Below, one piece after another: positions 1 through 64,000 of a stretch of DNA of 64,000 bases (its first letter is position 1; every line of letters starts with the position of its first letter). The notes beneath the pieces were generated by a model. The model was not told the origin of the DNA, ran no database searches, and saw only the letters and a program-made list of their open reading frames with translations. The DNA is from Lachnospiraceae bacterium (GTDB lineage: Bacteria; Bacillota; Clostridia; Lachnospirales; Lachnospiraceae), in assembly GCA_017480195.1 (NCBI GenBank), contig JAFVBE010000003.1, forward strand, positions 1 to 64,000, given 5' to 3'. The position numbers were made by a program, and so were the translations under genes.

Positions 1-1
1 A

Positions 2-973
2 CCACAGGGTATGCCGCCACAGGGACAACAGCCACAGGGAGCGCGTCCGAATAATATACCACCGATGATGGGACAACAACCGCAAGGGCAACAACCGCAG
101 GCACCACAGGGTATGCCGCCACAGGGACAACAGCCACAGGGAGCGCGTCCGAATAATATACCACCGATGATGGGACAACAACCGCAAGGACAACAGCCAC
201 AGGCACAACAGCCACAGGCACCACAGGGTATGCCACCACAGGCACAACAGCCACAGGGGGCGCGTCCGAATAATATACCACCGATGATGGGACAGCAACC
301 GCAAGGACAACAGCCACAGGCGCCACAGGGTATGCCACGACAGGGACAACAGCCACAGGGAGCGCGTCCGAATAATATACCACCGATGATGGGGCAGCCG
401 CCACAGGCACCACAGGGTATGCCGCCACAGGGACAACAGCCACAGGGAGCGCGTCCGAATAATGTGCCACCGATGATGGGACAACAGCCACAGGCACCAC
501 AGGGGCAACAACTGCAATCAAATGATGGTCAGAATATACAGCCGCAGCCTGAGAAAAAAGAAGATTTAAAGGCTGAGACAGAAGATAAAACAGAGACTAA
601 TGGCTCCCAACCATCGTCCCCACAGATAGCTACCATGATGGGAGGCTTGGCAGGACAGCTTGGTGAGAAGCCGATACCACATCTGATAAGGAAGAAAACA
701 GGTGAAGTAATTAACATTACAAAGCCGGAATTTGCAATAGGTAAATCGCAATCGAATGCAGATTATACCATAGAGGAAAACCCTGCCATAAGCAGAGTAC
801 ATTGCATAATAGTACAGAAAAACGGTGTAAATTACATAAAGGATAATAATTCAACCAATCACACATATATTAATGATGAGGAGCTTGAACCGGGAAAAGA
901 GGTATTACTCAAGCATAAGACAGTTATAAGAATGGGTGATGAGGAATTTACATTTTTACTTAGGAAAGAATAA
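2..973 (+). CDS. FHA-domain protein with Gln/Pro-rich repeat array (5' end outside window)
   Basis: The frame is open to the left edge, so the N-terminus is missing. The visible part starts with about 165 residues of low-complexity Met-Pro-Gln-Gly repeats, then an acidic Lys/Glu/Thr linker. The last 90 residues are a forkhead-associated domain with the expected landmarks: a Gly-Lys-Ser strand start, SRVH, and an N-S-T-N loop. FHA domains bind phosphothreonine peptides. The next two genes encode a PP2C phosphatase and a Ser/Thr kinase, so this protein probably reads phosphorylation in the same pathway. No membrane segment or catalytic domain is visible in the part seen. It ends 24 bp before the phosphatase start and is likely co-transcribed with it. 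Confidence 0.9.
   Translation, partial: PQGMPPQGQQPQGARPNNIPPMMGQQPQGQQPQAPQGMPPQGQQPQGARPNNIPPMMGQQPQGQQPQAQQPQAPQGMPPQAQQPQGARPNNIPPMMGQQPQGQQPQAPQGMPRQGQQPQGARPNNIPPMMGQPPQAPQGMPPQGQQPQGARPNNVPPMMGQQPQAPQGQQLQSNDGQNIQPQPEKKEDLKAETEDKTETNGSQPSSPQIATMMGGLAGQLGEKPIPHLIRKKTGEVINITKPEFAIGKSQSNADYTIEENPAISRVHCIIVQKNGVNYIKDNNSTNHTYINDEELEPGKEVLLKHKTVIRMGDEEFTFLLRKE
11..500 (+). repeat. In-frame tandem repeat array (29-39 codons per unit)
   Basis: Five units start at the repeated Met codons 11, 113, 230, 332 and 419; the array may extend further left. Full units are 102, 117, 102 and 87 bp, always a multiple of three. They share a core reading GARPNN(I/V)PPMMGQ and differ by 15-bp (5-residue) QQPQ/APQ modules. 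Near-identity at the DNA level suggests recent expansion by slippage or recombination. Confidence 0.9.
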
Positions 974-997
974 AGATATTCATGATAGGAGAAAAGT

Positions 998-1774
998 ATG
1001 AGGTACATAGCAGCTTATCATACTGATGTTGGATTAACTAAGAAGACTAATCAGGACTCGCTTGGGATAAAAGTAATAGAGACAAAATACGGTCAGGCAG
1101 CATTTGGCATAGTCTGTGACGGTATGGGCGGACTTGCTAAGGGGGAGCTTGCCAGCAAAGAGGTCATACTTGCATTCCTGAATTGGTTTGACAGAGTATT
1201 TATTGAGGATGTCAAGGATGATAATTTCAGTGAATCAAGACTGAATGCACAATGGGATGATATAATCCAAAATCAGAATAAAAGACTGGGTGAGTATGGC
1301 AAGGAGCATCATTTCCAGCTTGGAACAACAGTATCGGCTATACTTATGCTACAAGACAAATACTATACTGTACATGTCGGTGACAGCCGTATATATCAGT
1401 TGACGGGCAATAATGTATATCAACTTACCAATGACCAGACTTTTATCGCAAGAGAAATCGCTGCAGGAAGGATGACACCTGAGCAGGCAAAGACAGATCC
1501 CAGAAGAAGCGTACTGCTTCAATGCGTAGGCGCCTCGGATATTGTAAGACCGGATTTTGCAAGCGGGATAATAATGCCTGATACAATCTATATGATATGC
1601 TCAGATGGTTTTAGACATCAGATTACTGAGGAAGAAATGCTGCAGAAGATAGGTCCTTTGAATGCAGTCGATGAGAACAAAATGAGACAGGGATGTGTAT
1701 TCTTGACTGAGTTGGTTAAGAAGAGACAGGAATCAGATAATATAACAGTTGGACTTTTGAAGACGGTACAGTAA
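998..1774 (+). CDS. PP2C-family Ser/Thr protein phosphatase
   Basis: A 258-residue soluble PP2C/PPM phosphatase, the normal single-domain size. Metal-binding and core motifs are present: NQDS near residue 24, CDGMGG near residue 46, VGDSRIY near residue 126, and SDGF near residue 199 with the Asp of the second metal site. Such enzymes remove phosphate from Ser/Thr residues and usually oppose the adjacent kinase. An AGGAGA ribosome site precedes ATG 998. The kinase gene starts 28 bp after the stop, so this is one operon with the flanking FHA and kinase genes. Confidence 0.95.
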   Translation: MRYIAAYHTDVGLTKKTNQDSLGIKVIETKYGQAAFGIVCDGMGGLAKGELASKEVILAFLNWFDRVFIEDVKDDNFSESRLNAQWDDIIQNQNKRLGEYGKEHHFQLGTTVSAILMLQDKYYTVHVGDSRIYQLTGNNVYQLTNDQTFIAREIAAGRMTPEQAKTDPRRSVLLQCVGASDIVRPDFASGIIMPDTIYMICSDGFRHQITEEEMLQKIGPLNAVDENKMRQGCVFLTELVKKRQESDNITVGLLKTVQ

Positions 1775-1802
1775 ATAGGTAAAGCTATGGGAAGGAAATG
1801 TA

Positions 1803-3998
1803 ATGACTAAAGAAGGAACCGTGCTTGATGGTAAATATGAGATATGGAAGGAAGTCGGACGAGGAGGTATGTCTATCGTATATCTTGCGAGAGATAACCG
1901 ACTTAATAAGCAATGGGCTGTCAAGGAGATAAAAAATGATGGCTCAAAGTCCTCGAAGACGCTCTTAAAAGGTCTTGAGAGAGAAGCTAACATATTAAAA
2001 AATGTTGACCATCCGGTATTACCTCGTATAGTAGATATTATTAACCAAAATGGGACCATCTATGTAGTTATGGACTTTATAGAGGGTGAGACGATAAGTG
2101 ACAGACTTAAGAAGGAGGGCGCGCAGCCACAGGATTTGGTGGTTGAATGGGGTATACAGCTCGCAGGCGCATTAGACTACCTTCACAATATGAACCCGCC
2201 TGTTATATATCGTGATATGAAGCCGTCAAATGTAATGATTAAGCCGGAGGGCGGCGTGAAACTCATAGACTTCGGAACTGCGAAGGAATATGATGTCGAG
2301 AATAACGCTGATACGACGGCGCTTGGAACCAGAGGATATGCTGCTCCTGAGCAGTTTGGTGACAAACAGGGACGAGGCATATACAACACGGATGCAAGAA
2401 CTGATATATATAATTTGGGAGCAACACTCTATCATATAGTTACAGGCAGCAATCCTTGTGATCCGCCTTATGGTGTACATCCAATCAGGGAAATGAATCC
2501 TGCTCTTTCGTCGGGCTTGGAGAAGATACTACTTAAATGTACTGAGGATGACCCTGCCAAGAGATATCAGAACTGTTCCGAGCTTATATATGATTTGGAA
2601 CATTATACAGAATTAGATGATTCATATAAGAAGAAGAACAAGAGGAAACTTGCTGCATTTATTACAACCACGGTTCTGACTATTGCAGCCGGAGTAGTCG
2701 CATATGTCGGATATTCGGGATTACAGGGTATAAAGCTTAATAATTATAATACATATATAGAAGAATGTAACGACGCCATCTCAGGAGAAGACAAACAATA
2801 TGATGCAGCAGCTAAAAAATACCGTGAGGCTTTTGAGTTGGATGGAAGGTCGGCAGAGGCGTATGTCAAATACATACAGACATATATAGATGCTTCTCAT
2901 GAGCTTAGAGAGGATGGCTCGACTCCGCTTAAATTAGAGGATGGGCTGAATGTTATTGCGAACAGAATAAAAGAAGGTTATGCCGGTGTGGATAAGAATG
3001 ATGAAGTTCTGTACAAGATGGGCATAACATATTTTGATGAGCTTAAGGATTACAAGACCGCCAACAAATATTTTAATATGGTCGATGAGGATGATAAGGA
3101 CTATGGAAAATTAGTATACTATTATGAAGCAGTATCGGATTACCTGTCAAGTACAAGCATAAATGAGGATGATTTAATCTCTAAGATAGATGATTTTGCA
3201 GAGTACAACCAAACCGGATTTACCAATCAGAATGAAGATAAATTCATAAATTACAAAACCATAGGTCAGGTATATGCTACCTATATAACCGCTGATGGTG
3301 TCGCTGAAAAAGCAGAAAAGGTAATGACGCAGGCGATGAGCGACCTTGAGGAATGCGACAGCATGGGAACAGAGATAGATGTAAATGATTATTACTATAC
3401 ATACAATGATAATCTCATAGTTATATATGAACAGCTTGCAAAGACCGCAGAGAGTGACTTGGAGAAGCACTCCAATTATGAGATGGTTATAACATATTGT
3501 GAGGACTATCTGCTTATATTGGATATAAAGGTTGAAGAAAACGGTGAGATGACCTACGGCGGAACAAGCGACAATGTATTCAACACAAGCTATTATAATA
3601 AGATGATGAAGATAGCATACTGCTATGAGGAGATGGGCGAATACGACAATGCCGTAGATATATATAAGGCATTGGAGGCTGTATTAGGAACAAATAATGT
3701 GCTTAGCAATAAGGTATATGCCGAGCATCTGGATTATATATATTCTTATTGTGAAGATATAGATCAAGATCCTGCGAACTGGTCGTCAGTCTGCCCCGAT
3801 GAATTAGCGGACTTAATCGAGGTTTACCAAGAAGGCTCGAAGGTTCCGTCAATAGACAGCAACAAGACATGGAAGAAGCGCAATGACACAGTTGCGGCTC
3901 TTGCAAGCGGAAGTATGGGCAGGCAGGAGGATACCGACGAGACTGATACGGATGCCGAAAGTGATACAGAAGAAACAAGCGAAGAGATGGGAGAGTGA
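1803..3998 (+). CDS. Membrane Ser/Thr protein kinase with extracellular helical repeat region
   Basis: 731 residues. An N-terminal Hanks-type kinase domain (about 10-270) has a Gly-rich loop GRGGMS (19-24), catalytic Lys41, a YRD variant of HRD with Asp138, DFG at 156-158 and the bacterial GTRGYAAPEQ activation segment. One membrane helix follows at about 283-303. The extracellular part (about 310-690) is rich in Tyr, Asp and Glu and looks like TPR-type helical pairs; it carries no PASTA repeats. The C-terminal 30 residues are very acidic and Thr-rich. The partner phosphatase lies upstream. The next gene starts at or just after this stop codon, so the two are probably translationally coupled. 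Confidence 0.95.
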   Translation: MTKEGTVLDGKYEIWKEVGRGGMSIVYLARDNRLNKQWAVKEIKNDGSKSSKTLLKGLEREANILKNVDHPVLPRIVDIINQNGTIYVVMDFIEGETISDRLKKEGAQPQDLVVEWGIQLAGALDYLHNMNPPVIYRDMKPSNVMIKPEGGVKLIDFGTAKEYDVENNADTTALGTRGYAAPEQFGDKQGRGIYNTDARTDIYNLGATLYHIVTGSNPCDPPYGVHPIREMNPALSSGLEKILLKCTEDDPAKRYQNCSELIYDLEHYTELDDSYKKKNKRKLAAFITTTVLTIAAGVVAYVGYSGLQGIKLNNYNTYIEECNDAISGEDKQYDAAAKKYREAFELDGRSAEAYVKYIQTYIDASHELREDGSTPLKLEDGLNVIANRIKEGYAGVDKNDEVLYKMGITYFDELKDYKTANKYFNMVDEDDKDYGKLVYYYEAVSDYLSSTSINEDDLISKIDDFAEYNQTGFTNQNEDKFINYKTIGQVYATYITADGVAEKAEKVMTQAMSDLEECDSMGTEIDVNDYYYTYNDNLIVIYEQLAKTAESDLEKHSNYEMVITYCEDYLLILDIKVEENGEMTYGGTSDNVFNTSYYNKMMKIAYCYEEMGEYDNAVDIYKALEAVLGTNNVLSNKVYAEHLDYIYSYCEDIDQDPANWSSVCPDELADLIEVYQEGSKVPSIDSNKTWKKRNDTVAALASGSMGRQEDTDETDTDAESDTEETSEEMGE

Positions 3999-4714
3999 TT
4001 GCTATGGAAAATATTTATCAAATATGTTTTTATGGCGGTCTGATACTTGCCATAATTCTGCTTATCGTATCTATCGTACTTTTCATAGTGTTCAGAATAC
4101 CGAAGGTAATCGGAGACCTGACAGGACGAAGTGCTAAGAAAGAGATAGAACAGAAGAAGAAAAAAGGAAGAAATGATACCTCAAGCGAGACCTCAAAAGC
4201 AGAACAGAAAAAGTATTACAATCAGGGCACAGGTAAGATAACAATCAGAGACTCTGTGACAAACGACACAGATATAGACAAAAAACCGATAAATAATACA
4301 GTTGAAGCTCCTGAGCGTGAGACGGATATATTAAGACCGGAGGATTTGGATGAGGATGCTACAGCAGTGTTAGGTTCATCAGGCAGCGAAGACGAGACAA
4401 TGGTTTTAGGCTCGGATGATGAAGAAGCGACAGCCGTACTTGCACAGGGCGGCGAAGGGGATGACAGCCCAACCGATGTACTTACACAAGGCGGAATAGG
4501 AGATGACAGTCCAACCGATGTACTTACACAGGATGGAATAGGAGATGACAGCCCGACAGATGTACTCACATCAGATGAAGAAGAGGAAACAACCGTATTA
4601 ACAGCAGACAGCGAGAAGGAGACGACAGTTCTTAAGGCTGACAACAATATAAGCACTGAAGATAAAGATTACATATATAACATTGTGATAGTAAATACAG
4701 ATGAGAGCTTATAA
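3995..4714 (+). CDS. Single-pass membrane protein with nine Thr-x-(Val/Ile)-Leu motifs
   Basis: About 239 residues, family not recognised. A membrane helix (about 11-34) is followed by a Lys-rich stretch and then a long acidic, disordered-looking cytoplasmic tail. The tail contains one TDIL, two TAVL, one TMVL, three TDVL and two TTVL tetrapeptides, each in acidic surroundings. Thr followed by Leu at +3 is the type of sequence FHA domains read once the Thr is phosphorylated, so this may be the kinase substrate and FHA docking platform (inference). The start is either GTG 3995, overlapping the kinase stop, or ATG 4004, which is better spaced from the upstream GGGAG. Confidence 0.85.
   Translation: MIAMENIYQICFYGGLILAIILLIVSIVLFIVFRIPKVIGDLTGRSAKKEIEQKKKKGRNDTSSETSKAEQKKYYNQGTGKITIRDSVTNDTDIDKKPINNTVEAPERETDILRPEDLDEDATAVLGSSGSEDETMVLGSDDEEATAVLAQGGEGDDSPTDVLTQGGIGDDSPTDVLTQDGIGDDSPTDVLTSDEEEETTVLTADSEKETTVLKADNNISTEDKDYIYNIVIVNTDESL
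4322..4635 (+). repeat. Coding repeat: nine Thr-x-(Val/Ile)-Leu motifs
   Basis: Nine tetrapeptides of the form T-[D/A/M/T]-[V/I]-L are spaced 10-21 residues apart in the tail of the 3995 gene product. The three central copies sit in nearly identical units (G-I-G-D-D-S-P-T-D-V-L-T type) that are also similar in DNA, indicating local duplication. Confidence 0.85.
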
Positions 4715-4753
4715 TAATTAGAAATAACAAGGATTAAGGAAGGAGAAGGTAAG

Positions 4754-7700
4754 ATGAAAAAACTTTGGAATAATTCAAGCAAGCTGTACAAAGTAATGGC
4801 GATTGTTCTTACTCTTATTATGGTTGTGACTCCACTTTATATACATTTCGATAAGAGGTATGATGCAAAGGCGGATGAAAATATTGATGTACAAAAGTTT
4901 TACTTGGATACTGAAAATAATTGGTGTATTTTAAGCGAAGGCATATTAGCAAAAAATGATGGAACTACATATTTTTATGGTATTAAATGCGCAGATGGTA
5001 TAACTAAGGTAAAATATTCTGATGGAAACAATAACGATATTGTAGATGTTATAACAGATGATAATGATGAACATGCACATTGGGCAAAAATTGATGTTAC
5101 CACGGGGAAATCGTATAGTATTAAGGGCTATGTAGATAGTACAGGTGAGCATGAGACAAATATGGAATTATCCAAATTTGTGTGGGAAAATGATGATAGC
5201 TTAAAATTAACTTTAGATGTTAAAGTCAGAAAAACAATCAATGGGGTGGACACTGATACTGATTTTACCGGAGATTTGATTGTAGGAGGAAATCATACAC
5301 TTGTAATCACAATAACAACGGGATATGAACTTGATACCTTATCGGTGTTAGGAGAAGATATTTCTATTTCTTCACTGGATTCGGTAGATATTGATGATTA
5401 TGTAAAAAAATATACATATACATATCAGTTTATTGGTGATAATACAAGTAATTATGGTACAAATAAGTATATAGAAGTAAAAGATAAAAATAGTAATAGC
5501 GAATATAATACACAAATCATATCCTGTACGAGTCTTAAGTATGATAAAACACCACCATCTATTACTGAGACAGGTTTAACTGCTGATGCTACAAAATATT
5601 ATAAGAGTCCTTATGTATTTACTTATGATTTATCCCCGGGCGATAGCAGTAATTATGAATCGGATATAGTTAAAGCAACAAGTAAATTAAATGATAATTC
5701 AGAAGAGGCATTATCTTTAAGTGTAAATTCAGATGATAGAAAAAAAGAATATTACGCACCTGGGCAGAATACGGTTACATTTTACATTGAAGATGAAGCG
5801 GGAAATTATGCAACAAAAGATGTTAAAATAAATATTGATAACTCTCCGCCGGAAACACTTCCAAATCCTACGATAAAAAAAGATGGAAGCAATATTGATT
5901 TTCCAAGGGTAGACGGACATTATTTCACTCCTGACTCAGAAATAACAATATCAGCAAAAGATGACATTGGTTTGAGTAAAATAGTGGCACTTGACGACTC
6001 AAATGGTATATTGTTTTATCGTAATGTTACGGGAATGGCAAATCAATTTACTGTGCCGTTATATGAATTGTTAGGAAAAACGAGTGCTGAAGCTTTGGTA
6101 AATGGTGATTATTATGTAAAAATATATTCATATGACAGTGCTATAAGTTCGATAAGCAGCACAGATATAGAAGGCAATATATCAGTAATACCCCAAGAAA
6201 AAACATTAAAGATAGATGGTACAAAGCCTGAATTAGTAAATGGAGAACAGCCGGTATTGGTTTATCAGGATGGAGGGGATTATCCAAATGTAGAAGAGGA
6301 TGAGATAGATAATGGAGTCTATAAGATAAACAAGGATATTGGTAAGACTATTTTGTATAAGGTCAAAATCAAAGATGAAGGCGGTTCGGGAATAAAGTCT
6401 GTCGTTTTGAAATACGGTGATAAATCCTGGGATTTAGTTGTTGGAAGAATACCGGATTACTATTCAGTTATAATACCTTACAGTGAACAAACTATAGGAA
6501 CAACTGTTGAATATACTATTGTAGCAACCGATAATGCAGGAAACACATTAGAAATTCCAGAGCTTACTCCAATTCAAGTAATTGACTCAAGTATAAGATT
6601 TTCAAATGTTAAATTAGAGGATGAAGATGGTAATGTATATAACGGTGAGGCTGGATTAGCAAGTATAAATGAATATTCTAACAAAAAATACACCTTAACC
6701 GTTACTACTGTTTCAGGAAATAACATAACGGAAGTAGGACTAAAGGATGCATCAGGAATAATAAGTCCGGTAGATACATCGGCTGAATCATTAGCGTCAT
6801 ATGATAAAAAGACAAAACTTTATACTGTTACAACGACTTTGGATATTCCAGCGAAGGTTGCAGGTGAATTAAAGCTATCCTACAACACATTAAAGGTATA
6901 TGCAGAGGATGCAGGAAGTAATTCTAAGACAGCAAATATTAATCTTCTTATGTACGACTCAACTCTGCCAATAGTAAGGAATACAGACAAGACAACAAAG
7001 ATAACGACAGATACTATTTGGCATAAATCGTTCACTCTTCCTTTTGCTATATTATCAGGTACTAAGGGAGATGATGAGTCGCCGCTTGCTTCGGCTGGTT
7101 ATTCATTTTCAGGAACAGATGCAGGTACTAATAAGGATTATACATTAGATGGTGAACAAACAAGTGTAACAGATAGCATAAGCATACCTGAATCTAACAA
7201 TACGAGCGGTACAACTATCACATTCCATGCTAAGGATAAAGCGACGAATAGCATGTCAGGGACGACGGATGAACCGATTTCCTTCACCTTCAAGATTGAT
7301 GCTACTAATCCTACCATCAATTCATTTACGGCGGCAGGAAGTGAGACCAATACTTTGCCATTGGCAGGAGATCCGGCGATTGCAATGAATATCAGCGATA
7401 ACCTTACCATCGACACAGCAGCTTTGAATATAACCCTGCCTGATGGAACAACTAAGGATTATATCTATGAAGGTGTGACCGGAGAACAGAAGGATATATC
7501 GGTTAGCAAGAGTTATGCACTTTCACAGCTTCTTGGCTCTGCTGCTTCGGACGGATTATATAAGATTAAGCTTACCGTGAAGGATAAGGCCGGTAATTCA
7601 GATTCAAAAGAAATTACATTTACATTGGATAACACCGTACCTGAATTTACCGCAGATATAGTAAGCGGTACATCAGGCAAGAATAATGGTTTTTATAATA

Positions 7701-10099
7701 CAGAGGTTCAAGTTAAGCTTACCGTGAAGGATGCTAATTTCAATGCTGATAAAATTAGCGTTACCGACAATGATACAGAGGTTGCACTTGATAGTGGCTG
7801 GACCTTGGAAAATGGTGTTTATACAGCTAAGGTTACAGTGGATAAGGACGCCGAGGGTGTACACAGCATTAAAATAAGCGGCACAGACAGTGCAGGAGTT
7901 GAGGGTGTATCTAAGAATGTTTCATTTACCATTGATAAGACTCTCCCTGAGGTTTCACTTAGCATAAACGGAAGTACATACACTGAGGATATGGACCTTA
8001 AGTACTTCAATGGTACGGTAGCTGTCAAGGCGACTGTAAGTGATGCCAACGAGGATGCGGAGGATTTAAGAATACAGGTGACTAAGACCGTGCCGGGACA
8101 GCAGGCTGTTACCTATGAATATACTCCTACCTCTGACAGAGAATTCGCTTATGCAGATGAAGCAGATTATACAATTAACTTTATAGCTGTTGATAAGGCC
8201 AATAATTCAAGTACGGTTAGGACAGTTAGGTTCAATATAGACAAGACAGCTCCTGTATTATCTGCCGAGATAATAAGCGGCACATCAGGTAAGCAGAATA
8301 ATTATTATAATACTGATGTGGCAGTAAGACTTACCTGTATAGATAATAACTTCAATGCCGAGGCTATGTCGGTAACTGACAATGGTACTCCTATGGCTGT
8401 GAATTGGACGGCAAATGGCTCGACATATTATACAGATGTTACGCTATCTGCTGAGGGATTACACGATATCGTTATAAGCGGTGCTGATATGTACGGAACC
8501 TCGGGCATATCCAAACAGGTATCCTTTGTGATTGATAAGTCAGCTCCTACAGTCGCACTTCTTCTGAATGGTGGTACTGTATATAATGAGAGTATGGGCA
8601 CACTCAATCTTACCGGTGTGGCTAATATAAATGTATCTGTGACAGACAGTAATGATGATTTGGATGATCTGAGAGTACAGGTGATTAAGACTGTACCGGA
8701 TACTGATACAACTACTACTGAATTTATGCCGACCTCAAGCAGAAGCTTAAGCTTCTCAGAGGAAGCAGATTATATAATTAATATTTATGCAGTTGACCGC
8801 GCGAATAATCAGAGCGTAACAAGGACAATCAGCTTCCGTATTGATACGACGGCACCTACACTTACTATATCAGGTGCAAATGGAGGAACCTCCGCGAGTG
8901 CGGTATCGGTTGGATTTAATATAACTGAGAGCTTCTGGTCGGATGCGAGCGGAACAGTTACCATTTATAGAATAGCCGGAGACGGTCAGGAGGAGACCTT
9001 ATATAAGACACTTACCGTAACTCCTAATCAGAGAGCATATACTCTGTCGGAGCTAATCCAAGATACGGGTATATATAGATTTGAGTTTGAAGCCAGAGAT
9101 AGAGTAGGACATACTGTACAGACTGAACAGTCTATCACGGTTGACAGGAACAAACCTGAGATAAGACTTACCGGTGTAAATAATTATGATGTAACTGACG
9201 GACTGGTAAGTGTTGCGGTTACCGTATCGGATGAGTTTTTCCAAAGTAAGACCGTGTCTGCGACAGGAACAGTAATAAGGGCTGATGGTACGAGAAATGT
9301 AGTAGGTTTTGCTCCGTTTTCAGCATCAGGAAATCCTACGGCTATTGAGCAGACCTTCTCTGAGGACGGTATATACGATATTACAATATCGTCGAGGGAT
9401 ATAGCGGGCAATGAGTCCGCCTACAGTGTTCATTTCACTATAGATACTACAGCTCCGGTTATCAAGGATTTATCAGAATATGATGGTAAGACCTTCAATT
9501 CGATTGACCTTGATTTAGACCTTGATGAGTTAGTATCTGACCTTACCGTATGTGATGTGCGTATGTACTTGAATGGTAGTGAGTATGACGGCGTATCCGA
9601 TATAGAGGATGGTTCCTATACGCTGCTTATAACAGCGGAGGATGAGCTTGGACATAAGAGTGAACAGAGTGCAACCTTCGTACTTGATACTAAAGCGCCT
9701 GTATTTATCGTAACGGGTGTTGAGGATGGAGATGTCAAGGATGAGAATTATGACATTGAGATTACCCTACAGCTTGACGAGGATAAGCTTACAAGTGTCA
9801 AGTTAAATGACAAGGATGTGCTTCTTAGTAATAATAATACGACTGCCACACTCAAGGTAACCGACAGAGGTGTATATGAGCTTTACATGGCTGCTGTTGA
9901 CCCTGCCGGAAATGAGGCGGAGCAGATTATAAGCTTCGTATATGGAGATGAAGAGATGGCGGCAGCGGCATTAGATGATACTGTGAGCAAGACGGACAGC
10001 ACATCAGGCAGATGGTGGCTGTGGCTTATAGCTGCGGCAGTAGTCTTAGGTGGAGGCGGCTTCATCTTCATACTGCTTAAGAGAAGAAAGAGTGAATAA
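4754..10099 (+). CDS. Giant Ig-like repeat cell-surface protein
   Basis: 1781 residues. The N-terminus is a signal or anchor helix (about 13-31). The bulk is a chain of bacterial Ig-like modules of about 90-100 residues. Each ends or starts with the signature Asp-(Lys/Thr/Asn)-(Thr/Ser)-x-Pro and contains a D-x-A-G-N type turn, as in Ig-like adhesin modules. The C-terminus has a Trp-rich membrane helix followed by Lys-Arg-Arg-Lys. No LPXTG-like motif is seen, so it is likely held by its membrane helix. GGAAGGAG lies before ATG 4754. Being last in the kinase/phosphatase operon, it may be an envelope client or sensor of that pathway (inference). The first 700 codons are AT-richer than the rest. 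Confidence 0.9.
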   Translation: MKKLWNNSSKLYKVMAIVLTLIMVVTPLYIHFDKRYDAKADENIDVQKFYLDTENNWCILSEGILAKNDGTTYFYGIKCADGITKVKYSDGNNNDIVDVITDDNDEHAHWAKIDVTTGKSYSIKGYVDSTGEHETNMELSKFVWENDDSLKLTLDVKVRKTINGVDTDTDFTGDLIVGGNHTLVITITTGYELDTLSVLGEDISISSLDSVDIDDYVKKYTYTYQFIGDNTSNYGTNKYIEVKDKNSNSEYNTQIISCTSLKYDKTPPSITETGLTADATKYYKSPYVFTYDLSPGDSSNYESDIVKATSKLNDNSEEALSLSVNSDDRKKEYYAPGQNTVTFYIEDEAGNYATKDVKINIDNSPPETLPNPTIKKDGSNIDFPRVDGHYFTPDSEITISAKDDIGLSKIVALDDSNGILFYRNVTGMANQFTVPLYELLGKTSAEALVNGDYYVKIYSYDSAISSISSTDIEGNISVIPQEKTLKIDGTKPELVNGEQPVLVYQDGGDYPNVEEDEIDNGVYKINKDIGKTILYKVKIKDEGGSGIKSVVLKYGDKSWDLVVGRIPDYYSVIIPYSEQTIGTTVEYTIVATDNAGNTLEIPELTPIQVIDSSIRFSNVKLEDEDGNVYNGEAGLASINEYSNKKYTLTVTTVSGNNITEVGLKDASGIISPVDTSAESLASYDKKTKLYTVTTTLDIPAKVAGELKLSYNTLKVYAEDAGSNSKTANINLLMYDSTLPIVRNTDKTTKITTDTIWHKSFTLPFAILSGTKGDDESPLASAGYSFSGTDAGTNKDYTLDGEQTSVTDSISIPESNNTSGTTITFHAKDKATNSMSGTTDEPISFTFKIDATNPTINSFTAAGSETNTLPLAGDPAIAMNISDNLTIDTAALNITLPDGTTKDYIYEGVTGEQKDISVSKSYALSQLLGSAASDGLYKIKLTVKDKAGNSDSKEITFTLDNTVPEFTADIVSGTSGKNNGFYNTEVQVKLTVKDANFNADKISVTDNDTEVALDSGWTLENGVYTAKVTVDKDAEGVHSIKISGTDSAGVEGVSKNVSFTIDKTLPEVSLSINGSTYTEDMDLKYFNGTVAVKATVSDANEDAEDLRIQVTKTVPGQQAVTYEYTPTSDREFAYADEADYTINFIAVDKANNSSTVRTVRFNIDKTAPVLSAEIISGTSGKQNNYYNTDVAVRLTCIDNNFNAEAMSVTDNGTPMAVNWTANGSTYYTDVTLSAEGLHDIVISGADMYGTSGISKQVSFVIDKSAPTVALLLNGGTVYNESMGTLNLTGVANINVSVTDSNDDLDDLRVQVIKTVPDTDTTTTEFMPTSSRSLSFSEEADYIINIYAVDRANNQSVTRTISFRIDTTAPTLTISGANGGTSASAVSVGFNITESFWSDASGTVTIYRIAGDGQEETLYKTLTVTPNQRAYTLSELIQDTGIYRFEFEARDRVGHTVQTEQSITVDRNKPEIRLTGVNNYDVTDGLVSVAVTVSDEFFQSKTVSATGTVIRADGTRNVVGFAPFSASGNPTAIEQTFSEDGIYDITISSRDIAGNESAYSVHFTIDTTAPVIKDLSEYDGKTFNSIDLDLDLDELVSDLTVCDVRMYLNGSEYDGVSDIEDGSYTLLITAEDELGHKSEQSATFVLDTKAPVFIVTGVEDGDVKDENYDIEITLQLDEDKLTSVKLNDKDVLLSNNNTTATLKVTDRGVYELYMAAVDPAGNEAEQIISFVYGDEEMAAAALDDTVSKTDSTSGRWWLWLIAAAVVLGGGGFIFILLKRRKSE

Positions 10100-10120
10100 A
10101 TAAAATATTATATAATGGCT

Positions 10121-10147
10121 AAGAGGGCGGAGATGCTTCGTCCTCTT
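10121..10147. other. 12-bp hairpin with 3-nt loop
   Basis: Bases 10121-10132 pair with 10136-10147 (ten Watson-Crick and two G-T pairs) around the loop ATG. It lies between the surface-protein stop and the HAD gene. There is no clean T-run on either side, so it is a weak terminator or an RNA processing or stability hairpin. Confidence 0.6.
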
Positions 10148-10171
10148 GCTATGCTTGAAAAGAGGAAAAGT

Positions 10172-10819
10172 ATGTTTACTGCGGTAGTATTTGATATGGA
10201 TGGTGTTATATTTGACACCGAGAAATTATACAGAAGGTTCTATATGCAGGAGGGGCTGTCACGCGGGGTACCTGAGGATGTTATGACGCGTGCCTGTGAG
10301 GCTGTGGCAGGTGGAACGAAGTATGATAATAAACCGCGCTTTGAGGCTATAGTCGGAAGAGATATTGAGTATCTTTCGTTTCGTGACAAAGTTATGGAGA
10401 ACTTCGAGAATTATGTTACGGCATATGGCGTCGAGTTAAAGAATGGGGTTGTCGAGACACTTGATTATCTTAAATCGAAAGATATTAAAATTGCGCTTGC
10501 CACTTCTACAGCGAGGGAGCGTGCTGTTAAATATCTTAAGACAGATAATATGGACAGATATTTTGATAAGCTTATCTACGGAGATATGGTCGAGCACAGC
10601 AAGCCCGATCCTGATATATACCTTAAGGCTTGTAAGGCGCTTGATGTGGAGCCGGAGCATGCAATTGCAGTTGAGGATTCAATAAACGGTATTGTGTCGG
10701 CAGGCAGAGCCGGTATGTATCCGGTTATGGTGGTAGACTTGATTCCTCCAAATGATACAATTAGGGAATATGCGAAGCAGATATATTATAATATGCGAGA
10801 ACTTATGCAACTGATATAA
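10172..10819 (+). CDS. HAD-superfamily hydrolase (beta-phosphoglucomutase-like)
   Basis: 215 residues from ATG 10172, chosen because AGAGGA sits 5 bp before it and the HAD signature starts right after. An earlier in-frame ATG at 10115 would put the hairpin 10121-10147 inside the gene. All four HAD motifs are seen: DMDGVIFDTE (nucleophile Asp), the TSTAR Ser/Thr motif, the Lys of HSKPDPDIY, and EDSINGI with the acidic metal ligands. The cap type is that of phosphoglucomutase and sugar-phosphate phosphatases. Substrate cannot be told from sequence. It stands alone between the surface-protein gene and the PII-like gene. Confidence 0.9.
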   Translation: MFTAVVFDMDGVIFDTEKLYRRFYMQEGLSRGVPEDVMTRACEAVAGGTKYDNKPRFEAIVGRDIEYLSFRDKVMENFENYVTAYGVELKNGVVETLDYLKSKDIKIALATSTARERAVKYLKTDNMDRYFDKLIYGDMVEHSKPDPDIYLKACKALDVEPEHAIAVEDSINGIVSAGRAGMYPVMVVDLIPPNDTIREYAKQIYYNMRELMQLI

Positions 10820-10902
10820 TAATAAACTTAGTAAATAATTGATAAAAAATAAGAATGCGTGAATTATAAAATAAGTATATGGATAAGGAGGAGTGCTATT
10901 AT

Positions 10903-11244
10903 ATGAATTTATTAATTGTTATTTTGAAGAAAGCAAATCTTATAGATGAAATCTGTAAGGAGCTTGCAGAGAACGGCGTACACGGCGGTACTATAATAGA
11001 TGGAGTGGGTATGGCAAGCATTATCGAGAAGATGGATGACCTTCCAATGTTCTCCATGCTTCGCTCGATACTTGCAGATGATGATGATGAAAATGAGACG
11101 GTTAAGACGATGCTTTTTGTTATGGATGATGACGAGCTTGTTAAGGCAAGAAAGACTATAAGAGATGTAGTCGGCTTGGACGAGCCTAATACAGGTATTA
11201 TGTTTGCTGTGCCTGTAACTTTTGTAGAGGGACTTGGTGCATAG
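10903..11244 (+). CDS. Small PII-like protein paired with antiporter
   Basis: 113 residues from ATG 10903; AAGGAGG lies 11 bp upstream and decides this start over ATG 10879. The pattern suggests a ferredoxin-like PII fold: MNLLIVILKK as the first strand, a helix, a Gly-rich GGTIIDGVGMASI stretch where PII has strand 2 and the T-loop, an acidic segment, then MLFVMDDDEL and FAVPVTFVEGLG strands. There is no clear PII uridylylation Tyr. The stop is 3 bp before the antiporter ATG, so it probably regulates that transporter in response to a small ligand (inference). Confidence 0.65.
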   Translation: MNLLIVILKKANLIDEICKELAENGVHGGTIIDGVGMASIIEKMDDLPMFSMLRSILADDDDENETVKTMLFVMDDDELVKARKTIRDVVGLDEPNTGIMFAVPVTFVEGLGA

Positions 11245-11247
11245 GAT

Positions 11248-12420
11248 ATGAAGCTTAATACACTTACATATATGGCTATAATGCTGCTTGCGGCACTTAT
11301 AGCCGGAAAGATTGTTAAAAAATTAAGACTTCCGAATGTGACGGGATATCTGGTAATTGGACTTCTGATAGGTCCCCATTGTCTGAATATTATAACTAAT
11401 GAATGTCTTAACCATGTGTCGATTATCTCGGAGGTTGCACTTGGATTTATAGCATTTTCAATCGGTGCAGAGTTCAGAATAAAGTTTTTGAAAAAGATTG
11501 GCAAGACCCCTGTAGTGGTAGGTATTACCGAGGGGCTTGGAGCGGTAATTGTAGTTGATACGATAATGCTGATATGCGGTTATGATGTGACCTTTGCTCT
11601 GGCTATGGGGGCTATAGCATCTGCGACAGCAGCGGCCTCCACGCTTATGATAGTTAAGCAGTACAAGTCCAAAGGACCTGTAACACAGACTTTGCTTCCT
11701 GTCGTTGCAATAGATGATGCGGTTGCACTTATGGCATTTGGTATATCTATGGCTGTCGCCAATGCGATAGTATCTAAGGGCGATGTTTCGGTGGGAAAGC
11801 TTCTGCTTAAGCCTTTAATAGAGTTGGTAGGCGGACTTGCCTTTGGTGCAGTGCTTGGTGTGATTATGGCTATACTTGTCCATTACTATACAGGAAGAGG
11901 CAACAGACTTGCTATTACTGTAATGATGATATTCCTGTGTCTTGGCATATCCGACCTTGCCGGATTTTCTTCACTGCTTGCATGTATGATGTTAAGTCTT
12001 GTATTTGTTAATATGTCGAAGAATTCTGACAAGATATATGAGCCTGTTGACAGGATTACACCGCCTATATATATGATGTTTTTCATTATATCAGGTGCGT
12101 CGCTTGATGTGACGGTTATAGCTTCTGTAGGCGTGGTCGGACTTATATATGTAGTAGGAAGAATAGTAGGTAAGGCACTTGGCTCTGCCTTTGGTGCAAA
12201 GGTTTCCAAGGCTCCGAAGGAGGTCGTCAAATGGCTCGGACTCACACTCATTCCTCAGGAGGGCGTTGCCATTGGTCTTGCAACCTCGGCGGCAAAATCA
12301 CTTCCTGCCTATGGCAGTAAAATCAGAACCATAGTTTTGTGTGGAGTTGTAATATTTGAACTAATCGGTCCTGTTGTGACGAAGACTGTTCTGAAAAAAG
12401 CAGGAGAGATAAAAGCATAA
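11248..12420 (+). CDS. Cation/proton antiporter (CPA2/Na_H_exchanger type)
   Basis: 390 residues with about 12 hydrophobic helices and the monovalent cation:proton antiporter fold. The N-terminus carries the typical KLRLPNVTGYLVIGLLIGP segment, which is conserved in KefB/GerN-like transporters. An IDDAVAL Asp-Asp pair near residue 155 fits the ion-binding acidic pair. No RCK/TrkA domain is attached, which fits regulation by the separate PII-like protein encoded directly upstream. It exchanges Na+ or K+ for H+ across the cytoplasmic membrane; which ion cannot be told from sequence. Confidence 0.9.
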   Translation: MKLNTLTYMAIMLLAALIAGKIVKKLRLPNVTGYLVIGLLIGPHCLNIITNECLNHVSIISEVALGFIAFSIGAEFRIKFLKKIGKTPVVVGITEGLGAVIVVDTIMLICGYDVTFALAMGAIASATAAASTLMIVKQYKSKGPVTQTLLPVVAIDDAVALMAFGISMAVANAIVSKGDVSVGKLLLKPLIELVGGLAFGAVLGVIMAILVHYYTGRGNRLAITVMMIFLCLGISDLAGFSSLLACMMLSLVFVNMSKNSDKIYEPVDRITPPIYMMFFIISGASLDVTVIASVGVVGLIYVVGRIVGKALGSAFGAKVSKAPKEVVKWLGLTLIPQEGVAIGLATSAAKSLPAYGSKIRTIVLCGVVIFELIGPVVTKTVLKKAGEIKA

Positions 12421-12479
12421 ATAACATGTCTGAAGCATATATTTAAAAGTAGTAAATATATTATGTGGAGGCGGTTTAT

Positions 12480-12842
12480 TTGACAAGGTCGTATAAAATT
12501 ATAGGTGTACTCAGGTCTTTGATAGTTGCTTATGTGGTTACGGGTGTAATGCTTATTATACTTGCATTTGCCATGTATAAGCTTGGGCTTGGCGAGGATA
12601 AGGTGAATTTTTTCATAACCTTAGTTTATATACTTTCTTCAGCTATAGGCGGCATAGTGATAGGTAAGACCATGAAGGAAAAGAAGTATATGTGGGGGCT
12701 TTTGCTCGGCTTTTTATATGTCGTAGTTATCTGTATTGCTTCATTGGTTGTAACCAAGGATACAAGCATTATTTCCGCACACGGAATAAGCACAATACTG
12801 CTTTGCCTGCTGGGTGGTACACTTGGTGGTATGATTAGCTAA
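12480..12842 (+). CDS. Four-helix membrane protein, TIGR04086-like
   Basis: About 120 residues with four membrane helices and almost no soluble part. It resembles the TIGR04086/DUF3792 family of Clostridia, often found near the SCIFF peptide, as here (family assignment from memory). I chose TTG 12480: GGAGG at 12468-12472 is ideally spaced from it, while the upstream GTG 12465 overlaps that ribosome site. Function unknown. It lies 150 bp before scfA. Confidence 0.75.
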   Translation: MTRSYKIIGVLRSLIVAYVVTGVMLIILAFAMYKLGLGEDKVNFFITLVYILSSAIGGIVIGKTMKEKKYMWGLLLGFLYVVVICIASLVVTKDTSIISAHGISTILLCLLGGTLGGMIS

Positions 12843-12868
12843 AAAATTTCTTTTCAATATAAAAGAAC

Positions 12869-12959
12869 TGTGGTATAACAACCGCTAAAGCGGTCGTTAT
12901 CGCATTAGCTCGTCAAATAAGCACTTCGTGCTTGCTTGACTCGCTTTATTGTGGTATAA
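12869..12959. repeat. Palindromic insert between 10-bp direct repeats, carrying scfA promoter sequence
   Basis: TGTGGTATAA occurs at 12869-12878 and again at 12950-12959. Between them lie two hairpins: a short one, ACCGC-TAAA-GCGGT (about 12880-12893), and a longer imperfect one around AGCACTTCGTGCT (about 12910-12946). The layout suggests a small palindromic insertion with a 10-bp target duplication, but only one copy is present here. Confidence 0.55.
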
Positions 12960-12960
12960 T
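12932..12960 (+). promoter_or_regulatory. scfA promoter, extended -10
   Basis: TTGCTT (12932-12937), a 17-bp spacer, then TATAAT (12955-12960) preceded by TG, giving an extended -10 element. Transcription would start about 25 bp before the scfA ATG. The -35 lies inside the palindromic insert. Confidence 0.7.
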
Positions 12961-12992
12961 CCATAATTAGATAAATTTAGGAGGAAACTTTT

Positions 12993-13133
12993 ATGAAGAG
13001 AATTAAGACATTAACTGATAAGACTTTAAACAGCACTGTAGTTAAGGGTGGATGCGGCGAGTGCCAGACTTCATGCCAGTCAGCATGTAAGACTTCATGT
13101 ACAGTTGGCAATCAGAGCTGCGAGAATAAATAA
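12993..13133 (+). CDS. scfA: SCIFF ranthipeptide precursor
   Basis: A 46-residue peptide, the standard SCIFF (six cysteines in forty-five residues) length. The leader half is Lys/Thr-rich. The core has Cys21, 24, 28, 32, 36 and 43 spaced with Ser/Thr residues. The known fate of this family is thioether cross-linking of Cys to a Thr in the core by the radical-SAM enzyme ScfB. AGGAGG lies 8 bp before the ATG. The maturase starts 84 bp downstream. SCIFF is nearly universal in Clostridia and its physiological role is debated (signalling rather than killing is favoured). Confidence 0.97.
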   Translation: MKRIKTLTDKTLNSTVVKGGCGECQTSCQSACKTSCTVGNQSCENK

Positions 13134-13160
13134 TATAAGATAATACATAATATCCTAAGT

Positions 13161-13189
13161 AAAGGGGATTATCATAGATAGTCCTCTTT
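13161..13189 (+). terminator. Possible attenuator between scfA and scfB
   Basis: AAAGGGGA (13161-13168) pairs with TCCTCTTT (13182-13189) around a 13-nt loop, followed only by AGTTGCGTTATT. A weak hairpin of this kind would let peptide mRNA exceed maturase mRNA. Confidence 0.4.
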
Positions 13190-13217
13190 AGTTGCGTTAT
13201 TAAAAGGAGTACCACAG

Positions 13218-14621
13218 ATGGTTTATCAGTACATTAATAATGGGTATTATATCGTACTTGATGTGTGTAGTGGCTCGGTTCATATTGTGGACGAACTTGT
13301 ATATGATATGATTGCTATGTATGAGGACAAGTCTAAGGAAGACATAGCGAAGGCTATACACGAGAAGTATAAGGATAAATATTCAGATGAAGACATCTAT
13401 GATGCATACTCTGATATAGAAGAATTAAAAAGCTCAGGACAGCTTTTTACCGAAGATGTATATAGAGATGTAATTGTTGATTTCAAAAAGAGAAAGACGG
13501 TAGTCAAAGCCCTGTGTCTGCATATTGCGCATGATTGCAATTTAGCGTGTAAATACTGCTTTGCAGATGAGGGTGAATATCATGGACAGAAGCGTGAGCT
13601 GATGTCTATAGAGGTTGGCAGGCGGGCTATTGATTTTCTTATAGAGAATTCCGGAAGCCGAGTCAATCTTGAGGTGGACTTCTTCGGAGGCGAGCCGCTT
13701 ATGAATTTTGATGTAGTCAAAGAGATTGTTGCTTACGGAAGAAGCAAAGAAAAAGAATATAACAAGAATTTCAGGTTTACACTTACTACAAATGGTGTTT
13801 TGCTGAATGATGATGTGATAGATTTCTGTAATAAGGAAATTTCGAATGTCGTACTTAGCTTAGACGGACGAAAATGTGTACACGACAAGATGCGTCCGAC
13901 CAGGAATGGCAAGGGAAGCTATGACATAATTATTCCAAAGTTCAAGGATTTTGTCGAGAAGCGCGGTGATAAAAGCTACTATGTAAGAGGCACATTTACA
14001 AGGAATAATCTTGACTTTACAGAGGACTTTAAGGCTATGGCAGATCTCGGATTTAAAGAGATTTCCATAGAACCTGTTGTATCGCCTCCGACAGAGGATT
14101 ATTCAATCAGAGAAGAAGATGTAGACAAAATATGTGAGCAGTATGATGAGCTTGCACTTGATATTATAGACAGATACAAGAAGGGCGAGCCGGTTACATT
14201 CTTCCATTATATGATAGATTTAAACGGCGGACCATGTGTGTATAAGAGACTTTCGGGCTGTGGCTCAGGAACTGAGTATCTGGCGGTCACACCGCAGGGG
14301 GAGTTGTATCCGTGTCATCAGTTTGTAGGAATAGATGGATTTAAGCTTGGAAATGTATTTGACGGAATAGATAACAACGAGGTTGTAGACGAATTTAAGC
14401 TTTGTAATGTATATGCCAAGGATAAATGTAAGGATTGTTTTGCGAGATTTTATTGCAGCGGAGGCTGTGCAGCGAATTCCTATCTTTTTCACGGCAATAT
14501 ACTTGATACATATGACATCGGCTGTAAGATGCAGCAAAAGCGTGTCGAATGTGCAATTATGATTAAGGCTGCTTTGGCCGATTTTAATGAAAAAGAGGAG
14601 TGTAAAGATGAAGAAAGCTAA
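13218..14621 (+). CDS. scfB: SCIFF radical-SAM maturase
   Basis: 467 residues. Residues 1-80 look like the RiPP recognition element that binds the peptide leader. The radical-SAM CxxxCxxC motif is Cys107, Cys111, Cys114, followed by the FFGGEPL SAM-binding motif near residue 155. The C-terminal SPASM/twitch region holds further cysteines (GCGSG, YPCHQ, CKDCFARFYCSGGC, then a final GC) for auxiliary Fe-S clusters. It forms thioether bonds in ScfA. GGAG lies just before ATG 13218. The 3' end overlaps the secDF start by 14 bp, so export and modification genes are translationally linked. Confidence 0.97.
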   Translation: MVYQYINNGYYIVLDVCSGSVHIVDELVYDMIAMYEDKSKEDIAKAIHEKYKDKYSDEDIYDAYSDIEELKSSGQLFTEDVYRDVIVDFKKRKTVVKALCLHIAHDCNLACKYCFADEGEYHGQKRELMSIEVGRRAIDFLIENSGSRVNLEVDFFGGEPLMNFDVVKEIVAYGRSKEKEYNKNFRFTLTTNGVLLNDDVIDFCNKEISNVVLSLDGRKCVHDKMRPTRNGKGSYDIIIPKFKDFVEKRGDKSYYVRGTFTRNNLDFTEDFKAMADLGFKEISIEPVVSPPTEDYSIREEDVDKICEQYDELALDIIDRYKKGEPVTFFHYMIDLNGGPCVYKRLSGCGSGTEYLAVTPQGELYPCHQFVGIDGFKLGNVFDGIDNNEVVDEFKLCNVYAKDKCKDCFARFYCSGGCAANSYLFHGNILDTYDIGCKMQQKRVECAIMIKAALADFNEKEECKDEES

Positions 14622-16809
14622 AAGAGATGCCGTAATAAAGATTTTAATCTTCTTAGCCTGTCTTGCCGGACTAATATGTATGGCTGTGTTCGGTGTAGGT
14701 AAGGAGGAGACGGGTAAAGCTAATAATATACCTTTGGGACTTGATCTGCAGGGTGGACTTAGTGTTACCTATGAGATAGTTGATGATAATCCGTCAGATG
14801 AAGAGATTGATGCAACTATTGATAAGCTGCAGCGAAGAGTTGACGAGTATAGCAGCGAGGGTGAAGTTTATAAGGAAGGTAATGACAGAATTACAGTTGA
14901 AATTCCTGTAGATACTTCTAAATACGATGCTCACGAGATACTCGATGATTTAGGTCAGCCGGGACAGCTTTTATTCTTAGATGAGACGAATTATTCTCTA
15001 TGGGCTTCCGGTGCTGAGTATGAGGCTGCACTTACAGGTGCGGATGTCAAGAATGCCGAGCCTGCATCTGATACTGATGATGTAACAGGCGCAAGAGAGT
15101 ATGTTGTATCGCTTCAATTTACTGATGAGGGTACTCAGAAATTCGCTGATATTACTTCCGCAAATGTAGGAAATATAATATATATCATATATGATGGTGC
15201 GGTCGCCAGTGCTCCGAGAGTTCAGACCGCTATCACAGGCGGAAATGCCGTAATAAATGGTATGAAGGATTATGATGAGGCAAGCCAGCTTGCAGCAACA
15301 ATTAAGATTGGTGCACTTCCGCTTGAGCTTTCACAGCTTCAATATAATATAGTTGGTGCAAAGCTTGGACGAGAAGCTATATCTACAAGCCTTGTAGCAG
15401 GTGCAATCGGCTTTGGTCTGGTATGTCTTCTTATGATTATTATATATCTTGTACCGGGACTTGTTGCAGCAGTTGCACTTGTAGCATATGTAGTTCTTAT
15501 GCTCCTTATCTTAAGTATAAGAACTGTCACTCTTACATTACCGGGTATCGCAGGTATCATACTTTCTATAGGTATGGCGGTTGATGCGAATGTTATTATA
15601 TTCACTCGTATCAAGGAGGAGATAGCGGCAGACAAGAATATCAGAAATGCTGTTGAGGCAGGTTTCTCTAAGGCGCTGTCTGCAATACTTGATGGTAATA
15701 TTACAACACTTATAGCTTCCTTCGTGCTTATGGCACTTGGAACAGGTAGTATAAAGGGCTTTGCAACTACTCTTATGATAGGTATTATCCTTTCTATGTT
15801 CACAGCACTTGTTATAACTAAGTTTTTACTTAAGTCTGTTGTGGATTTAGGCATTACCAATAAGAAGTTCTATGGTTCGGCTAAGCCTATTAAGAAGGTT
15901 AATTATGTTAAGGCATCGAGAGTATGCGTGGTTATATCTCTTATAGCTATAATTGCAGGTTTGGTATTTATGCCTATAAATGAGAAAAGACTTGGTTCAA
16001 GTCTTAATTATGCACTTGAGTTTACAGGTGGTACTTCAACTACCGTAACCTTTGAGGGTGATGTAGTCTATGATTTGGAGAAGGCTGAGAATGAGGTTGT
16101 ACCTGTTATAACTGAGGCAACCGGAATATCAGCAGGAGTGATTCAGATACAGACTGTTGAGGATAGTAATCAGGTTATTTTCAAGACTCCTGAATTGTCA
16201 GAACAGGATTCAGCTAAGCTTGAGAATGCTATAAAAGATAATTTCGAGGTATCGGAAATAAATGAACAGAGTATAAGCTCAACCATAAGCGGTGAGATGA
16301 AGAAGGATGCAATTATTGCTATTATTATTGCTTCGGTTCTTATGCTTATTTATATAGCGATAAGGTTCTCGGATGTAAGATTCGGTGCATCAGCAGTGCT
16401 TGCTCTCTTGCATGATGTATTCGTAGTTTTTGCAATTTATTCTATTGCAAGACTTTCGGTTGGTAATACCTTTATAGCTTGTATGCTTACGATAGTTGGT
16501 TATTCTATCAATGCTACAATCATTATCTTCGACCGTATACGTGAGAACCTTAAGATTATGGACAGAAATGTTGAGCTTAATGAAGTTGTCAATACAAGTA
16601 TTGCTCAGACCTTTACAAGAAGTATTTATACTTCTCTTACAACCTTTATCATGGTGCTTGTTCTCTTTATTATGGGTGTGGCTTCGCTTAAGGAGTTTAC
16701 CTTCACTCTTATGGCAGGTATTGTAATAGGTGCTTATTCATCTATCTGCATTACGGGCCCTATGTGGTATTTCTTCAAGAAGCATATCGGTAAGAAGCAG
16801 GCAGAGTAA
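14608..16809 (+). CDS. secDF: Fused protein-export membrane protein SecDF
   Basis: 733 residues from ATG 14608, chosen for AGAGGAG 8 bp upstream rather than ATG 14587. The SecD half (1-430) has LGLDLQGG after the first helix, the periplasmic P1 domain and a GMAVDANVIIFTRIKEE segment. The SecF half has LNYALEFTGG and YSINATIIIFDRIREN. About 12 membrane helices in all. It uses the proton gradient to pull substrates through SecYEG. SecD and SecF are often separate proteins in bacteria; fusion is common in Firmicutes. The overlap with scfB suggests they work on linked exported products (inference). Confidence 0.95.
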   Translation: MKKAKRDAVIKILIFLACLAGLICMAVFGVGKEETGKANNIPLGLDLQGGLSVTYEIVDDNPSDEEIDATIDKLQRRVDEYSSEGEVYKEGNDRITVEIPVDTSKYDAHEILDDLGQPGQLLFLDETNYSLWASGAEYEAALTGADVKNAEPASDTDDVTGAREYVVSLQFTDEGTQKFADITSANVGNIIYIIYDGAVASAPRVQTAITGGNAVINGMKDYDEASQLAATIKIGALPLELSQLQYNIVGAKLGREAISTSLVAGAIGFGLVCLLMIIIYLVPGLVAAVALVAYVVLMLLILSIRTVTLTLPGIAGIILSIGMAVDANVIIFTRIKEEIAADKNIRNAVEAGFSKALSAILDGNITTLIASFVLMALGTGSIKGFATTLMIGIILSMFTALVITKFLLKSVVDLGITNKKFYGSAKPIKKVNYVKASRVCVVISLIAIIAGLVFMPINEKRLGSSLNYALEFTGGTSTTVTFEGDVVYDLEKAENEVVPVITEATGISAGVIQIQTVEDSNQVIFKTPELSEQDSAKLENAIKDNFEVSEINEQSISSTISGEMKKDAIIAIIIASVLMLIYIAIRFSDVRFGASAVLALLHDVFVVFAIYSIARLSVGNTFIACMLTIVGYSINATIIIFDRIRENLKIMDRNVELNEVVNTSIAQTFTRSIYTSLTTFIMVLVLFIMGVASLKEFTFTLMAGIVIGAYSSICITGPMWYFFKKHIGKKQAE

Positions 16810-16833
16810 TAAATATTTAATGTAGTCAAGGGC

Positions 16834-17126
16834 GGTTAGAGGATTTGGTATGCTTTGATTGCCCCAATATACAGTTTCTTAAATAATGAATATAAAAAGG
16901 TAGTTTGCCAACACGCAAGCAATTTACTAAATCAGTAAACTCAAATTCTCTACGCTCTGCACGAAACAGACAACTCGCTTCGCTCAAACAGTCTGTTTCT
17001 GAGCGAGCCCATTCGAATTTTCGTTGCTGATTCCACATAAATTGTGCGAATCATTGGCATAACTACCTTTTCATATTCATTTCAAAGTTTTATATATTGG
17101 GGCAATCAAAGTATACCCCTCTAACC
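16834..17126. repeat. Long structured hairpin element, copy A
   Basis: Outer arms 16834-16871 and 17092-17126 are complementary apart from a 4-nt insertion. A second inner pairing block joins about 16886-16908 with 17060-17085, giving arms of roughly 75-85 nt. Between them is a 145-bp core (about 16911-17055) that matches, in reverse orientation, the core of the element at 23921-24147. It lies directly after secDF and may also act as its terminator. No protein is encoded. Confidence 0.75.
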
Positions 17127-17136
17127 GACACGCTAC
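17122..17136. repeat. 15-bp direct repeat, copy 1
   Basis: TAACCGACACGCTAC, repeated at 17946-17960. The preceding bases are also similar (GTATACCCCTC against GTACCCTATA). The pair brackets 824 bp holding the 53-bp array and the decayed gene. Confidence 0.7.
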
Positions 17137-17169
17137 GCGTGCATAGGATTTGTAACTAGCATTTATGTA

Positions 17170-17455
17170 AACTTATTACAGACTTAATAATATAGAACCT
17201 TGATTTGGTCCGTAGGTCATGGAAAGAAGTGCAGACTAAATTGAGTAATGTGTAGATATAGTCCGTAGGTAATAGTAAAAAATACAGACTAAATAGAGGA
17301 AAGTCCTGATATAGTCCGTAGGTCATGAAAAAAAATACAGACTAAATTGTACGAAGTGCTGAATTAGTCTGTAAGCTTTGAAAAAGTATACGGACTAAAT
17401 TTGGTAAAACACTGACTAAGTCTGTATACTTATGAAAAATTAGCGGAGTAATCTA
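17170..17455. repeat. Tandem array of 53-bp repeats with internal dyads
   Basis: The motif GTC(C/T)GTA recurs at 17208, 17261, 17314, 17367 and 17420, exactly 53 bp apart. The partner motif CAGACT/CGGACT/CGGAGT recurs at 17179, 17232, 17285, 17338, 17391 and 17444 with the same period. So there are five units plus a leading half-unit. Each unit holds TAGTC(C/T)GTA and TAC(A/G)GACTA, which are near-complementary, so each could form a 9-bp stem. The rest is A-rich. No reading frame spans it. Confidence 0.85.
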
Positions 17456-17616
17456 ATTATATTCTCATTTATCTTTGATCTTTTCTTAGTGTATCCTATA
17501 TTATATCTGTATTTCATATTGTTTGACAAAATATAATCCATAGGATAGTATATAAATAATTAAAAAATCGGTGTTTGTTTAGGTCTTTGAAGTTTTTTTA
17601 ATAAGGGGATAAGAAA

Positions 17617-17906
17617 TTGTTAGATAATTTGACAGAACAATATTTTAACCAAAAAGATGTAGATAAAAGACGAAATATTTTAAAAACTATAACTTTCAAG
17701 TATGAATTTGCCTCAAAAGAGTTTTTCGAGAGAGCATTTAAGAAAGATCATCGATTAGAAATAAAATTGACGGCACTATGAGGATATTCTTATTTTACAA
17801 CTGAAAATGAAGTAGAAAAGTTTGTTGAGATAATAATGAGTACATAAAAACCAAATGTCCGGAGCTTTTTCAGTATATGGAATACAGAGAGCAGGTGCTA
17901 TGCTAA
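17617..17906 (+). pseudogene. Decayed small gene, unidentified
   Basis: A frame opens at TTG 17617, eight bases after AAGGGGA, and reads 54 codons to TGA 17779. The same frame continues with protein-like sequence (GYSYFTTENEVEKFVEIIM) to TAA 17845. A protein-like continuation (KTKCPELFQYMEYREQ) then appears in another frame to TAA 17904. This pattern fits one gene of about 95 codons broken by a nonsense change and a one-base indel. The final codons run into the terminator stem. I do not recognise the family. Confidence 0.5.
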
Positions 17907-17928
17907 GCACCTGCTCTCTGTATGTTTT
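17882..17928 (+). terminator. Strong hairpin terminator
   Basis: An 18-bp perfect stem (17882-17899 with 17906-17923) around a 6-nt loop, followed by GTTTT. It ends the decayed gene's transcript. It also faces the convergent Rpn-type gene. Confidence 0.85.
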
Positions 17929-17945
17929 ATAAGGAGTACCCTATA

Positions 17946-17960
17946 TAACCGACACGCTAC
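17946..17960. repeat. 15-bp direct repeat, copy 2
   Basis: Exact second copy of TAACCGACACGCTAC from 17122-17136. It lies 12 bp outside the left terminal inverted repeat of the Rpn-type unit. Confidence 0.7.
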
Positions 17961-17972
17961 TGTTAGTTTTGA

Positions 17973-18993
17973 TTTACACGCAAAATTATGATTGGTTAAG
18001 CTTGGCTTTAAGTTCTTCGATTTCTTTTGTAAGCTCGGCAATTATTTTATCACTTTCAGCTCTGCCTTCAGCTATACCTTCAGCCCTGCCTTCATCCTTA
18101 CCAGCCCAGAATATTTTGTCAGCTTCGGTAACAATTACATGTCCGCCCATATTCTTCACCAGATTCCTTTCATTTTCATTACCGTTTGTTACATGCCTGA
18201 TAATTATATCCATATATGTGATAAAGTTGTTGTAATCATATCCGCTTATGGATTCATTATGAAATGATTCTGCAAGGAAGCCAAGGAAGAAGTCTAAGTC
18301 GGTTTCAACCTCGTTAAGCTCATCTGTAGTTGCAGTTTCATCCTTCATAATGCTTTCATATCTGAGTATGTAAAAAGGTATTAAAACATAAAGTTTCTTT
18401 TCTATTATTTCTTCTTTTGTAAAATCGCTTAGTATCAGATTGTCGGCATCATAATCAACTGCTTTACCGTTTGGAAACTTATATGTAATTTTGGTCCTTT
18501 TAGGTGTTGCAGAATTGCTTCTTATGTAGATGACGGTGTAGTATGGCATCTCAATTACCAGACGTCCGTTATCCTTTTTAGCAGCCTGCCTTGCAGTAAG
18601 AAATGAATACTCGGCAATCCTTAAAGCTATTGAACCATCATTGTAGCTTTGACATTCTATCAGATACTTTTCATCACGTATTTTGATGATGAAATCAGTA
18701 ATCCTTTTTTCAATATCATGCTTGCCGTTTTCTTCCGAATATTCGGTTATATATTCGTCAGTAGGAAGCAGTTCAACAGCTTCATTTAAAGAATAATTCT
18801 TTTGAAATTTGTAATTAATTAAGGGTATGAAAAACCTCGGATGGTTACTCTTAAGAGACTGGAATACATCATCAAAGGTATTTGAATAATCAACATTATT
18901 ACCCTTAATATTGTCAGCTTTGTAAGTCATAACTTATTCTTCCCCCTTATTGTACAATATAGTATTTTTGATTTCAATAATTTTGCGTGTAAA
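17973..18993. mobile_element. 1-kb nuclease unit bounded by perfect 17-bp terminal inverted repeats
   Basis: TTTACACGCAAAATTAT at 17973-17989 is the exact reverse complement of 18977-18993. The 1021-bp unit contains just one gene, an Rpn/PD-(D/E)XK protein, whose stop codon lies inside the left repeat. This is the architecture of a simple insertion element. No target-site duplication was found, so mobility is inferred. Confidence 0.6.
17986..18930 (-). CDS. Rpn-family/PD-(D/E)XK nuclease ('transposase'-like)
   Basis: 314 residues. The N-terminal two thirds match the recombination-promoting nuclease/PD-(D/E)XK putative transposase family: an F-D-x-V-F-x-x-L start and a catalytic core of Asp in ITDFIIKI followed by YLIECQSYND (Glu-x-Gln in place of Glu-x-Lys). 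The C-terminus has the family's typical GRAEGIAEGRAE run and a short coiled coil. Known Rpn proteins are DNA endonucleases that promote RecA-independent recombination. Full length. The last codons and stop come from the terminal inverted repeat. Confidence 0.85.
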   Translation of the reverse strand: MTYKADNIKGNNVDYSNTFDDVFQSLKSNHPRFFIPLINYKFQKNYSLNEAVELLPTDEYITEYSEENGKHDIEKRITDFIIKIRDEKYLIECQSYNDGSIALRIAEYSFLTARQAAKKDNGRLVIEMPYYTVIYIRSNSATPKRTKITYKFPNGKAVDYDADNLILSDFTKEEIIEKKLYVLIPFYILRYESIMKDETATTDELNEVETDLDFFLGFLAESFHNESISGYDYNNFITYMDIIIRHVTNGNENERNLVKNMGGHVIVTEADKIFWAGKDEGRAEGIAEGRAESDKIIAELTKEIEELKAKLNQS

Positions 18994-19277
18994 ATAAAAT
19001 ATAAAAATAACCTCATCACCTGCCTTTATGTTTATTTATAAGTTTTCTTTTGTATGGTAATAAGCAGGATAATTCTCCGGATTATTAGAAAATCCTAAAT
19101 ATTAGAATATTTATTAAGATTTTTATCTGCTTGTGGGAAATGATACTACATATTTAGACAAAATGCAACATTTTAATAAAAATGTTTCTATGGCATATTT
19201 TTGTGTGTTATTGTATAATTTGGAATATGATTTTAATTAATATTTGGATTATGTCGGACTAAGGAAAAGGTGCATTA

Positions 19278-21059
19278 ATGAAAGAAAAATGGACTGTATA
19301 TGCCAAGCGGGCGGACTTTTATGATATAGGAGATAAATTCAATATAGACCCTGTTGTTGCAAGGGTGATAAGGAACAGGGATATAGTTGGATATGAGAAT
19401 ATTGATAAGTATTTGAATGATACGGATTTATCGGGGTATGATGTCACTCTTATGAAGGATATGGACAAGGGCTGCCTTATCATGATGGATAAGATTAGGC
19501 AGGGCAAGTCCATAAGGATAGTATCGGATTATGATGTAGATGGTATTATGTCGAATTACATTCTATATGATGCTCTTAAATATGCAGGGGCGGATATAAG
19601 CTATGAGATACCGGACAGGATGCTTGATGGATATGGTATAAATGAGAGAATTATCGAGGATGCATATACGGATGGTGTTGATACGATTATAACCTGTGAT
19701 AACGGCATAGCTGCATTTCCTGCTATAGAGCTTGCTAAGGAATACGGAATGACGGTTATAGTGACAGACCATCACGAGGTACCATTTGATATAGATGACA
19801 ACGGTGAAAAACGGTACCGTATCGTTCCGGCAGATGCAGTAATAGATATAAAACAAGTGACTTGTGGTTATCCTTTTAAGGAAATATGCGGCGCTACGGT
19901 AGCTTATAAGTTCATCAGAAGATTGTATGAGCTTATGGGACTTGGCTGGGAGAATGAGGATAAGTATATCGAGATGGTTGGTCTTGCGACCGTGTGTGAT
20001 ATAATGCTTTTGCAGGATGAGAACAGAATATATGTTAAGCGTGCTTTGCAGATTATTAAGGATACGAAGAATATCGGATTAAAAGCGTTGCTTACAGCAA
20101 ATGGACTTACGGACAGGAAGATAACTGCCTATGATTTTGGTTTTGTATTAGGTCCCTGCTTTAATGCGACGGGAAGACTTGAGAGTGCTAAGGTCGGACT
20201 TTCACTTCTCTTGTGCGAGGATGAAGAGCTTGCATTAAGGGAAGCAGAGAGTATACGAGAGATAAATACAGAGCGTAAATCCATGACGGAGGACGGCACG
20301 AAAAAGGCTATAGAAATTGTGGAGGGAAGTCTAAAGGACGATAATATACTTGTCGTATATGTTCCTGAGCTTCACGAGAGTCTGGCAGGGATAGTGGCAG
20401 GCAGACTTAAGGAGAAGTATTACAGACCGACACTTGTCTTTACGGACGGGAATGATGATTTATTAAAGGGCTCGGGGCGCTCGATAGAAGGGTATAATAT
20501 GTTCGAAGAATTGTCAAAATGCCGTGAGCTGTTCGTAAAATTCGGTGGGCATGAGATGGCTGCAGGATTTACGATAGAGAAAGATAATTTTGAAATATTA
20601 AGAAAGACGCTCCTTAATAATCAACATCTTTCAGAGGATGACCTAACATATAAGGTTCATATAGATGTGGCAATGCCGTTTTCATACATAAGTGAGAAGC
20701 TGATTAATGATTTGGATAAATTAGAGCCCTTTGGAAATGGCAATCAGAAGCCTCTTTTTGCTCAAAGCAATCTTAGCGTAATTAACTTAAGGCTTATGGG
20801 AAAGGACAGTCAGTTCGGACGGCTCACGCTGCAGGATGAGTCCGGTAATCGCATTGAAGCGATGGATTTTAGAATAAATTATTTCATTGAAAGCATAAAA
20901 ATGTGGTTTGGAGAGCAAGAATGTGATAAAATGTTAAATGGACAGCCTAATAGTATCAGAATAAATGTTGCATATCATCCGAGTATTAATGTATATAATG
21001 GAAGAACATATTTACAGATTAGACCGGACAGATATCAGAAATATACACAGGAGGAGTAG
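19278..21059 (+). CDS. recJ: Single-stranded-DNA exonuclease RecJ (DHH family)
   Basis: 593 residues, typical bacterial RecJ size without the long C-terminal extension of Bacillus. DHH-phosphoesterase motifs are SDYDVDGI (about 76-83), TCDNGIAAF and TDHHEVP. The DHHA1 half carries GGHEMAAGF, and an OB-like domain follows. It degrades 5'-ended single strands during recombination and base-excision repair, using Mn2+/Mg2+. A TATAAT at 19214-19219 is a possible -10. Only 6 bp separate it from apt, so recJ-apt-relA is probably one operon. Confidence 0.93.
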   Translation: MKEKWTVYAKRADFYDIGDKFNIDPVVARVIRNRDIVGYENIDKYLNDTDLSGYDVTLMKDMDKGCLIMMDKIRQGKSIRIVSDYDVDGIMSNYILYDALKYAGADISYEIPDRMLDGYGINERIIEDAYTDGVDTIITCDNGIAAFPAIELAKEYGMTVIVTDHHEVPFDIDDNGEKRYRIVPADAVIDIKQVTCGYPFKEICGATVAYKFIRRLYELMGLGWENEDKYIEMVGLATVCDIMLLQDENRIYVKRALQIIKDTKNIGLKALLTANGLTDRKITAYDFGFVLGPCFNATGRLESAKVGLSLLLCEDEELALREAESIREINTERKSMTEDGTKKAIEIVEGSLKDDNILVVYVPELHESLAGIVAGRLKEKYYRPTLVFTDGNDDLLKGSGRSIEGYNMFEELSKCRELFVKFGGHEMAAGFTIEKDNFEILRKTLLNNQHLSEDDLTYKVHIDVAMPFSYISEKLINDLDKLEPFGNGNQKPLFAQSNLSVINLRLMGKDSQFGRLTLQDESGNRIEAMDFRINYFIESIKMWFGEQECDKMLNGQPNSIRINVAYHPSINVYNGRTYLQIRPDRYQKYTQEE

Positions 21060-21065
21060 TGAACT

Positions 21066-21590
21066 ATGAAGGATATTAAGGATTACATAACCAGCATACC
21101 GGATTTTCCGAGTGAGGGAATTATATTCAGAGACATAACGAGCGTGCTGGAAAATGCAGAGGGCTATAAGCTTGCCATAGACGAGATGAACAAATTTTTA
21201 GAGGGCATTGATTACAATGTTATAGCGGGAACTGAGTCCAGAGGCTTTATATTTGGAGCACCACTTTCGTACATTAACAATAAAAGCTTTGTTCCTGTAA
21301 GAAAGAAGGGCAAGCTTCCGAGAGCAACTATTGAAAGAAGCTATGATTTGGAATATGGTACAGCAACTATAGAGATTCACAAGGATGCTATCAAGCCGGG
21401 AGATAAGGTTGTGCTTGTAGATGATCTTATAGCCACAGGTGGGACGATTGAAGCTGCTGCAAAGCTTATCGAGGAGCTTGGCGGTGAGGTTGTCAAGATG
21501 GTGTTTCTTATAGAACTGCCTGATTTGGGTGGAAGAGAGAAATTAAAGGATTATGTTATAGATTCAGTTGTCAGCTTTGAGGGCGAGTAA
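21066..21590 (+). CDS. apt: Adenine phosphoribosyltransferase
   Basis: 174 residues, the full usual length. Motifs: the N-terminal IPDFPSEGIIFRDIT, the GTESRGFIFG hood segment, and the PRPP-binding loop VLVDDLIATGGT near residue 120. It salvages adenine to AMP in the cytoplasm. Gene order recJ-apt-relA is conserved in many Firmicutes and links purine salvage to (p)ppGpp control. Confidence 0.97.
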   Translation: MKDIKDYITSIPDFPSEGIIFRDITSVLENAEGYKLAIDEMNKFLEGIDYNVIAGTESRGFIFGAPLSYINNKSFVPVRKKGKLPRATIERSYDLEYGTATIEIHKDAIKPGDKVVLVDDLIATGGTIEAAAKLIEELGGEVVKMVFLIELPDLGGREKLKDYVIDSVVSFEGE

Positions 21591-21645
21591 TAAATTAGTT
21601 GTGTCAGCAGTTTAGAAAATGTCTTAGGTTAGGAGAGTGATACTT

Positions 21646-23910
21646 ATGTCAGATTCTGCTTTAATACCGCACAGTACATTAAAAAATGATTTAAGTACCC
21701 CAAGTGATTTTACACCACCTGAGGAATTATACGAGCAGCTCAAGGAGACGGTACTTAGATACCATCCTTCAGATGATTTAAAATTGATAGAAAAAGCGTA
21801 TAATGTGGCAAGTGAAGCACATAAGGATCAGAAGCGTAAATCGGGTGAACCATATATTATTCACCCTATTTGTGTTGGCATAATTTTAGCAGAGCTTGAG
21901 CTTGACAAGGAGACTATAGCGGCAGGACTTCTGCATGATGTAGTGGAAGACACTGCCATGACGACAGAGGAAATATCCAAAGAATTCTCTCCTGAGATTG
22001 CGGTTTTGGTAGATGGGGTTACCAAGCTTACACAATTAGATTTGTCTCAGGATAAGATAGAGATTCAGGCGGAAAACCTGCGTAAGATGTTTCTTGCCAT
22101 GGCGAAGGATATACGAGTTATCCTTATTAAGCTTGCGGACAGGCTGCATAACCTTAGAACTCTACAATATCAGTCTCCTGCAAAGCAGATAGAGAAATCA
22201 CTTGAAACAATGGACATATACGCACCGCTTGCGCACAGGCTTGGTATATCCAAGATAAAGATTGAACTTGATGACCTGTGTATGCAGTACCTTTATCCAG
22301 ATGTGTATAAAGAGCTTAAGGAAGAGGTAAGGAACAGGGTTGCGGCAGGCGAAGATTTCATCAACAGTATGGTGGAGGAAGTAAAGCAGTATATGAAGGA
22401 GGCTGACATAGAAGCCGAGGTAGACGGAAGAGTTAAGCATATGTTCAGCATATACAAGAAGATGGTTACTCAGGGTAAGACCATAGATGAGATATATGAT
22501 ATTCATGCCATAAGAATTAAGGTTGAGACAGTGCGTGACTGTTATGCGGCACTTGGTATTATTCATGAGAAGTTCAAGCCTATACCGGGAAGATTTAAGG
22601 ACTATATCGCTATGCCGAAGTCGAATATGTATCAGTCGCTTCATACCACGCTTATCGGACCTGAGGGCAAGCCTTTTGAAATTCAGATAAGAACCTTTGA
22701 AATGCACAGGACTGCCGAATATGGTATTGCTGCGCATTGGAAATATAAGGAAGGCGTAGGCGGTAAGGATAAGGAAGAGGAGAAATTAAGCTGGCTCAGA
22801 CAGATACTTGAATGGCAGACGGATACCACTGATAACAAAGAGTTTGTGGGGGCAGTAAAGACTGACCTTAATCTTTTCTCCGACCAGGTGTATGTATTTA
22901 CTCCTGCGGGAGATGTTAAGAACCTGCCTACAGGCTCAACTCCGATTGATTTTGCATATAACATTCACACTGCGGTTGGTAATAAGATGATAGGTGCTCG
23001 TGTAAACGGACGACAGGTGCCTATTGAGACGGAGCTTCACAATGGTGACCGTGTTGAGATTATCACATCCCAGAATTCCAAAGGTCCAAGCCTTGACTGG
23101 CTTAATTCTGTCAAGAGCTCGCAGGCTAAGACTAAGATTAACCAATGGTTCAGACTTGAGAACAAGGAAGATAATATACAGAAGGGTAAGGATGCCATTT
23201 CTGCTTATTGCAAGTCAAAAGGCATTGTCCTGTCGAATCTGCTTAAGCCGGAATATATGGACAAGGTGCTGAAGAAATATAATTTTCAGACATGGGATGC
23301 GCTTCTTGCCAGTATAGGACACGGCGGTTTGAAAGAAGGACAGATAGTAAACCGTCTGAATGAGGAATATAAAAACGAGCTTGCGCGTAAGGTTACTGAG
23401 AGTGATATAGTAGAAAAAATTAACACTCCGGGACGCTCGGCTAAAAATCATAAGGACGGAATTATAGTAAAAGGTATAGATGATGTCGCAGTAAGATTCT
23501 CAAAATGCTGTGCACCTGTGCCGGGGGATGAGATAGTCGGATATATAACAAGAGGAAGAGGTATATCTATCCATAGGACGGACTGTATAAATATCCTCTG
23601 TATGGACGAATACGACAGAGAACGACTTATCGAGGCCGAATGGTCTGAGGAGCAGTCCCAGAGCTCCAATGTCTACAGTGCCGAGATTAATATATATGCT
23701 TCCGAACGACAGGGACTTGTCTTTGCCTTAACCAAGATATTTAACGAAGAAAATATTAATCTTACGGGTATGAATGTACGCGTAAGCAAGCAGGGCAAGG
23801 CGACCATATCCGTAAAATTCGATATACACTCCAAGGAACAGCTTATGAAGATAATTGCTAAAATAAGAAATATCGAAGGTGTTATCGACATAGAGAGAAC
23901 TACAGGATAG
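21646..23910 (+). CDS. relA: Bifunctional (p)ppGpp synthetase/hydrolase RelA/SpoT
   Basis: 754 residues from ATG 21646 (AGGAG ten bases upstream; GTG 21637 is nearly on the ribosome site). Order: HD hydrolase domain with the HDVVEDT and KLADRLHNLRTL motifs, the synthetase domain with GRFKDYIAMPKSNMYQSLHT, the TGS domain (VYVFTPAGDVKNLP), a helical/zinc-finger-like region with KCCAPVPGD, and a C-terminal ACT domain. Intact HD residues predict hydrolase as well as synthetase activity. It sets the stringent-response level. A long hairpin element follows the stop. Confidence 0.96.
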   Translation: MSDSALIPHSTLKNDLSTPSDFTPPEELYEQLKETVLRYHPSDDLKLIEKAYNVASEAHKDQKRKSGEPYIIHPICVGIILAELELDKETIAAGLLHDVVEDTAMTTEEISKEFSPEIAVLVDGVTKLTQLDLSQDKIEIQAENLRKMFLAMAKDIRVILIKLADRLHNLRTLQYQSPAKQIEKSLETMDIYAPLAHRLGISKIKIELDDLCMQYLYPDVYKELKEEVRNRVAAGEDFINSMVEEVKQYMKEADIEAEVDGRVKHMFSIYKKMVTQGKTIDEIYDIHAIRIKVETVRDCYAALGIIHEKFKPIPGRFKDYIAMPKSNMYQSLHTTLIGPEGKPFEIQIRTFEMHRTAEYGIAAHWKYKEGVGGKDKEEEKLSWLRQILEWQTDTTDNKEFVGAVKTDLNLFSDQVYVFTPAGDVKNLPTGSTPIDFAYNIHTAVGNKMIGARVNGRQVPIETELHNGDRVEIITSQNSKGPSLDWLNSVKSSQAKTKINQWFRLENKEDNIQKGKDAISAYCKSKGIVLSNLLKPEYMDKVLKKYNFQTWDALLASIGHGGLKEGQIVNRLNEEYKNELARKVTESDIVEKINTPGRSAKNHKDGIIVKGIDDVAVRFSKCCAPVPGDEIVGYITRGRGISIHRTDCINILCMDEYDRERLIEAEWSEEQSQSSNVYSAEINIYASERQGLVFALTKIFNEENINLTGMNVRVSKQGKATISVKFDIHSKEQLMKIIAKIRNIEGVIDIERTTG

Positions 23911-23920
23911 ATTATAAATA

Positions 23921-24147
23921 CCGCACTAAGGCGGAATAATGTGGGTAGGCGGTTATAGCAACAATTCGCACAATTTGCGTAAAATCAGAAACGAAGTGTT
24001 CGAATATATTCGCTCAGAAATCGAGCTGTCTGAGCGAAGCGAGTTCTCGATTTCGTGCGAAATATAGAGAACCTGAGTTTACTGATTTAGCAAATTGATT
24101 GCGAGTTGCTATAACCGCCTACCCACATTATTCCGCCTTATGTGCGG
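23921..24147. repeat. Long structured hairpin element, copy B (also relA terminator)
   Basis: Arms 23921-23962 and 24105-24147 are complementary over about 42 nt, enclosing a 142-bp core. The right arm ends GTGCGG and is followed by CAGTTTTTTATTT, so the structure can terminate relA and, on the other strand, the convergent kinase-like gene. The core matches that of 16834-17126 read backwards. An internal stem, GAAATCGAG with CTCGATTTC, is GAAACAGAC with GTCTGTTTC in the other copy: both sides changed together. Confidence 0.8.
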
Positions 24148-24154
24148 CAGTTTT

Positions 24155-24676
24155 TTATTTATTATTAATTCTGTCTATATAATCAATAAGGAAGTTTGCG
24201 GTTCCTTCGATACCAAGACGGCTACTGTTTATGGTTATATCATAGGTTGAAGCGTCGCTCCACTCAGATTCCGAGTGACTGTTGTGGTAGCTTCTTCTTG
24301 TTCTGTCGTGACGTTTGATTTTATTTGTAGCTTCGCTCTCATCATCAATGTTGAACTTGCGTTTTACACGCTTGATTCTGTCATCAAAGTCTGCGGTAAC
24401 GAATATACTTATGATGTTGTATCTGTCGCGCAGTATGGTTTCCGCGCATCTTCCGACAACCACGAAGGATTCACGCTCGGCTGCTTTATTCTTAATATAG
24501 TCAAATTGGAGTTCTTCTAAGGCATCTGTATTGATGTCCGGCTTTTCGTGTGCGACATCATCTAATATGCTTCTGTCATACATCATAATGCCATAATGCA
24601 ATGCTATCTCACGGGCTATATCATGACCGCCGCTTCCGAATTCTCTACCGATAGTAATAATAATCTGATTTGCCAT
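24155..24676 (-). CDS. Cytidylate kinase-like protein
   Basis: 173 residues from ATG 24676 with AAGGAGG just upstream. The N-terminus ITIGREFGSGGHDIAREIA is the P-loop form typical of the cytidylate-kinase-like family (AAA_26). DRSILDD and the GRCAETIL segment follow. In the lid region, the Arg-rich KRHDRTRRSYHN fits phosphate contacts. It phosphorylates a nucleotide or related small substrate; this family lacks the classic CMP-binding insert, so the substrate is unknown. Convergent with relA. Confidence 0.88.
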   Translation of the reverse strand: MANQIIITIGREFGSGGHDIAREIALHYGIMMYDRSILDDVAHEKPDINTDALEELQFDYIKNKAAERESFVVVGRCAETILRDRYNIISIFVTADFDDRIKRVKRKFNIDDESEATNKIKRHDRTRRSYHNSHSESEWSDASTYDITINSSRLGIEGTANFLIDYIDRINNK

Positions 24677-24742
24677 ATAATGACCTCCTTTGACTAAAAA
24701 TCTCATATACTAATTTTATTATAAAACAGTGTTAAATGCAAT

Positions 24743-24780
24743 CAAAAAATCGAGTAAGGGAAAATCTCCCTCACCCGATT
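24743..24780 (-). terminator. Terminator of the Asn-rich mini-gene
   Basis: Read on the minus strand, AATCGGGTGAGGGA pairs with TCCCTTACTCGATT (two G-T pairs) around a short loop, followed by six T. It lies 20 bp after the stop of the 44-residue gene. Confidence 0.85.
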
Positions 24781-24801
24781 TCACAAGCTTTCGTATATTA
24801 G

Positions 24802-24936
24802 TTAGTCACAATTCTCTGATTTGCTGTTGTTAGCATTGCTGCTCTGGCTATTTGACTGGTTGTTAGAATTTGCGCCGTTGTTCTGGCTGTTCTTATTGCT
24901 GTTAGCCTGATTCTTTGACTGATTCTTAGCTGACAT
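24802..24936 (-). CDS. 44-residue Asn/Ser/Gln-rich peptide
   Basis: ATG 24936 follows AAGGAGG at good spacing. The frame reads 44 codons to TAA, and a strong terminator follows 20 bp later, so it is a complete small gene. Composition is extreme: about 60% Asn, Ser and Gln, with a few Lys and Ala, no hydrophobic stretch, and a terminal N-C-D with the only Cys. It has no signal peptide. Family not recognised. Similarity to small acid-soluble spore proteins is compositional only. Confidence 0.7.
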   Translation of the reverse strand: MSAKNQSKNQANSNKNSQNNGANSNNQSNSQSSNANNSKSENCD

Positions 24937-25077
24937 ATATATTCCTCCTTGCTATGCCGGTACATTCTTATTATATCATGTACCTTAGATATGTTTTGGT
25001 TATATGTTTATAACCTTTACACTCTAAGTATGGACATATATCAGAAAATATATACATCTTTTGGAAAAATCACTTTT

Positions 25078-25386
25078 TCATCTTTGTTTTGTCAGTGCTC
25101 CACGATAGTTGCTTATTCCACCGACTGCATTTATAACATTATAACCGTTGTTTGCGAGTATTCGGGCTGCCATCATGCTGCCACCGCCGTTCTCGCAGTA
25201 AACGAGTATGATTTTGTTCTTTGGTAAACCAATATTTCCGTTTTCTATATCTGAAAGAGGCAGATTAATTGCCATTGGAATATGGCCCTTTGCGAAATCT
25301 TCCTTTTCTCTTATGTCTACTATTATTCCTTCGTTATTAACTGCTTCATTAATGATGTTCCTAATATTAATATTACGAAATCTCAA
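25078..25386 (-). CDS. Single-domain rhodanese-like protein
   Basis: 102 residues starting at TTG 25386; AAAGGAGG lies 8 bp before it and no in-frame ATG fits. The rhodanese fold is recognisable: VDIREKEDFAKGHIPMAINLPL, then the active-site loop VYCENGGGSMMAA with catalytic Cys, and a C-terminal GG-I-x-x-Y-R-G. It would carry sulfur as a persulfide on that Cys. The loop CENGGGS departs from the usual CxxGxRS, so the acceptor may differ. Confidence 0.88.
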   Translation of the reverse strand: MRFRNINIRNIINEAVNNEGIIVDIREKEDFAKGHIPMAINLPLSDIENGNIGLPKNKIILVYCENGGGSMMAARILANNGYNVINAVGGISNYRGALTKQR

Positions 25387-25544
25387 AATTTCCGCCTCCT
25401 TTAATCACTTACTTTAAAATATTCATTGTGAGTAGGTATGTGACAAATTAGTTTTAAATAAATCCCACACCTTGACATAAGATATTCATACATTTAAAAT
25501 AATATGGATAATATACAGGCGACAAAATTAAAGGATAAAATTGT

Positions 25545-26705
25545 ATGAAGGATAGAGAATTTGAACTTATAGCGCCATGCCATTTCGGACTTGAGTCGGT
25601 GCTTAAGAGAGAGATAACAGAACTTGGTTATGAGATAGTTTCGGTGGAGGACGGAAGAGTTACCTTCAAGGGTGATGAGACAGTCATTCCGCGTGCAAAT
25701 ATATTTATAAGAACTGCTGAGAGAATCCTGCTTAAGATGGGGAGCTTTAAGGCGGTTACCTTTGATGAACTTTTTGAGGGTACGAAGGCGCTTCCGTGGG
25801 AGGAGTATCTTCCGAGAAATGCAAAGTTCTGGGTTACTAAGGCAACTACGAATAAGAGCGCGCTTTTCTCAGGGAGCTCAATACAGTCGATAGTTAAGAA
25901 GGCAATAGTTGACAGGATGAGAGAGACCTATCGTGTGAGCCGTTTTGAAGAGGATGGAGACGAGTATCCGATTAGGGTTTTTATCTTCAAGGATATGGTT
26001 TCCATAGGCATTGATACATCGGGAACCTCGCTTCATAAACGCGGTTACAGACAGCTTGTGGGTAAAGCACCTATTTCCGAGACACTTGCATCTGCACTCC
26101 TTATGCTTACGCCTTGGAATAAGGACAGGGTTTTGGTAGACCCTTTTTGCGGAAGTGGTACATTTCCTATAGAGGCGGCTATGATAGGAGCGAATATTGC
26201 TCCGGGTATGAACAGGGAGTTTACAGCGGATTCTTGGGATAAGATTATCTCGAAGAAAATCTGGTACAATGCCTATGATGAGGCTCACGATATGATAAGA
26301 AATGATATCGAAATGAATATTCAGGGTTATGATATAGATTCAGATATCATAAAATGTGCTATGACAAATGCGCGTGAGGCAGGAGTTGACAAGTATATAC
26401 ATTTTCAGGCGCGTGATGTAAAGGATCTTTCCAATCCAAAACACTATGGATTTATCATAACTAATCCGCCATATGGTGAGAGGCTTGAGGACAGGAAGGA
26501 TTTGCCGGAGCTTTACAAAACTATAGGTGAGAGCTTTGCCGGACTTCCGGACTGGTCGATGTATCTGATTACTTCTTATGATGAAGCGGAGAAGTATATC
26601 GGCAGAAAGGCTGATAAGAACAGGAAGATTTATAATGGCATGATTAAGTCGTATTTCTATCAGTTTATGGGACCGAAGCCGCCGAAGAAGGATAAGATGA
26701 AATAG
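25545..26705 (+). CDS. THUMP-domain 23S rRNA guanine-N2 methyltransferase (RlmL/YpsC-like)
   Basis: 386 residues: a THUMP RNA-binding domain (1-165) followed by a Rossmann SAM methyltransferase. Motifs are VDPFCGSGTFPIEAAMIG (SAM loop) and the catalytic NPPYGERL. By family, it makes N2-methylguanine in 23S rRNA. Length equals the Gram-positive single-activity form, without the RlmK half seen in Escherichia coli. It diverges from the rhodanese gene across a 158-bp intergenic region. Confidence 0.93.
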   Translation: MKDREFELIAPCHFGLESVLKREITELGYEIVSVEDGRVTFKGDETVIPRANIFIRTAERILLKMGSFKAVTFDELFEGTKALPWEEYLPRNAKFWVTKATTNKSALFSGSSIQSIVKKAIVDRMRETYRVSRFEEDGDEYPIRVFIFKDMVSIGIDTSGTSLHKRGYRQLVGKAPISETLASALLMLTPWNKDRVLVDPFCGSGTFPIEAAMIGANIAPGMNREFTADSWDKIISKKIWYNAYDEAHDMIRNDIEMNIQGYDIDSDIIKCAMTNAREAGVDKYIHFQARDVKDLSNPKHYGFIITNPPYGERLEDRKDLPELYKTIGESFAGLPDWSMYLITSYDEAEKYIGRKADKNRKIYNGMIKSYFYQFMGPKPPKKDKMK

Positions 26706-26726
26706 TTTGATTGAAATGAGTATGTA

Positions 26727-28460
26727 ATGAAAAAAATAATTATTATCTTGGCTGTGTTCGCAGCTCTTTTTACAATTACATATTTTGCAACCAGAAGACC
26801 TGTGGTCATGATTGATAAGTCCTCTGATTTTGAAGAATGTGCAACTTCATTCCGAGGAAATATGGTCGAGAGGTTGAATGATGAACTGATTATTACCATC
26901 AATGGTATCAGTATAGAAGAGTTTGATTATGACTGTTATGTGAGTGATGAGATGGAACTGGTTGTTGAGTCAGAACTTCTAAGAAGTCTGCTAAAATGTT
27001 CGGTCTGTGAGTATCCTAATAATAAGGTGCTTATTATGAAGGGGGATAATTCCCTTGAGCTTGTGTGCGGCAGTGATGAGTGTATAGTTAATTCTTCGCT
27101 TACGATTAATATGAAGACTGAGGTTTTTCGAGATGAAAAGACGGAAAAGTTATTTATACCTGTTGACGAAGTTGCAGAATATCTTGATTACGAGGTGGAT
27201 TATTATTTCTATGATAATCATATAGATATGGCACTTATAGGACCGGAGAAGGCTTTGCCGTCCAGATATGATATGAGAGATTACGGCAGGGTGACTCAGG
27301 TCAGGGATCAGGGACGATATGGTACCTGTTGGGCGTTCGCATCCTTAGGCGCGCTTGAAACCACACTTATGCCGAGAGAATATAATCTCTTCTCTACGGA
27401 CAATATGACACTTTCCAACAGCTATAATCTCGATGTTGATAAGGGTGGAGAACATTCCATGAGTATTGCCTATATGGCGGCATGGCAGGGACCGGTATAC
27501 GAGGAGGATGACCCTTACGGTGATGGTGAGACAGACTCAACCTTAGATGCAGTCAAGCATCTTGAGGAGGCTCTAATAATTAATGATAAAAATATAGATG
27601 TACTTAAAAGTGCAATATTCAGATATGGTGCTGTTGAGACCTCTATGTATTGTCAGATGGAGTATGTGGACAGCGTATCGAAGTATTATTCGAGGGAACA
27701 TTCGGCATATTATTATGATGGTGACGAGGGCTCAAATCATGATGTAGTCGTCGTTGGATGGGACGATGATTATCCTAAGGAGTATTTTACTAATGAGCCT
27801 GAGGGTGATGGCGCATTTATCTGTAAGAATAGTTGGGGCGAAGAGTTCGGCGAGAACGGCTTCTTCTATGTATCGTATTATGATACAACAATATGCAATG
27901 TATCGGTCGTATATACAAAGGTTGGCGATGCGGATAATTTCGATAAGATATATCAGTCGGATTTGCTTGGCTGGGTTGGACTTTTAGGCTTCAATAAGGA
28001 GGATGCATATTTCGCAAATGTTTATGAGACGGACAGGGATGAGGAGTTGGCAGCGGTATCTTTCTATGCGACAGACGAAGATACTTCTTTCGAGGTTTAT
28101 CTGGTTCAGAATTTTAAGGATGAGAGTTCACTTACCAATAGGGAGTTTCTTGTATCAGGAAGTATGCAGTATGCCGGTTATTATACGGTTAGGCTGCCTG
28201 AGCCGGTGCGGCTTTCTGACAAGAGTAAATTTGCAGTTGTAGTGAAGATTAAAACCCCAAATGCAATTCATCCTATAGCTATCGAATATGATGTAGATGA
28301 ACGAACTGAGAATTTTGATATAGAGGATGGTGAAGGCTATATTAGTCTCTATGGAGAGGTATGGCACAGTGCTGAAGAAAAACAGAATTGTAATGTGTGT
28401 CTTAAGGCGTTTACGAATATTGTATCAGAGGGTGACGAGGAAGATATTGACAGAGAATAA
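26727..28460 (+). CDS. Secreted papain-family (C1) cysteine protease with amine-oxidase-like N-terminal domain
   Basis: 577 residues. A membrane/signal helix (about 2-18) is followed by a small domain resembling copper-amine-oxidase-N modules (about 50-165; LTINMKTEVFRDEKTEKLFIPVDEVAEYL). The peptidase (about 180-395) begins RYDMRDYGRVTQVRDQG, then GTCWAFA with catalytic Cys, His in GSNHDVVVVGW, and KNSWGEEFGENGFF with catalytic Asn. The rest is a beta-rich lectin-like domain. This layout is typical of Lachnospiraceae and Clostridium envelope proteases. Starts 21 bp after the methyltransferase. Confidence 0.9.
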   Translation: MKKIIIILAVFAALFTITYFATRRPVVMIDKSSDFEECATSFRGNMVERLNDELIITINGISIEEFDYDCYVSDEMELVVESELLRSLLKCSVCEYPNNKVLIMKGDNSLELVCGSDECIVNSSLTINMKTEVFRDEKTEKLFIPVDEVAEYLDYEVDYYFYDNHIDMALIGPEKALPSRYDMRDYGRVTQVRDQGRYGTCWAFASLGALETTLMPREYNLFSTDNMTLSNSYNLDVDKGGEHSMSIAYMAAWQGPVYEEDDPYGDGETDSTLDAVKHLEEALIINDKNIDVLKSAIFRYGAVETSMYCQMEYVDSVSKYYSREHSAYYYDGDEGSNHDVVVVGWDDDYPKEYFTNEPEGDGAFICKNSWGEEFGENGFFYVSYYDTTICNVSVVYTKVGDADNFDKIYQSDLLGWVGLLGFNKEDAYFANVYETDRDEELAAVSFYATDEDTSFEVYLVQNFKDESSLTNREFLVSGSMQYAGYYTVRLPEPVRLSDKSKFAVVVKIKTPNAIHPIAIEYDVDERTENFDIEDGEGYISLYGEVWHSAEEKQNCNVCLKAFTNIVSEGDEEDIDRE

Positions 28461-28542
28461 TGTCGGGATAAAACCGGATAGATGATGATTGATTTATATA
28501 TTTTTATGGATACAGATAGAAATAGGGAAAGGATAAAAGGTT

Positions 28543-29133
28543 ATGAAGAAGATTATATTTGCTACAGGTAATGAGGATAAGATGAAGGAGATACGCATGA
28601 TACTTGCTGATGCAGGCTATGAGATTGTCTCTATGAAGGAGGCAGGTATTGATATAGACATAGTCGAGGATGGCAAGACCTTCGAGGAAAATGCGATTAT
28701 TAAGGCAACTGCAATATCTAAGGAGAAGGCAGCGGAGGGATGTATTGTGCTTGCGGATGACAGTGGACTTGAGATTGACTATCTTGACAAAGCGCCGGGG
28801 ATATACTCCGCACGATATGAAGGAGTTGACACACCATATTCGGTCAAGAATAAGATTATCTTAGACAGACTTGCCGGTGTGCCTGATGAACAACGAAGTG
28901 CACGCTTCGTATGTGCCATAGCAGTAGCCTATCCTGATGGCAGGGTTGATACAAGACGCGGAACAATAGAAGGCCGTATCGCATATGAGCCGGCGGGTGA
29001 AAATGGTTTTGGTTATGATCCTATATTCTATGTGCCGGAGCTTGGCAAAACTACTGCAGAGCTTTCACCTGAGGAGAAGAATAATCTAAGTCACAGGGGT
29101 AATGCGCTTCGTGCTGTGAAAGAGATTATTTAA
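28543..29133 (+). CDS. rdgB: XTP/dITP diphosphatase (RdgB/HAM1)
   Basis: 196 residues, full length. It has the start IIFATGNEDKMKEI, the LADDSGLEIDYLDKAPGIYSARY motif with the metal-binding Asp, and the ending FGYDPIFYVPELGKTTAEL...SHRGNAL. It cleans dITP/XTP from the nucleotide pool. It is followed by the phosphodiesterase gene, a common pair in Clostridia. Confidence 0.97.
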   Translation: MKKIIFATGNEDKMKEIRMILADAGYEIVSMKEAGIDIDIVEDGKTFEENAIIKATAISKEKAAEGCIVLADDSGLEIDYLDKAPGIYSARYEGVDTPYSVKNKIILDRLAGVPDEQRSARFVCAIAVAYPDGRVDTRRGTIEGRIAYEPAGENGFGYDPIFYVPELGKTTAELSPEEKNNLSHRGNALRAVKEII

Positions 29134-29200
29134 TTTTTATGGTTTTGATATGATTAAATGTCGTTATGTTGGATGTTTTTAATATAGGGGTTGCGAGTAA

Positions 29201-29683
29201 ATGAGAATTTTGGTAGTAAGTGATTCACATGGCAATAATGAAAATGTTAAAAAGGCGATAGAAAAAGCCGGAAAGATAGATTATCTGATTCATCTGGGGG
29301 ATGTAGGTGCTAACTATCGTGAGATAGAGACTATGGCAAGGGTGCCGTCTTATTTTGTATCCGGGAACACAGATTATATTCCGGAATTAAAGGACAGGCT
29401 TATCCTTATGTTCGGGGAGCATAGGATATATGCTGTTCATGGACACAGGGAAGGCGTTAGTATGGGACTATCCATCTTAAGATATAATGCCCTGCAAAAT
29501 GAATGTGATATAGCATTATACGGACATACCCATGTTCCCTATCTTGATGAGAATCCTGATGATGTAACTATCTTAAATCCCGGCAGTGTATCTCTTCCGA
29601 GACAGGATGACCATAGGAAGACCTACGCTATTATTGAGATTGATGATTTTGAAGAAGTTAGTTATGAAATTTGTGAATTGTAG
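29201..29683 (+). CDS. YfcE/MJ0936-type metallophosphodiesterase
   Basis: 160 residues of the calcineurin-like fold. Metal ligands: DSHGN (10-14), HLGDVG, GNTD, VHGHR and YGHTH. Known relatives hydrolyse artificial phosphodiesters; the natural substrate is unclear. The position right after rdgB is conserved and suggests nucleotide clean-up. Confidence 0.93.
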   Translation: MRILVVSDSHGNNENVKKAIEKAGKIDYLIHLGDVGANYREIETMARVPSYFVSGNTDYIPELKDRLILMFGEHRIYAVHGHREGVSMGLSILRYNALQNECDIALYGHTHVPYLDENPDDVTILNPGSVSLPRQDDHRKTYAIIEIDDFEEVSYEICEL

Positions 29684-29701
29684 TATACGAGGATATTTCA
29701 T

Positions 29702-31120
29702 ATGAAAAAGGGTGACATATACGAGGGTAAAATAACAGACTTTGATTTCCCGAATAAGGGAAGTCTTATTATAGAGGATAGGAAAGTCACTGTGAAGGAT
29801 ACGCTTCCTGGACAGAAGGTAAGATTCTCAATATCCAAGAAAAAATCGGGTATGGCTGAGGGGAGGCTTTTATCGGTCCTTGAGAAATCGGAGCTTGAGG
29901 ATGGTGTACCATTTTGTCAATATTTCGGTGTATGCGGGGGCTGTGCATATCAGAACTTGTCCTATGACACTCAGCTTAGGTTCAAAGAACAGATGGTTAA
30001 AAAGCTTATAGATAAGGCACTTCCTGATTATGAATACGAGTGGGATGGGATTATAGCTTCGCCGATAGACAGAGCTTATCGCAATAAGATGGAGTTTACC
30101 TTCGGAGATGAATATAAGGATGGTCCCCTTGCACTTGGACTTCATAAGAAGGGGAGCTTCCACGATATAGTGAGTGTATGCAGAGAAAATGGGTGTGCAA
30201 TAATCAATTCCGACTGGAGAAAAATCGTGCAATATACCCTCTCATTTTTTGCAGAAAAGGGGGTATCTTATTACCACAGAATGAAGCATGAGGGCATACT
30301 CAGAAACCTTGTTGTAAGACAGTCTGCGTCAACAGGAGAATTCCTTATCAATCTTGTCACATCTACTCAGTGGAGTGAGTATGGATTTAACAGGGAAGGC
30401 ATACTTAATGAATATAAGGAAGGATTGTTAGCTCTCGAAAGAACAGGAGAATTTAGCGAAGGCGGAATCATAGCCGGAATTCTTTATACGGAAAATGACA
30501 CCTTAGGCGATGTAGTTCAAAGTGACAGAACTGTATGCCTATATGGACAGGATTATATCACAGAAGAATTACTCGGACTTAAATTCAAGATTTCGCCGTT
30601 CTCATTTTTTCAGACTAATACTAAAGGCTGTGAGGTGCTTTACAAGAAGGCCCGAGAATACATAAATGAAGGTTGTGAGCCTTTAGGAAAGACAGTATTT
30701 GACTTGTACAGTGGCACCGGAACCATAGCACAGATGATGGCGCCGGCTTCAAAGAAGGTTATAGGTATTGAAATAGTAGAGGAGGCTGTAGAAGCGGCGA
30801 AGGAAAATGCGAAGCTTAACGGACTTACCAACTGTGAGTTTATAGCAGGGGATGTTCTTAAGGCTATAGATATAGTAGAGGATAAGCCCGATCTTATCAT
30901 AGTTGACCCACCGAGAGACGGTATCAATCCAAAAGCACTTGATAAGATACTTGGCTTTGGTGTCGGACAGATAGTTTATATAAGCTGTAAGCCGACATCG
31001 CTTGCAAGGGATTTGCAGATAATTAAGGAGAGAGGATACAGACTTATGAAAGCCTGCTGTGTGGATCAGTTCCCACAGACGAGGAACATTGAGACAATCG
31101 CATTGATATCACGCATTTAA
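29702..31120 (+). CDS. rlmD: 23S rRNA (uracil-C5)-methyltransferase, RlmD type
   Basis: 472 residues. A TRAM domain (1-60) is followed by the 4Fe-4S ligands Cys72, Cys78, Cys81 and one from CRENGC. The catalytic domain has DLYSGTGTIAQMM (SAM), DPPRDGI and the nucleophile loop YISCKPTSLARD. By family it makes 5-methyluracil in 23S rRNA. Whether it acts at position 1939, 747 or both cannot be told; Gram-positive RlmCD can do both. Confidence 0.93.
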   Translation: MKKGDIYEGKITDFDFPNKGSLIIEDRKVTVKDTLPGQKVRFSISKKKSGMAEGRLLSVLEKSELEDGVPFCQYFGVCGGCAYQNLSYDTQLRFKEQMVKKLIDKALPDYEYEWDGIIASPIDRAYRNKMEFTFGDEYKDGPLALGLHKKGSFHDIVSVCRENGCAIINSDWRKIVQYTLSFFAEKGVSYYHRMKHEGILRNLVVRQSASTGEFLINLVTSTQWSEYGFNREGILNEYKEGLLALERTGEFSEGGIIAGILYTENDTLGDVVQSDRTVCLYGQDYITEELLGLKFKISPFSFFQTNTKGCEVLYKKAREYINEGCEPLGKTVFDLYSGTGTIAQMMAPASKKVIGIEIVEEAVEAAKENAKLNGLTNCEFIAGDVLKAIDIVEDKPDLIIVDPPRDGINPKALDKILGFGVGQIVYISCKPTSLARDLQIIKERGYRLMKACCVDQFPQTRNIETIALISRI

Positions 31121-31140
31121 GTGATACGAAAGGAGAACCT

Positions 31141-32337
31141 ATGCAGTACAGGAAAGACAAATATGGGAGAGAGCTTTCAGTGCTTGGCTTTGGGTGTATG
31201 AGGTTTACGAAAAAAGGCGGCAATATCGATATTGACAAGGCTGAGAAGGAAATTATGGCTGCTTATGAAGCAGGTGTCAATTATTATGATACTGCCTATG
31301 TCTACTCAGGAAGTGAGGTCGCAATCGGAGAGATATTTGAGCGAAACCATATCCGTGAGAAGATTAATATAGCAACGAAGCTTCCACAATATATGATTGG
31401 AAGCAGAGCTGCTGTGGATAAGTATTTTAATGAAGAGTTATCAAGGCTCAGGACGGATTACATAGACTATTATCTGATGCATCACCTGACAGATGTTGCT
31501 ATGTGGGAGAAGCTTAAGGCTGTCGGTATACTGGATTGGATAGAAGAAAAAAAGAGTGCCGGTACAATCCGTAATATCGGTTTTTCATATCATGGCAACA
31601 GTGATAATTTTCTTAAGATATTAAATGATTATGATTGGGATTTTTGTCAGATACAGTATAACTATCTGGATGAGGATACACAGGCAGGAGTGGAAGGTCT
31701 CAAGGCGGCAGCAGATAAAGGGATACCTGTAGTTATTATGGAACCGCTTCGCGGAGGAAAGCTTGTCAATATGCTGCCTGATGGTGCGAAAAAGGCGATA
31801 AAGGACAGTCCGCGCGGATGGACACCTGCAGAGTGGGCTTTCAGATGGTTATATAATCAGGAAGAAGTTACTGTAGTGCTTTCGGGTATGAATTCTATCG
31901 AGATGGTAGAGGAGAATTGTAAAACTGCTTCCGAGGCTTATGCGGGACATCTTACGGAAGAGGATTTTGCTACACTCGAGGTTGTGAAGCAGAATATCAG
32001 AGAGAACGAGAAGGTAGGCTGTACCGGATGCAGATATTGTATGCCTTGTCCTAAGGGCGTAGATATACCCGGCATATTCAGATGCTATAATGCGATGTAT
32101 ACCGAGACTAAGAGAGAGGGAAGATTCGAATTTGCTCAGACGGTTGGCCTTACGAAGGAGCCTGCCTTTGCCTCCCAGTGTATAGAATGTGGAAAATGTG
32201 AGAAGCATTGTCCGCAGAATATTCCTATCAGGGAGAAGCTAAAAGAAGCTGACAAGGCACTTCGACCGCTTTCATATAAGGTTGGGATAAATGTTGTGAG
32301 AAGGTTTATGTTCAGGAAAGCTAAGAAAAATAATTAG
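31141..32337 (+). CDS. Aldo/keto reductase with C-terminal Fe-S domain
   Basis: 398 residues. An aldo/keto-reductase TIM barrel (1-270) has the catalytic Tyr in VNYYDTAYVYSGSE. The C-terminal part has ferredoxin-type cysteines: CTGCRYCMPCPKGVDIP and CIECGKCEKHCPQNIPI, enough for two 4Fe-4S clusters. This fusion is frequent in anaerobes and links NAD(P)H reduction to electron transfer. GGAGAA lies just before the ATG. Confidence 0.95.
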   Translation: MQYRKDKYGRELSVLGFGCMRFTKKGGNIDIDKAEKEIMAAYEAGVNYYDTAYVYSGSEVAIGEIFERNHIREKINIATKLPQYMIGSRAAVDKYFNEELSRLRTDYIDYYLMHHLTDVAMWEKLKAVGILDWIEEKKSAGTIRNIGFSYHGNSDNFLKILNDYDWDFCQIQYNYLDEDTQAGVEGLKAAADKGIPVVIMEPLRGGKLVNMLPDGAKKAIKDSPRGWTPAEWAFRWLYNQEEVTVVLSGMNSIEMVEENCKTASEAYAGHLTEEDFATLEVVKQNIRENEKVGCTGCRYCMPCPKGVDIPGIFRCYNAMYTETKREGRFEFAQTVGLTKEPAFASQCIECGKCEKHCPQNIPIREKLKEADKALRPLSYKVGINVVRRFMFRKAKKNN

Positions 32338-32372
32338 TGTGTTAAGGATTTTAGGTTAATAAGGAGATTTAT

Positions 32373-34202
32373 ATGCCACCGGGTGGAAGATTGGGAGGTC
32401 ATGGAGCGCATTTCATGACAGAGGAGGAGAAGGCTGCACAGCCTAAGATAACTTGGCAGCTCCTAAGGAGAGTATTTTCATATTTAAGACCGTATTGGAA
32501 GCAGTTTATACTGGTTCTGCTTTGTATTGCCGTTTCGTCGATATTTAATCTTATGCCATCTATTCTTACCGGTAAGATAATAGATGATGGTCTGATAGGA
32601 AGAAATATGAAGCTGCTTGTGGTGTTCATAGTGGCATCATTTGCAGTGACACTTGCTGCCAGTCTTATAGGCGTGTTGGAAAGCTATATCAATACATGGA
32701 TAGCACAGCATATAACCTTCGATATGAGAAATCATATGTTCCGTCATCTTCAGAGGATGTCGCAGAGATTTTTCACAACCAACAATCAGGGAGATATCAT
32801 TACCCGTATGACGAGTGACATCGACGGTGTAGAGACAGTAATAACCAATACATTTAAGAGCATTTTGTCTAATTCGATTACACTTATCTTTGCACTCATT
32901 GCTATGTTTCAGAAGAATTGGATACTGGCACTTCTTGGAATCGCTGTTATTCCGTTGTTCGTGCTGCCTACTCGTAAGGCAGGTAAAACCAGATGGACAC
33001 TTACCCGTGAGGCGCAGGAATGTAACGACGAGGTAAATGGTATCTTAAATGAAACTCTGTCAGTAAGCGGTCAACTGTTGGTTAAGCTGTTCGGGAAAGA
33101 AAATCAGGAATATGAGCGATATGAAAATGTGAATAATAAGATGATACGCCTCAATATCAAGGAGAAGATGGCAGGCAGATGGTTTTTCATGATACTTAAT
33201 ACTGTGACGAATATAGGACCTATGCTGCTTTATCTGGTAGGTGGAATTCTTATGATAAAATATGACAGCTCGGTTACGGTCGGTGATATAACTGTACTTG
33301 TTGCTCTTCTTGGCAAGACCTATATGCCGGTGAACAGCCTGCTTAATATTCAAGTTGACTGGATGCGTTCGATGGCACTTTTCAGCCGTGTATTTGAATA
33401 TTTTGATATGCCTGTTGAGATTGAGAATCCCGATAATCCGAAGACTCCTGACAAGATTACAGGCAGGGTTGAGTTTGCCCATGTTGATTTTTCTTATGAT
33501 GAGGAAAGGCAGATATTGAAGGATGTTAATTTCTTGTTGGAGAGTGGGAAAAGTATGGCGATAGTAGGTCCGTCAGGCTCCGGCAAAAGTACGATTATTA
33601 ATCTTATTCCGAGATTGTATGATGTAAAGGGCGGTAAGGTAAGCTTTGATGGGATAGATGTGCGTGAGATGGATTTGGAGCTTCTTAGGAAAAATGTCGG
33701 TGTTGTATCTCAGGAGACTTATCTTTTTAATGGAACGATAAGAGATAATCTTCAATATGCTAATCCCGATGCGACCGAGGGCGATATGATAGAGGCGTGC
33801 AAGAAGGCCAATATATATGATTTTATATCAGCACAGGAAAAAGGCCTTGATACTATGGTCGGCAATCGGGGACTCAAATTATCAGGTGGAGAGAAGCAGA
33901 GAATATCCATAGCGAGAGTTCTGCTAAAAAATCCTGCTTTGCTTATATTCGATGAAGCGACCTCGGCACTTGATTCGATATCAGAAAGTAAGATACAGGA
34001 GGCTATAGACCCGATTATAAAGGAGAGGACGAGTATTCTGATTGCACACAGACTGTCTACAATTCTTGCGGCGGATGAAATATATGTACTAAAAGACGGA
34101 CAGATCGTTGAGCATGGTCAGCATAAGGAGCTGGTTGCAAGCGGAGGTGTGTATACGGAATTATATGAGACTCAGTTTAAGAAGGTTGATACTAAGGATT
34201 GA
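32373..34202 (+). CDS. ABC exporter half-transporter (membrane and ATPase domains fused)
   Basis: 609 residues: six membrane helices (about 30-340), then an ATPase with Walker A GPSGSGKST, the Q-loop SQETY, signature LSGGEKQR, Walker B LLIFDEATSALD and the switch His in IAHRLST. It belongs to the MsbA/lipid-drug exporter class. It has no protease domain. No partner half-transporter lies next door, so it probably forms a homodimer. Gly/Pro-rich residues at the N-terminus (MPPGGRLGGHG) are typical of one subfamily. Confidence 0.93.
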   Translation: MPPGGRLGGHGAHFMTEEEKAAQPKITWQLLRRVFSYLRPYWKQFILVLLCIAVSSIFNLMPSILTGKIIDDGLIGRNMKLLVVFIVASFAVTLAASLIGVLESYINTWIAQHITFDMRNHMFRHLQRMSQRFFTTNNQGDIITRMTSDIDGVETVITNTFKSILSNSITLIFALIAMFQKNWILALLGIAVIPLFVLPTRKAGKTRWTLTREAQECNDEVNGILNETLSVSGQLLVKLFGKENQEYERYENVNNKMIRLNIKEKMAGRWFFMILNTVTNIGPMLLYLVGGILMIKYDSSVTVGDITVLVALLGKTYMPVNSLLNIQVDWMRSMALFSRVFEYFDMPVEIENPDNPKTPDKITGRVEFAHVDFSYDEERQILKDVNFLLESGKSMAIVGPSGSGKSTIINLIPRLYDVKGGKVSFDGIDVREMDLELLRKNVGVVSQETYLFNGTIRDNLQYANPDATEGDMIEACKKANIYDFISAQEKGLDTMVGNRGLKLSGGEKQRISIARVLLKNPALLIFDEATSALDSISESKIQEAIDPIIKERTSILIAHRLSTILAADEIYVLKDGQIVEHGQHKELVASGGVYTELYETQFKKVDTKD

Positions 34203-34305
34203 CGAATTGAAAAATTGTGATAAAATATATTATACTTTAATGGTTTAAAGCGAGAGATTGCTTGGCTGTAAAATATCGGTATGTATTTATGAAAGGATAT
34301 TTAAG

Positions 34306-35289
34306 ATGAAAGAGAAAAAATTATCGGAATTTATGGGTGTAAGAGAGAGTATTCGCGTACTTGATGCTACACTTAGAGATGGTGGACTTGTCAATAATTT
34401 TTATTTTACGGATGATTTTGTGAAAGTACTTTATCAGACGAATATAAAAGCCGGTGTGGATTATATGGAGCTTGGTTATAAAGCATCTAAGGAGATGTTT
34501 GATGTAAATGAATTCGGTGTATGGAAATTCTGTGATGATGATGATATCTTGCGTGTAATCGGAGAGAATAGCGAAAAGAAGATTAAGCTTGCGGTAATGG
34601 CGGATGTAGGGCGATGTGATTACAAAACTGACATACAGGACAGGACGAACAGTCCTGTAGACCTCGTCCGTGTGGCTACATATGTTCATCAGATGCCGGG
34701 CGCTATTGATATGATTGAGGATGCGAAGGACAAGGGCTACGAGGTAAGCTGTAATATTATGGCTGTATCTACGGCACAGGAGTCAGATGTCAAGGTTGCA
34801 CTTGAGATGCTTGGCAAATCTTCTGTAGATGTAATCTATATAGTAGACAGCTTCGGTTCACTTTATCCTGAGCAGATAGCCCGTATTGCAGATTTGTATC
34901 TTGAATATGGCGAGAAGTATAACAAGAAGATAGGTATGCACGCACATAACAACCAGCAGCTTGCATTTGCAAATACCCTTGAAGCATGCGGAGATGGCGT
35001 GGATTTCCTTGATGGTACTTATAATGGAATGGGTCGTGGAGCAGGTAACTGCTCTATAGAGAATCTTATAGGATGTCTTAAGAATCCGAAGTATTCCATC
35101 TATCCTGTTATAAAGTTCATTGAAAAATATATGATACCACTTCGTGAGTCAGGTGTAGTATGGGGATATGATATGCAATATCTTTTGACGGGAATACTTA
35201 ATCAGCATCCGCGTACTGCCATAGCATATACTAAGGATAAGCGTAAAGACCTTGTGCAGTATTATAATGAATTAACCCAGCAGGAGTAA
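34306..35289 (+). CDS. HMGL-type aldolase-domain protein
   Basis: 327 residues from ATG 34306 (AAAGGA ten bases upstream; an upstream TTG lacks a ribosome site). The TIM-barrel HMG-CoA-lyase-like domain starts with LDATLRDGGLVNNFYF, where Asp and Arg are the catalytic/metal residues. The HAHNN motif supplies the metal His pair. Relatives cleave 4-hydroxy-2-oxovalerate or condense acetyl-CoA with 2-oxo acids. No acetaldehyde dehydrogenase lies next door, so the substrate is open. Confidence 0.88.
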   Translation: MKEKKLSEFMGVRESIRVLDATLRDGGLVNNFYFTDDFVKVLYQTNIKAGVDYMELGYKASKEMFDVNEFGVWKFCDDDDILRVIGENSEKKIKLAVMADVGRCDYKTDIQDRTNSPVDLVRVATYVHQMPGAIDMIEDAKDKGYEVSCNIMAVSTAQESDVKVALEMLGKSSVDVIYIVDSFGSLYPEQIARIADLYLEYGEKYNKKIGMHAHNNQQLAFANTLEACGDGVDFLDGTYNGMGRGAGNCSIENLIGCLKNPKYSIYPVIKFIEKYMIPLRESGVVWGYDMQYLLTGILNQHPRTAIAYTKDKRKDLVQYYNELTQQE

Positions 35290-35365
35290 TTGTAGTTTTG
35301 ACAAGCTGTATTTACAGTTGGAGAAATGTATATTTGGTTTATATCTGTAGCGGGGCGGTGATAAG

Positions 35366-35584
35366 ATGAAGAGTCTGTTAATTAAGGATACCACTAAGGA
35401 AGAGCGAATGAAAATCGTTCAGGAGGGCTTAAACGGCTGCGGCGGAGCCTGTGATTTCTGCAATGGCTGTGACAATTTAGGTGGTGGAAGTGTGGATGCA
35501 TTTTATGAGCCATATATAAATGGCGAAGTGGAGCTTAAGGATTTGAATATGAACTATCGAAGTAATACGGGGATGGTTCATTAG
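35366..35584 (+). CDS. 72-residue Cys-cluster mini-protein
   Basis: Complete small gene with GGGGCGGTGAT just upstream of ATG 35366. It contains a CxxxCxxCxxC cluster (CGGACDFCNGC) after a helix starting TTKEERMKIVQEGL, and ends DLNMNYRS. The next gene has the same plan, so they are paralogues. Four close cysteines suggest a metal or Fe-S site (inference). Family not recognised. Confidence 0.8.
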   Translation: MKSLLIKDTTKEERMKIVQEGLNGCGGACDFCNGCDNLGGGSVDAFYEPYINGEVELKDLNMNYRSNTGMVH

Positions 35585-35606
35585 TCAATGCAAAGGGAGT
35601 GTTAGT

Positions 35607-35801
35607 ATGAGACCACCGGAGATAGAGAATTCAACGCCGGAGGAGCGTGCACGCTGTATCAATGAAATGTATCCATGTATAGCTGATTGCGATATGTGTG
35701 GGATATGTCAGGTATTCAGGGGCAAGGACCCTGAGCTTGCCTATGCGGATTATATCAAGGGTAAGAGAAGCTTTATGGAAGTTTCTATGGATTACAGGTA
35801 G
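35607..35801 (+). CDS. 64-residue Cys-cluster mini-protein, paralogue of the preceding gene
   Basis: Starts 23 bp after the preceding stop, with GGGAG before ATG 35607. Same order of elements: a helix STPEERARCINEMY, the CxxxCxxCxxC cluster CIADCDMCGIC, an Ala-Tyr-x-x-Tyr-Ile-x-Gly-(Lys/Glu) stretch and an ending V-S-M-D-Y-R. It adds one extra Cys in the helix. The pair probably arose by tandem duplication. Confidence 0.8.
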   Translation: MRPPEIENSTPEERARCINEMYPCIADCDMCGICQVFRGKDPELAYADYIKGKRSFMEVSMDYR

Positions 35802-35961
35802 GTTTTGGAATTTTAAATTGAAAGATTTAGTTATATACTGTAAAATGTATCTTGTTATAACTATGAAAGGCATAATTGCGTTAATGTAGTCGGTACATTG
35901 ACGGGAAATTACATTGTGCCTTTAAGTAAGATGATATAAAATTCGGTATGAGGTGACAAAA

Positions 35962-36651
35962 ATGTATTATGGAATGGACTTTACTTATATTTTGGTAATT
36001 ATCGGAGCGGTCATAAGTATGATTGCTTCATGGAATGTCAATGCAAGATTTAAAAAGTACAGTACAGTCAGAAACAGTCGTGGACTTACTTCCCAGCAGG
36101 CAGCCGAGACAATCCTTCATGGTGCAGGCATATATGATGTAAGGATTGAAAGGATAAGCGGTAATCTGACGGATCATTATTCGCCAAGCGAGAAAGTTTT
36201 AAGACTGTCTGACAGCGTATATAATCAGACCTCAGTTGCAGCGATAGGTGTTGCGGCACATGAGTGTGGACATGCCATACAGCATCAGGTTGGATACGGA
36301 CCGCTTAAACTAAGGTCATTATCCGTGCCGATTGCAAATATCGGTTCTAAGCTTTCATGGCCTATTATAATAGCAGGTCTTATAATGGGTTCGACAGGAC
36401 TTGCACAGGTTGGAGTATGGCTTTTTGTGGCAGTAGTATTCTTCCAGCTTATTACACTTCCTGTAGAGATTGATGCTTCACACAGGGCTATCAAGATACT
36501 TGACAAGAGCAATATGCTGGCAGGGGAAGAACTTGCAGGCTCCAAAAAAGTTTTGATGGCTGCGGCACTAACCTATGTGGCAGCACTTTTCTCAACGATA
36601 TTGCAGCTTTTAAGACTTATAATGATTGTCAATAGCAGCAGAAGGGATTAG
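35962..36651 (+). CDS. YugP-like zinc metallopeptidase, membrane bound
   Basis: 229 residues from ATG 35962; GAGGTG overlaps the alternative GTG 35953 and serves ATG 35962 as ribosome site. It has a membrane helix at the N-terminus and two or three more in the C-terminal half. The zinc motif HECGHAIQH is near residue 100. This is the neutral zinc metallopeptidase family 2 of Firmicutes; its substrate is unknown. A terminator follows directly. Confidence 0.93.
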   Translation: MYYGMDFTYILVIIGAVISMIASWNVNARFKKYSTVRNSRGLTSQQAAETILHGAGIYDVRIERISGNLTDHYSPSEKVLRLSDSVYNQTSVAAIGVAAHECGHAIQHQVGYGPLKLRSLSVPIANIGSKLSWPIIIAGLIMGSTGLAQVGVWLFVAVVFFQLITLPVEIDASHRAIKILDKSNMLAGEELAGSKKVLMAAALTYVAALFSTILQLLRLIMIVNSSRRD

Positions 36652-36657
36652 AGCAAT

Positions 36658-36694
36658 AAAAATGCTCCGTATGAAAATGCGGAGCTTTTTTTTA
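36658..36694 (+). terminator. Rho-independent terminator after the zinc peptidase
   Basis: GCTCCG and CGGAGC pair around a 10-nt loop, followed by nine T. Confidence 0.9.
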
Positions 36695-36754
36695 ATTCCG
36701 ACTTAAAATGAGAATAAAATAAATTTTTAAACAATAATGAATGTCAGAATGGTA

Positions 36755-36783
36755 TTGACAAAACAAGTATAATATAATAATAT
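36755..36783 (+). promoter_or_regulatory. Candidate promoter for the HTH/RhuM pair
   Basis: TTGACA (36755-36760), 17-bp spacer, TAATAT (36778-36783). A second TTGACA at 36786-36791 has no good -10 at standard spacing. Confidence 0.5.
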
Positions 36784-36844
36784 ATTTGACACAATCAATG
36801 TGGCATGTAGGCTATTATTTTAGATACAGTGAGGAGTGGTTGTT

Positions 36845-37117
36845 ATGAAAATTAAAACTTATGATGAAGCTATTCTTAGAATAAAGGAATTAGAAGAGGA
36901 AAATAAACAGCTTAGAGCTGAGAATGAGGAGTTAAAAAATCGTAAAATGAGTGGCAGAAAGAAGCATAATGATAAGTGGATGGCTTCCTATAATGACTTT
37001 GCTATTCTGCATGAAAAAGGGGTGACTATTATTGAAAACGCGAAAGCAAATAATATCAGTGTTCGTACTGCATATAGGTATAAGGCTTATTATGATGCTT
37101 TGAAAAATAAGTCGTAA
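36845..37117 (+). CDS. Small coiled-coil/HTH protein
   Basis: 90 residues from ATG 36845, six bases after GAGGAG. Residues 5-35 form a Glu/Lys-rich coiled coil (ILRIKELEEENKQLRAENEE). The C-terminal half reads like a resolvase-type helix-turn-helix (GVTIIENAKANNISVRTAYRYKAYY). There is no catalytic domain. The stop lies 14 bp before the RhuM gene, so the two are probably one unit. It may be a dimeric DNA-binding regulator of it (inference). Confidence 0.75.
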   Translation: MKIKTYDEAILRIKELEEENKQLRAENEELKNRKMSGRKKHNDKWMASYNDFAILHEKGVTIIENAKANNISVRTAYRYKAYYDALKNKS

Positions 37118-37131
37118 ATCGGAGGAAAATT

Positions 37132-38142
37132 ATGGGAGAACAAAATAGAGGAGAGGTAATTATATATCAGACGGAAGATGGTTTGACTAAAATTAGTGTA
37201 AGTATGCAAGATGAAACAGTGTGGCTTTCTCTTGAACAGATGTCAGAGTTATTTCAGAGAGATAAGTCAACAATCTCAAGGCATATAAAGAATATTTTTG
37301 CTGAAGGTGAGTTGATACAAAATTCAGTTGTTGCAAATTTTGCAACAACTGCCACTGATGGAAAAACATATCAGGTGGATTATTATAATTTGGATGTCAT
37401 AATTTCTGTCGGTTATCGTGTGAAATCCATTCGAGGTACACAATTTAGGATATGGGCAAATACAGTTTTAAAAGAATACATAATAAAAGGCTTTGCGATG
37501 GACGATGAACGACTCAAAGGCAACGGAGGAGGAAATTATTGGAAAGAACTTCTTGGTCGTATAAGGGATATTCGTTCATCTGAAAAGGTAATGTATCGTC
37601 AGGTGCTTGATTTATATGCGACAAGTGTAGATTATGATCCTCATAGTGAGGAATCAATCAGGTTTTTTAAGATTGTTCAGAATAAGCTGCATTATGCGGC
37701 TCATGGACATACAGCCGCAGAGGTAATTTATGAACGCGCGGACGCAGAGAAGCCATTTATGGGTCTTACTTCATTTTCGGGAGAATTACCATCTATAAAA
37801 GACATTGGTATAGCTAAAAATTATCTTAAAGAGGATGAGATTAGGATATTAAATAATTTAGTTTCAGGTTATTTTGATTTGGCGGAAATTAATGCGATAG
37901 AGCACAAACCGATGTATATGAGTGACTATGTTAATCAGTTAGACGCAGTCCTTACATCAGGCAATAGAAAGCTTCTCAATGATGCAGGTACAGTAAGTCA
38001 TGAGCAGGCTATGAAGAAAGCAAATGATGAATATAGAAAATACCAGAGCAATACCATATCCCCTGTTGAAAGGGCATATATAGACAGCTTGAAGGTAACA
38101 GAGAAAGAGGTTAAAAAGAATATAAGAGAAAATAAGAAATAA
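37132..38142 (+). CDS. RhuM-family protein
   Basis: 336 residues matching the RhuM family: IIYQTEDGLTKISVSMQDETVWLSLEQMSELF, then FQRDKSTISRHIKNIF (an HTH-like segment), VVANFATTATDGKTYQVDYYNLDVIISVGYRVKS and RGTQFRIWAN. The C-terminal half is helical. RhuM was first noted on a Salmonella pathogenicity island. Relatives are scattered on mobile DNA and near defence or toxin-type genes, with no fixed activity known. GGAGGAAA precedes the ATG. The coding sequence is intact. Confidence 0.9.
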   Translation: MGEQNRGEVIIYQTEDGLTKISVSMQDETVWLSLEQMSELFQRDKSTISRHIKNIFAEGELIQNSVVANFATTATDGKTYQVDYYNLDVIISVGYRVKSIRGTQFRIWANTVLKEYIIKGFAMDDERLKGNGGGNYWKELLGRIRDIRSSEKVMYRQVLDLYATSVDYDPHSEESIRFFKIVQNKLHYAAHGHTAAEVIYERADAEKPFMGLTSFSGELPSIKDIGIAKNYLKEDEIRILNNLVSGYFDLAEINAIEHKPMYMSDYVNQLDAVLTSGNRKLLNDAGTVSHEQAMKKANDEYRKYQSNTISPVERAYIDSLKVTEKEVKKNIRENKK

Positions 38143-38281
38143 AAAGCGAAGTAATTTTTAACAAAACAGAAACATTTCGCAAACAATCCAAAAACATTTC
38201 CCCTGTAATATAAGGCTAATAAATGAACCAAGAAGTGTCATGAAGATAGACACCATGTCAAATATAATGGAGGGAAATGTT

Positions 38282-39298
38282 ATGAAGAATAGAATTTATT
38301 TAGTTACAGGAGCAGCAGGATTTCTTGGAGGAACAATATGCAGACAGCTTGTAGAAAGAGGAGAGAGAGTAAGGGCGTTCGTTCTGCCGAACGACAAGGC
38401 TATTAAATATGTGCCGAGAGAGGCTGAGATAGTAGAAGGAGATTTGTGCGATATAGAGTCACTTGAAAGATTTTTTTCAGTTCCAAAAAATCTTGAAGTA
38501 ATTGTTATGCATATCGCAAGTATCGTAACGGTAAATCCTGATTATAATCAGAAGGTTATGGATGTAAATGTAGGCGGTACTAAAAATATTATAGATATGT
38601 GTAAAAAATATAATTGCAGCAAACTCGTGTATTGCAGCAGCACAGGTGCTATACCGGAGCTTCCGAAGGGAGAAAAGATTGCTGAGACAGAGGATTTTCA
38701 TACCTTAGATCCTGAAAAGGTTGTGGGATGTTACAGTCAGTCAAAGGCTCAGGCAACACAGCTTGTACTTGATGCAGCAAAGGAAGGACTTAATGCGTGC
38801 GTAGTTCATCCAAGCGGTATACTCGGACCGGAGGATTTTGGGGTTGGCGAGACTACCTCAACATTAATTAAGATAATAAATGGTGAGATGCCGGCGGGTA
38901 TCGCAGGTTCCTTTAACCTATGTGATGTAAGAGATCTTGCAAAAGGTGCGATATCTGCAGCAGATAAGGGTAGACAGGGCGAATGCTATATACTTGGAAA
39001 TGATGAGGTATCATTTAAGGATTTTGCAAAGCTTGTGTCTGAAGAAAGCGGTTGTAAGGGTGTGAAATTTTTCCTGCCGCTTGGTATGGCTAATGTTTTG
39101 GCTAAACTTATGGAAAAGAAGGCAGAGAAAAAGGGAGAAAAGCCTATTATGACTACATTTTCAGTATATAATCTTGCAAGAAACAATGATTTTGATTCAA
39201 GCAAGGCTAAGAAAGAATTGGGATATAAGACAAGGTCATACAGAGAAACCATAAGAGACGAAATTGACTGGCTTAAATGTGCCGGTATGATAGCTTAA
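38282..39298 (+). CDS. NAD-dependent epimerase/dehydratase (extended SDR)
   Basis: 338 residues from ATG 38282, with GGAGG 8 bp before it; upstream ATGs lack ribosome sites. Nucleotide motif TGAAGFLGG (about 8-16). The catalytic triad appears as Ser in YCSSTG and YSQSKAQ (Tyr-x-x-x-Lys). The HPSGILGP segment is like that of dihydroflavonol-reductase-type SDRs. Substrate unknown. Confidence 0.9.
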   Translation: MKNRIYLVTGAAGFLGGTICRQLVERGERVRAFVLPNDKAIKYVPREAEIVEGDLCDIESLERFFSVPKNLEVIVMHIASIVTVNPDYNQKVMDVNVGGTKNIIDMCKKYNCSKLVYCSSTGAIPELPKGEKIAETEDFHTLDPEKVVGCYSQSKAQATQLVLDAAKEGLNACVVHPSGILGPEDFGVGETTSTLIKIINGEMPAGIAGSFNLCDVRDLAKGAISAADKGRQGECYILGNDEVSFKDFAKLVSEESGCKGVKFFLPLGMANVLAKLMEKKAEKKGEKPIMTTFSVYNLARNNDFDSSKAKKELGYKTRSYRETIRDEIDWLKCAGMIA

Positions 39299-39411
39299 TG
39301 GGAGGAAATAATTATAAGAAATAATAAGCATTTTACATTATTTTAGATGATGAAGTATATGCCTTTTGGTCAGAAAATGTTGTAATATATAAAATTAGTT
39401 TGAAAATATAT

Positions 39412-39442
39412 CCCTCGTATGTAATAATTAAACATACGAGGG
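39412..39442 (+). promoter_or_regulatory. Hairpin that covers the downstream ribosome site
   Basis: CCCTCGTATGT (39412-39422) pairs perfectly with ACATACGAGGG (39432-39442) around 9 nt. The 3' arm contains most of the GAGGGGG ribosome site for ATG 39453, and GATTTTTG follows. It could act as a terminator for the epimerase gene and a translation switch for the hydrolase. Confidence 0.6.
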
Positions 39443-39452
39443 GGATTTTTGT

Positions 39453-40664
39453 ATGGACGATAAGCGCACAGAGAAAAATCAGACATTGAAAAGATTAAAC
39501 ATACTTGGGATTGGTAATAAGCTGCTGTTAATCTTTATAATATCAGTCTTTATAATAGGCATCGGACTTGTTGTGATGATTGCACAGGATGGGATAAAAG
39601 AGGTTTTCAAGCAAAACTGGGTATGGATACTTATTGTAGTATTAATAGAGGTTATCGTATTCTGGACCGGAATTATTATGGTCTATCTTACTTCCGTACA
39701 GCTTGGTATAAAGATGAGGATAATCGGAATTATATGCGGTATGATTCCTATTGCACATCTGATTGCGCTTGCCGTAATAATCAGAATTACAGGAAATGAA
39801 GCAAGGTTCGAGAAAAAGAAACTAAAGCTCAATAAGAAAAGACATGAGCAGCAGATATGCAAGACAAAATATCCTATACTTATGGTACACGGAGTTTTCT
39901 TCAGTGATTCCAAGTATCTTAATTACTGGGGCAGAATACCGAAGGAGCTTTCTGAAAATGGAGCGACGATATATTACGGAGAGCATCAGTCTGCGGCAGC
40001 AGTTACGGACAGTGCAAAGGAGCTTGCTGCAAGGATAAGGCAGATAGTAGAGGAGACTGGATGTGAAAAGGTAAATGTTATCGCTCATTCCAAGGGTGGT
40101 CTGGATATAAAAACGGCTGTTGCAACCACAGATATAGCACCTTATGTGGCATCAATCACCACTGTAAATACCCCACACAGAGGATGCGAATTCGCAGATT
40201 ATCTGATGGGTAAGGCTCCACAGGGATTAAAGGATAAGGTAGCATCTGCTTATAATTCCACACTTAAAAAGCTTGGAGATGATAATCCTGATTTTATAGC
40301 GGCAGTCACAGACCTTACTGCCACAGGCTGCAGTGAGATAACCAAGCTTACCGAAGGCTATGATTATAAGGGCGCGGGAATATATACGCAGAGTATAGGC
40401 TCCGTAATGAAGGTGGCGACAAGCGGGGCATTTCCACTTAACATGAGTTATCATCTGGTTAAGCATTTTGATGGCAGGAATGACGGACTTGTAGGTGAAG
40501 ATTCATTCCAATGGGGAGAAGACTATACATTTCTTGAGAATAAATATAAAAGAGGTATATCTCATGGTGATATGATAGACCTTAACCGTGAGAATATCAA
40601 AGGCTTTGATGTGAGAGAATTTTATGTAAAGCTGGTGGAGAAGCTTAAGGAGAGAGGGTTGTAA
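39453..40664 (+). CDS. Membrane-anchored alpha/beta hydrolase (lipase-like)
   Basis: 403 residues. Two or three membrane helices (about 22-45, 54-80, 85-110) precede a cytoplasmic or surface domain that starts YPILMVHGVFFSDSKY (oxyanion-hole HG). The nucleophile elbow is IAHSKGG with Ser, and an Asp and a His follow (NDGLVGEDS, GISHGDMIDL). It resembles bacterial triacylglycerol lipases with a GHSxG-like elbow, here AHSKG. Substrate unknown. The ribosome site is in the preceding hairpin. Confidence 0.85.
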   Translation: MDDKRTEKNQTLKRLNILGIGNKLLLIFIISVFIIGIGLVVMIAQDGIKEVFKQNWVWILIVVLIEVIVFWTGIIMVYLTSVQLGIKMRIIGIICGMIPIAHLIALAVIIRITGNEARFEKKKLKLNKKRHEQQICKTKYPILMVHGVFFSDSKYLNYWGRIPKELSENGATIYYGEHQSAAAVTDSAKELAARIRQIVEETGCEKVNVIAHSKGGLDIKTAVATTDIAPYVASITTVNTPHRGCEFADYLMGKAPQGLKDKVASAYNSTLKKLGDDNPDFIAAVTDLTATGCSEITKLTEGYDYKGAGIYTQSIGSVMKVATSGAFPLNMSYHLVKHFDGRNDGLVGEDSFQWGEDYTFLENKYKRGISHGDMIDLNRENIKGFDVREFYVKLVEKLKERGL

Positions 40665-40685
40665 AGAAAATTTTATAAGGTAGTT

Positions 40686-40734
40686 AAAAAACTGTTACAT
40701 TAGATGAATTATTTATTTGATGTGACAGTTTTTT
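40686..40734 (+). terminator. Terminator after the hydrolase
   Basis: AAAAAACTGTTACAT pairs with ATGTGACAGTTTTTT (one G-T pair); the 3' arm supplies the T-run. Symmetric, so it can work in both directions. Confidence 0.85.
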
Positions 40735-40820
40735 AATTTTTGAACCTTTTTTACAGTTCATTACAATATATAATTGAAGGGGCAAAAAGGCTCCTGTAAA
40801 GACGTCTTGAAGGTGCAAAT

Positions 40821-41017
40821 ATGAATTATACGGATTTGGAAAACTTTATGGAGGTATATGGACAAGATATTATGTTTCCTGCAGGGAAGATCGAATGAGT
40901 GAAAATCTAAGCTGGTCTACATCGGAAGATGGCTTGAGCGACATTATTATTGAGACACATACACTCAATGAAGATGGTACGGTTACATTTGTAATATATG
41001 TACCAAAGCTTGATTAA
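40821..41017 (+). pseudogene. Small remnant or frameshifted ORF
   Basis: ATG 40821 (GAAGGTG upstream) opens 25 codons to TGA 40898. A second frame opens at ATG 40895, overlapping that stop, and gives 40 codons (MSENLSWSTSEDGLSDIII, ending VPKLD). The second frame is open back to 40811 and reads protein-like there too, with no start codon. This fits either a 5'-truncated gene or a one-base shift near 40850. A terminator at 41038 follows. Not recognised. Confidence 0.4.
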
Positions 41018-41037
41018 AAATAATTCCATATAGTATA

Positions 41038-41072
41038 TAAATGGCACTTAGCGAAGGCTGAGTGTCATTTTT
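41038..41072 (+). terminator. Terminator after the remnant ORF
   Basis: AAATGGCACT pairs with AGTGTCATTT (one G-T pair) and is followed by T's. Confidence 0.75.
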
Positions 41073-41101
41073 ACTTTAGAAAAAGGGGCAAATCACCCCA
41101 A

Positions 41102-41785
41102 TTATAATTTCATTTTTCGGATATGCTTAAGATAATTTTTCTTGAAATCTCTGACAGTATCAAAAAAATCAAGTTCTGATTTTGTGAATGAATTATGTTC
41201 TGCTTTATCTGCCAAGAGTTCCACTGTACAGATTAAGTCTGCAACTTGAAACAGCTTATAATCGACAGGTTGTACTTTTCGCATTTCTACATCAGTAAAC
41301 AAAGTATTGAATACTGAAGTAATAATTCGTGTCAACTGAGTCTGTCCATTATCATAGTAGACAATAATCTTACTAAAACTATTCCAAAATTCATCACGAG
41401 AATGAAGTTCTTGCGAGATTAGTTTACTAAGCTTTGCAGTCAAAATTATTTCGTCAGCACATTCTGATTTATTGACACGAACTGTGAAGTATTTGATTGG
41501 AAGATGTATAGCAAAATAATAAAGTACATTAAATAAATGTTTCCTATCTTCAACTAAATCATTTGAATATATACTTTCACGTCTGATAAGAGGACCGGTA
41601 TGTATAGCGTGGTCTGTATATCCTAAATTAGATGTCCTGTATTCTAATCCTTGTATTTTATCTGCTATATCATCTTCTTGATTGTGAAGAACTATTGTTA
41701 CATAGTAGTAGGGCGAGTGATAGTCATATGGACCAAAATCTCCGCTCTCATCTATGAAACAACTTAGAATCTTTTGCGAAATCAT
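41102..41785 (-). CDS. DUF3800-family protein
   Basis: 227 residues. It has the family's opening signature ILSCFIDESGDFG, with the two acidic residues thought to form an RNase-H-like metal site, and a later Asp in IIVYYDNGQTQLTRI plus QVADLICTVE near the C-terminus. The fold is predicted to be RNase-H-like; activity is undefined. AAGGGA precedes ATG 41785. The 5' leader carries strong RNA hairpins. The gene is isolated, between convergent remnant DNA and the divergent blaI. Confidence 0.85.
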   Translation of the reverse strand: MISQKILSCFIDESGDFGPYDYHSPYYYVTIVLHNQEDDIADKIQGLEYRTSNLGYTDHAIHTGPLIRRESIYSNDLVEDRKHLFNVLYYFAIHLPIKYFTVRVNKSECADEIILTAKLSKLISQELHSRDEFWNSFSKIIVYYDNGQTQLTRIITSVFNTLFTDVEMRKVQPVDYKLFQVADLICTVELLADKAEHNSFTKSELDFFDTVRDFKKNYLKHIRKMKL

Positions 41786-41810
41786 ATTTACTTTCCCTTA
41801 AAAATGAAAT

Positions 41811-41868
41811 TGGCGGGGGTTTCCCCCGCCGCTTGGTGGACCAGGGTCTTTCGACCAGCCCTATAACT
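41811..41868 (-). ncRNA. Structured RNA leader of the DUF3800 gene
   Basis: On the minus strand the leader holds GGTC-GAAA-GACC (41856-41845; a GNRA tetraloop), flanked by a duplicated CTGGTC, then a very stable GGCGGGGG-AAA-CCCCCGCC hairpin (41830-41812). About 26 nt then lead to the ATG. Several 'DUF3800' RNA motifs upstream of such genes have been reported from comparative genomics. Which of them, if any, this matches needs a covariance search. Confidence 0.6.
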
Positions 41869-41874
41869 ACTCTT

Positions 41875-41903
41875 ACTGTAGCATAAAAACAGATTAATTT
41901 CAA
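41875..41903 (-). promoter_or_regulatory. Promoter of the DUF3800 leader
   Basis: Minus-strand TTGAAA (41903-41898), 17-bp spacer, TACAGT (41880-41875). The start point would fall near 41868, just before the first hairpin. Confidence 0.5.
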
Positions 41904-42087
41904 TATATTTACTGAAAAATTAAAAATAAACTATACACTTTAGCTTTTAGATATATTAGCAGTTTTATTATTAAATTGCAATAGGAAAGTGCTGCCATTA
42001 TTAAGATACTCATAAATCTATAAAATGTTATATATTTGATTTTGTATAGAGATTGTGATGCTGAGAAAATGCTTTTAATTTTATAGG

Positions 42088-42116
42088 TTGACAAATGTAA
42101 AACAAAGTGATATAGT
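42088..42116 (+). promoter_or_regulatory. blaI promoter
   Basis: Consensus TTGACA (42088-42093), 17-bp spacer, TATAGT (42111-42116). Confidence 0.85.
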
Positions 42117-42139
42117 TTGGTGTACAAAAGTAAACCAAA
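42116..42139 (+). promoter_or_regulatory. Probable BlaI-type operator (autoregulation)
   Basis: TTTGGTGTAC-AAAA-GTAAACCAAA is a dyad with one mismatch. It starts at the end of the -10 and covers the transcription start. It holds the TAC...GTA core typical of BlaI/MecI sites. A repressor bound here would block its own operon. Confidence 0.75.
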
Positions 42140-42155
42140 TTATACGGAGGATATT

Positions 42156-42518
42156 ATGACAAAGTTATCAGATGCAGAATGGAAGATTATATCTTTTTTG
42201 TGGAATAACCCGCCTATGACATTGATGGAGATTACGAAGGCTTTGGAGAATGAGACAGGATGGAGCAAGTCTACGGTTATTACGTTATTGAAGAGGATGG
42301 AGGAAAAGAGAGCTATAAGCCATGAGGAAAAGGGCAGAACTAAATATTTTTATCCGATATTAGAAAAAAATCAGGTTAATCTTGAGGAGACTAAGAGCTT
42401 TCTCGATAAGGTTTATAGTGGCAGAGTCGGACTTATGATATCCAATATGATTAAGCAGGAGGCTCTGTCAGAGGAGGAGATAAAGGAGCTTTACACGATT
42501 TTGAAGGGGGACAAGTGA
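42156..42518 (+). CDS. BlaI/MecI-family repressor
   Basis: 120 residues from ATG 42156 (GGAGG six bases upstream). A winged-helix domain (LSDAEWKIISFLWNNPPMTLMEI, WSKSTVITLLKRMEEKRAI) is followed by a C-terminal dimerisation/cleavage region. In this family the repressor is inactivated by cleavage triggered by the partner M56 sensor, whose gene overlaps this stop codon. No beta-lactamase gene follows, so the operon answers some other envelope signal. Confidence 0.93.
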   Translation: MTKLSDAEWKIISFLWNNPPMTLMEITKALENETGWSKSTVITLLKRMEEKRAISHEEKGRTKYFYPILEKNQVNLEETKSFLDKVYSGRVGLMISNMIKQEALSEEEIKELYTILKGDK

Positions 42519-45031
42519 TGGCGAATTTTATAGGGTTAAATGTTCTTATGTTTGCGGTGCTGCTTATTCGCATACTTGCAGGCGATAAAATCAGTAAGAG
42601 ATTAAGATATGCCTTCTGGCTTGTGATACCGATTTTTATGCTGGTGTCTCCTTTTGTTGATTTGAAAAGTCCGATTCAGATTGAAGCCTTCTTCGGAAGA
42701 GAGATTGACAGTGATTCGGGAGAGGACAAAGCTGCGTCGGATATAGAAGAGTATGATACGGATAATTCAAATATACAGAATTCTGACATAGAGAGTTTAG
42801 GTGTAGAAAATCTGAACAATGAGGGTGAAGATACTGATATATATTCAGACGGTCAGAATATATCGGCTACAGATAATACAGGTCTGTCAAACAAAAGATA
42901 TAATGATAGGACAGGTAACGATAATAACGGTACATATAACATGGATAATAATAAAAATGCAGACAATCCGGATAATATTTCAGAGATATCGGATAATCCA
43001 AGCGGCAATATATCATATGTGGAAGTCGATACAACGAAGAACAGAAATGATATCCGAGACAAAATAATTAATTTTGCAGTAAAAATATTTAAAACCATAT
43101 GGTGCATATCCTCGCTGACAGTATTTATATGTATATTGGTATATAATCTCGGCTTTGTATATTATTGCAGGAAGAAGCGTTCATATTATGAGACGGACGA
43201 AAAAACGGGGATGAAGATTTATCAGATGCCTAATATAGAATCACCCTTCTTGCTTGGTAGAAGTATATATATTAATCCTGATATGCTTGAGGATGACAGT
43301 ATGTATCATTATGCAGTTACACATGAATATTGCCATTTCAAGCATGGAGATGCTTTCTGGTCAGTGATAAAATATATCGTATTTTCGATATATTGGTTTG
43401 ACCCGTTGGTATGGCTCTGTCTTAGCTTAGTCCACAGAGACAGTGAGATTGCCTGTGATGAAGAGGTTATAAAGGAGGTTGGCGAAGAACATAAAAATGA
43501 ATACGGCGAGACTTTAATCAGACTTCTTGCGACTGCCGATAATGGAAAAGGATATTTCAATATCTCGACTGCTATGAATGGTAAGAAGAGTATGATTAAG
43601 GAGCGGATTGAGAATATTTCTAAGAAACAGAATCATAAAAAAGCTGTAGCTGTAATTACTGTAATATGCCTTGTACTTATTACAGGCTGCTCGATGATAA
43701 ATCCATTCGTAAAGGAGAAAAGTAGAGAACAGTCAGATGTCACAAAGCAAGATGGTAATTCAGGCATAATAGATGGTGAAGCTGACAGAGAAGATAGCAA
43801 TAAAGGTGATATTAAGGACGATAATGCATCGTATAATGCAGATAACAATGCCGTTGATACGATTAATTCATCGGACACCGAGAACCTTCCGGTATATATA
43901 ACCGACAGTCTTGAAAACCTTAACTCACAAAAGGATATAGAAAGCTCATACGTAACAGAGATATATAACTTTATGAACCATTACTGGATAGACGAGGATG
44001 GCATACTGTGGGGAACAGGTCAAAATGACTGCGGACAGCTTGGGATAAATAATCCGTCAGATATAAATAATCTCGACCATAATTATTACGAGCCTGTAAA
44101 AATTGCAGAAGATGTAATGCATATTACATTAGATTCAAGTGGTTCATCTTTGATATATGTGACTAACGATCATAGATTATATGGCTTGGGTGCGAACAAT
44201 ATGGGCATGCTTATGCAGGAGGTTAATGAGTACGAGATGTTAAATCCTGACAGTAATATTGTATTTGAGCCATATCTTCTTATGGATAACGTGGTATTCG
44301 CATCTGCCGGAGGGCAAAGTGTGTGTGCTATAAAGGATAACGGAGATTTATACTGGTGGGGAGACATAATTGTAACAACATCTACAAATCGACTTCCTAA
44401 CAGATACACAGAATGGCCGTCTATGTATGAACCGGAGCCGAAGCTTATGCTCCATAATGTAAGATATGCGGTATCGGGTCTCTCGGTAGCAGCAGCCATA
44501 GATGAGGATAATAATCTGTGGCTCTGGGGCAATAATACATGGGGACAATGTGCACAGGATGTGGCAGAGATAAGCTACAGCAGGGAAGAGTCCGGTGATG
44601 TTAGCGTATCATTCAATGGGATTGATTTTGTCACAGAACCTGTGAAGGTCGCAACGGATGTTGAAATGGTGTGGGCTGATTCGCTTACCAAAGGGCAGAA
44701 TAGCTTTGATATAGCCGATTGGGAAGCGAAGGGATACTGGATAAATCCTTACGCAATGATAAGTAGTTATGATTATAATGTTTTTATCAGAAAAACCGAC
44801 GGACAGATGATGGCTTGCGGAATAGATATAGGTGAGGATACAAAGACTGCAGAAATATACGGAGATATCGGTCTTTCGGATGAAAATATAGCCGAATTCG
44901 GAGAGGATTTTTTTACTCACAGATATTCTACGGAATTTCTTTCGATTACAGTGAGAGAATATACGGACGAGGATAATCCCGAGACATATGAGACCGAAGA
45001 CGAAGTGATATTTTGTAATGATATAGAATAA
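42518..45031 (+). CDS. M56 (BlaR1-type) sensor peptidase with RCC1-like C-terminal domain
   Basis: About 837 residues. Membrane helices lie at about 4-22, 32-48 and 192-215, with a long acidic Asn/Asp-rich loop between (60-180). The zinc motif HEYCH is at 269-273, followed by SEIACDEEV. Another helix at 376-390 ends LITGC, which looks like a lipobox. After an acidic linker, residues 480-780 contain at least four RCC1-like blades (GILWGTGQNDCGQLG, RLYGLGANNMGML, DLYWWGD, NLWLWGNNTWGQC). Classical BlaR1 carries a penicillin-binding domain there. ATG overlaps the blaI stop; AAGGGGG precedes it. Confidence 0.88.
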   Translation: MANFIGLNVLMFAVLLIRILAGDKISKRLRYAFWLVIPIFMLVSPFVDLKSPIQIEAFFGREIDSDSGEDKAASDIEEYDTDNSNIQNSDIESLGVENLNNEGEDTDIYSDGQNISATDNTGLSNKRYNDRTGNDNNGTYNMDNNKNADNPDNISEISDNPSGNISYVEVDTTKNRNDIRDKIINFAVKIFKTIWCISSLTVFICILVYNLGFVYYCRKKRSYYETDEKTGMKIYQMPNIESPFLLGRSIYINPDMLEDDSMYHYAVTHEYCHFKHGDAFWSVIKYIVFSIYWFDPLVWLCLSLVHRDSEIACDEEVIKEVGEEHKNEYGETLIRLLATADNGKGYFNISTAMNGKKSMIKERIENISKKQNHKKAVAVITVICLVLITGCSMINPFVKEKSREQSDVTKQDGNSGIIDGEADREDSNKGDIKDDNASYNADNNAVDTINSSDTENLPVYITDSLENLNSQKDIESSYVTEIYNFMNHYWIDEDGILWGTGQNDCGQLGINNPSDINNLDHNYYEPVKIAEDVMHITLDSSGSSLIYVTNDHRLYGLGANNMGMLMQEVNEYEMLNPDSNIVFEPYLLMDNVVFASAGGQSVCAIKDNGDLYWWGDIIVTTSTNRLPNRYTEWPSMYEPEPKLMLHNVRYAVSGLSVAAAIDEDNNLWLWGNNTWGQCAQDVAEISYSREESGDVSVSFNGIDFVTEPVKVATDVEMVWADSLTKGQNSFDIADWEAKGYWINPYAMISSYDYNVFIRKTDGQMMACGIDIGEDTKTAEIYGDIGLSDENIAEFGEDFFTHRYSTEFLSITVREYTDEDNPETYETEDEVIFCNDIE

Positions 45032-45171
45032 TATTTATGTGATTGTCGGGAATAACAATAAAATGGATGGTAATACTTTGCGCATTATTGTCAAAGAAAT
45101 AAAATAATCAATGCACATTATAATTAATTATGATACAATAGCCTCATAATAAGATTACGGAGGTAGAAGAT

Positions 45172-46137
45172 ATGGCGTTTAACAAGGTAGTAGTAGCAGG
45201 TGGTGGAGTTCTCGGAACTCAGATAGGACTTATGTGTGCTTACACAGGACATGATGTGACCTTCTGGCTTAGGAGTGAGGGATCTATAGGAAGAACCCAG
45301 CCGAAGATAGAGCGTTATTCGGCACTTATGATAGAGGATTTGGAGAAGGCGAAGGCGCTTATCGGCAATCCGATGGGAGCATTCGTGTATCCGAGAGGCA
45401 TGATAAAGGATTGGAACGGTGTTACTGTAGAACAGATTGATGAGCTTATTGCACAGGCAAAGAAGCGTTTTGCAGAGAATATTCATCTTGAGATAGATAT
45501 GGCGAAGGCTGTTGAGGACGCTGACATCGTTATCGAATCAATGTCTGAGGACCCTGATGCAAAGATTGGTGTGTATACCAAGATGAAGGACTTGCTTCCT
45601 GAGAAGACTATATTATGTACGAATTCATCTACTATGCTTCCAAGCACCTTTGCAGAGTATACAGGCAGACCGGAAAAATACTGTGCTCTCCATTTTGCCA
45701 ATACCATATGGAAGAATAACACTGCTGAGATAATGGGACATCCGGGAACAGATGCAGATGTATATAATCAGGTCGTTGCTTTTGCGGCAGAGATTAATAT
45801 GGTTCCGCTTAAGCTTCACAAGGAACAGCCGGGATATATACTTAATTCTATGCTTGTGCCGTTTTTAAGTGCTGCACAGGGACTTTGGGCAAATGAGGTT
45901 TCCGACCCAGAGACGATAGACCTTACATGGCAGCTTGCCACGAGTGCGCCGGCAGGACCATTTAAGATTCTTGATATAGTCGGACTTGAGACGGCATACA
46001 ACATCAACCAAATGAAACCGGATGCTGCTGTCGAGGGAACTACAACCTACAAGATAGGCAAGCTTTTGAAGGAAAAGATTGACAAGGGCGAAACCGGAGT
46101 AAATGCAGGTAAGGGCTTCTATGACTATACCAAATAA
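45172..46137 (+). CDS. 3-hydroxyacyl-CoA dehydrogenase
   Basis: 321 residues with the N-terminal Rossmann motif VVVAGGGVLGTQIG, the catalytic His in ALHFANTIWKN and a C-terminal helical domain. It matches 3-hydroxybutyryl-CoA dehydrogenases but has an insert of about 40 residues after the first strand-helix (QPKIERYSALMIEDLEK...). In Clostridia such enzymes serve butyrate formation or fatty-acid turnover. It stands alone, with no other butyrate-pathway genes near. GGAGG lies before the ATG. Confidence 0.9.
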   Translation: MAFNKVVVAGGGVLGTQIGLMCAYTGHDVTFWLRSEGSIGRTQPKIERYSALMIEDLEKAKALIGNPMGAFVYPRGMIKDWNGVTVEQIDELIAQAKKRFAENIHLEIDMAKAVEDADIVIESMSEDPDAKIGVYTKMKDLLPEKTILCTNSSTMLPSTFAEYTGRPEKYCALHFANTIWKNNTAEIMGHPGTDADVYNQVVAFAAEINMVPLKLHKEQPGYILNSMLVPFLSAAQGLWANEVSDPETIDLTWQLATSAPAGPFKILDIVGLETAYNINQMKPDAAVEGTTTYKIGKLLKEKIDKGETGVNAGKGFYDYTK

Positions 46138-46160
46138 ATAAATTTTATATTTAAAATCAA

Positions 46161-46217
46161 ATTCCCTTTTTCAGATGTCTGTCCAATAAAATACATTTGA
46201 AAAAGGGAATATTTTTT
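46161..46217 (+). terminator. Terminator after the dehydrogenase
   Basis: ATTCCCTTTTTCAGATGT (46161-46178) pairs with ACATTTGAAAAAGGGAAT (46193-46210) with one mismatch, then ATTTTTTG. Confidence 0.88.
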
Positions 46218-46229
46218 GATAAGCTTAAC

Positions 46230-46250
46230 GTGTGCATAACGCACACCTTT
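46230..46250 (+). terminator. Small GTGTGC/GCACAC hairpin before the HTH gene
   Basis: GTGTGC (46230-46235) and GCACAC (46241-46246) are followed by CTTTT. The same stem sequence ends the kinase gene at 48583-48611, so two like hairpins bracket the two-gene cassette. Confidence 0.6.
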
Positions 46251-46316
46251 TAATTATTTTTTTGTTATATAATAAAAGGTATTGATAGTGGTAGAATTTT
46301 ACAAAGGAGTTAATTT

Positions 46317-46742
46317 ATGGGTGTTTCGACAAACTCATTATTAAATAAGCTTACGAAGGGTAAGAATATCAATACCGTATTAGATAAGCATGAAACAGAT
46401 TTTTTTGAATGCACTATATCGGAGTATCTTATGAAGCTATGTGAGGAGAGAGATACGGTGCCGGAGAGAGTAGTTAATAAGGCCCAGATAGAGAGAACCT
46501 ACGGACATCAGATATTTAATGGCACGAGAACACCGTCGAGGGATAAGCTTATACAGATTGCTTTTGGTTTCGGACTGTCACTTGACGAGACACAGAGACT
46601 GCTTAATGTGGCAGGCAAGAGTGCACTATATCCAAAGATAAAAAGAGACGCCATAATCATTTATGCCATATCTCACGAGATGAGCGTTATGGAAGCACAG
46701 GATGTTCTATGTGCAAATGAACTGCCTATGCTTGGAGTATAA
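46317..46742 (+). CDS. HTH (XRE-like) regulator
   Basis: 141 residues. A central helix-turn-helix is suggested by VVNKAQIERTYGHQIFNGTRTPSRDKLIQIAFGFGLSLDETQRLL, which resembles cro/C1-type domains. The rest is helical, with no ligand domain. It lies 63 bp before a membrane kinase gene and is likely functionally paired with it, as kinase input or target (inference). AAAGGAG precedes ATG 46317. Confidence 0.8.
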   Translation: MGVSTNSLLNKLTKGKNINTVLDKHETDFFECTISEYLMKLCEERDTVPERVVNKAQIERTYGHQIFNGTRTPSRDKLIQIAFGFGLSLDETQRLLNVAGKSALYPKIKRDAIIIYAISHEMSVMEAQDVLCANELPMLGV

Positions 46743-46805
46743 ATTCTAATAAGATGGATTGATAATTTGAAAAAAAGACATTATAATGTATGTATATCTT
46801 AGAAT

Positions 46806-48560
46806 ATGGGGTATGCACAAATGATAGAAAAAGAAAATTTTTTAGAGAATTTTGACACAGAATTTGAAAACGGACTTCCGAAGGAATTTCTGGATAAATA
46901 TATAATTCTTGAGTGTTTTAACAGCACCGACAAATCAGATGCTCTGCTTGCAGAGGACAAGGTGAGTCATAAAAGGGTTGTGGCAAAGTGTTTTTCAAAT
47001 AAGAACGCCCTATATGAAAATATAGAAGACAAAGTATTGAAGGATACGGATAATTCATCCATTCCAAAATTCATAGAAGAATTCAAAAATGACAATTATT
47101 ATATCGTGTTAAGAGAGTATGTTGAGGGAATCTCTCTTGATGAATATATGCGTGCACACAAATTAGATTATAAGAGTAAGCTTGAGCTTGCCATCAAACT
47201 GGCAAAAGCAATGAAGGGACTTCATACATTGAATCCTGTTATAATACACAGAGATATCAAACCACAGAATATAATAGTAAAAGAGGATGAAAGCATAGCA
47301 TTTATTGACTTCGAGATAAGCCGTATATATAAGCAGGGAGAAAACGAAGATACTACTATAGGCGGAACTGCAGGATATGCTGCACCGGAGCAGTATGGAT
47401 TTATGCAGACAGATGTGCGTTCGGATATATATTCCTATGGTATCGTGCTTGCATGGATGCTGACAGGTAGTGCTGCACCACTTAAAAACGCAGATAGCAG
47501 TCTGGAGAAAATCTCAAAGAAATGTACGGAATTTCTGCCGGATAAGCGATATAAGAACGACGATACACTTATAGCGGAGCTGGAGAGAGCTTACGAGCCA
47601 TATGACGAGAAAGCAAAGAAGAAGCTTGTGGCAAGACGAATAGGTATAACGGCACTCGTGATAGCAGCAGTAGTATGCGTAGTAGCATTTTTTATGAACA
47701 GACACAAGCTGACATATAAATTTAATGACCCAATTGTTGAGGAAGCGGTGCGTGCCTCACTTGATAAACCGAGTGGCAGACTTACCTATGAGGATTTGGA
47801 AAATGTAACCGGCATATATATAGTAGGTGAAAAGGTGTTTGCAAATGAAGTACAGGCTGATATCGGCAAGGGTGAATGGGCCAATAGTACCCCGATATTC
47901 GGTGATTTAGAGGATTTATCCGATTTGGAAAATATGCCTAATCTTAAGGAAGTGGTTATCGTATCAGAACAGGTTAAGGATATATCGGCACTTTCTCATT
48001 TGGACAAGCTTGAACATGTTGACCTGCAGGGCAATATTATAGAGGATATCTCAGCGTTAGAGGGTAAGACGAAGATAAATTATCTCTCACTTAACAGTAA
48101 CAGTGTTACAAGTATAGCTCCGATTGCAGACTGTACGGAGCTTACATACCTTGATTTATATATGGCGGGAAGCTTCGACGGAAGCCCGCTTGGTAATTTA
48201 AAGAAGATAACATTTCTTAATATATGCAATGACTCGGATGCTTATGACTATATAGACGGACTTTTGCTTGACGAGCTTGATTTGAATGGTCGTGACCAGA
48301 CAGATGTATCGTGTGTAAACAAAGTTGGCAGGGTAAGTTCGCTCTCAATATCATATTCTGATATAACGGATATATCGGCATTAGAGGGCAGAAAGGATAT
48401 AACCTCCTTCAATATGTCGGGGTGCAGAGTGGAGGACATATCACCTCTTTGGACTATGCCTAATCTTGAACAGGTAATGTTTGGTATAGAGCAGGAGGAA
48501 CAGGTAAATGAATACATAAAGGAATACGGAGAACCATCATTTGAAATAATATATATGTAA
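46806..48560 (+). CDS. Atypical membrane Ser/Thr kinase with leucine-rich-repeat ectodomain
   Basis: 584 residues. The kinase domain (about 30-265) keeps Lys61, HRD (148-150), Asn in KPQN and GTAGYAAPEQ. But the Gly-rich loop is degenerate (ECFNSTDKSDAL) and the metal motif is DFE (168-170) in place of DFG. One membrane helix follows (about 279-297). The ectodomain carries leucine-rich repeats with the x-x-D-I-S-(A/P)-L pattern. It may be weakly active or a pseudokinase. ATG 46821 is an alternative start with a better-placed GGGG. A strong terminator follows. Confidence 0.88.
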   Translation: MGYAQMIEKENFLENFDTEFENGLPKEFLDKYIILECFNSTDKSDALLAEDKVSHKRVVAKCFSNKNALYENIEDKVLKDTDNSSIPKFIEEFKNDNYYIVLREYVEGISLDEYMRAHKLDYKSKLELAIKLAKAMKGLHTLNPVIIHRDIKPQNIIVKEDESIAFIDFEISRIYKQGENEDTTIGGTAGYAAPEQYGFMQTDVRSDIYSYGIVLAWMLTGSAAPLKNADSSLEKISKKCTEFLPDKRYKNDDTLIAELERAYEPYDEKAKKKLVARRIGITALVIAAVVCVVAFFMNRHKLTYKFNDPIVEEAVRASLDKPSGRLTYEDLENVTGIYIVGEKVFANEVQADIGKGEWANSTPIFGDLEDLSDLENMPNLKEVVIVSEQVKDISALSHLDKLEHVDLQGNIIEDISALEGKTKINYLSLNSNSVTSIAPIADCTELTYLDLYMAGSFDGSPLGNLKKITFLNICNDSDAYDYIDGLLLDELDLNGRDQTDVSCVNKVGRVSSLSISYSDITDISALEGRKDITSFNMSGCRVEDISPLWTMPNLEQVMFGIEQEEQVNEYIKEYGEPSFEIIYM

Positions 48561-48582
48561 TGATAATATGAATAAAAGTATC

Positions 48583-48611
48583 AAAGGTGTGCAGCGTGCA
48601 CACCTTTTTTG
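48583..48611 (+). terminator. Terminator after the kinase-LRR gene
   Basis: A perfect 11-bp stem (AAAGGTGTGCA with TGCACACCTTT), loop GCG, then T-run. It shares its stem sequence with the hairpin at 46230. Confidence 0.92.
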
Positions 48612-48711
48612 ATTATAAAAATGGTAGAATCAGGGAAATTAGTATGCTGATTTGCATATTATGTCACTCACGGATAATAGAGATAGAAAAGTATAATAAG
48701 GAGGTTATATA

Positions 48712-51700
48712 GTGAGTAAGAAATTAAGGAGACAAAGTTTAGCCCTGACTCTTGCAATTATGATGATTTTCACATTGTTTGTAAGTGTTACGCCTAAGGC
48801 TGATGGAGCTTCCGACGGCGCTGTCGAGACAGCAAGTGAGACAGATGCTTCAGAAGTTGCACATAATGATGTGACCACGGAGGCTGAAGCTACGGACGAT
48901 ATTGTACCGGATGCAAATGATGGTATAATTTCCTCGAGCGGCCTTGACCTTGTAGGTGCACCTTCAGATGATGCGCTTGTTATAGGAATGACTGGTTGGG
49001 ATGATGTTAATCGAGTACCGACTATTCCTACCGATATCGAGGATTTTATGAATGAAGCTCCTGCTACCATAATATACAATGAGGATGCAGGAAGCTGTTG
49101 GGTTGTTATAGGAATATATGACGCAGCAGAAGATAAAGTTAATCCTATAAGCACGGATAACATCGATAGCCTTATTGTAACAAATGACGATGATAATGAT
49201 AGTACCGTTAGCGACTTTATATCATTGGAGACATATTGGGATGAAAATGGCGATGAACAAAAAATATTTTCATTAAAATGTGATCAGATGGGTAACTATA
49301 CGCTTCACTATAATTCTTTAGAGCTATCAATTTGTGTGTCTGAAGATAATGGAAATGGTGGCGAGGAAGTGCCGGAAGGACTTGTAATTGGTTGGCCTTG
49401 GGATGATGATGGCTACGGCTTTGAAGGACGGGATGTACACAAAAATCTGTCCGGTTTATCCATCAAGAGTAATGAGTGGATTATCCTGGGCATAAAGTCC
49501 GGAGACGAGATAAACCCAATTACGCTTGACAAGCTTGACAAGCTGACTATCACCGATGCAGATGGAAATGATGTATCAGGAGTAGGAATCTCGGAGGCAA
49601 AGGATGGCTATTGGGATGAGGAAACTGAAGAGGATGTAGAATTTAACGCAGGAGACGGAATATTTATAATATATGTCGAGACCTCAGGAAGCTATGCGAT
49701 TACATATGCTGCAGATGATGCGGATGCAGCGGATGAGGATACATATACAGTTTACTTTGATGCAGGTATGCCTGCTGTAGCTGCATATAGCAGTGAGACA
49801 GTAAGCGAAGATACTTTGATTGGCAGAGAGGTAGGATATACCCCTGATACGAGGACCTTCTATATAAATAAATATGATGAGGTGTCTGAGGATGGAAGCT
49901 GGGGCACTACTCGCACCATAACCGACTACAGATTTGATAATGAAGAATTAGAGGAATATTTTGCCGCTTACATATCTGTTGAGGATACAGACAATGGATA
50001 TAAGGTAACCCTTGCAGATAATGTAATTATGGAATTTTCAATAATTGTAAAATACACTAATAAGGAATATTCGTATGTCGATGATGTAAGGTACGAGGAT
50101 GAAGAAGGCTGGGAGGATGAAGCCGAAATTTATTTTTATTATTCCGGAGATGACATAGAAACCGGAGGACCGTATCTTGATGGCGCACCTCAGTTGGGAT
50201 TTTCAGGCAATTATGTGTCTGAGGACTCATTCAAGTATGGCGTATATAATGATGCGATAGATGGCAATATATATTATGTTCATGCGGATACTATTCAGGG
50301 GGTTATTGATAAGCTTTCTGAGGCAGCTATAGGTGAAGCTGTTCCAGGATATGTAATGAATGAAGATGGTGAGCTTGAGCTTGCCGCAAATGTAAATGTA
50401 ATAAATACAGGCTATATATCCGTGCAGCCAAGCCAAGGCGGAAATTTGGTACTTGAGCCACAGTATGTAGCTTCCTCCGGCAATCTGAATGGTATTGCAT
50501 TCAGTGATTCGGCAAATGATTATTATGTTGTGGCGGATGCAAATTATGCAGCAGTTACAGGTCATTCCGGTACAGATGCTGACTATGTGGAATTAAAGCC
50601 AAAAGACCCTGCGCTTTTTATTGAATGGGAGCAGGACAAATTAACCGATGCCCAGATTACAATATTCGAGGATATTGCAGCCGCAGGAGATGGCTTCGTG
50701 GATTGGAAGGGCAAGCTCTACCGTGTAAAGCGTAATGAGAATTCCTATACGACCAGAGATGGTATAAAGGTGGATGACCATTATTTTACCTTTGCAGGTA
50801 CAGAGAGCTTTATGGATACCCCTGAGGAAGCCATGGAGGATTATCTGGAGAAGCTTGAGAATTATCTTGAAGGTATTGATCATGGAGTAGATGATTTAGT
50901 AAGTGATTTCAGACGCGCCGAGCTTATGCCGGGATTACATGTAAACCTCTATTGTGATATGCAGTTCCAAGGTGATATGGGTGAGCTTGTTATCGGATAC
51001 CCTGACAAGTCGCTTACCGGTGGAGAATACCACAGTGCCGTAATAGAGGCTTCGGGTGTTGAAATCACAGGACCGGATTCATATCCAACAGCAACAGAGG
51101 TTCATTCGAGCAGCAAGTTTAATTGGGGCGGTATAAGCTATGATTTCCGTACCTATACTATAGATAGTGAGCTTGATATGGCGGGTACAGCAACAGGTGT
51201 AACAGCAGTTGTGCCTGAGCCGAATGCGCTGGCTCAGATGTCCTACGAGCAGAAGGACGCAATCGAGGCAGGAGCTAAGCTTACGGTAGATGTAACTGCC
51301 AACGAGATAGATACAGCAGGAACACTTGATGCCGAGACTCAGACAGCAGTAGACTCTATAGTTACGGCTACAGGCAAGGATGCTTCTACTATAGAATTCC
51401 TTGACTTTACCGTCGATGCATCTGTCGAAGGAGTATCGGGAAGTACAAATATAACCGAGACGGTTGTTCCGATTAATATAACAATCACACCGAAGAAGCC
51501 TATTGATAGGAATAAAAAATATCGTATAGCCAGATATCATAACGGAAGGGTTGACTACATAGACCTTGTAGACAGCCTGTACCGTGAGGTTGCAGGACTT
51601 AATATAGGCTATGTAATAAATGCCAATGGAACAATAACCTTCCTTGCAGACAGGTTCTCTGTATATGCATTGGTTGATACTGAGGCAGAGGCACCTGTAG

Positions 51701-51915
51701 AAGAAACACCTGTGACACCAACACCTGCACAGGTAACAACTAATGATACACCTGCCACACCGGAAGCAGAAACACCTACTCAGGTAACTACCAACGAGAA
51801 TAACGGTGTAAAGACAGGAGACAATACACCGTTTGCGGTAATGCTGGTGTTGATGCTTGTGTCAGGAGTTAGTGTGTTAGCTATGAATACAAGGAAAATC
51901 AGAAAAAAGAAATAG
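48712..51915 (+). CDS. Large sorted cell-surface protein
   Basis: 1067 residues from GTG 48712 (AAGGAGG 9 bp upstream; no nearby in-frame ATG). A signal peptide (about 1-33) is followed by an acidic Thr/Glu-rich stretch and two related modules of about 110 residues (each starting LVIG and ending with a N/S-Y-(T/A)-(L/I)-(H/T)-Y strand). Beta-rich modules follow. The C-terminus has a Thr/Pro-rich linker, VKTGDNTP, a membrane helix and Arg-Lys-Lys-Lys. KTGD before a helix matches a sortase motif variant used by Clostridia, so wall anchoring is likely. No known catalytic domain was recognised. Confidence 0.88.
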   Translation: MSKKLRRQSLALTLAIMMIFTLFVSVTPKADGASDGAVETASETDASEVAHNDVTTEAEATDDIVPDANDGIISSSGLDLVGAPSDDALVIGMTGWDDVNRVPTIPTDIEDFMNEAPATIIYNEDAGSCWVVIGIYDAAEDKVNPISTDNIDSLIVTNDDDNDSTVSDFISLETYWDENGDEQKIFSLKCDQMGNYTLHYNSLELSICVSEDNGNGGEEVPEGLVIGWPWDDDGYGFEGRDVHKNLSGLSIKSNEWIILGIKSGDEINPITLDKLDKLTITDADGNDVSGVGISEAKDGYWDEETEEDVEFNAGDGIFIIYVETSGSYAITYAADDADAADEDTYTVYFDAGMPAVAAYSSETVSEDTLIGREVGYTPDTRTFYINKYDEVSEDGSWGTTRTITDYRFDNEELEEYFAAYISVEDTDNGYKVTLADNVIMEFSIIVKYTNKEYSYVDDVRYEDEEGWEDEAEIYFYYSGDDIETGGPYLDGAPQLGFSGNYVSEDSFKYGVYNDAIDGNIYYVHADTIQGVIDKLSEAAIGEAVPGYVMNEDGELELAANVNVINTGYISVQPSQGGNLVLEPQYVASSGNLNGIAFSDSANDYYVVADANYAAVTGHSGTDADYVELKPKDPALFIEWEQDKLTDAQITIFEDIAAAGDGFVDWKGKLYRVKRNENSYTTRDGIKVDDHYFTFAGTESFMDTPEEAMEDYLEKLENYLEGIDHGVDDLVSDFRRAELMPGLHVNLYCDMQFQGDMGELVIGYPDKSLTGGEYHSAVIEASGVEITGPDSYPTATEVHSSSKFNWGGISYDFRTYTIDSELDMAGTATGVTAVVPEPNALAQMSYEQKDAIEAGAKLTVDVTANEIDTAGTLDAETQTAVDSIVTATGKDASTIEFLDFTVDASVEGVSGSTNITETVVPINITITPKKPIDRNKKYRIARYHNGRVDYIDLVDSLYREVAGLNIGYVINANGTITFLADRFSVYALVDTEAEAPVEETPVTPTPAQVTTNDTPATPEAETPTQVTTNENNGVKTGDNTPFAVMLVLMLVSGVSVLAMNTRKIRKKK

Positions 51916-51943
51916 TAAATAAAATATAAAAAAATAAATAAAG

Positions 51944-51979
51944 CGACTGATTCTGAATACTTTGGAATCAGTCGTTTTT
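51944..51979 (+). terminator. Terminator after the surface protein
   Basis: CGACTGATTC (51944-51953) pairs with GAATCAGTCG (51965-51974), followed by TTTTT. Confidence 0.9.
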
Positions 51980-51990
51980 AAATTGATATC

Positions 51991-52029
51991 TATTCCCCAA
52001 AATTAAAAAAATATTGACTTTGGGGAATA
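51991..52029 (+). promoter_or_regulatory. Promoter and perfect inverted repeat before the ATPase gene
   Basis: TATTCCCCAAA (51991-52001) and TTTGGGGAATA (52019-52029) are perfect 11-bp arms 17 bp apart. TTGACT (52014-52019) is the likely -35, with TAAGAT or TATAAT just downstream as -10. The right arm sits in the spacer, a suitable operator place. Confidence 0.6.
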
Positions 52030-52061
52030 ATAAATATAAGATTATAATGAGGTGATTAACT

Positions 52062-53252
52062 ATGAAATTAATAGAAAGAACTGAATATATTCAAAAATTA
52101 TATGATGTAAAGGGAACACCGGATATAAAAGTAATAACCGGAGTACGCCGTAGTGGTAAATCAAAGCTTATGGAGGCATTTATCGAAAAAATAAAGCATA
52201 TAGATGACATTGCTAACATAATTCATATAAATTACAATGATGATGAGAATGAATGCTTATTAGAATATCATACACTGTTGGATTATGTTAAGAATAAATA
52301 TAAAAAAGAGAAGAATAATTATCTTTTTATTGACGAAATTCAGATGTGTAATGGATTTGAAAAAGCAATCAATAGTTTTCATTCATCGGAAAAATATGAT
52401 ATATACATTACCGGATCAAATGCCTTTTTACTTAGTAGTGATTTGGCAACATTATTTACAGGCAGAACATTTGAAATTGAGGTATTTCCTTTTTCCTTTA
52501 AAGAGTTTATTGAGTATTATAGTTATACCGATATGCAAACAGCCTATAATAAGTATTTGATAGAAGGTGGAATGCCGGGGTCTTATGTTTACAAAAATGA
52601 ATCAGATAAGCATAGATATATAAGGAGTATTTTTGATATGCTTATCTTGAGAGATATTAAGCAAAAATATAAAATAAGAAATGTTGTAGTACTCGAAAAA
52701 CTAACAGATTATTTGACGGATAATATTGCAAATCTTACAACACCAAGAAAATTAACAGATATGATAAATAGAAAAGGTGATGCTGTAGACCATAAGACTG
52801 TAGATAAATATATAGGTTACTTATGCAAAGCATTTGCATTTTACAAGGTGAAAAGATATGATATTCAAGGTAGAAAATATTTGTCGAGCACTGAAAAATA
52901 TTACTTAAGTGATCATTCTTTTAAATATGCAAAATTAGGAACAAAAAATCAAGATTATGGAAGAGTGTTAGAGAATATAGTCGCTATTGAACTTATGAGA
53001 AGAGGATATGAATTATATGTAGGAGTGTTATATAAAAAGGAAATTGACTTTGTTGCAATAAAAGATAGTGAAAAAATATACATTCAGGTTGCAAATAGTG
53101 TTGAGGATCAAAATACGAAAGAAAGGGAACTTGCCCCATTGCAAAAGATAAAAGATTCATATTCTAAAATGCTTATAACTCGTACAGGTTATCCTGAATA
53201 TGATATAGAGGGGATTAAAATTGTTGATATTACAGATTGGTTACTCAATTGA
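52062..53252 (+). CDS. AAA_14/DUF4143 ATP-binding protein
   Basis: 396 residues. Walker A is TGVRRSGKSKL near residue 24, Walker B NYLFIDEIQM, then the TGSNAFLLSSDLATLFTGR sensor region. The C-terminal DUF4143 domain follows, with a PD-(D/E)XK-like stretch (YELYVGVLYKKEIDFVAIKD). These ATPases are patchily spread, often as isolated genes, and have no clear function. AT-richer than its neighbours, consistent with acquisition. GAGGTG precedes the ATG. It ends 12 bp inside the convergent permease gene. Confidence 0.9.
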   Translation: MKLIERTEYIQKLYDVKGTPDIKVITGVRRSGKSKLMEAFIEKIKHIDDIANIIHINYNDDENECLLEYHTLLDYVKNKYKKEKNNYLFIDEIQMCNGFEKAINSFHSSEKYDIYITGSNAFLLSSDLATLFTGRTFEIEVFPFSFKEFIEYYSYTDMQTAYNKYLIEGGMPGSYVYKNESDKHRYIRSIFDMLILRDIKQKYKIRNVVVLEKLTDYLTDNIANLTTPRKLTDMINRKGDAVDHKTVDKYIGYLCKAFAFYKVKRYDIQGRKYLSSTEKYYLSDHSFKYAKLGTKNQDYGRVLENIVAIELMRRGYELYVGVLYKKEIDFVAIKDSEKIYIQVANSVEDQNTKERELAPLQKIKDSYSKMLITRTGYPEYDIEGIKIVDITDWLLN

Positions 53253-55907
53253 TTTTAATGACTCAGCCATATTAATCCTATCCAGCTTGACATTCATAAT
53301 TGCATTGACGAGGAAGTTGAATACGAAGGTTAGTACTATGCTGTACACGAAGCTTATTGGCTTGATGTGTACGCGGAATGAGACCATATCAACTACAATC
53401 TGAGCCATTACGAAGCGGTGCAGAAGTATACCAAGTATAAGCCCAACGGCTGTTCCGATAGCTGTTAATACGATATTCTCACGGAACACATAGGAGGAGG
53501 TCTCGTTCTTGAAGAAGCCGAGCACCTTGATGGTTGCTATCTCCCTGATACGCTCGGTGATATTAATGTTCGTAAGATTATATATTACTATAAATGCTAA
53601 ACCGGCAGCAGACAGGATAACCAGCAGAACAACATAATTAAGGCTATTCATCATCTTCGACAGACGATTTTTAAGTTCACTGAACAGTGTTACGGTTGTT
53701 ACATTATCGTCCTGCATAAGCTTAGCTGATATGCTGTATATATCTGCATTATCAGGTATGTTGATATATGCTGCATTATAATCAAGAACCTCGTTTAGCT
53801 GCTTTTCCATAGTCTCCGGTGACAGATACACATAATTATATACATGGTTTTCAAATATACCTGATACAGTGACATGAAGCTCACGCATATTATCATCGCG
53901 GAGCGTGATAGTGTCGCCAAGCTTAACGCCATATCTTTCAGATATGCTGTTGCTGATGTAGGCTTCATCTGACTTAGGATAGTCAAGTACCTCGCCATCA
54001 ACCTTGTGGAAGTTCATATATAAATCAATGGTGTCAAAGTTTTCCGGTACAACTAAATCAATACTCTTAACCACATCCTCGGTAACCAAATCCCAGGATG
54101 CCTCGTGAAGCAGCAGATAATCCGCGGTAAGCTCGTTAAGTGTAGCTTCAAGCGATGCAGGTAGGATATCACCGTCACCATTATTATAAACAAGTGCTGC
54201 ATCTGCTATCTGAATTTCGTCATACTGCATTTCGGCGAAGTCTGCCACGGAGTCGTTAAGTCCGAAGCCGGTCATGAGTAGGGCGGTACAGCCGCTTATT
54301 CCGAGTACCATCATAAAAAGTCTTCTCTTGTATCGGAAGATATTCCTGATAGATACCTTGTGTAAGAATTTCATTCGTTTCCAAATAAATGGTATATATT
54401 CAAGCAGTACACGCTTGCCCGCCTTCGGAGCCTTAGGACGCATAAGTCCTGCCGCTGTCTCGGACAGCTCGACACGACAGGAAAACCATGTCGTTCCTAT
54501 CGAACAGACGAGTGCAACAGCTATTGCGATAACCGCAAGCTTTACATCAAATAAGTATTTCATAGGTAAAGTAAAGTACATAAGCTGGTAAGTAAACCAT
54601 ATGACCTGAGGAAATAAAATCGTGCCGACAATATAACCGAATATACAGCCTAAGATGGCAGCACTTCCGGAGTAGAACATAAACTTGCCCATAATCGCTC
54701 CCTCAGAGTATCCGAGTGCCTTAAATGTACCGATTTGCGTTCTCTGCTCCTCGACCATACGGCTCATGGTTGTCATACATACCAGTGCGGCAACCAATAT
54801 AAAGAATATTGGGAATATTCGTGCAACCTGTGCAACAATTTCAGAATCGCTTTCAAAGCAGGCGTATCCTATGTTAGTATTTCTTTCAAGCAGATAGGTA
54901 TCAGGCTGTTCAAGCTCTGACAGCTCCTGCTCCGCATCAGCAATTTCCTGTTCTGCATCGGAGATTTCATCATTGAATTCATCAACTGCTTTTTCGTATT
55001 CGCTTAGACTATAGGCGTATTCCTCATCGGATAATATGAGCGCAGCATATTCAAGACTTTCGGCTGTATCAGCAAGTTCCTGCTCGCCTTCTGCCTTAGC
55101 ATCCTCTAACTCAGCCTTAGCGTCCTCTATCTCTGACATTGCATCATTGTAAAGCCGCTCATAGTGATTATTCGCGATATCTTCTATAGCAGCCTCCCAT
55201 ACCTCCTTGTGCTGTTTCATATATGACTTGTAGTCATCAGAATATATCCTGTAATCCTGATTAAATCGTACAAATATCTCCGTATAAGTCTCGCTGTCAA
55301 AGGCATCAGAAGGTATGTAGACAAAGCCTGATACACTTCCGTTTCCTATCGAGGTTGAACCTCGTTCAAAATTGATATAGTATGAAGAATTAGCATATCC
55401 TACTACTGTAAATTCTCTGTAAGCAAGTACATCTAAGGTTGCTTCTTCATTTGTTTCGGAGACATAGATTTTACTGCCAAGTTCGGGTAGATTTTTTATA
55501 TCGGCATCTACGATACACTCATTTGAGGTTGTCGGCATACGGCCTTCCGTAAGCGCAAGACCATTGATATGCTCAAGCAGAGTGTGGGTTTTTAATACGA
55601 ATTCATTGTCCTTGGAATCTGTATAAAGGACATCATAGCTATAAGAACCCTCCACATATCTTACATCAGGGAGTGCTTGAAATCCTTCCACATCGGCATC
55701 TTCCCAGCCGAGTGTGGAGATAAGCCTGTAGTCAAAGATCTGTTTATCCTTCAGAAAGTCATCTATTGTTTTAACCATAGCTGGAGTTGTAATTCTGACA
55801 CCGGAGAAGAAGCCGACACCGAGCGCAATAATTGCGAAGATTGCGAAAAATCTTCCGAAGCTTCCCTTTATCTCTCTTAGAGTTGTGCGTTTCATCATTG
55901 ATTTCAT
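53241..55907 (-). CDS. ABC transporter permease with FtsX domains and coiled coil
   Basis: 888 residues. N-terminal helix, then an extracellular domain, a Glu/Ala-rich coiled coil (about 255-345) and two FtsX-type membrane blocks (about 365-480 and 760-880). This is the large single-permease form of the MacB/LolCDE-like exporter group common in Firmicutes, which act by mechanotransmission rather than channelling. The ribosome site is weak. Start may be any of the clustered Met codons near 55907. It works with the ATPase gene directly upstream on the same strand. Confidence 0.9.
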   Translation of the reverse strand: MKSMMKRTTLREIKGSFGRFFAIFAIIALGVGFFSGVRITTPAMVKTIDDFLKDKQIFDYRLISTLGWEDADVEGFQALPDVRYVEGSYSYDVLYTDSKDNEFVLKTHTLLEHINGLALTEGRMPTTSNECIVDADIKNLPELGSKIYVSETNEEATLDVLAYREFTVVGYANSSYYINFERGSTSIGNGSVSGFVYIPSDAFDSETYTEIFVRFNQDYRIYSDDYKSYMKQHKEVWEAAIEDIANNHYERLYNDAMSEIEDAKAELEDAKAEGEQELADTAESLEYAALILSDEEYAYSLSEYEKAVDEFNDEISDAEQEIADAEQELSELEQPDTYLLERNTNIGYACFESDSEIVAQVARIFPIFFILVAALVCMTTMSRMVEEQRTQIGTFKALGYSEGAIMGKFMFYSGSAAILGCIFGYIVGTILFPQVIWFTYQLMYFTLPMKYLFDVKLAVIAIAVALVCSIGTTWFSCRVELSETAAGLMRPKAPKAGKRVLLEYIPFIWKRMKFLHKVSIRNIFRYKRRLFMMVLGISGCTALLMTGFGLNDSVADFAEMQYDEIQIADAALVYNNGDGDILPASLEATLNELTADYLLLHEASWDLVTEDVVKSIDLVVPENFDTIDLYMNFHKVDGEVLDYPKSDEAYISNSISERYGVKLGDTITLRDDNMRELHVTVSGIFENHVYNYVYLSPETMEKQLNEVLDYNAAYINIPDNADIYSISAKLMQDDNVTTVTLFSELKNRLSKMMNSLNYVVLLVILSAAGLAFIVIYNLTNINITERIREIATIKVLGFFKNETSSYVFRENIVLTAIGTAVGLILGILLHRFVMAQIVVDMVSFRVHIKPISFVYSIVLTFVFNFLVNAIMNVKLDRINMAESLKSIE

Positions 55908-55946
55908 ATCGTTACCACTTTATATTATATAGACTGAATGTTATTT

Positions 55947-56648
55947 CTACCATTCAATATCAGCTATGTCTACAATTCTATCGTTTAATCGCATATCAGA
56001 GATAGTACCGCTTTTAACTGTGATTATACGGTCTGCCATAGCTGTTATTGCCTGATTGTGAGTTATGACTATTACGGTCTTGCCCAGCTTGCGACAGGTA
56101 TCCTGTAATAATGAGAGCACCGATTTGCCTGTATTGTAATCAAGTGCCCCTGTTGGCTCGTCGCAGAGCAGAAGCTTAGGGTTCTTGGCAAGGGCTCGCG
56201 CTATGGCAACCCTTTGTTGCTCACCGCCCGAGAGCTGTGCAGGAAAGTTCTTCATACGGTCAGCAAGACCAACCTCTCTTAATACATCTTCCGCATCAAG
56301 AGGCTCCTTGCATATCTGCGCTGCAAGCTCGACATTCTCAAGTGCAGTTAGATTCTGAATGAGGTTATAGAACTGGAATACAAAACCTACATCATAGCGT
56401 CTGTAGGCAGTAAGCTCCCTCTTGCCATAGGTGGATATCTCCTGTCCGTCAAGCCATACGCTCCCTTCCGTAAGCGTATCCATGCCGCCGAGTATATTCA
56501 ATATAGTGGTTTTGCCTGCACCTGATGCACCGACGATTACGCAGAATTCTCCCTGCTCAATCGTGAAATTAACATCCTTTAGTGCGTGGATTTCAACCTC
56601 GCCGCTCTTATATGTTTTCTTAACATTTTTAAATTCAACATAGCTCAT
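55947..56648 (-). CDS. ABC transporter ATP-binding protein (MacB/LolD type)
   Basis: About 233 residues from ATG 56648, chosen because AAAGGA is nine bases away; ATG 56654 is too close. Motifs: Walker A GASGAGKT, signature [15 protein letters not shown], Walker [13 protein letters not shown], switch His in VITHNQ. The DEPTGALD sequence and short length are typical of the LolD/MacB subfamily. Partner of the following permease. Confidence 0.93.
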
Positions 56649-56861
56649 AAGCATTTTCCTTTATAATCTAAATTGCGTATATAGACGATAAAACTGTCCT
56701 AAATTATAGCAAAGGGATATATAATTAGCAATATATATACTGTGTTAATTCTGTGAAATTCCATAAAAAATAAGTAAGCAATGCAATTTGTCGTTAAGTA
56801 TGTTAAAATGTTAAGGTGATATTCATAAGATTAAATAAATTGTATATAGGGAGCAATACAA

Positions 56862-57524
56862 ATGACTGAGAAAGAAAAGAAAGAATTAGTTAAAGAAATA
56901 GGTAAAGCTGAGAGGAGTGCGGCAGAGTTAGCGAAGCTTAAAGCCATACTTCTTACGGTCATTATAACGGTTGTAGTTATACTTACGGCAGTTATAAGCT
57001 TTAAGATATCTGCGAAGCTTCATACTAAGAAGGAGCCTGATATAGATACCGCATTCGTAAGTGCGAAGCTTGAGCATATTAGTGAGCTGGCTACAGAAGA
57101 ACTTGTATATACGGGTATACTGATGTACTCAGATGGAAGCATACCTTTTATAACCCAGACGGGATTTTCGATGCTTTATACTGCTGATGTTAAGGCGGGA
57201 GTAGATCTGTCGGAAATGACGATAGAGGTTACCGATACACAGGTTCTTATTACTATTCCTCATTCAAAGATTCTTTCATTGAATGTAGATACCGATTCGA
57301 TACATTTCTATGATGAAATGCACGCGCTCTTTAACTGGAGTCAGAAATACGATGTAACAGAAGCTATATCTGCTGCGGAAGCTGATGCAAGAGATAAGGT
57401 CAAGTCTTATGAGCTTCTTGAAAAAGCAGATGAACAGGCTGAGCTTGCTATATCAGAGATATTAAAGGACTCTATAGGTGATAGAGAACTGGTTATAACT
57501 TACATAGAAGATATGTCGAAGTAA
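56862..57524 (+). CDS. DUF4230 membrane-anchored protein
   Basis: 220 residues. A basic start, one membrane helix (about 25-47), then a domain beginning LEHISELATEELVYTGI, which fits DUF4230. A helical, Ala-rich C-terminus follows (SAAEADARDKVKSYELLEKADEQAELAI). Function unknown. It is convergent with the EAL gene, whose stop is 1 bp away, so no terminator lies between. Confidence 0.8.
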   Translation: MTEKEKKELVKEIGKAERSAAELAKLKAILLTVIITVVVILTAVISFKISAKLHTKKEPDIDTAFVSAKLEHISELATEELVYTGILMYSDGSIPFITQTGFSMLYTADVKAGVDLSEMTIEVTDTQVLITIPHSKILSLNVDTDSIHFYDEMHALFNWSQKYDVTEAISAAEADARDKVKSYELLEKADEQAELAISEILKDSIGDRELVITYIEDMSK

Positions 57525-57525
57525 A

Positions 57526-59451
57526 TCAGGCAGTTTTCTTAAGATGGTATTTGCCGGATTTAACAGCTTCTTTGAAATCCTCTATAGGAGCAGGCTTTCC
57601 GAAGAGGTAGCCCTGAAGATACTTACATCCTATATCTCTTAAGAATATAGCGTGACTGTCATTTTCAACGCCCTCGGTAAGAGTTACGATAGAGAGGGCG
57701 TTAGCCATATCTATTATACTTTTAAGTATGGTATGTCCTGCTTCGCTATTCTCTATATGCTCTAAGAATTTCATATCTATCTTAAGTACATCGAATTTGT
57801 AATCCTTTAATATATTTAATGACGAGTAGCCTGAACCAAAATCATCCAGCCATATCTCATGAGAAGCAGTTCTTAAGCTGTTCATGGCGCTCTTAAGCTC
57901 TGCAAAATCCTCTATAATTGCACTCTCAGTTATCTCGATATGGATGTACTCGCTTGGAATGTCGTATTTGTTCTCCTGCTCGGTAAGATAGTTAGTTATA
58001 TTGGTAAGCTCAAAATCCAGTCTTGAGAAATTAAGCGAGACAGGTATAGGTCTTAAACCGCTGTCTAATACCTCGCGTATGTCACGACAGACTATATCAA
58101 TTACAGCCATGTCGGCCTTGTGGATTTGTCTGAACTCCTCTAAGGTCGGGATAAAATCTCCCGGAGACAGAAATCCGTACTTTGGATCTATCCAGCGAAG
58201 TAATGCCTCTAATTCACATACTTCCCGTGTATTTGCATCTACAATAGGCTGATAATACACTCTTAAATATCCTTCTTTAACTGCATTATCAATGTTGTTG
58301 ATTATGTACTGCTTAAGGTGATATGTCCTGCGCATCTTATCATCATATATCTTGTAGGTCTCATTATATGCCTGACGGTTCTGTGAACAGGCGTATCTTG
58401 CGTGGTCGCACGCTATCTTAGAATTGCAGTCTCTGTCAACAGGCTTATATGCGCCAACCTTGATACCTATATATACATCCTCGCCGTCATTGGATATTTT
58501 TTCTATGATATCCGATACCTTAGCTTCGACATCCGGATGCGTGGATAAAACCATGAAATGATCATCAGAAAATCTCGATACAATATCATTTGGAAATGTA
58601 TCATTGAGTAACTCTGCGATATGCTTCAAAAACTCATTTCCCTTTATAAAACCATATTGCTCATTATAAGCCTTGAAATTGACGACATCAAAGAAGAGAA
58701 AAATCATATCCGGGATGGAAATGCTTTCATCAGCGATTGTTTTATCCGCTTCCTGATAAAAATAGTTCATATTATATAAACCCGTGAGCTCGTCCTTCAA
58801 TGCCAATTCACGAAGGCGTATATTACTTGCTTCCAGACTTTCGTCTATCTCGACATTCATTCGTCTTTGCTCGTAGGTGTTGATACTGACACTGAATATG
58901 GATATAAATATTATAAAGTAATTAATCTTAAGAGCATAGCTTATGTTACCCACATCTGCCATAATATAATAAAATGCAAGGAAGGATATACCGTTTATGA
59001 GAAGTGATATCCAAGGTCTCCATGCAAAAAGGCACCCCACAAAAATCATCATTGTAAGAAAGCTTAATACCTGTTCGCCTTTGGAAAAGTCCATCCTGGA
59101 TATATACATGCCGAATAACACGCATATAAGTGAGAATGTGCATATAAGAAAATTGCCTACACGCCTTGACAGTTTTTTGCCTCTGAGATAGGATATGGCA
59201 TACCACAGCATAATAAGCGCCATGAAAAGCAGGACGCAATAAGAAGAGATATGGCTTACATACCATCGGGTAGTGCGTGATATCTCATGTGTAATCATAT
59301 TCTTGAAGACATTATAGAGCATCCATATCTCTAATACAGATACAATAATACACAAATATATCCCTGATTGGAGATTGGTTCGTATATAGTATTCCTTCTG
59401 GTATTCGTCATAAGACTGAAAACCCAGCCATTTACGCCATTTTTGTGACAT
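57526..59451 (-). CDS. Membrane GGDEF-EAL protein, probable c-di-GMP phosphodiesterase
   Basis: 641 residues. About six membrane helices occupy residues 25-200. The GGDEF domain (about 215-375) is degenerate: the signature reads SDDHF, so cyclase activity is unlikely. The EAL domain (about 390-635) keeps the metal and catalytic motifs: ELEALLRW, EITESAI, DDFGSGYSSL, LKIDMKFLE, EGVEN and LQGYLFGKP. It should hydrolyse c-di-GMP, perhaps with GTP sensing by the GGDEF part. Transcribed towards the DUF4230 gene. Confidence 0.92.
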   Translation of the reverse strand: MSQKWRKWLGFQSYDEYQKEYYIRTNLQSGIYLCIIVSVLEIWMLYNVFKNMITHEISRTTRWYVSHISSYCVLLFMALIMLWYAISYLRGKKLSRRVGNFLICTFSLICVLFGMYISRMDFSKGEQVLSFLTMMIFVGCLFAWRPWISLLINGISFLAFYYIMADVGNISYALKINYFIIFISIFSVSINTYEQRRMNVEIDESLEASNIRLRELALKDELTGLYNMNYFYQEADKTIADESISIPDMIFLFFDVVNFKAYNEQYGFIKGNEFLKHIAELLNDTFPNDIVSRFSDDHFMVLSTHPDVEAKVSDIIEKISNDGEDVYIGIKVGAYKPVDRDCNSKIACDHARYACSQNRQAYNETYKIYDDKMRRTYHLKQYIINNIDNAVKEGYLRVYYQPIVDANTREVCELEALLRWIDPKYGFLSPGDFIPTLEEFRQIHKADMAVIDIVCRDIREVLDSGLRPIPVSLNFSRLDFELTNITNYLTEQENKYDIPSEYIHIEITESAIIEDFAELKSAMNSLRTASHEIWLDDFGSGYSSLNILKDYKFDVLKIDMKFLEHIENSEAGHTILKSIIDMANALSIVTLTEGVENDSHAIFLRDIGCKYLQGYLFGKPAPIEDFKEAVKSGKYHLKKTA

Positions 59452-59621
59452 TTAATCAATCCTTTTCATAATAAAACTCTATATTGACATATCTAAAAAT
59501 ATCTTAATGCAAAATATTATAATCAGTATAATTTTATCATAAACATAATTTAAAATAAACAGCTTAATATTTATTTGTTTAATATTTTCACAGTATTTTC
59601 ACAGGTTTTTTATACAATTAG

Positions 59622-59650
59622 TTGACAAAATCAGTTTACTCATTTAAAAT
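59622..59650 (+). promoter_or_regulatory. Promoter of the metal-transport operon
   Basis: TTGACA (59622-59627), 17-bp spacer, TAAAAT (59645-59650). Confidence 0.8.
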
Positions 59651-59651
59651 A

Positions 59652-59678
59652 CGAATTTGAAAATGATTTTTAAATTCG
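59652..59678 (+). promoter_or_regulatory. 27-bp palindrome: probable Fur/Zur/PerR-family operator
   Basis: CGAATTTGAAAAT-G-ATTTTTAAATTCG: 13-bp arms with one mismatch around G59665. The centre TGAAAAT-G-ATTTTTA has the 7-1-7 layout of Fur-family boxes. It covers the start point and ends at the GGAGG ribosome site, so a bound repressor would block znuC transcription. Confidence 0.75.
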
Positions 59679-59688
59679 GAGGCGTGAC

Positions 59689-60396
59689 ATGGGAAGGCTC
59701 GTATGTGAACACCTTACATTAGGCTACGAGAATAACATTTTAATAGATGATTTAAGCTTTCGGGTGGATGAAGGCAACTATCTGTGTATTGTCGGCGAGA
59801 ATGGTACGGGTAAATCAACACTAATGCGTACGATACTCGGCTTGCAGAAGGCTATGTCCGGAGAGATACGCTATGAGGATGGTCTTAAGTCTACCGAGAT
59901 AGGCTATCTTCCGCAGCAGACTATGGTGCAGAAGGATTTTCCTGCTTCGGTTAGGGAGGTCGTATATTCGGGCTGTCAGACTAAGGCGGGCATAAGACCA
60001 TTTTATAATAAAGAGGAGAAGAGTCTTGCGGCTAAGAATATGGAGAGGCTCGGCATTACAGAGCTTGCCGGAAGGTGCTATAGAGAGCTCTCCGGAGGTC
60101 AGCAGCAGAGAGTGCTTCTTGCAAGAGCCTTGTGCGCGACAGAGAAGATGCTTTTATTGGATGAGCCGGTATCGGGACTTGACCCTAAGGTTACCGCTGA
60201 GATGTACAAATTGATAAAGGGTTTGAATGATGATGGTATATCAGTTATAATGATTTCACATGATATATATTCGGCTGTGAAGTATGCCAGTCACATACTT
60301 CATATAGGTAGTGATATATTCTACGGTACGGTAGATGAATATAAAAAAACCAAGATTGGCAAGCTATATCTTGATGAGGGAGGCGAGGACAGATGA
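59689..60396 (+). CDS. Metal ABC transporter ATP-binding protein (ZnuC-like)
   Basis: 235 residues. Walker A GENGTGKST, Q-loop LPQQT, signature LSGGQQQRVLLARAL, Walker B LLLDEPVSGLDP, switch His in ISHDIY. The class is zinc/manganese uptake. ATG 59689 follows GGAGG. The stop overlaps the permease start by 4 bp. Confidence 0.9.
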   Translation: MGRLVCEHLTLGYENNILIDDLSFRVDEGNYLCIVGENGTGKSTLMRTILGLQKAMSGEIRYEDGLKSTEIGYLPQQTMVQKDFPASVREVVYSGCQTKAGIRPFYNKEEKSLAAKNMERLGITELAGRCYRELSGGQQQRVLLARALCATEKMLLLDEPVSGLDPKVTAEMYKLIKGLNDDGISVIMISHDIYSAVKYASHILHIGSDIFYGTVDEYKKTKIGKLYLDEGGEDR

Positions 60397-61232
60397 TAGA
60401 GACATTGATGCGGTATCTACAGCTTCCGTTCGTAAGATATGCTCTGATAGTTGGCGTGCTTATTGCGCTTTGCTCATCACTGCTTGGAGTAACCCTTGTA
60501 TTAAAGAGGTTTTCGTTTATAGGAGACGGACTTTCTCATGTGGCATTCGGTGCTATGGCGATAGCATCTATCATAAACTTAACTAATGATATGCTGCTGG
60601 TTATGCCGATAACTATAATATCAGCGATATTACTTCTATGGACGGGACAGAATGCGAAGATTAAGGGGGATGCGGCTATAGCGATGATTTCGGTCGGAGC
60701 GTTGGCAATAGGCTATCTCCTTATGAATAAATTCTCGACCTCGACAAACCTGTCGGGGGATGTGTGCAGTACATTGTTCGGTTCAACCTCTATACTTACG
60801 CTGACGAAGACAGAGGTATGGCTGTGCATAATTATCTCCATTATTGTGGTTGCTGCATTTGTATTCTTCTACAATAAGATATTCGCAGTTACCTTTGATG
60901 AGAGCTTTGCAAGAGCGATTGGAACCAAGGCGAACACATATAATTTTATAATAGCAGTCATAATAGCAGTTATAATAGTACTTGCCATGAATCTGGTCGG
61001 TTCTCTGCTCGTGTCGGCACTTATTATATTTCCTGCGCTCTCGGCTATGAGGGTATTCAAGAGCTTTAAGGCAGTTACCTTATGCTCCGTGGTATTCTCA
61101 GTGGTATGTGCACTTACCGGAATGTTGATTTCAATATTGGATGGCACGCCGGTGGGTTCGACCATCGTGGCGGTAGATATAGTAGTATTTTTTGTATTTT
61201 GTATTATAGGAAAGGTAGGCGTAAAAGCATGA
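60393..61232 (+). CDS. Metal ABC transporter permease (ZnuB-like)
   Basis: 279 residues with eight or nine membrane helices and the ABC-3 family layout (SLLGVTLVLKRFSFIGDGLSHVAFGAMAI near the N-terminus; GSLLVSALIIFPALSAMRV later). It forms the channel for Zn2+ or Mn2+ with the ATPase encoded upstream. Overlaps both neighbours by 4 bp (ATGA), so the three genes are translationally coupled. No substrate-binding protein gene is seen in the operon as far as the window goes. Confidence 0.92.
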   Translation: MIETLMRYLQLPFVRYALIVGVLIALCSSLLGVTLVLKRFSFIGDGLSHVAFGAMAIASIINLTNDMLLVMPITIISAILLLWTGQNAKIKGDAAIAMISVGALAIGYLLMNKFSTSTNLSGDVCSTLFGSTSILTLTKTEVWLCIIISIIVVAAFVFFYNKIFAVTFDESFARAIGTKANTYNFIIAVIIAVIIVLAMNLVGSLLVSALIIFPALSAMRVFKSFKAVTLCSVVFSVVCALTGMLISILDGTPVGSTIVAVDIVVFFVFCIIGKVGVKA

Positions 61233-61885
61233 AGTTAAGAAAATTAATTGCAGCCTGTTCAATAATGTCATTGTGTGCGGTTGTGGCAGGTTGCGGAAAT
61301 AATGCTAATGAAGCCGGTAATAGAAGTGCTAATCAGGGCAATAATGTGTCAGATGTCCTTGAGGCAGGTCTTAATGATGAGACTACCGAGGCAACCACTG
61401 AGGCAGCGGCAGTTGTCGCACCTGTTGCAGATAATAAGGCGACGACAGAGCCGACAACCACTGAGGCAGTTACAGAAGAATTGGTTGAAGAAACGGATGA
61501 TACAGATACAGCCACAGAGCTTGAGACGGTAGTTGAAGCTCCGGAATATGATGTTGACCTTACACAGCTTTCAAGCACGATGGTTTATTCTGAGGTTTAT
61601 AATATGACGACGGCACCGGATGACTATCTGGGTAAGAAGGTTAAAATGTCAGGACCTTTTTCGGTTTATACTGATGAATCTACGGGAAAGAATTATTTTG
61701 CATGTATAATACAGGATGCAGCGGCTTGCTGTGCACAGGGCATAGAATTTGAGCTTGAGGGTAATTATATATATCCTGACAACTATCCGGCAGTCGGAAC
61801 AGAAGTTACAGTATCAGGAACCTTTGATGTATATGAGGAGGACGGATATACTTATTGTACCTTGCGTAATGCAATGTTTGAGTAG
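61229..61885 (+). CDS. Lipoprotein with OB-like domain
   Basis: 218 residues from ATG 61229, overlapping the znuB stop. The signal ends in the lipobox VVAGC. A Thr/Glu-rich linker (about 30-110) follows, then a C-terminal domain of about 95 residues (YLGKKVKMSGPFSVYTDESTG..., ending YTYCTLRNAMFE) that looks like an OB-fold beta barrel with CC and other Cys. It is not a ZnuA-type cluster 9 binding protein: no His-rich loop and too short. It may be an accessory metal protein of the transporter (inference). Confidence 0.82.
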   Translation: MKLRKLIAACSIMSLCAVVAGCGNNANEAGNRSANQGNNVSDVLEAGLNDETTEATTEAAAVVAPVADNKATTEPTTTEAVTEELVEETDDTDTATELETVVEAPEYDVDLTQLSSTMVYSEVYNMTTAPDDYLGKKVKMSGPFSVYTDESTGKNYFACIIQDAAACCAQGIEFELEGNYIYPDNYPAVGTEVTVSGTFDVYEEDGYTYCTLRNAMFE

Positions 61886-61919
61886 GATTTAACGGCAAAA
61901 CTATGGGGAGAAGTCTTAT

Positions 61920-62906
61920 ATGATGATAAGAGTTAATTATAAGCGCATAAGGCATATAGCATTAATATGTCTCACTGCGCTTATTTTTATTATGTTAAGT
62001 CCACAGTCTGTTAAGGCAAAGGATGTGAAAATTAATTCGGCTGAGGACTTTTACAGGGCAATATCCCAACAGATTATAGAGCATAGAAGTGATGTAACAT
62101 ATGAGGCAAAATATGAAGTTTTAAAAAAGATGATAGATGATAAAAATAATAATTATTATACATATTATGATGAAGCTTCACCGCTTACCAGTGGGTGTTA
62201 TCTGGCTTATTATGTAGATGATGTTCAGGTGTACTATAATAATGACAGATTGCGGATTGTAATACAATTTTTATATACAAAGGCTGAGATGGAAGAACAT
62301 TTTGCAAAGATGAATGAGCTTGCCGCATCATTAAAATGTGACAATGACTATGATACAATCCAGGCAGTGCACGATTATCTTGTCAGGCATTTTAAATATG
62401 ATGACAGAACTTTTTTTGAAAATCATACAGATATAGACGGATTTCGCGACGGTGAGATGGTGTGCAGCGGCTACAGTCTGGCAGCGTATTATCTGCTTAA
62501 TTCTGCAGGGATACCGACAAGAGTTATAACAGGATATGGCGGTTCGGGTGCAGCAACAACTTCAAACCATATGTGGAATATGGTAGAGCTGGATGGAAGC
62601 TGGTATAATATGTATATTACATGGGATGATACAGAACAAAAAAATATATCCTACAAATATTTTCTTAAGAATGATGAGGATTTTTTGAATCACACACGAA
62701 TGAATGTATATGCTACCCAATACTTTGATGTACTGGTTTCAAAAGAGTCATACAAGCTGCCTTTTAATATTCGTTTGGGAATGAATGCGACGAGATGGGC
62801 TATACTTATTGCGTTTATCGCTATAGAAGTTGTAATATTTGTAAATAAGCAGAAAAAAGATGCGAGAATGAGGAAGATATATGAACAGGAACAGAATAAT
62901 TATTAA
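61920..62906 (+). CDS. Transglutaminase-like membrane protein
   Basis: 328 residues. A signal/anchor helix (about 12-30) and a C-terminal helix (about 288-308) with a basic tail. The central transglutaminase core has the triad Cys in GEMVCSGYS, His in SNHMWNMV and Asp in ITWDD. It would act outside the membrane as a protease or amidase-type enzyme on envelope material. Its last 26 bp overlap the muramidase start. Confidence 0.9.
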   Translation: MMIRVNYKRIRHIALICLTALIFIMLSPQSVKAKDVKINSAEDFYRAISQQIIEHRSDVTYEAKYEVLKKMIDDKNNNYYTYYDEASPLTSGCYLAYYVDDVQVYYNNDRLRIVIQFLYTKAEMEEHFAKMNELAASLKCDNDYDTIQAVHDYLVRHFKYDDRTFFENHTDIDGFRDGEMVCSGYSLAAYYLLNSAGIPTRVITGYGGSGAATTSNHMWNMVELDGSWYNMYITWDDTEQKNISYKYFLKNDEDFLNHTRMNVYATQYFDVLVSKESYKLPFNIRLGMNATRWAILIAFIAIEVVIFVNKQKKDARMRKIYEQEQNNY

Positions 62907-64000
62907 AATATTAATGGTATGCATTATTATACTTGGAATCGCGGCTGTTATCTTAGGTGCCATACTGGCAGGCAGGTATCTGTATAATGCAGGCGCTGAC
63001 AGGAAACATGAGGAAACCACTACTGAGGAGACAACTGAAATCACAACAGAAGCTACTGAAACAACTACCGAAGAAACTACGGAGGAAATAACTACAGAAG
63101 AAGTCGCGGAAGCTACGCCGGATGATGCGGAATCGGAGGAGGATATAACTGCTCCCATACTGCTCGTGCTTAACAGCGAACCACAGATAAAGCAGTGGGA
63201 GAACTTCGATGTCCATAAATATATCGGTTATGCTGATGACTGGGATCCGACACCAACATTTGAAGTGGATGGAAATGTAGATACATCTACGCTTGGTTCA
63301 TATCCTCTTAGGATAACAATAACTGATGCTTCCGGTAATGTAACGGAGACTAATATGACGGTTGATGTCGTAACCGAGGTTACACAGGCACAGCCAAGAC
63401 CGGCTATAGAATTCTCGGATTTTATAAATACTTATAAGACCTCATCTACGGAGGTCGGCATAGATGTGTCAAGGTGGCAGGGCAGTATAGATTTTAATCT
63501 GGTTAAGGAAGCAGGCTGTGAGTTCGTCATCATAAGAGTCGGTGGCTATGATGACGGAGAGGTATATGTAGACAGCAACTATTACAGCAATATAAGAAAT
63601 GCCAAGGCGGCAGGACTTAAGGTCGGTATATACTATCACGCTGAGGAAAGCAGTATAGAGGAGGTTAAGGATAATGTTGCATGGCTTATGGGTGTGCTTG
63701 ACGGCGAGGAGCTGGATTTTCCTATAGCTTATGACTGGGAGGATTTTGCGAATTTTGAAAGCTACGAGATTAGTCTGCATGACATCAATGATATTTATGA
63801 GACCTTCTATGATGAGATAACCTCATACGGCTATGACGCTATGCTTTACAGCAGTAAAAATTTTCTGCAGATATTGTGGACTAACGAGAATAATACACCT
63901 GTATGGCTTGCACACTATATTGATAGAACGGACTATACCGGTGATTATATAATGTGGCAGAAGGGCAATACAGGAAGGATAGCCGGTATAAGTGGGGATG
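62881..64000 (+). CDS. GH25 muramidase with Ig-like domain (3' end outside window)
   Basis: ATG 62881 (GAGGAAG upstream) lies inside the 3' end of the transglutaminase gene; 373 codons are visible with no stop. Order: membrane helix (about 7-30), a Thr/Glu-rich stalk (about 40-85), an Ig-like module of the DUF5011 type (about 90-165, ending DASGNVTETNMTV), then the GH25 domain. That domain begins GIDVSRWQGSIDF and has the catalytic acidic pair in PIAYDWEDF. GH25 enzymes cut the MurNAc-GlcNAc bond of peptidoglycan. It runs off the window edge. Confidence 0.92.
   Translation, partial: MNRNRIIIKILMVCIIILGIAAVILGAILAGRYLYNAGADRKHEETTTEETTEITTEATETTTEETTEEITTEEVAEATPDDAESEEDITAPILLVLNSEPQIKQWENFDVHKYIGYADDWDPTPTFEVDGNVDTSTLGSYPLRITITDASGNVTETNMTVDVVTEVTQAQPRPAIEFSDFINTYKTSSTEVGIDVSRWQGSIDFNLVKEAGCEFVIIRVGGYDDGEVYVDSNYYSNIRNAKAAGLKVGIYYHAEESSIEEVKDNVAWLMGVLDGEELDFPIAYDWEDFANFESYEISLHDINDIYETFYDEITSYGYDAMLYSSKNFLQILWTNENNTPVWLAHYIDRTDYTGDYIMWQKGNTGRIAGISGD

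Follow-up and report, generated by a model that had tools for sequence, protein, structure and literature searches.

The gap behind relA in a Lachnospiraceae genome holds one of 40 copies of a long palindromic repeat, which on balance is best read as a non-autonomous mobile element that acts in the form of its folded plus strand (the one bearing GCGNAGC), most likely as single-stranded DNA. Two copies, A and B, lie in the 64,000-nt stretch of DNA that was analysed (the window) and consist of the following parts:

23914..23956 (+): left arm of copy B, about 42 bp pairing with 24106-24147
23957..24105 (+): core of copy B, family model R1, cmsearch 167.2 bits
24026..24045 (+): apical 20-mer CTGTCTGAGCGAAGCGAGTT of copy B with the mini-hairpin GC-GAA-GC, found by pattern search and recurring elsewhere
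24106..24147 (+): right arm of copy B, from the inverted repeat and fold, followed by a T6 run at 24151-24156
16827..16911 (-): copy A arm that carries an outer foot (GGTTAGAGG..), its outer end placed approximately
16912..17058 (-): core of copy A, family model R1, cmsearch 140.5 bits
16972..16991 (-): apical 20-mer of copy A, CTGTTTGAGCGAAGCGAGTT, found by pattern search
17059..17129 (-): second arm of copy A, carrying the outer foot CCTCTAACCGACACG, its outer end placed approximately

Anatomy, family size and genomic position

Copy B (window 23914-24147) consists of a core flanked by a 42-bp inverted repeat and lies between relA (21637-23910, +) and a cytidylate-kinase-like gene (24155-24706, -). 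The stretch from about 23905 to 24157 folds as a single hairpin of about -136 kcal/mol (RNA parameters), a long structure with several small asymmetric internal loops. Copy A carries the same core reversed, behind secDF at 16912-17058. A preliminary description of this DNA had noted shared core blocks and the opposite orientation of the two cores; the blocks are as stated there, and covariance model R1, which was built from 61 copies with copy B among them, recovers the cores of A and B at 140 and 167 bits. From the outside inwards, the layers of the element are an outer foot in some copies (TCGRTTAG, present in 16 of the 40 copies of the host genome), variable arms, a conserved lower stem, an inner stem that comes in discrete types, and the apex CTGTYTGAGCGAAGCGAGTT. 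The total length with arms is about 230-300 nt. The window also contains an array of short inverted units (AGTCCGTAGGTCATG..CAGACTAAAT) at 17200-17500, with similar arrays in L016 and L233, a 314-aa protein near copy A (17986-18930, -) without a Pfam match at E 0.001, and a DUF3800-XI RNA (Rfam RF02975, 65.3 bits) at 41815-41862 (-).

A blastn search with the whole element as query gave 44 matches in the host genome, which reduce to 40 distinct copies once three split copies are merged and one self-inverse match is dropped. With the covariance model, for which at most 85 candidates were scored per genome, 285 matches were found in 11 of the 37 genomes of the genus and none in the other 26. The host genome has 43 of these, some of which may be reverse-strand matches of the same copies, and the further carriers have 45 (G007), 35 (G023), 35 (G024), 34 (G019), 33 (G022), 25 (G013), 21 (G015), 10 (G011), 3 (G032) and 1 (G017). 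A chance pair with no further copies, the case that would have undone the preliminary description, is excluded by the 40 blastn copies and 43 model matches. The seven relatives nearest by relA (86-97%; the rest at most 82%) all carry the element. Under stricter filters, weak matches were obtained in 6 of 199 other genomes of the wider family. Non-carrier species have different long hairpin-like stretches, seen by eye, behind relA (L207-L209) and secDF (L251). The preliminary description had also considered a non-coding RNA family; no Rfam 15 family matches the window copies, 16 cross-phylum loci or 8 clade loci at threshold, and sub-threshold matches are weak (e.g., SAM-II at 17.2 of 44 bits).

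The family sits mostly at gene 3' ends. According to simple reading-frame calls, in which seven copies are overlapped by a short frame, the neighbours of the 40 host copies are convergent in 18 cases, tandem in 21 and divergent in one. This position, the T6 run after copy B and the frequency of TTTT after the stem (in 9 of 40 copies on each strand, compared with 2 on the plus and 5 on the minus strand in controls further out, the stem ends coming from local alignment that may overshoot) would fit transcription terminators that happen to share tips. However, such a T run on either strand is found in just 16 of the 40 copies, and terminators have no need of a 20-nt apex that occurs across phyla; that the family consists mainly of terminators is highly unlikely. 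Orientation is balanced with respect to replication (20:20 among the 40 host copies), the replication strand being assigned by GC skew, in agreement with coding bias (r 0.98); a replication-strand bias is thus absent.

Pairing, strand asymmetry and the apical mini-hairpin

A selected single-strand hairpin, as proposed in the preliminary description, is supported by three observations. Among 61 aligned copies, both sides have changed in 30 of the 44 core pairs. Pairing is retained in 94.9% of core cells, compared with 84.1% after shuffling and 24-46% in slid controls, against which the core structure is favoured because it was derived from the same sequences. Finally, mispairs are asymmetric, with G.T exceeding A.C by 90 to 52 cells in the core and by 134 to 70 in the arms of 70 distinct copies, counts that are not independent since many arms are related. 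Under mere DNA copying, G.T and A.C should be about equally frequent, because they represent the same event seen from two strands. Thus, the strand that carries the GNA apex seems to be the one whose pairing is favoured. Mutation bias is a possible alternative cause of the G.T excess, which also fits RNA.

The hairpin ends in a GNA or GNNA loop on two G-C pairs. Among clade copies whose closing pairs are intact, the only ones counted, 79 of 85 loops have this form, namely GAA (60), GTA (10), GTAA (5), GCA (2), GAAA (1) and GTTA (1), and the rule is broken by AAA (5) and ACA (1). In G364, a Lachnospiraceae genome that holds locus L092, 28 of the 34 one-mismatch variants listed fall on the N position, where T, C and G are all used. 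The 26 variants listed for G379 comprise 12 at N, 12 at the first pattern base, which lies outside the mini-hairpin, and two AAA loops. DNA hairpins with GNA or GNNA loops on at least two G-C pairs are described in the available text of PMC4686876 as extraordinarily stable and nuclease-resistant, with GCGAAGC melting at 78 degrees. Loops of this type fit single-stranded DNA better than RNA; those with GAAA or GTAA would suit RNA tetraloops as well.

A structured non-coding RNA family, or a 3'UTR element acting as RNA, would account for the strong conservation of pairs with changes on both sides, for a G.T excess on one strand, for the position behind gene ends and for the GNRA-like loops of some copies. 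Yet most loops are GNA triloops, no Rfam family matches, and at orthologous sites tips switch and copies are inverted or missing (see below). Moreover, in 13 of the 40 copies both neighbouring genes run antisense to the plus strand, and one further copy lies between divergent genes; if the simple reading-frame calls are correct, read-through would not make the plus strand there. We regard an RNA as a rather unlikely working form and prefer folded single-stranded DNA.

The apex extends far beyond the genus. Its pattern of 19 fixed bases occurs in at least 117 stretches of the genome collection, where about two are expected by chance, and CTGTYTGAGCGAAGCGAGTT is found again, often in multiple copies, atop unrelated stems in Bacteroidota, Proteobacteria, Nitrospirota and others. 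Carriers among the matches listed include Bacteroidota, Variovorax, Ralstonia, Nitrospira, Selenomonas, Gastranaerophilales and Pacebacteria, and three viral-contig stretches also have the apex. When 299 genomes of the phylum were drawn evenly, nine contained it (the host genome included) and none the backward pattern. The 25 genomes reached through apex loci, which were chosen because the pattern is present, have 1 to 137 occurrences each with at most one mismatch (Lachnospiraceae 137, Noviherbaspirillum 72, Ralstonia 54, Arcicella 53, Bacteroides 35), and the backward control pattern occurs 0 times in 22 of them and 2, 5 and 8 times in the rest. Tips elsewhere fold with z < -3 in 62 of 119 cases, compared with 7 of 119 control stretches, and 57 of the 119 miss this value; arm complementarity lies above the control's 99th percentile in 62 of 123. 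A boundary pentamer (GTTAA, GATCA etc., a set picked after viewing the data) precedes the apex by no more than 24 nt in 62 of 140 tips; for random stretches the figure is 48 of 360. That unrelated stems, from Lachnospiraceae to Nitrospira and Variovorax, bear this 20-nt apex points to horizontal spread or a common machinery. Among frames of at least 80 aa within 3 kb of apex loci, no common neighbour gene is evident; the largest cluster of neighbouring frames (12 loci) looks spurious, lying across or beside the element, and the other clusters comprise at most six loci and include no evident mobility enzyme, as judged by eye. Tentatively, the loci may belong to a cross-phylum superfamily of gene-less single-stranded-DNA hairpin elements, which would grow hairpin-in-loop, exchange their tips and possess a naturally selected, nuclease-resistant GNA cap. 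If so, this cap would prolong the life of the folded strand sufficiently for it to spread by means of host enzymes.

Differences at orthologous sites

Comparison with a sister species (G013) covered 16 of the 40 host copies, those with at least one flank in the G013 stretches examined. The element is absent from G013 at five of these sites (both window copies, L047.0, L047.1 and L056) and present at 11, at two of which the tips are lost (L052, L062). Empty sites in relatives, which the preliminary description had suggested looking for, thus exist, and together with the 21-45 model matches per genome in eight related genomes they support its notion of a mobile hairpin. At L047.0, G013 has the bare outer hairpin only, with a short loop. 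The element is therefore nested in the loop of another hairpin, where its gain and its loss are indistinguishable. Core pairs stand back-to-back in G007, G015, G022, G023 and G024. When four loci (L013, L025, L030, L033) were compared with themselves, each showed a small hairpin separating its two cores; three of the loci are in addition surrounded by an outer repeat of 22-28 bp, the whole forming a cloverleaf of about 690 nt. Three host copies (L061, L063, L065) share the same 80-nt tip insert with two hairpins, which is lacking in their G013 orthologs. At the secDF site of clade species (L231, L233, L235), other hairpins stand on a similar GTCGG..CCGAC foot. Terminator-like hairpins with unlike stems and a common loop form, TTTTTGCATGAATGCAA, were noticed by eye in L231 and L234.

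Nine orthologous pairs have readable tips, which were compared over the inner 67 nt with the 80-nt inserts left out. A switch between types I and II occurred in six pairs; in L061 the type is kept, yet the tip is only 78% identical to its ortholog, and the tip itself is kept in two pairs (L041/L276, L043/L271). In seven of the nine, the inner tip is 72-78% identical to the ortholog, and in the same seven the sister's tip matches at 90-100% at another site of its counterpart's own genome, the host. The lower stem is 93-96% identical to the ortholog in L042, L060 and L065, 81-85% in L055, L061 and L063, and 73% in L007. Lower stem and tip are about equally diverged in L055 (83/78%) and L007 (73/75%), so that the element may have been replaced as a whole at these two sites; L007 also differs in arms and orientation and may hold a different element.

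These switches bear on the inner stems of copies B and A, GAAATCGAG/CTCGATTTC and GAAACAGAC/GTCTGTTTC, which the preliminary description had taken as direct evidence of covariation. The sequences are as given there, but by themselves they do not demonstrate two independent compensatory mutations: GAAATCGAG and GAAACAGAC belong to two tip types that differ blockwise, and the change from one to the other is the switch seen in the six orthologous pairs. Given such switching at orthologous sites, the reported covariation is largely block exchange of tips. Genomic covariation between copies can hence arise from DNA-level exchange and arm homogenisation, and not from RNA selection alone. Orthologous tip exchange also makes hairpin recombination in bacterial chromosomes directly measurable.

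The arms behave differently from the description on one point and as described on another. They are complementary within each copy, as had been claimed, with a median local score of 24.25 compared with 7.0 between copies, and the own right arm is strictly the best match of the left arm in 34 of 40 copies; a cruder fixed-register score gives 77% within copies, 44% between copies and 33% for shuffled arms, with the own arm best in 26 of 40. The claim that arms are unrelated between copies goes too far: left arms have 48% in common between copies compared with 33% for shuffled arms, and their loose consensus, drawn by eye, ends in ..AGCAGGCAGTTATNGCAA. This resemblance, which exceeds that of shuffled arms, speaks against arms rebuilt from the target at each site. 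Judging from their sequences, the arms look like diverged descendants kept complementary within each copy.

The element is inverted at three of the 11 shared sites (L007, L062/L282, and L043/L271, which is cut by a contig end), and at L055/L011, a locus 86% identical overall, both arms changed together. Chimeric assembly is unlikely, because the site-specific arms on either side of the core match each other. Template switching between arms homogenises them and inverts the spacer (PMC8604942, in the part available), and at orthologous sites a joint arm change of this kind is found at L055/L011 and spacer inversions at L062/L282 and L043/L271. This published mechanism might by itself maintain neutral, self-perfecting palindromes with no selection, and would explain both the inversions and why arms are alike within copies and unlike between them. 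It is strained, however, by asymmetric internal loops and an apex that are conserved across species, the apex even across phyla, and by the inequality of G.T and A.C, and it leaves tens of copies and the exchange of tips between unlinked sites unexplained. Template switching alone is thus an improbable explanation, and a mobile repeat that acts as a folded DNA strand accounts for the data better.

Possible mode of spread and relation to known systems

Spread of such a mobile repeat could proceed through a single-stranded DNA intermediate, the plus strand being exposed during replication, repair or excision. The mini-hairpin cap might nucleate folding and shield the apex from nucleases, and the folded strand would then be copied or inserted, perhaps preferentially at other hairpins and into their loops. 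Tips may be swapped between copies via the conserved lower stems, and template switching between arms would keep the variable arms complementary and also invert the spacer. Points against this reading include the negative outcome for a target-site duplication and a mobilising enzyme (see below), the lack of a replication-strand bias, the AAA and ACA loops, the variants outside N in G379, the two pairs that kept their tips, the divergence of L055 and L007, and the 57 tips elsewhere that miss the folding threshold. The element suggests that bacterial genomes carry hairpin DNA in a manner that is still little known.

A mobilising enzyme was not found with the Y1_Tnp, SbcD and PDDEXK_2 profiles in the 37 genomes of the genus or among frames near apex loci. 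The PDDEXK_2 nuclease occurs in 9 of 11 carriers and 22 of 26 non-carriers. SbcD, the absence of which might allow palindromes to be tolerated, scores above the cut-off in 2 of the 11 carriers compared with 11 of the 26 non-carriers, with weaker matches in all 37 genomes, and is suggestive at most. The Y1 transposase (Y1_Tnp, PF01797) is present in 2 of 11 carriers and 6 of 26 non-carriers, several genomes being incomplete; this known single-strand transposase is thus not a general answer. A target-site duplication was not found either, and one empty allele keeps the outer hairpin and so gives no readable duplication.

In the literature on palindromic elements, palindrome recombination, GNA mini-hairpins and interspersed hairpins, to the extent available and mostly from non-subscription papers, the element is not described; the same holds for the accessible portions of PMC3733652, PMC1590033, PMC12306157, PMC8604942 and PMC4686876. 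The motif GAGCGAAGCGAG led only to papers with unrelated titles. Among known systems, REP, BIME and REPIN sequences with their RAYT are likewise intergenic, palindromic, high in copy number and of mixed orientation, and the inverted pairs recall BIME and REPIN layouts. These traits would suit a REP-like element moved by a Y1 (TnpA/RAYT) transposase. However, 9 of 11 carriers have no Y1_Tnp match, and the replication-strand bias is absent; single-strand transposons target the lagging strand (PMC6006769, available text). REPs, which have GTAG/CGTC end tags, are palindromes of 20-40 bp (PMC3733652, in excerpt), whereas the element is far longer and consists of nested modules with variable arms and a conserved GNA apex. 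A REP-like element moved in this way is very unlikely. A MITE of a known transposase family would be expected to carry the terminal inverted repeats of a resident transposon and a target-site duplication. The element has inverted repeats but no demonstrated transposase ends or target duplication, its arms vary by copy and its tips are exchanged. Foldback repeats and MITEs such as NEMIS, ERIC, Efa and Ype likewise fold into hairpins, and some lie preferentially near 3' ends (PMC1590033, available part). Template switching at quasi-palindromes similarly makes arms alike and inverts spacers; as described in the accessible text of PMC8604942, it concerns short repeats and yields no copies, conserved internal loops or tip exchange between sites. 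The super-stable DNA mini-hairpins resemble the apex in their GNA or GNNA loop on two G-C pairs. In the available text of PMC4686876 these are laboratory fragments and aptamer parts, whereas here the apex is genomic, known from sequence and spread across phyla. If the proposed reading is true, it would give the super-stable DNA mini-hairpin a natural role.
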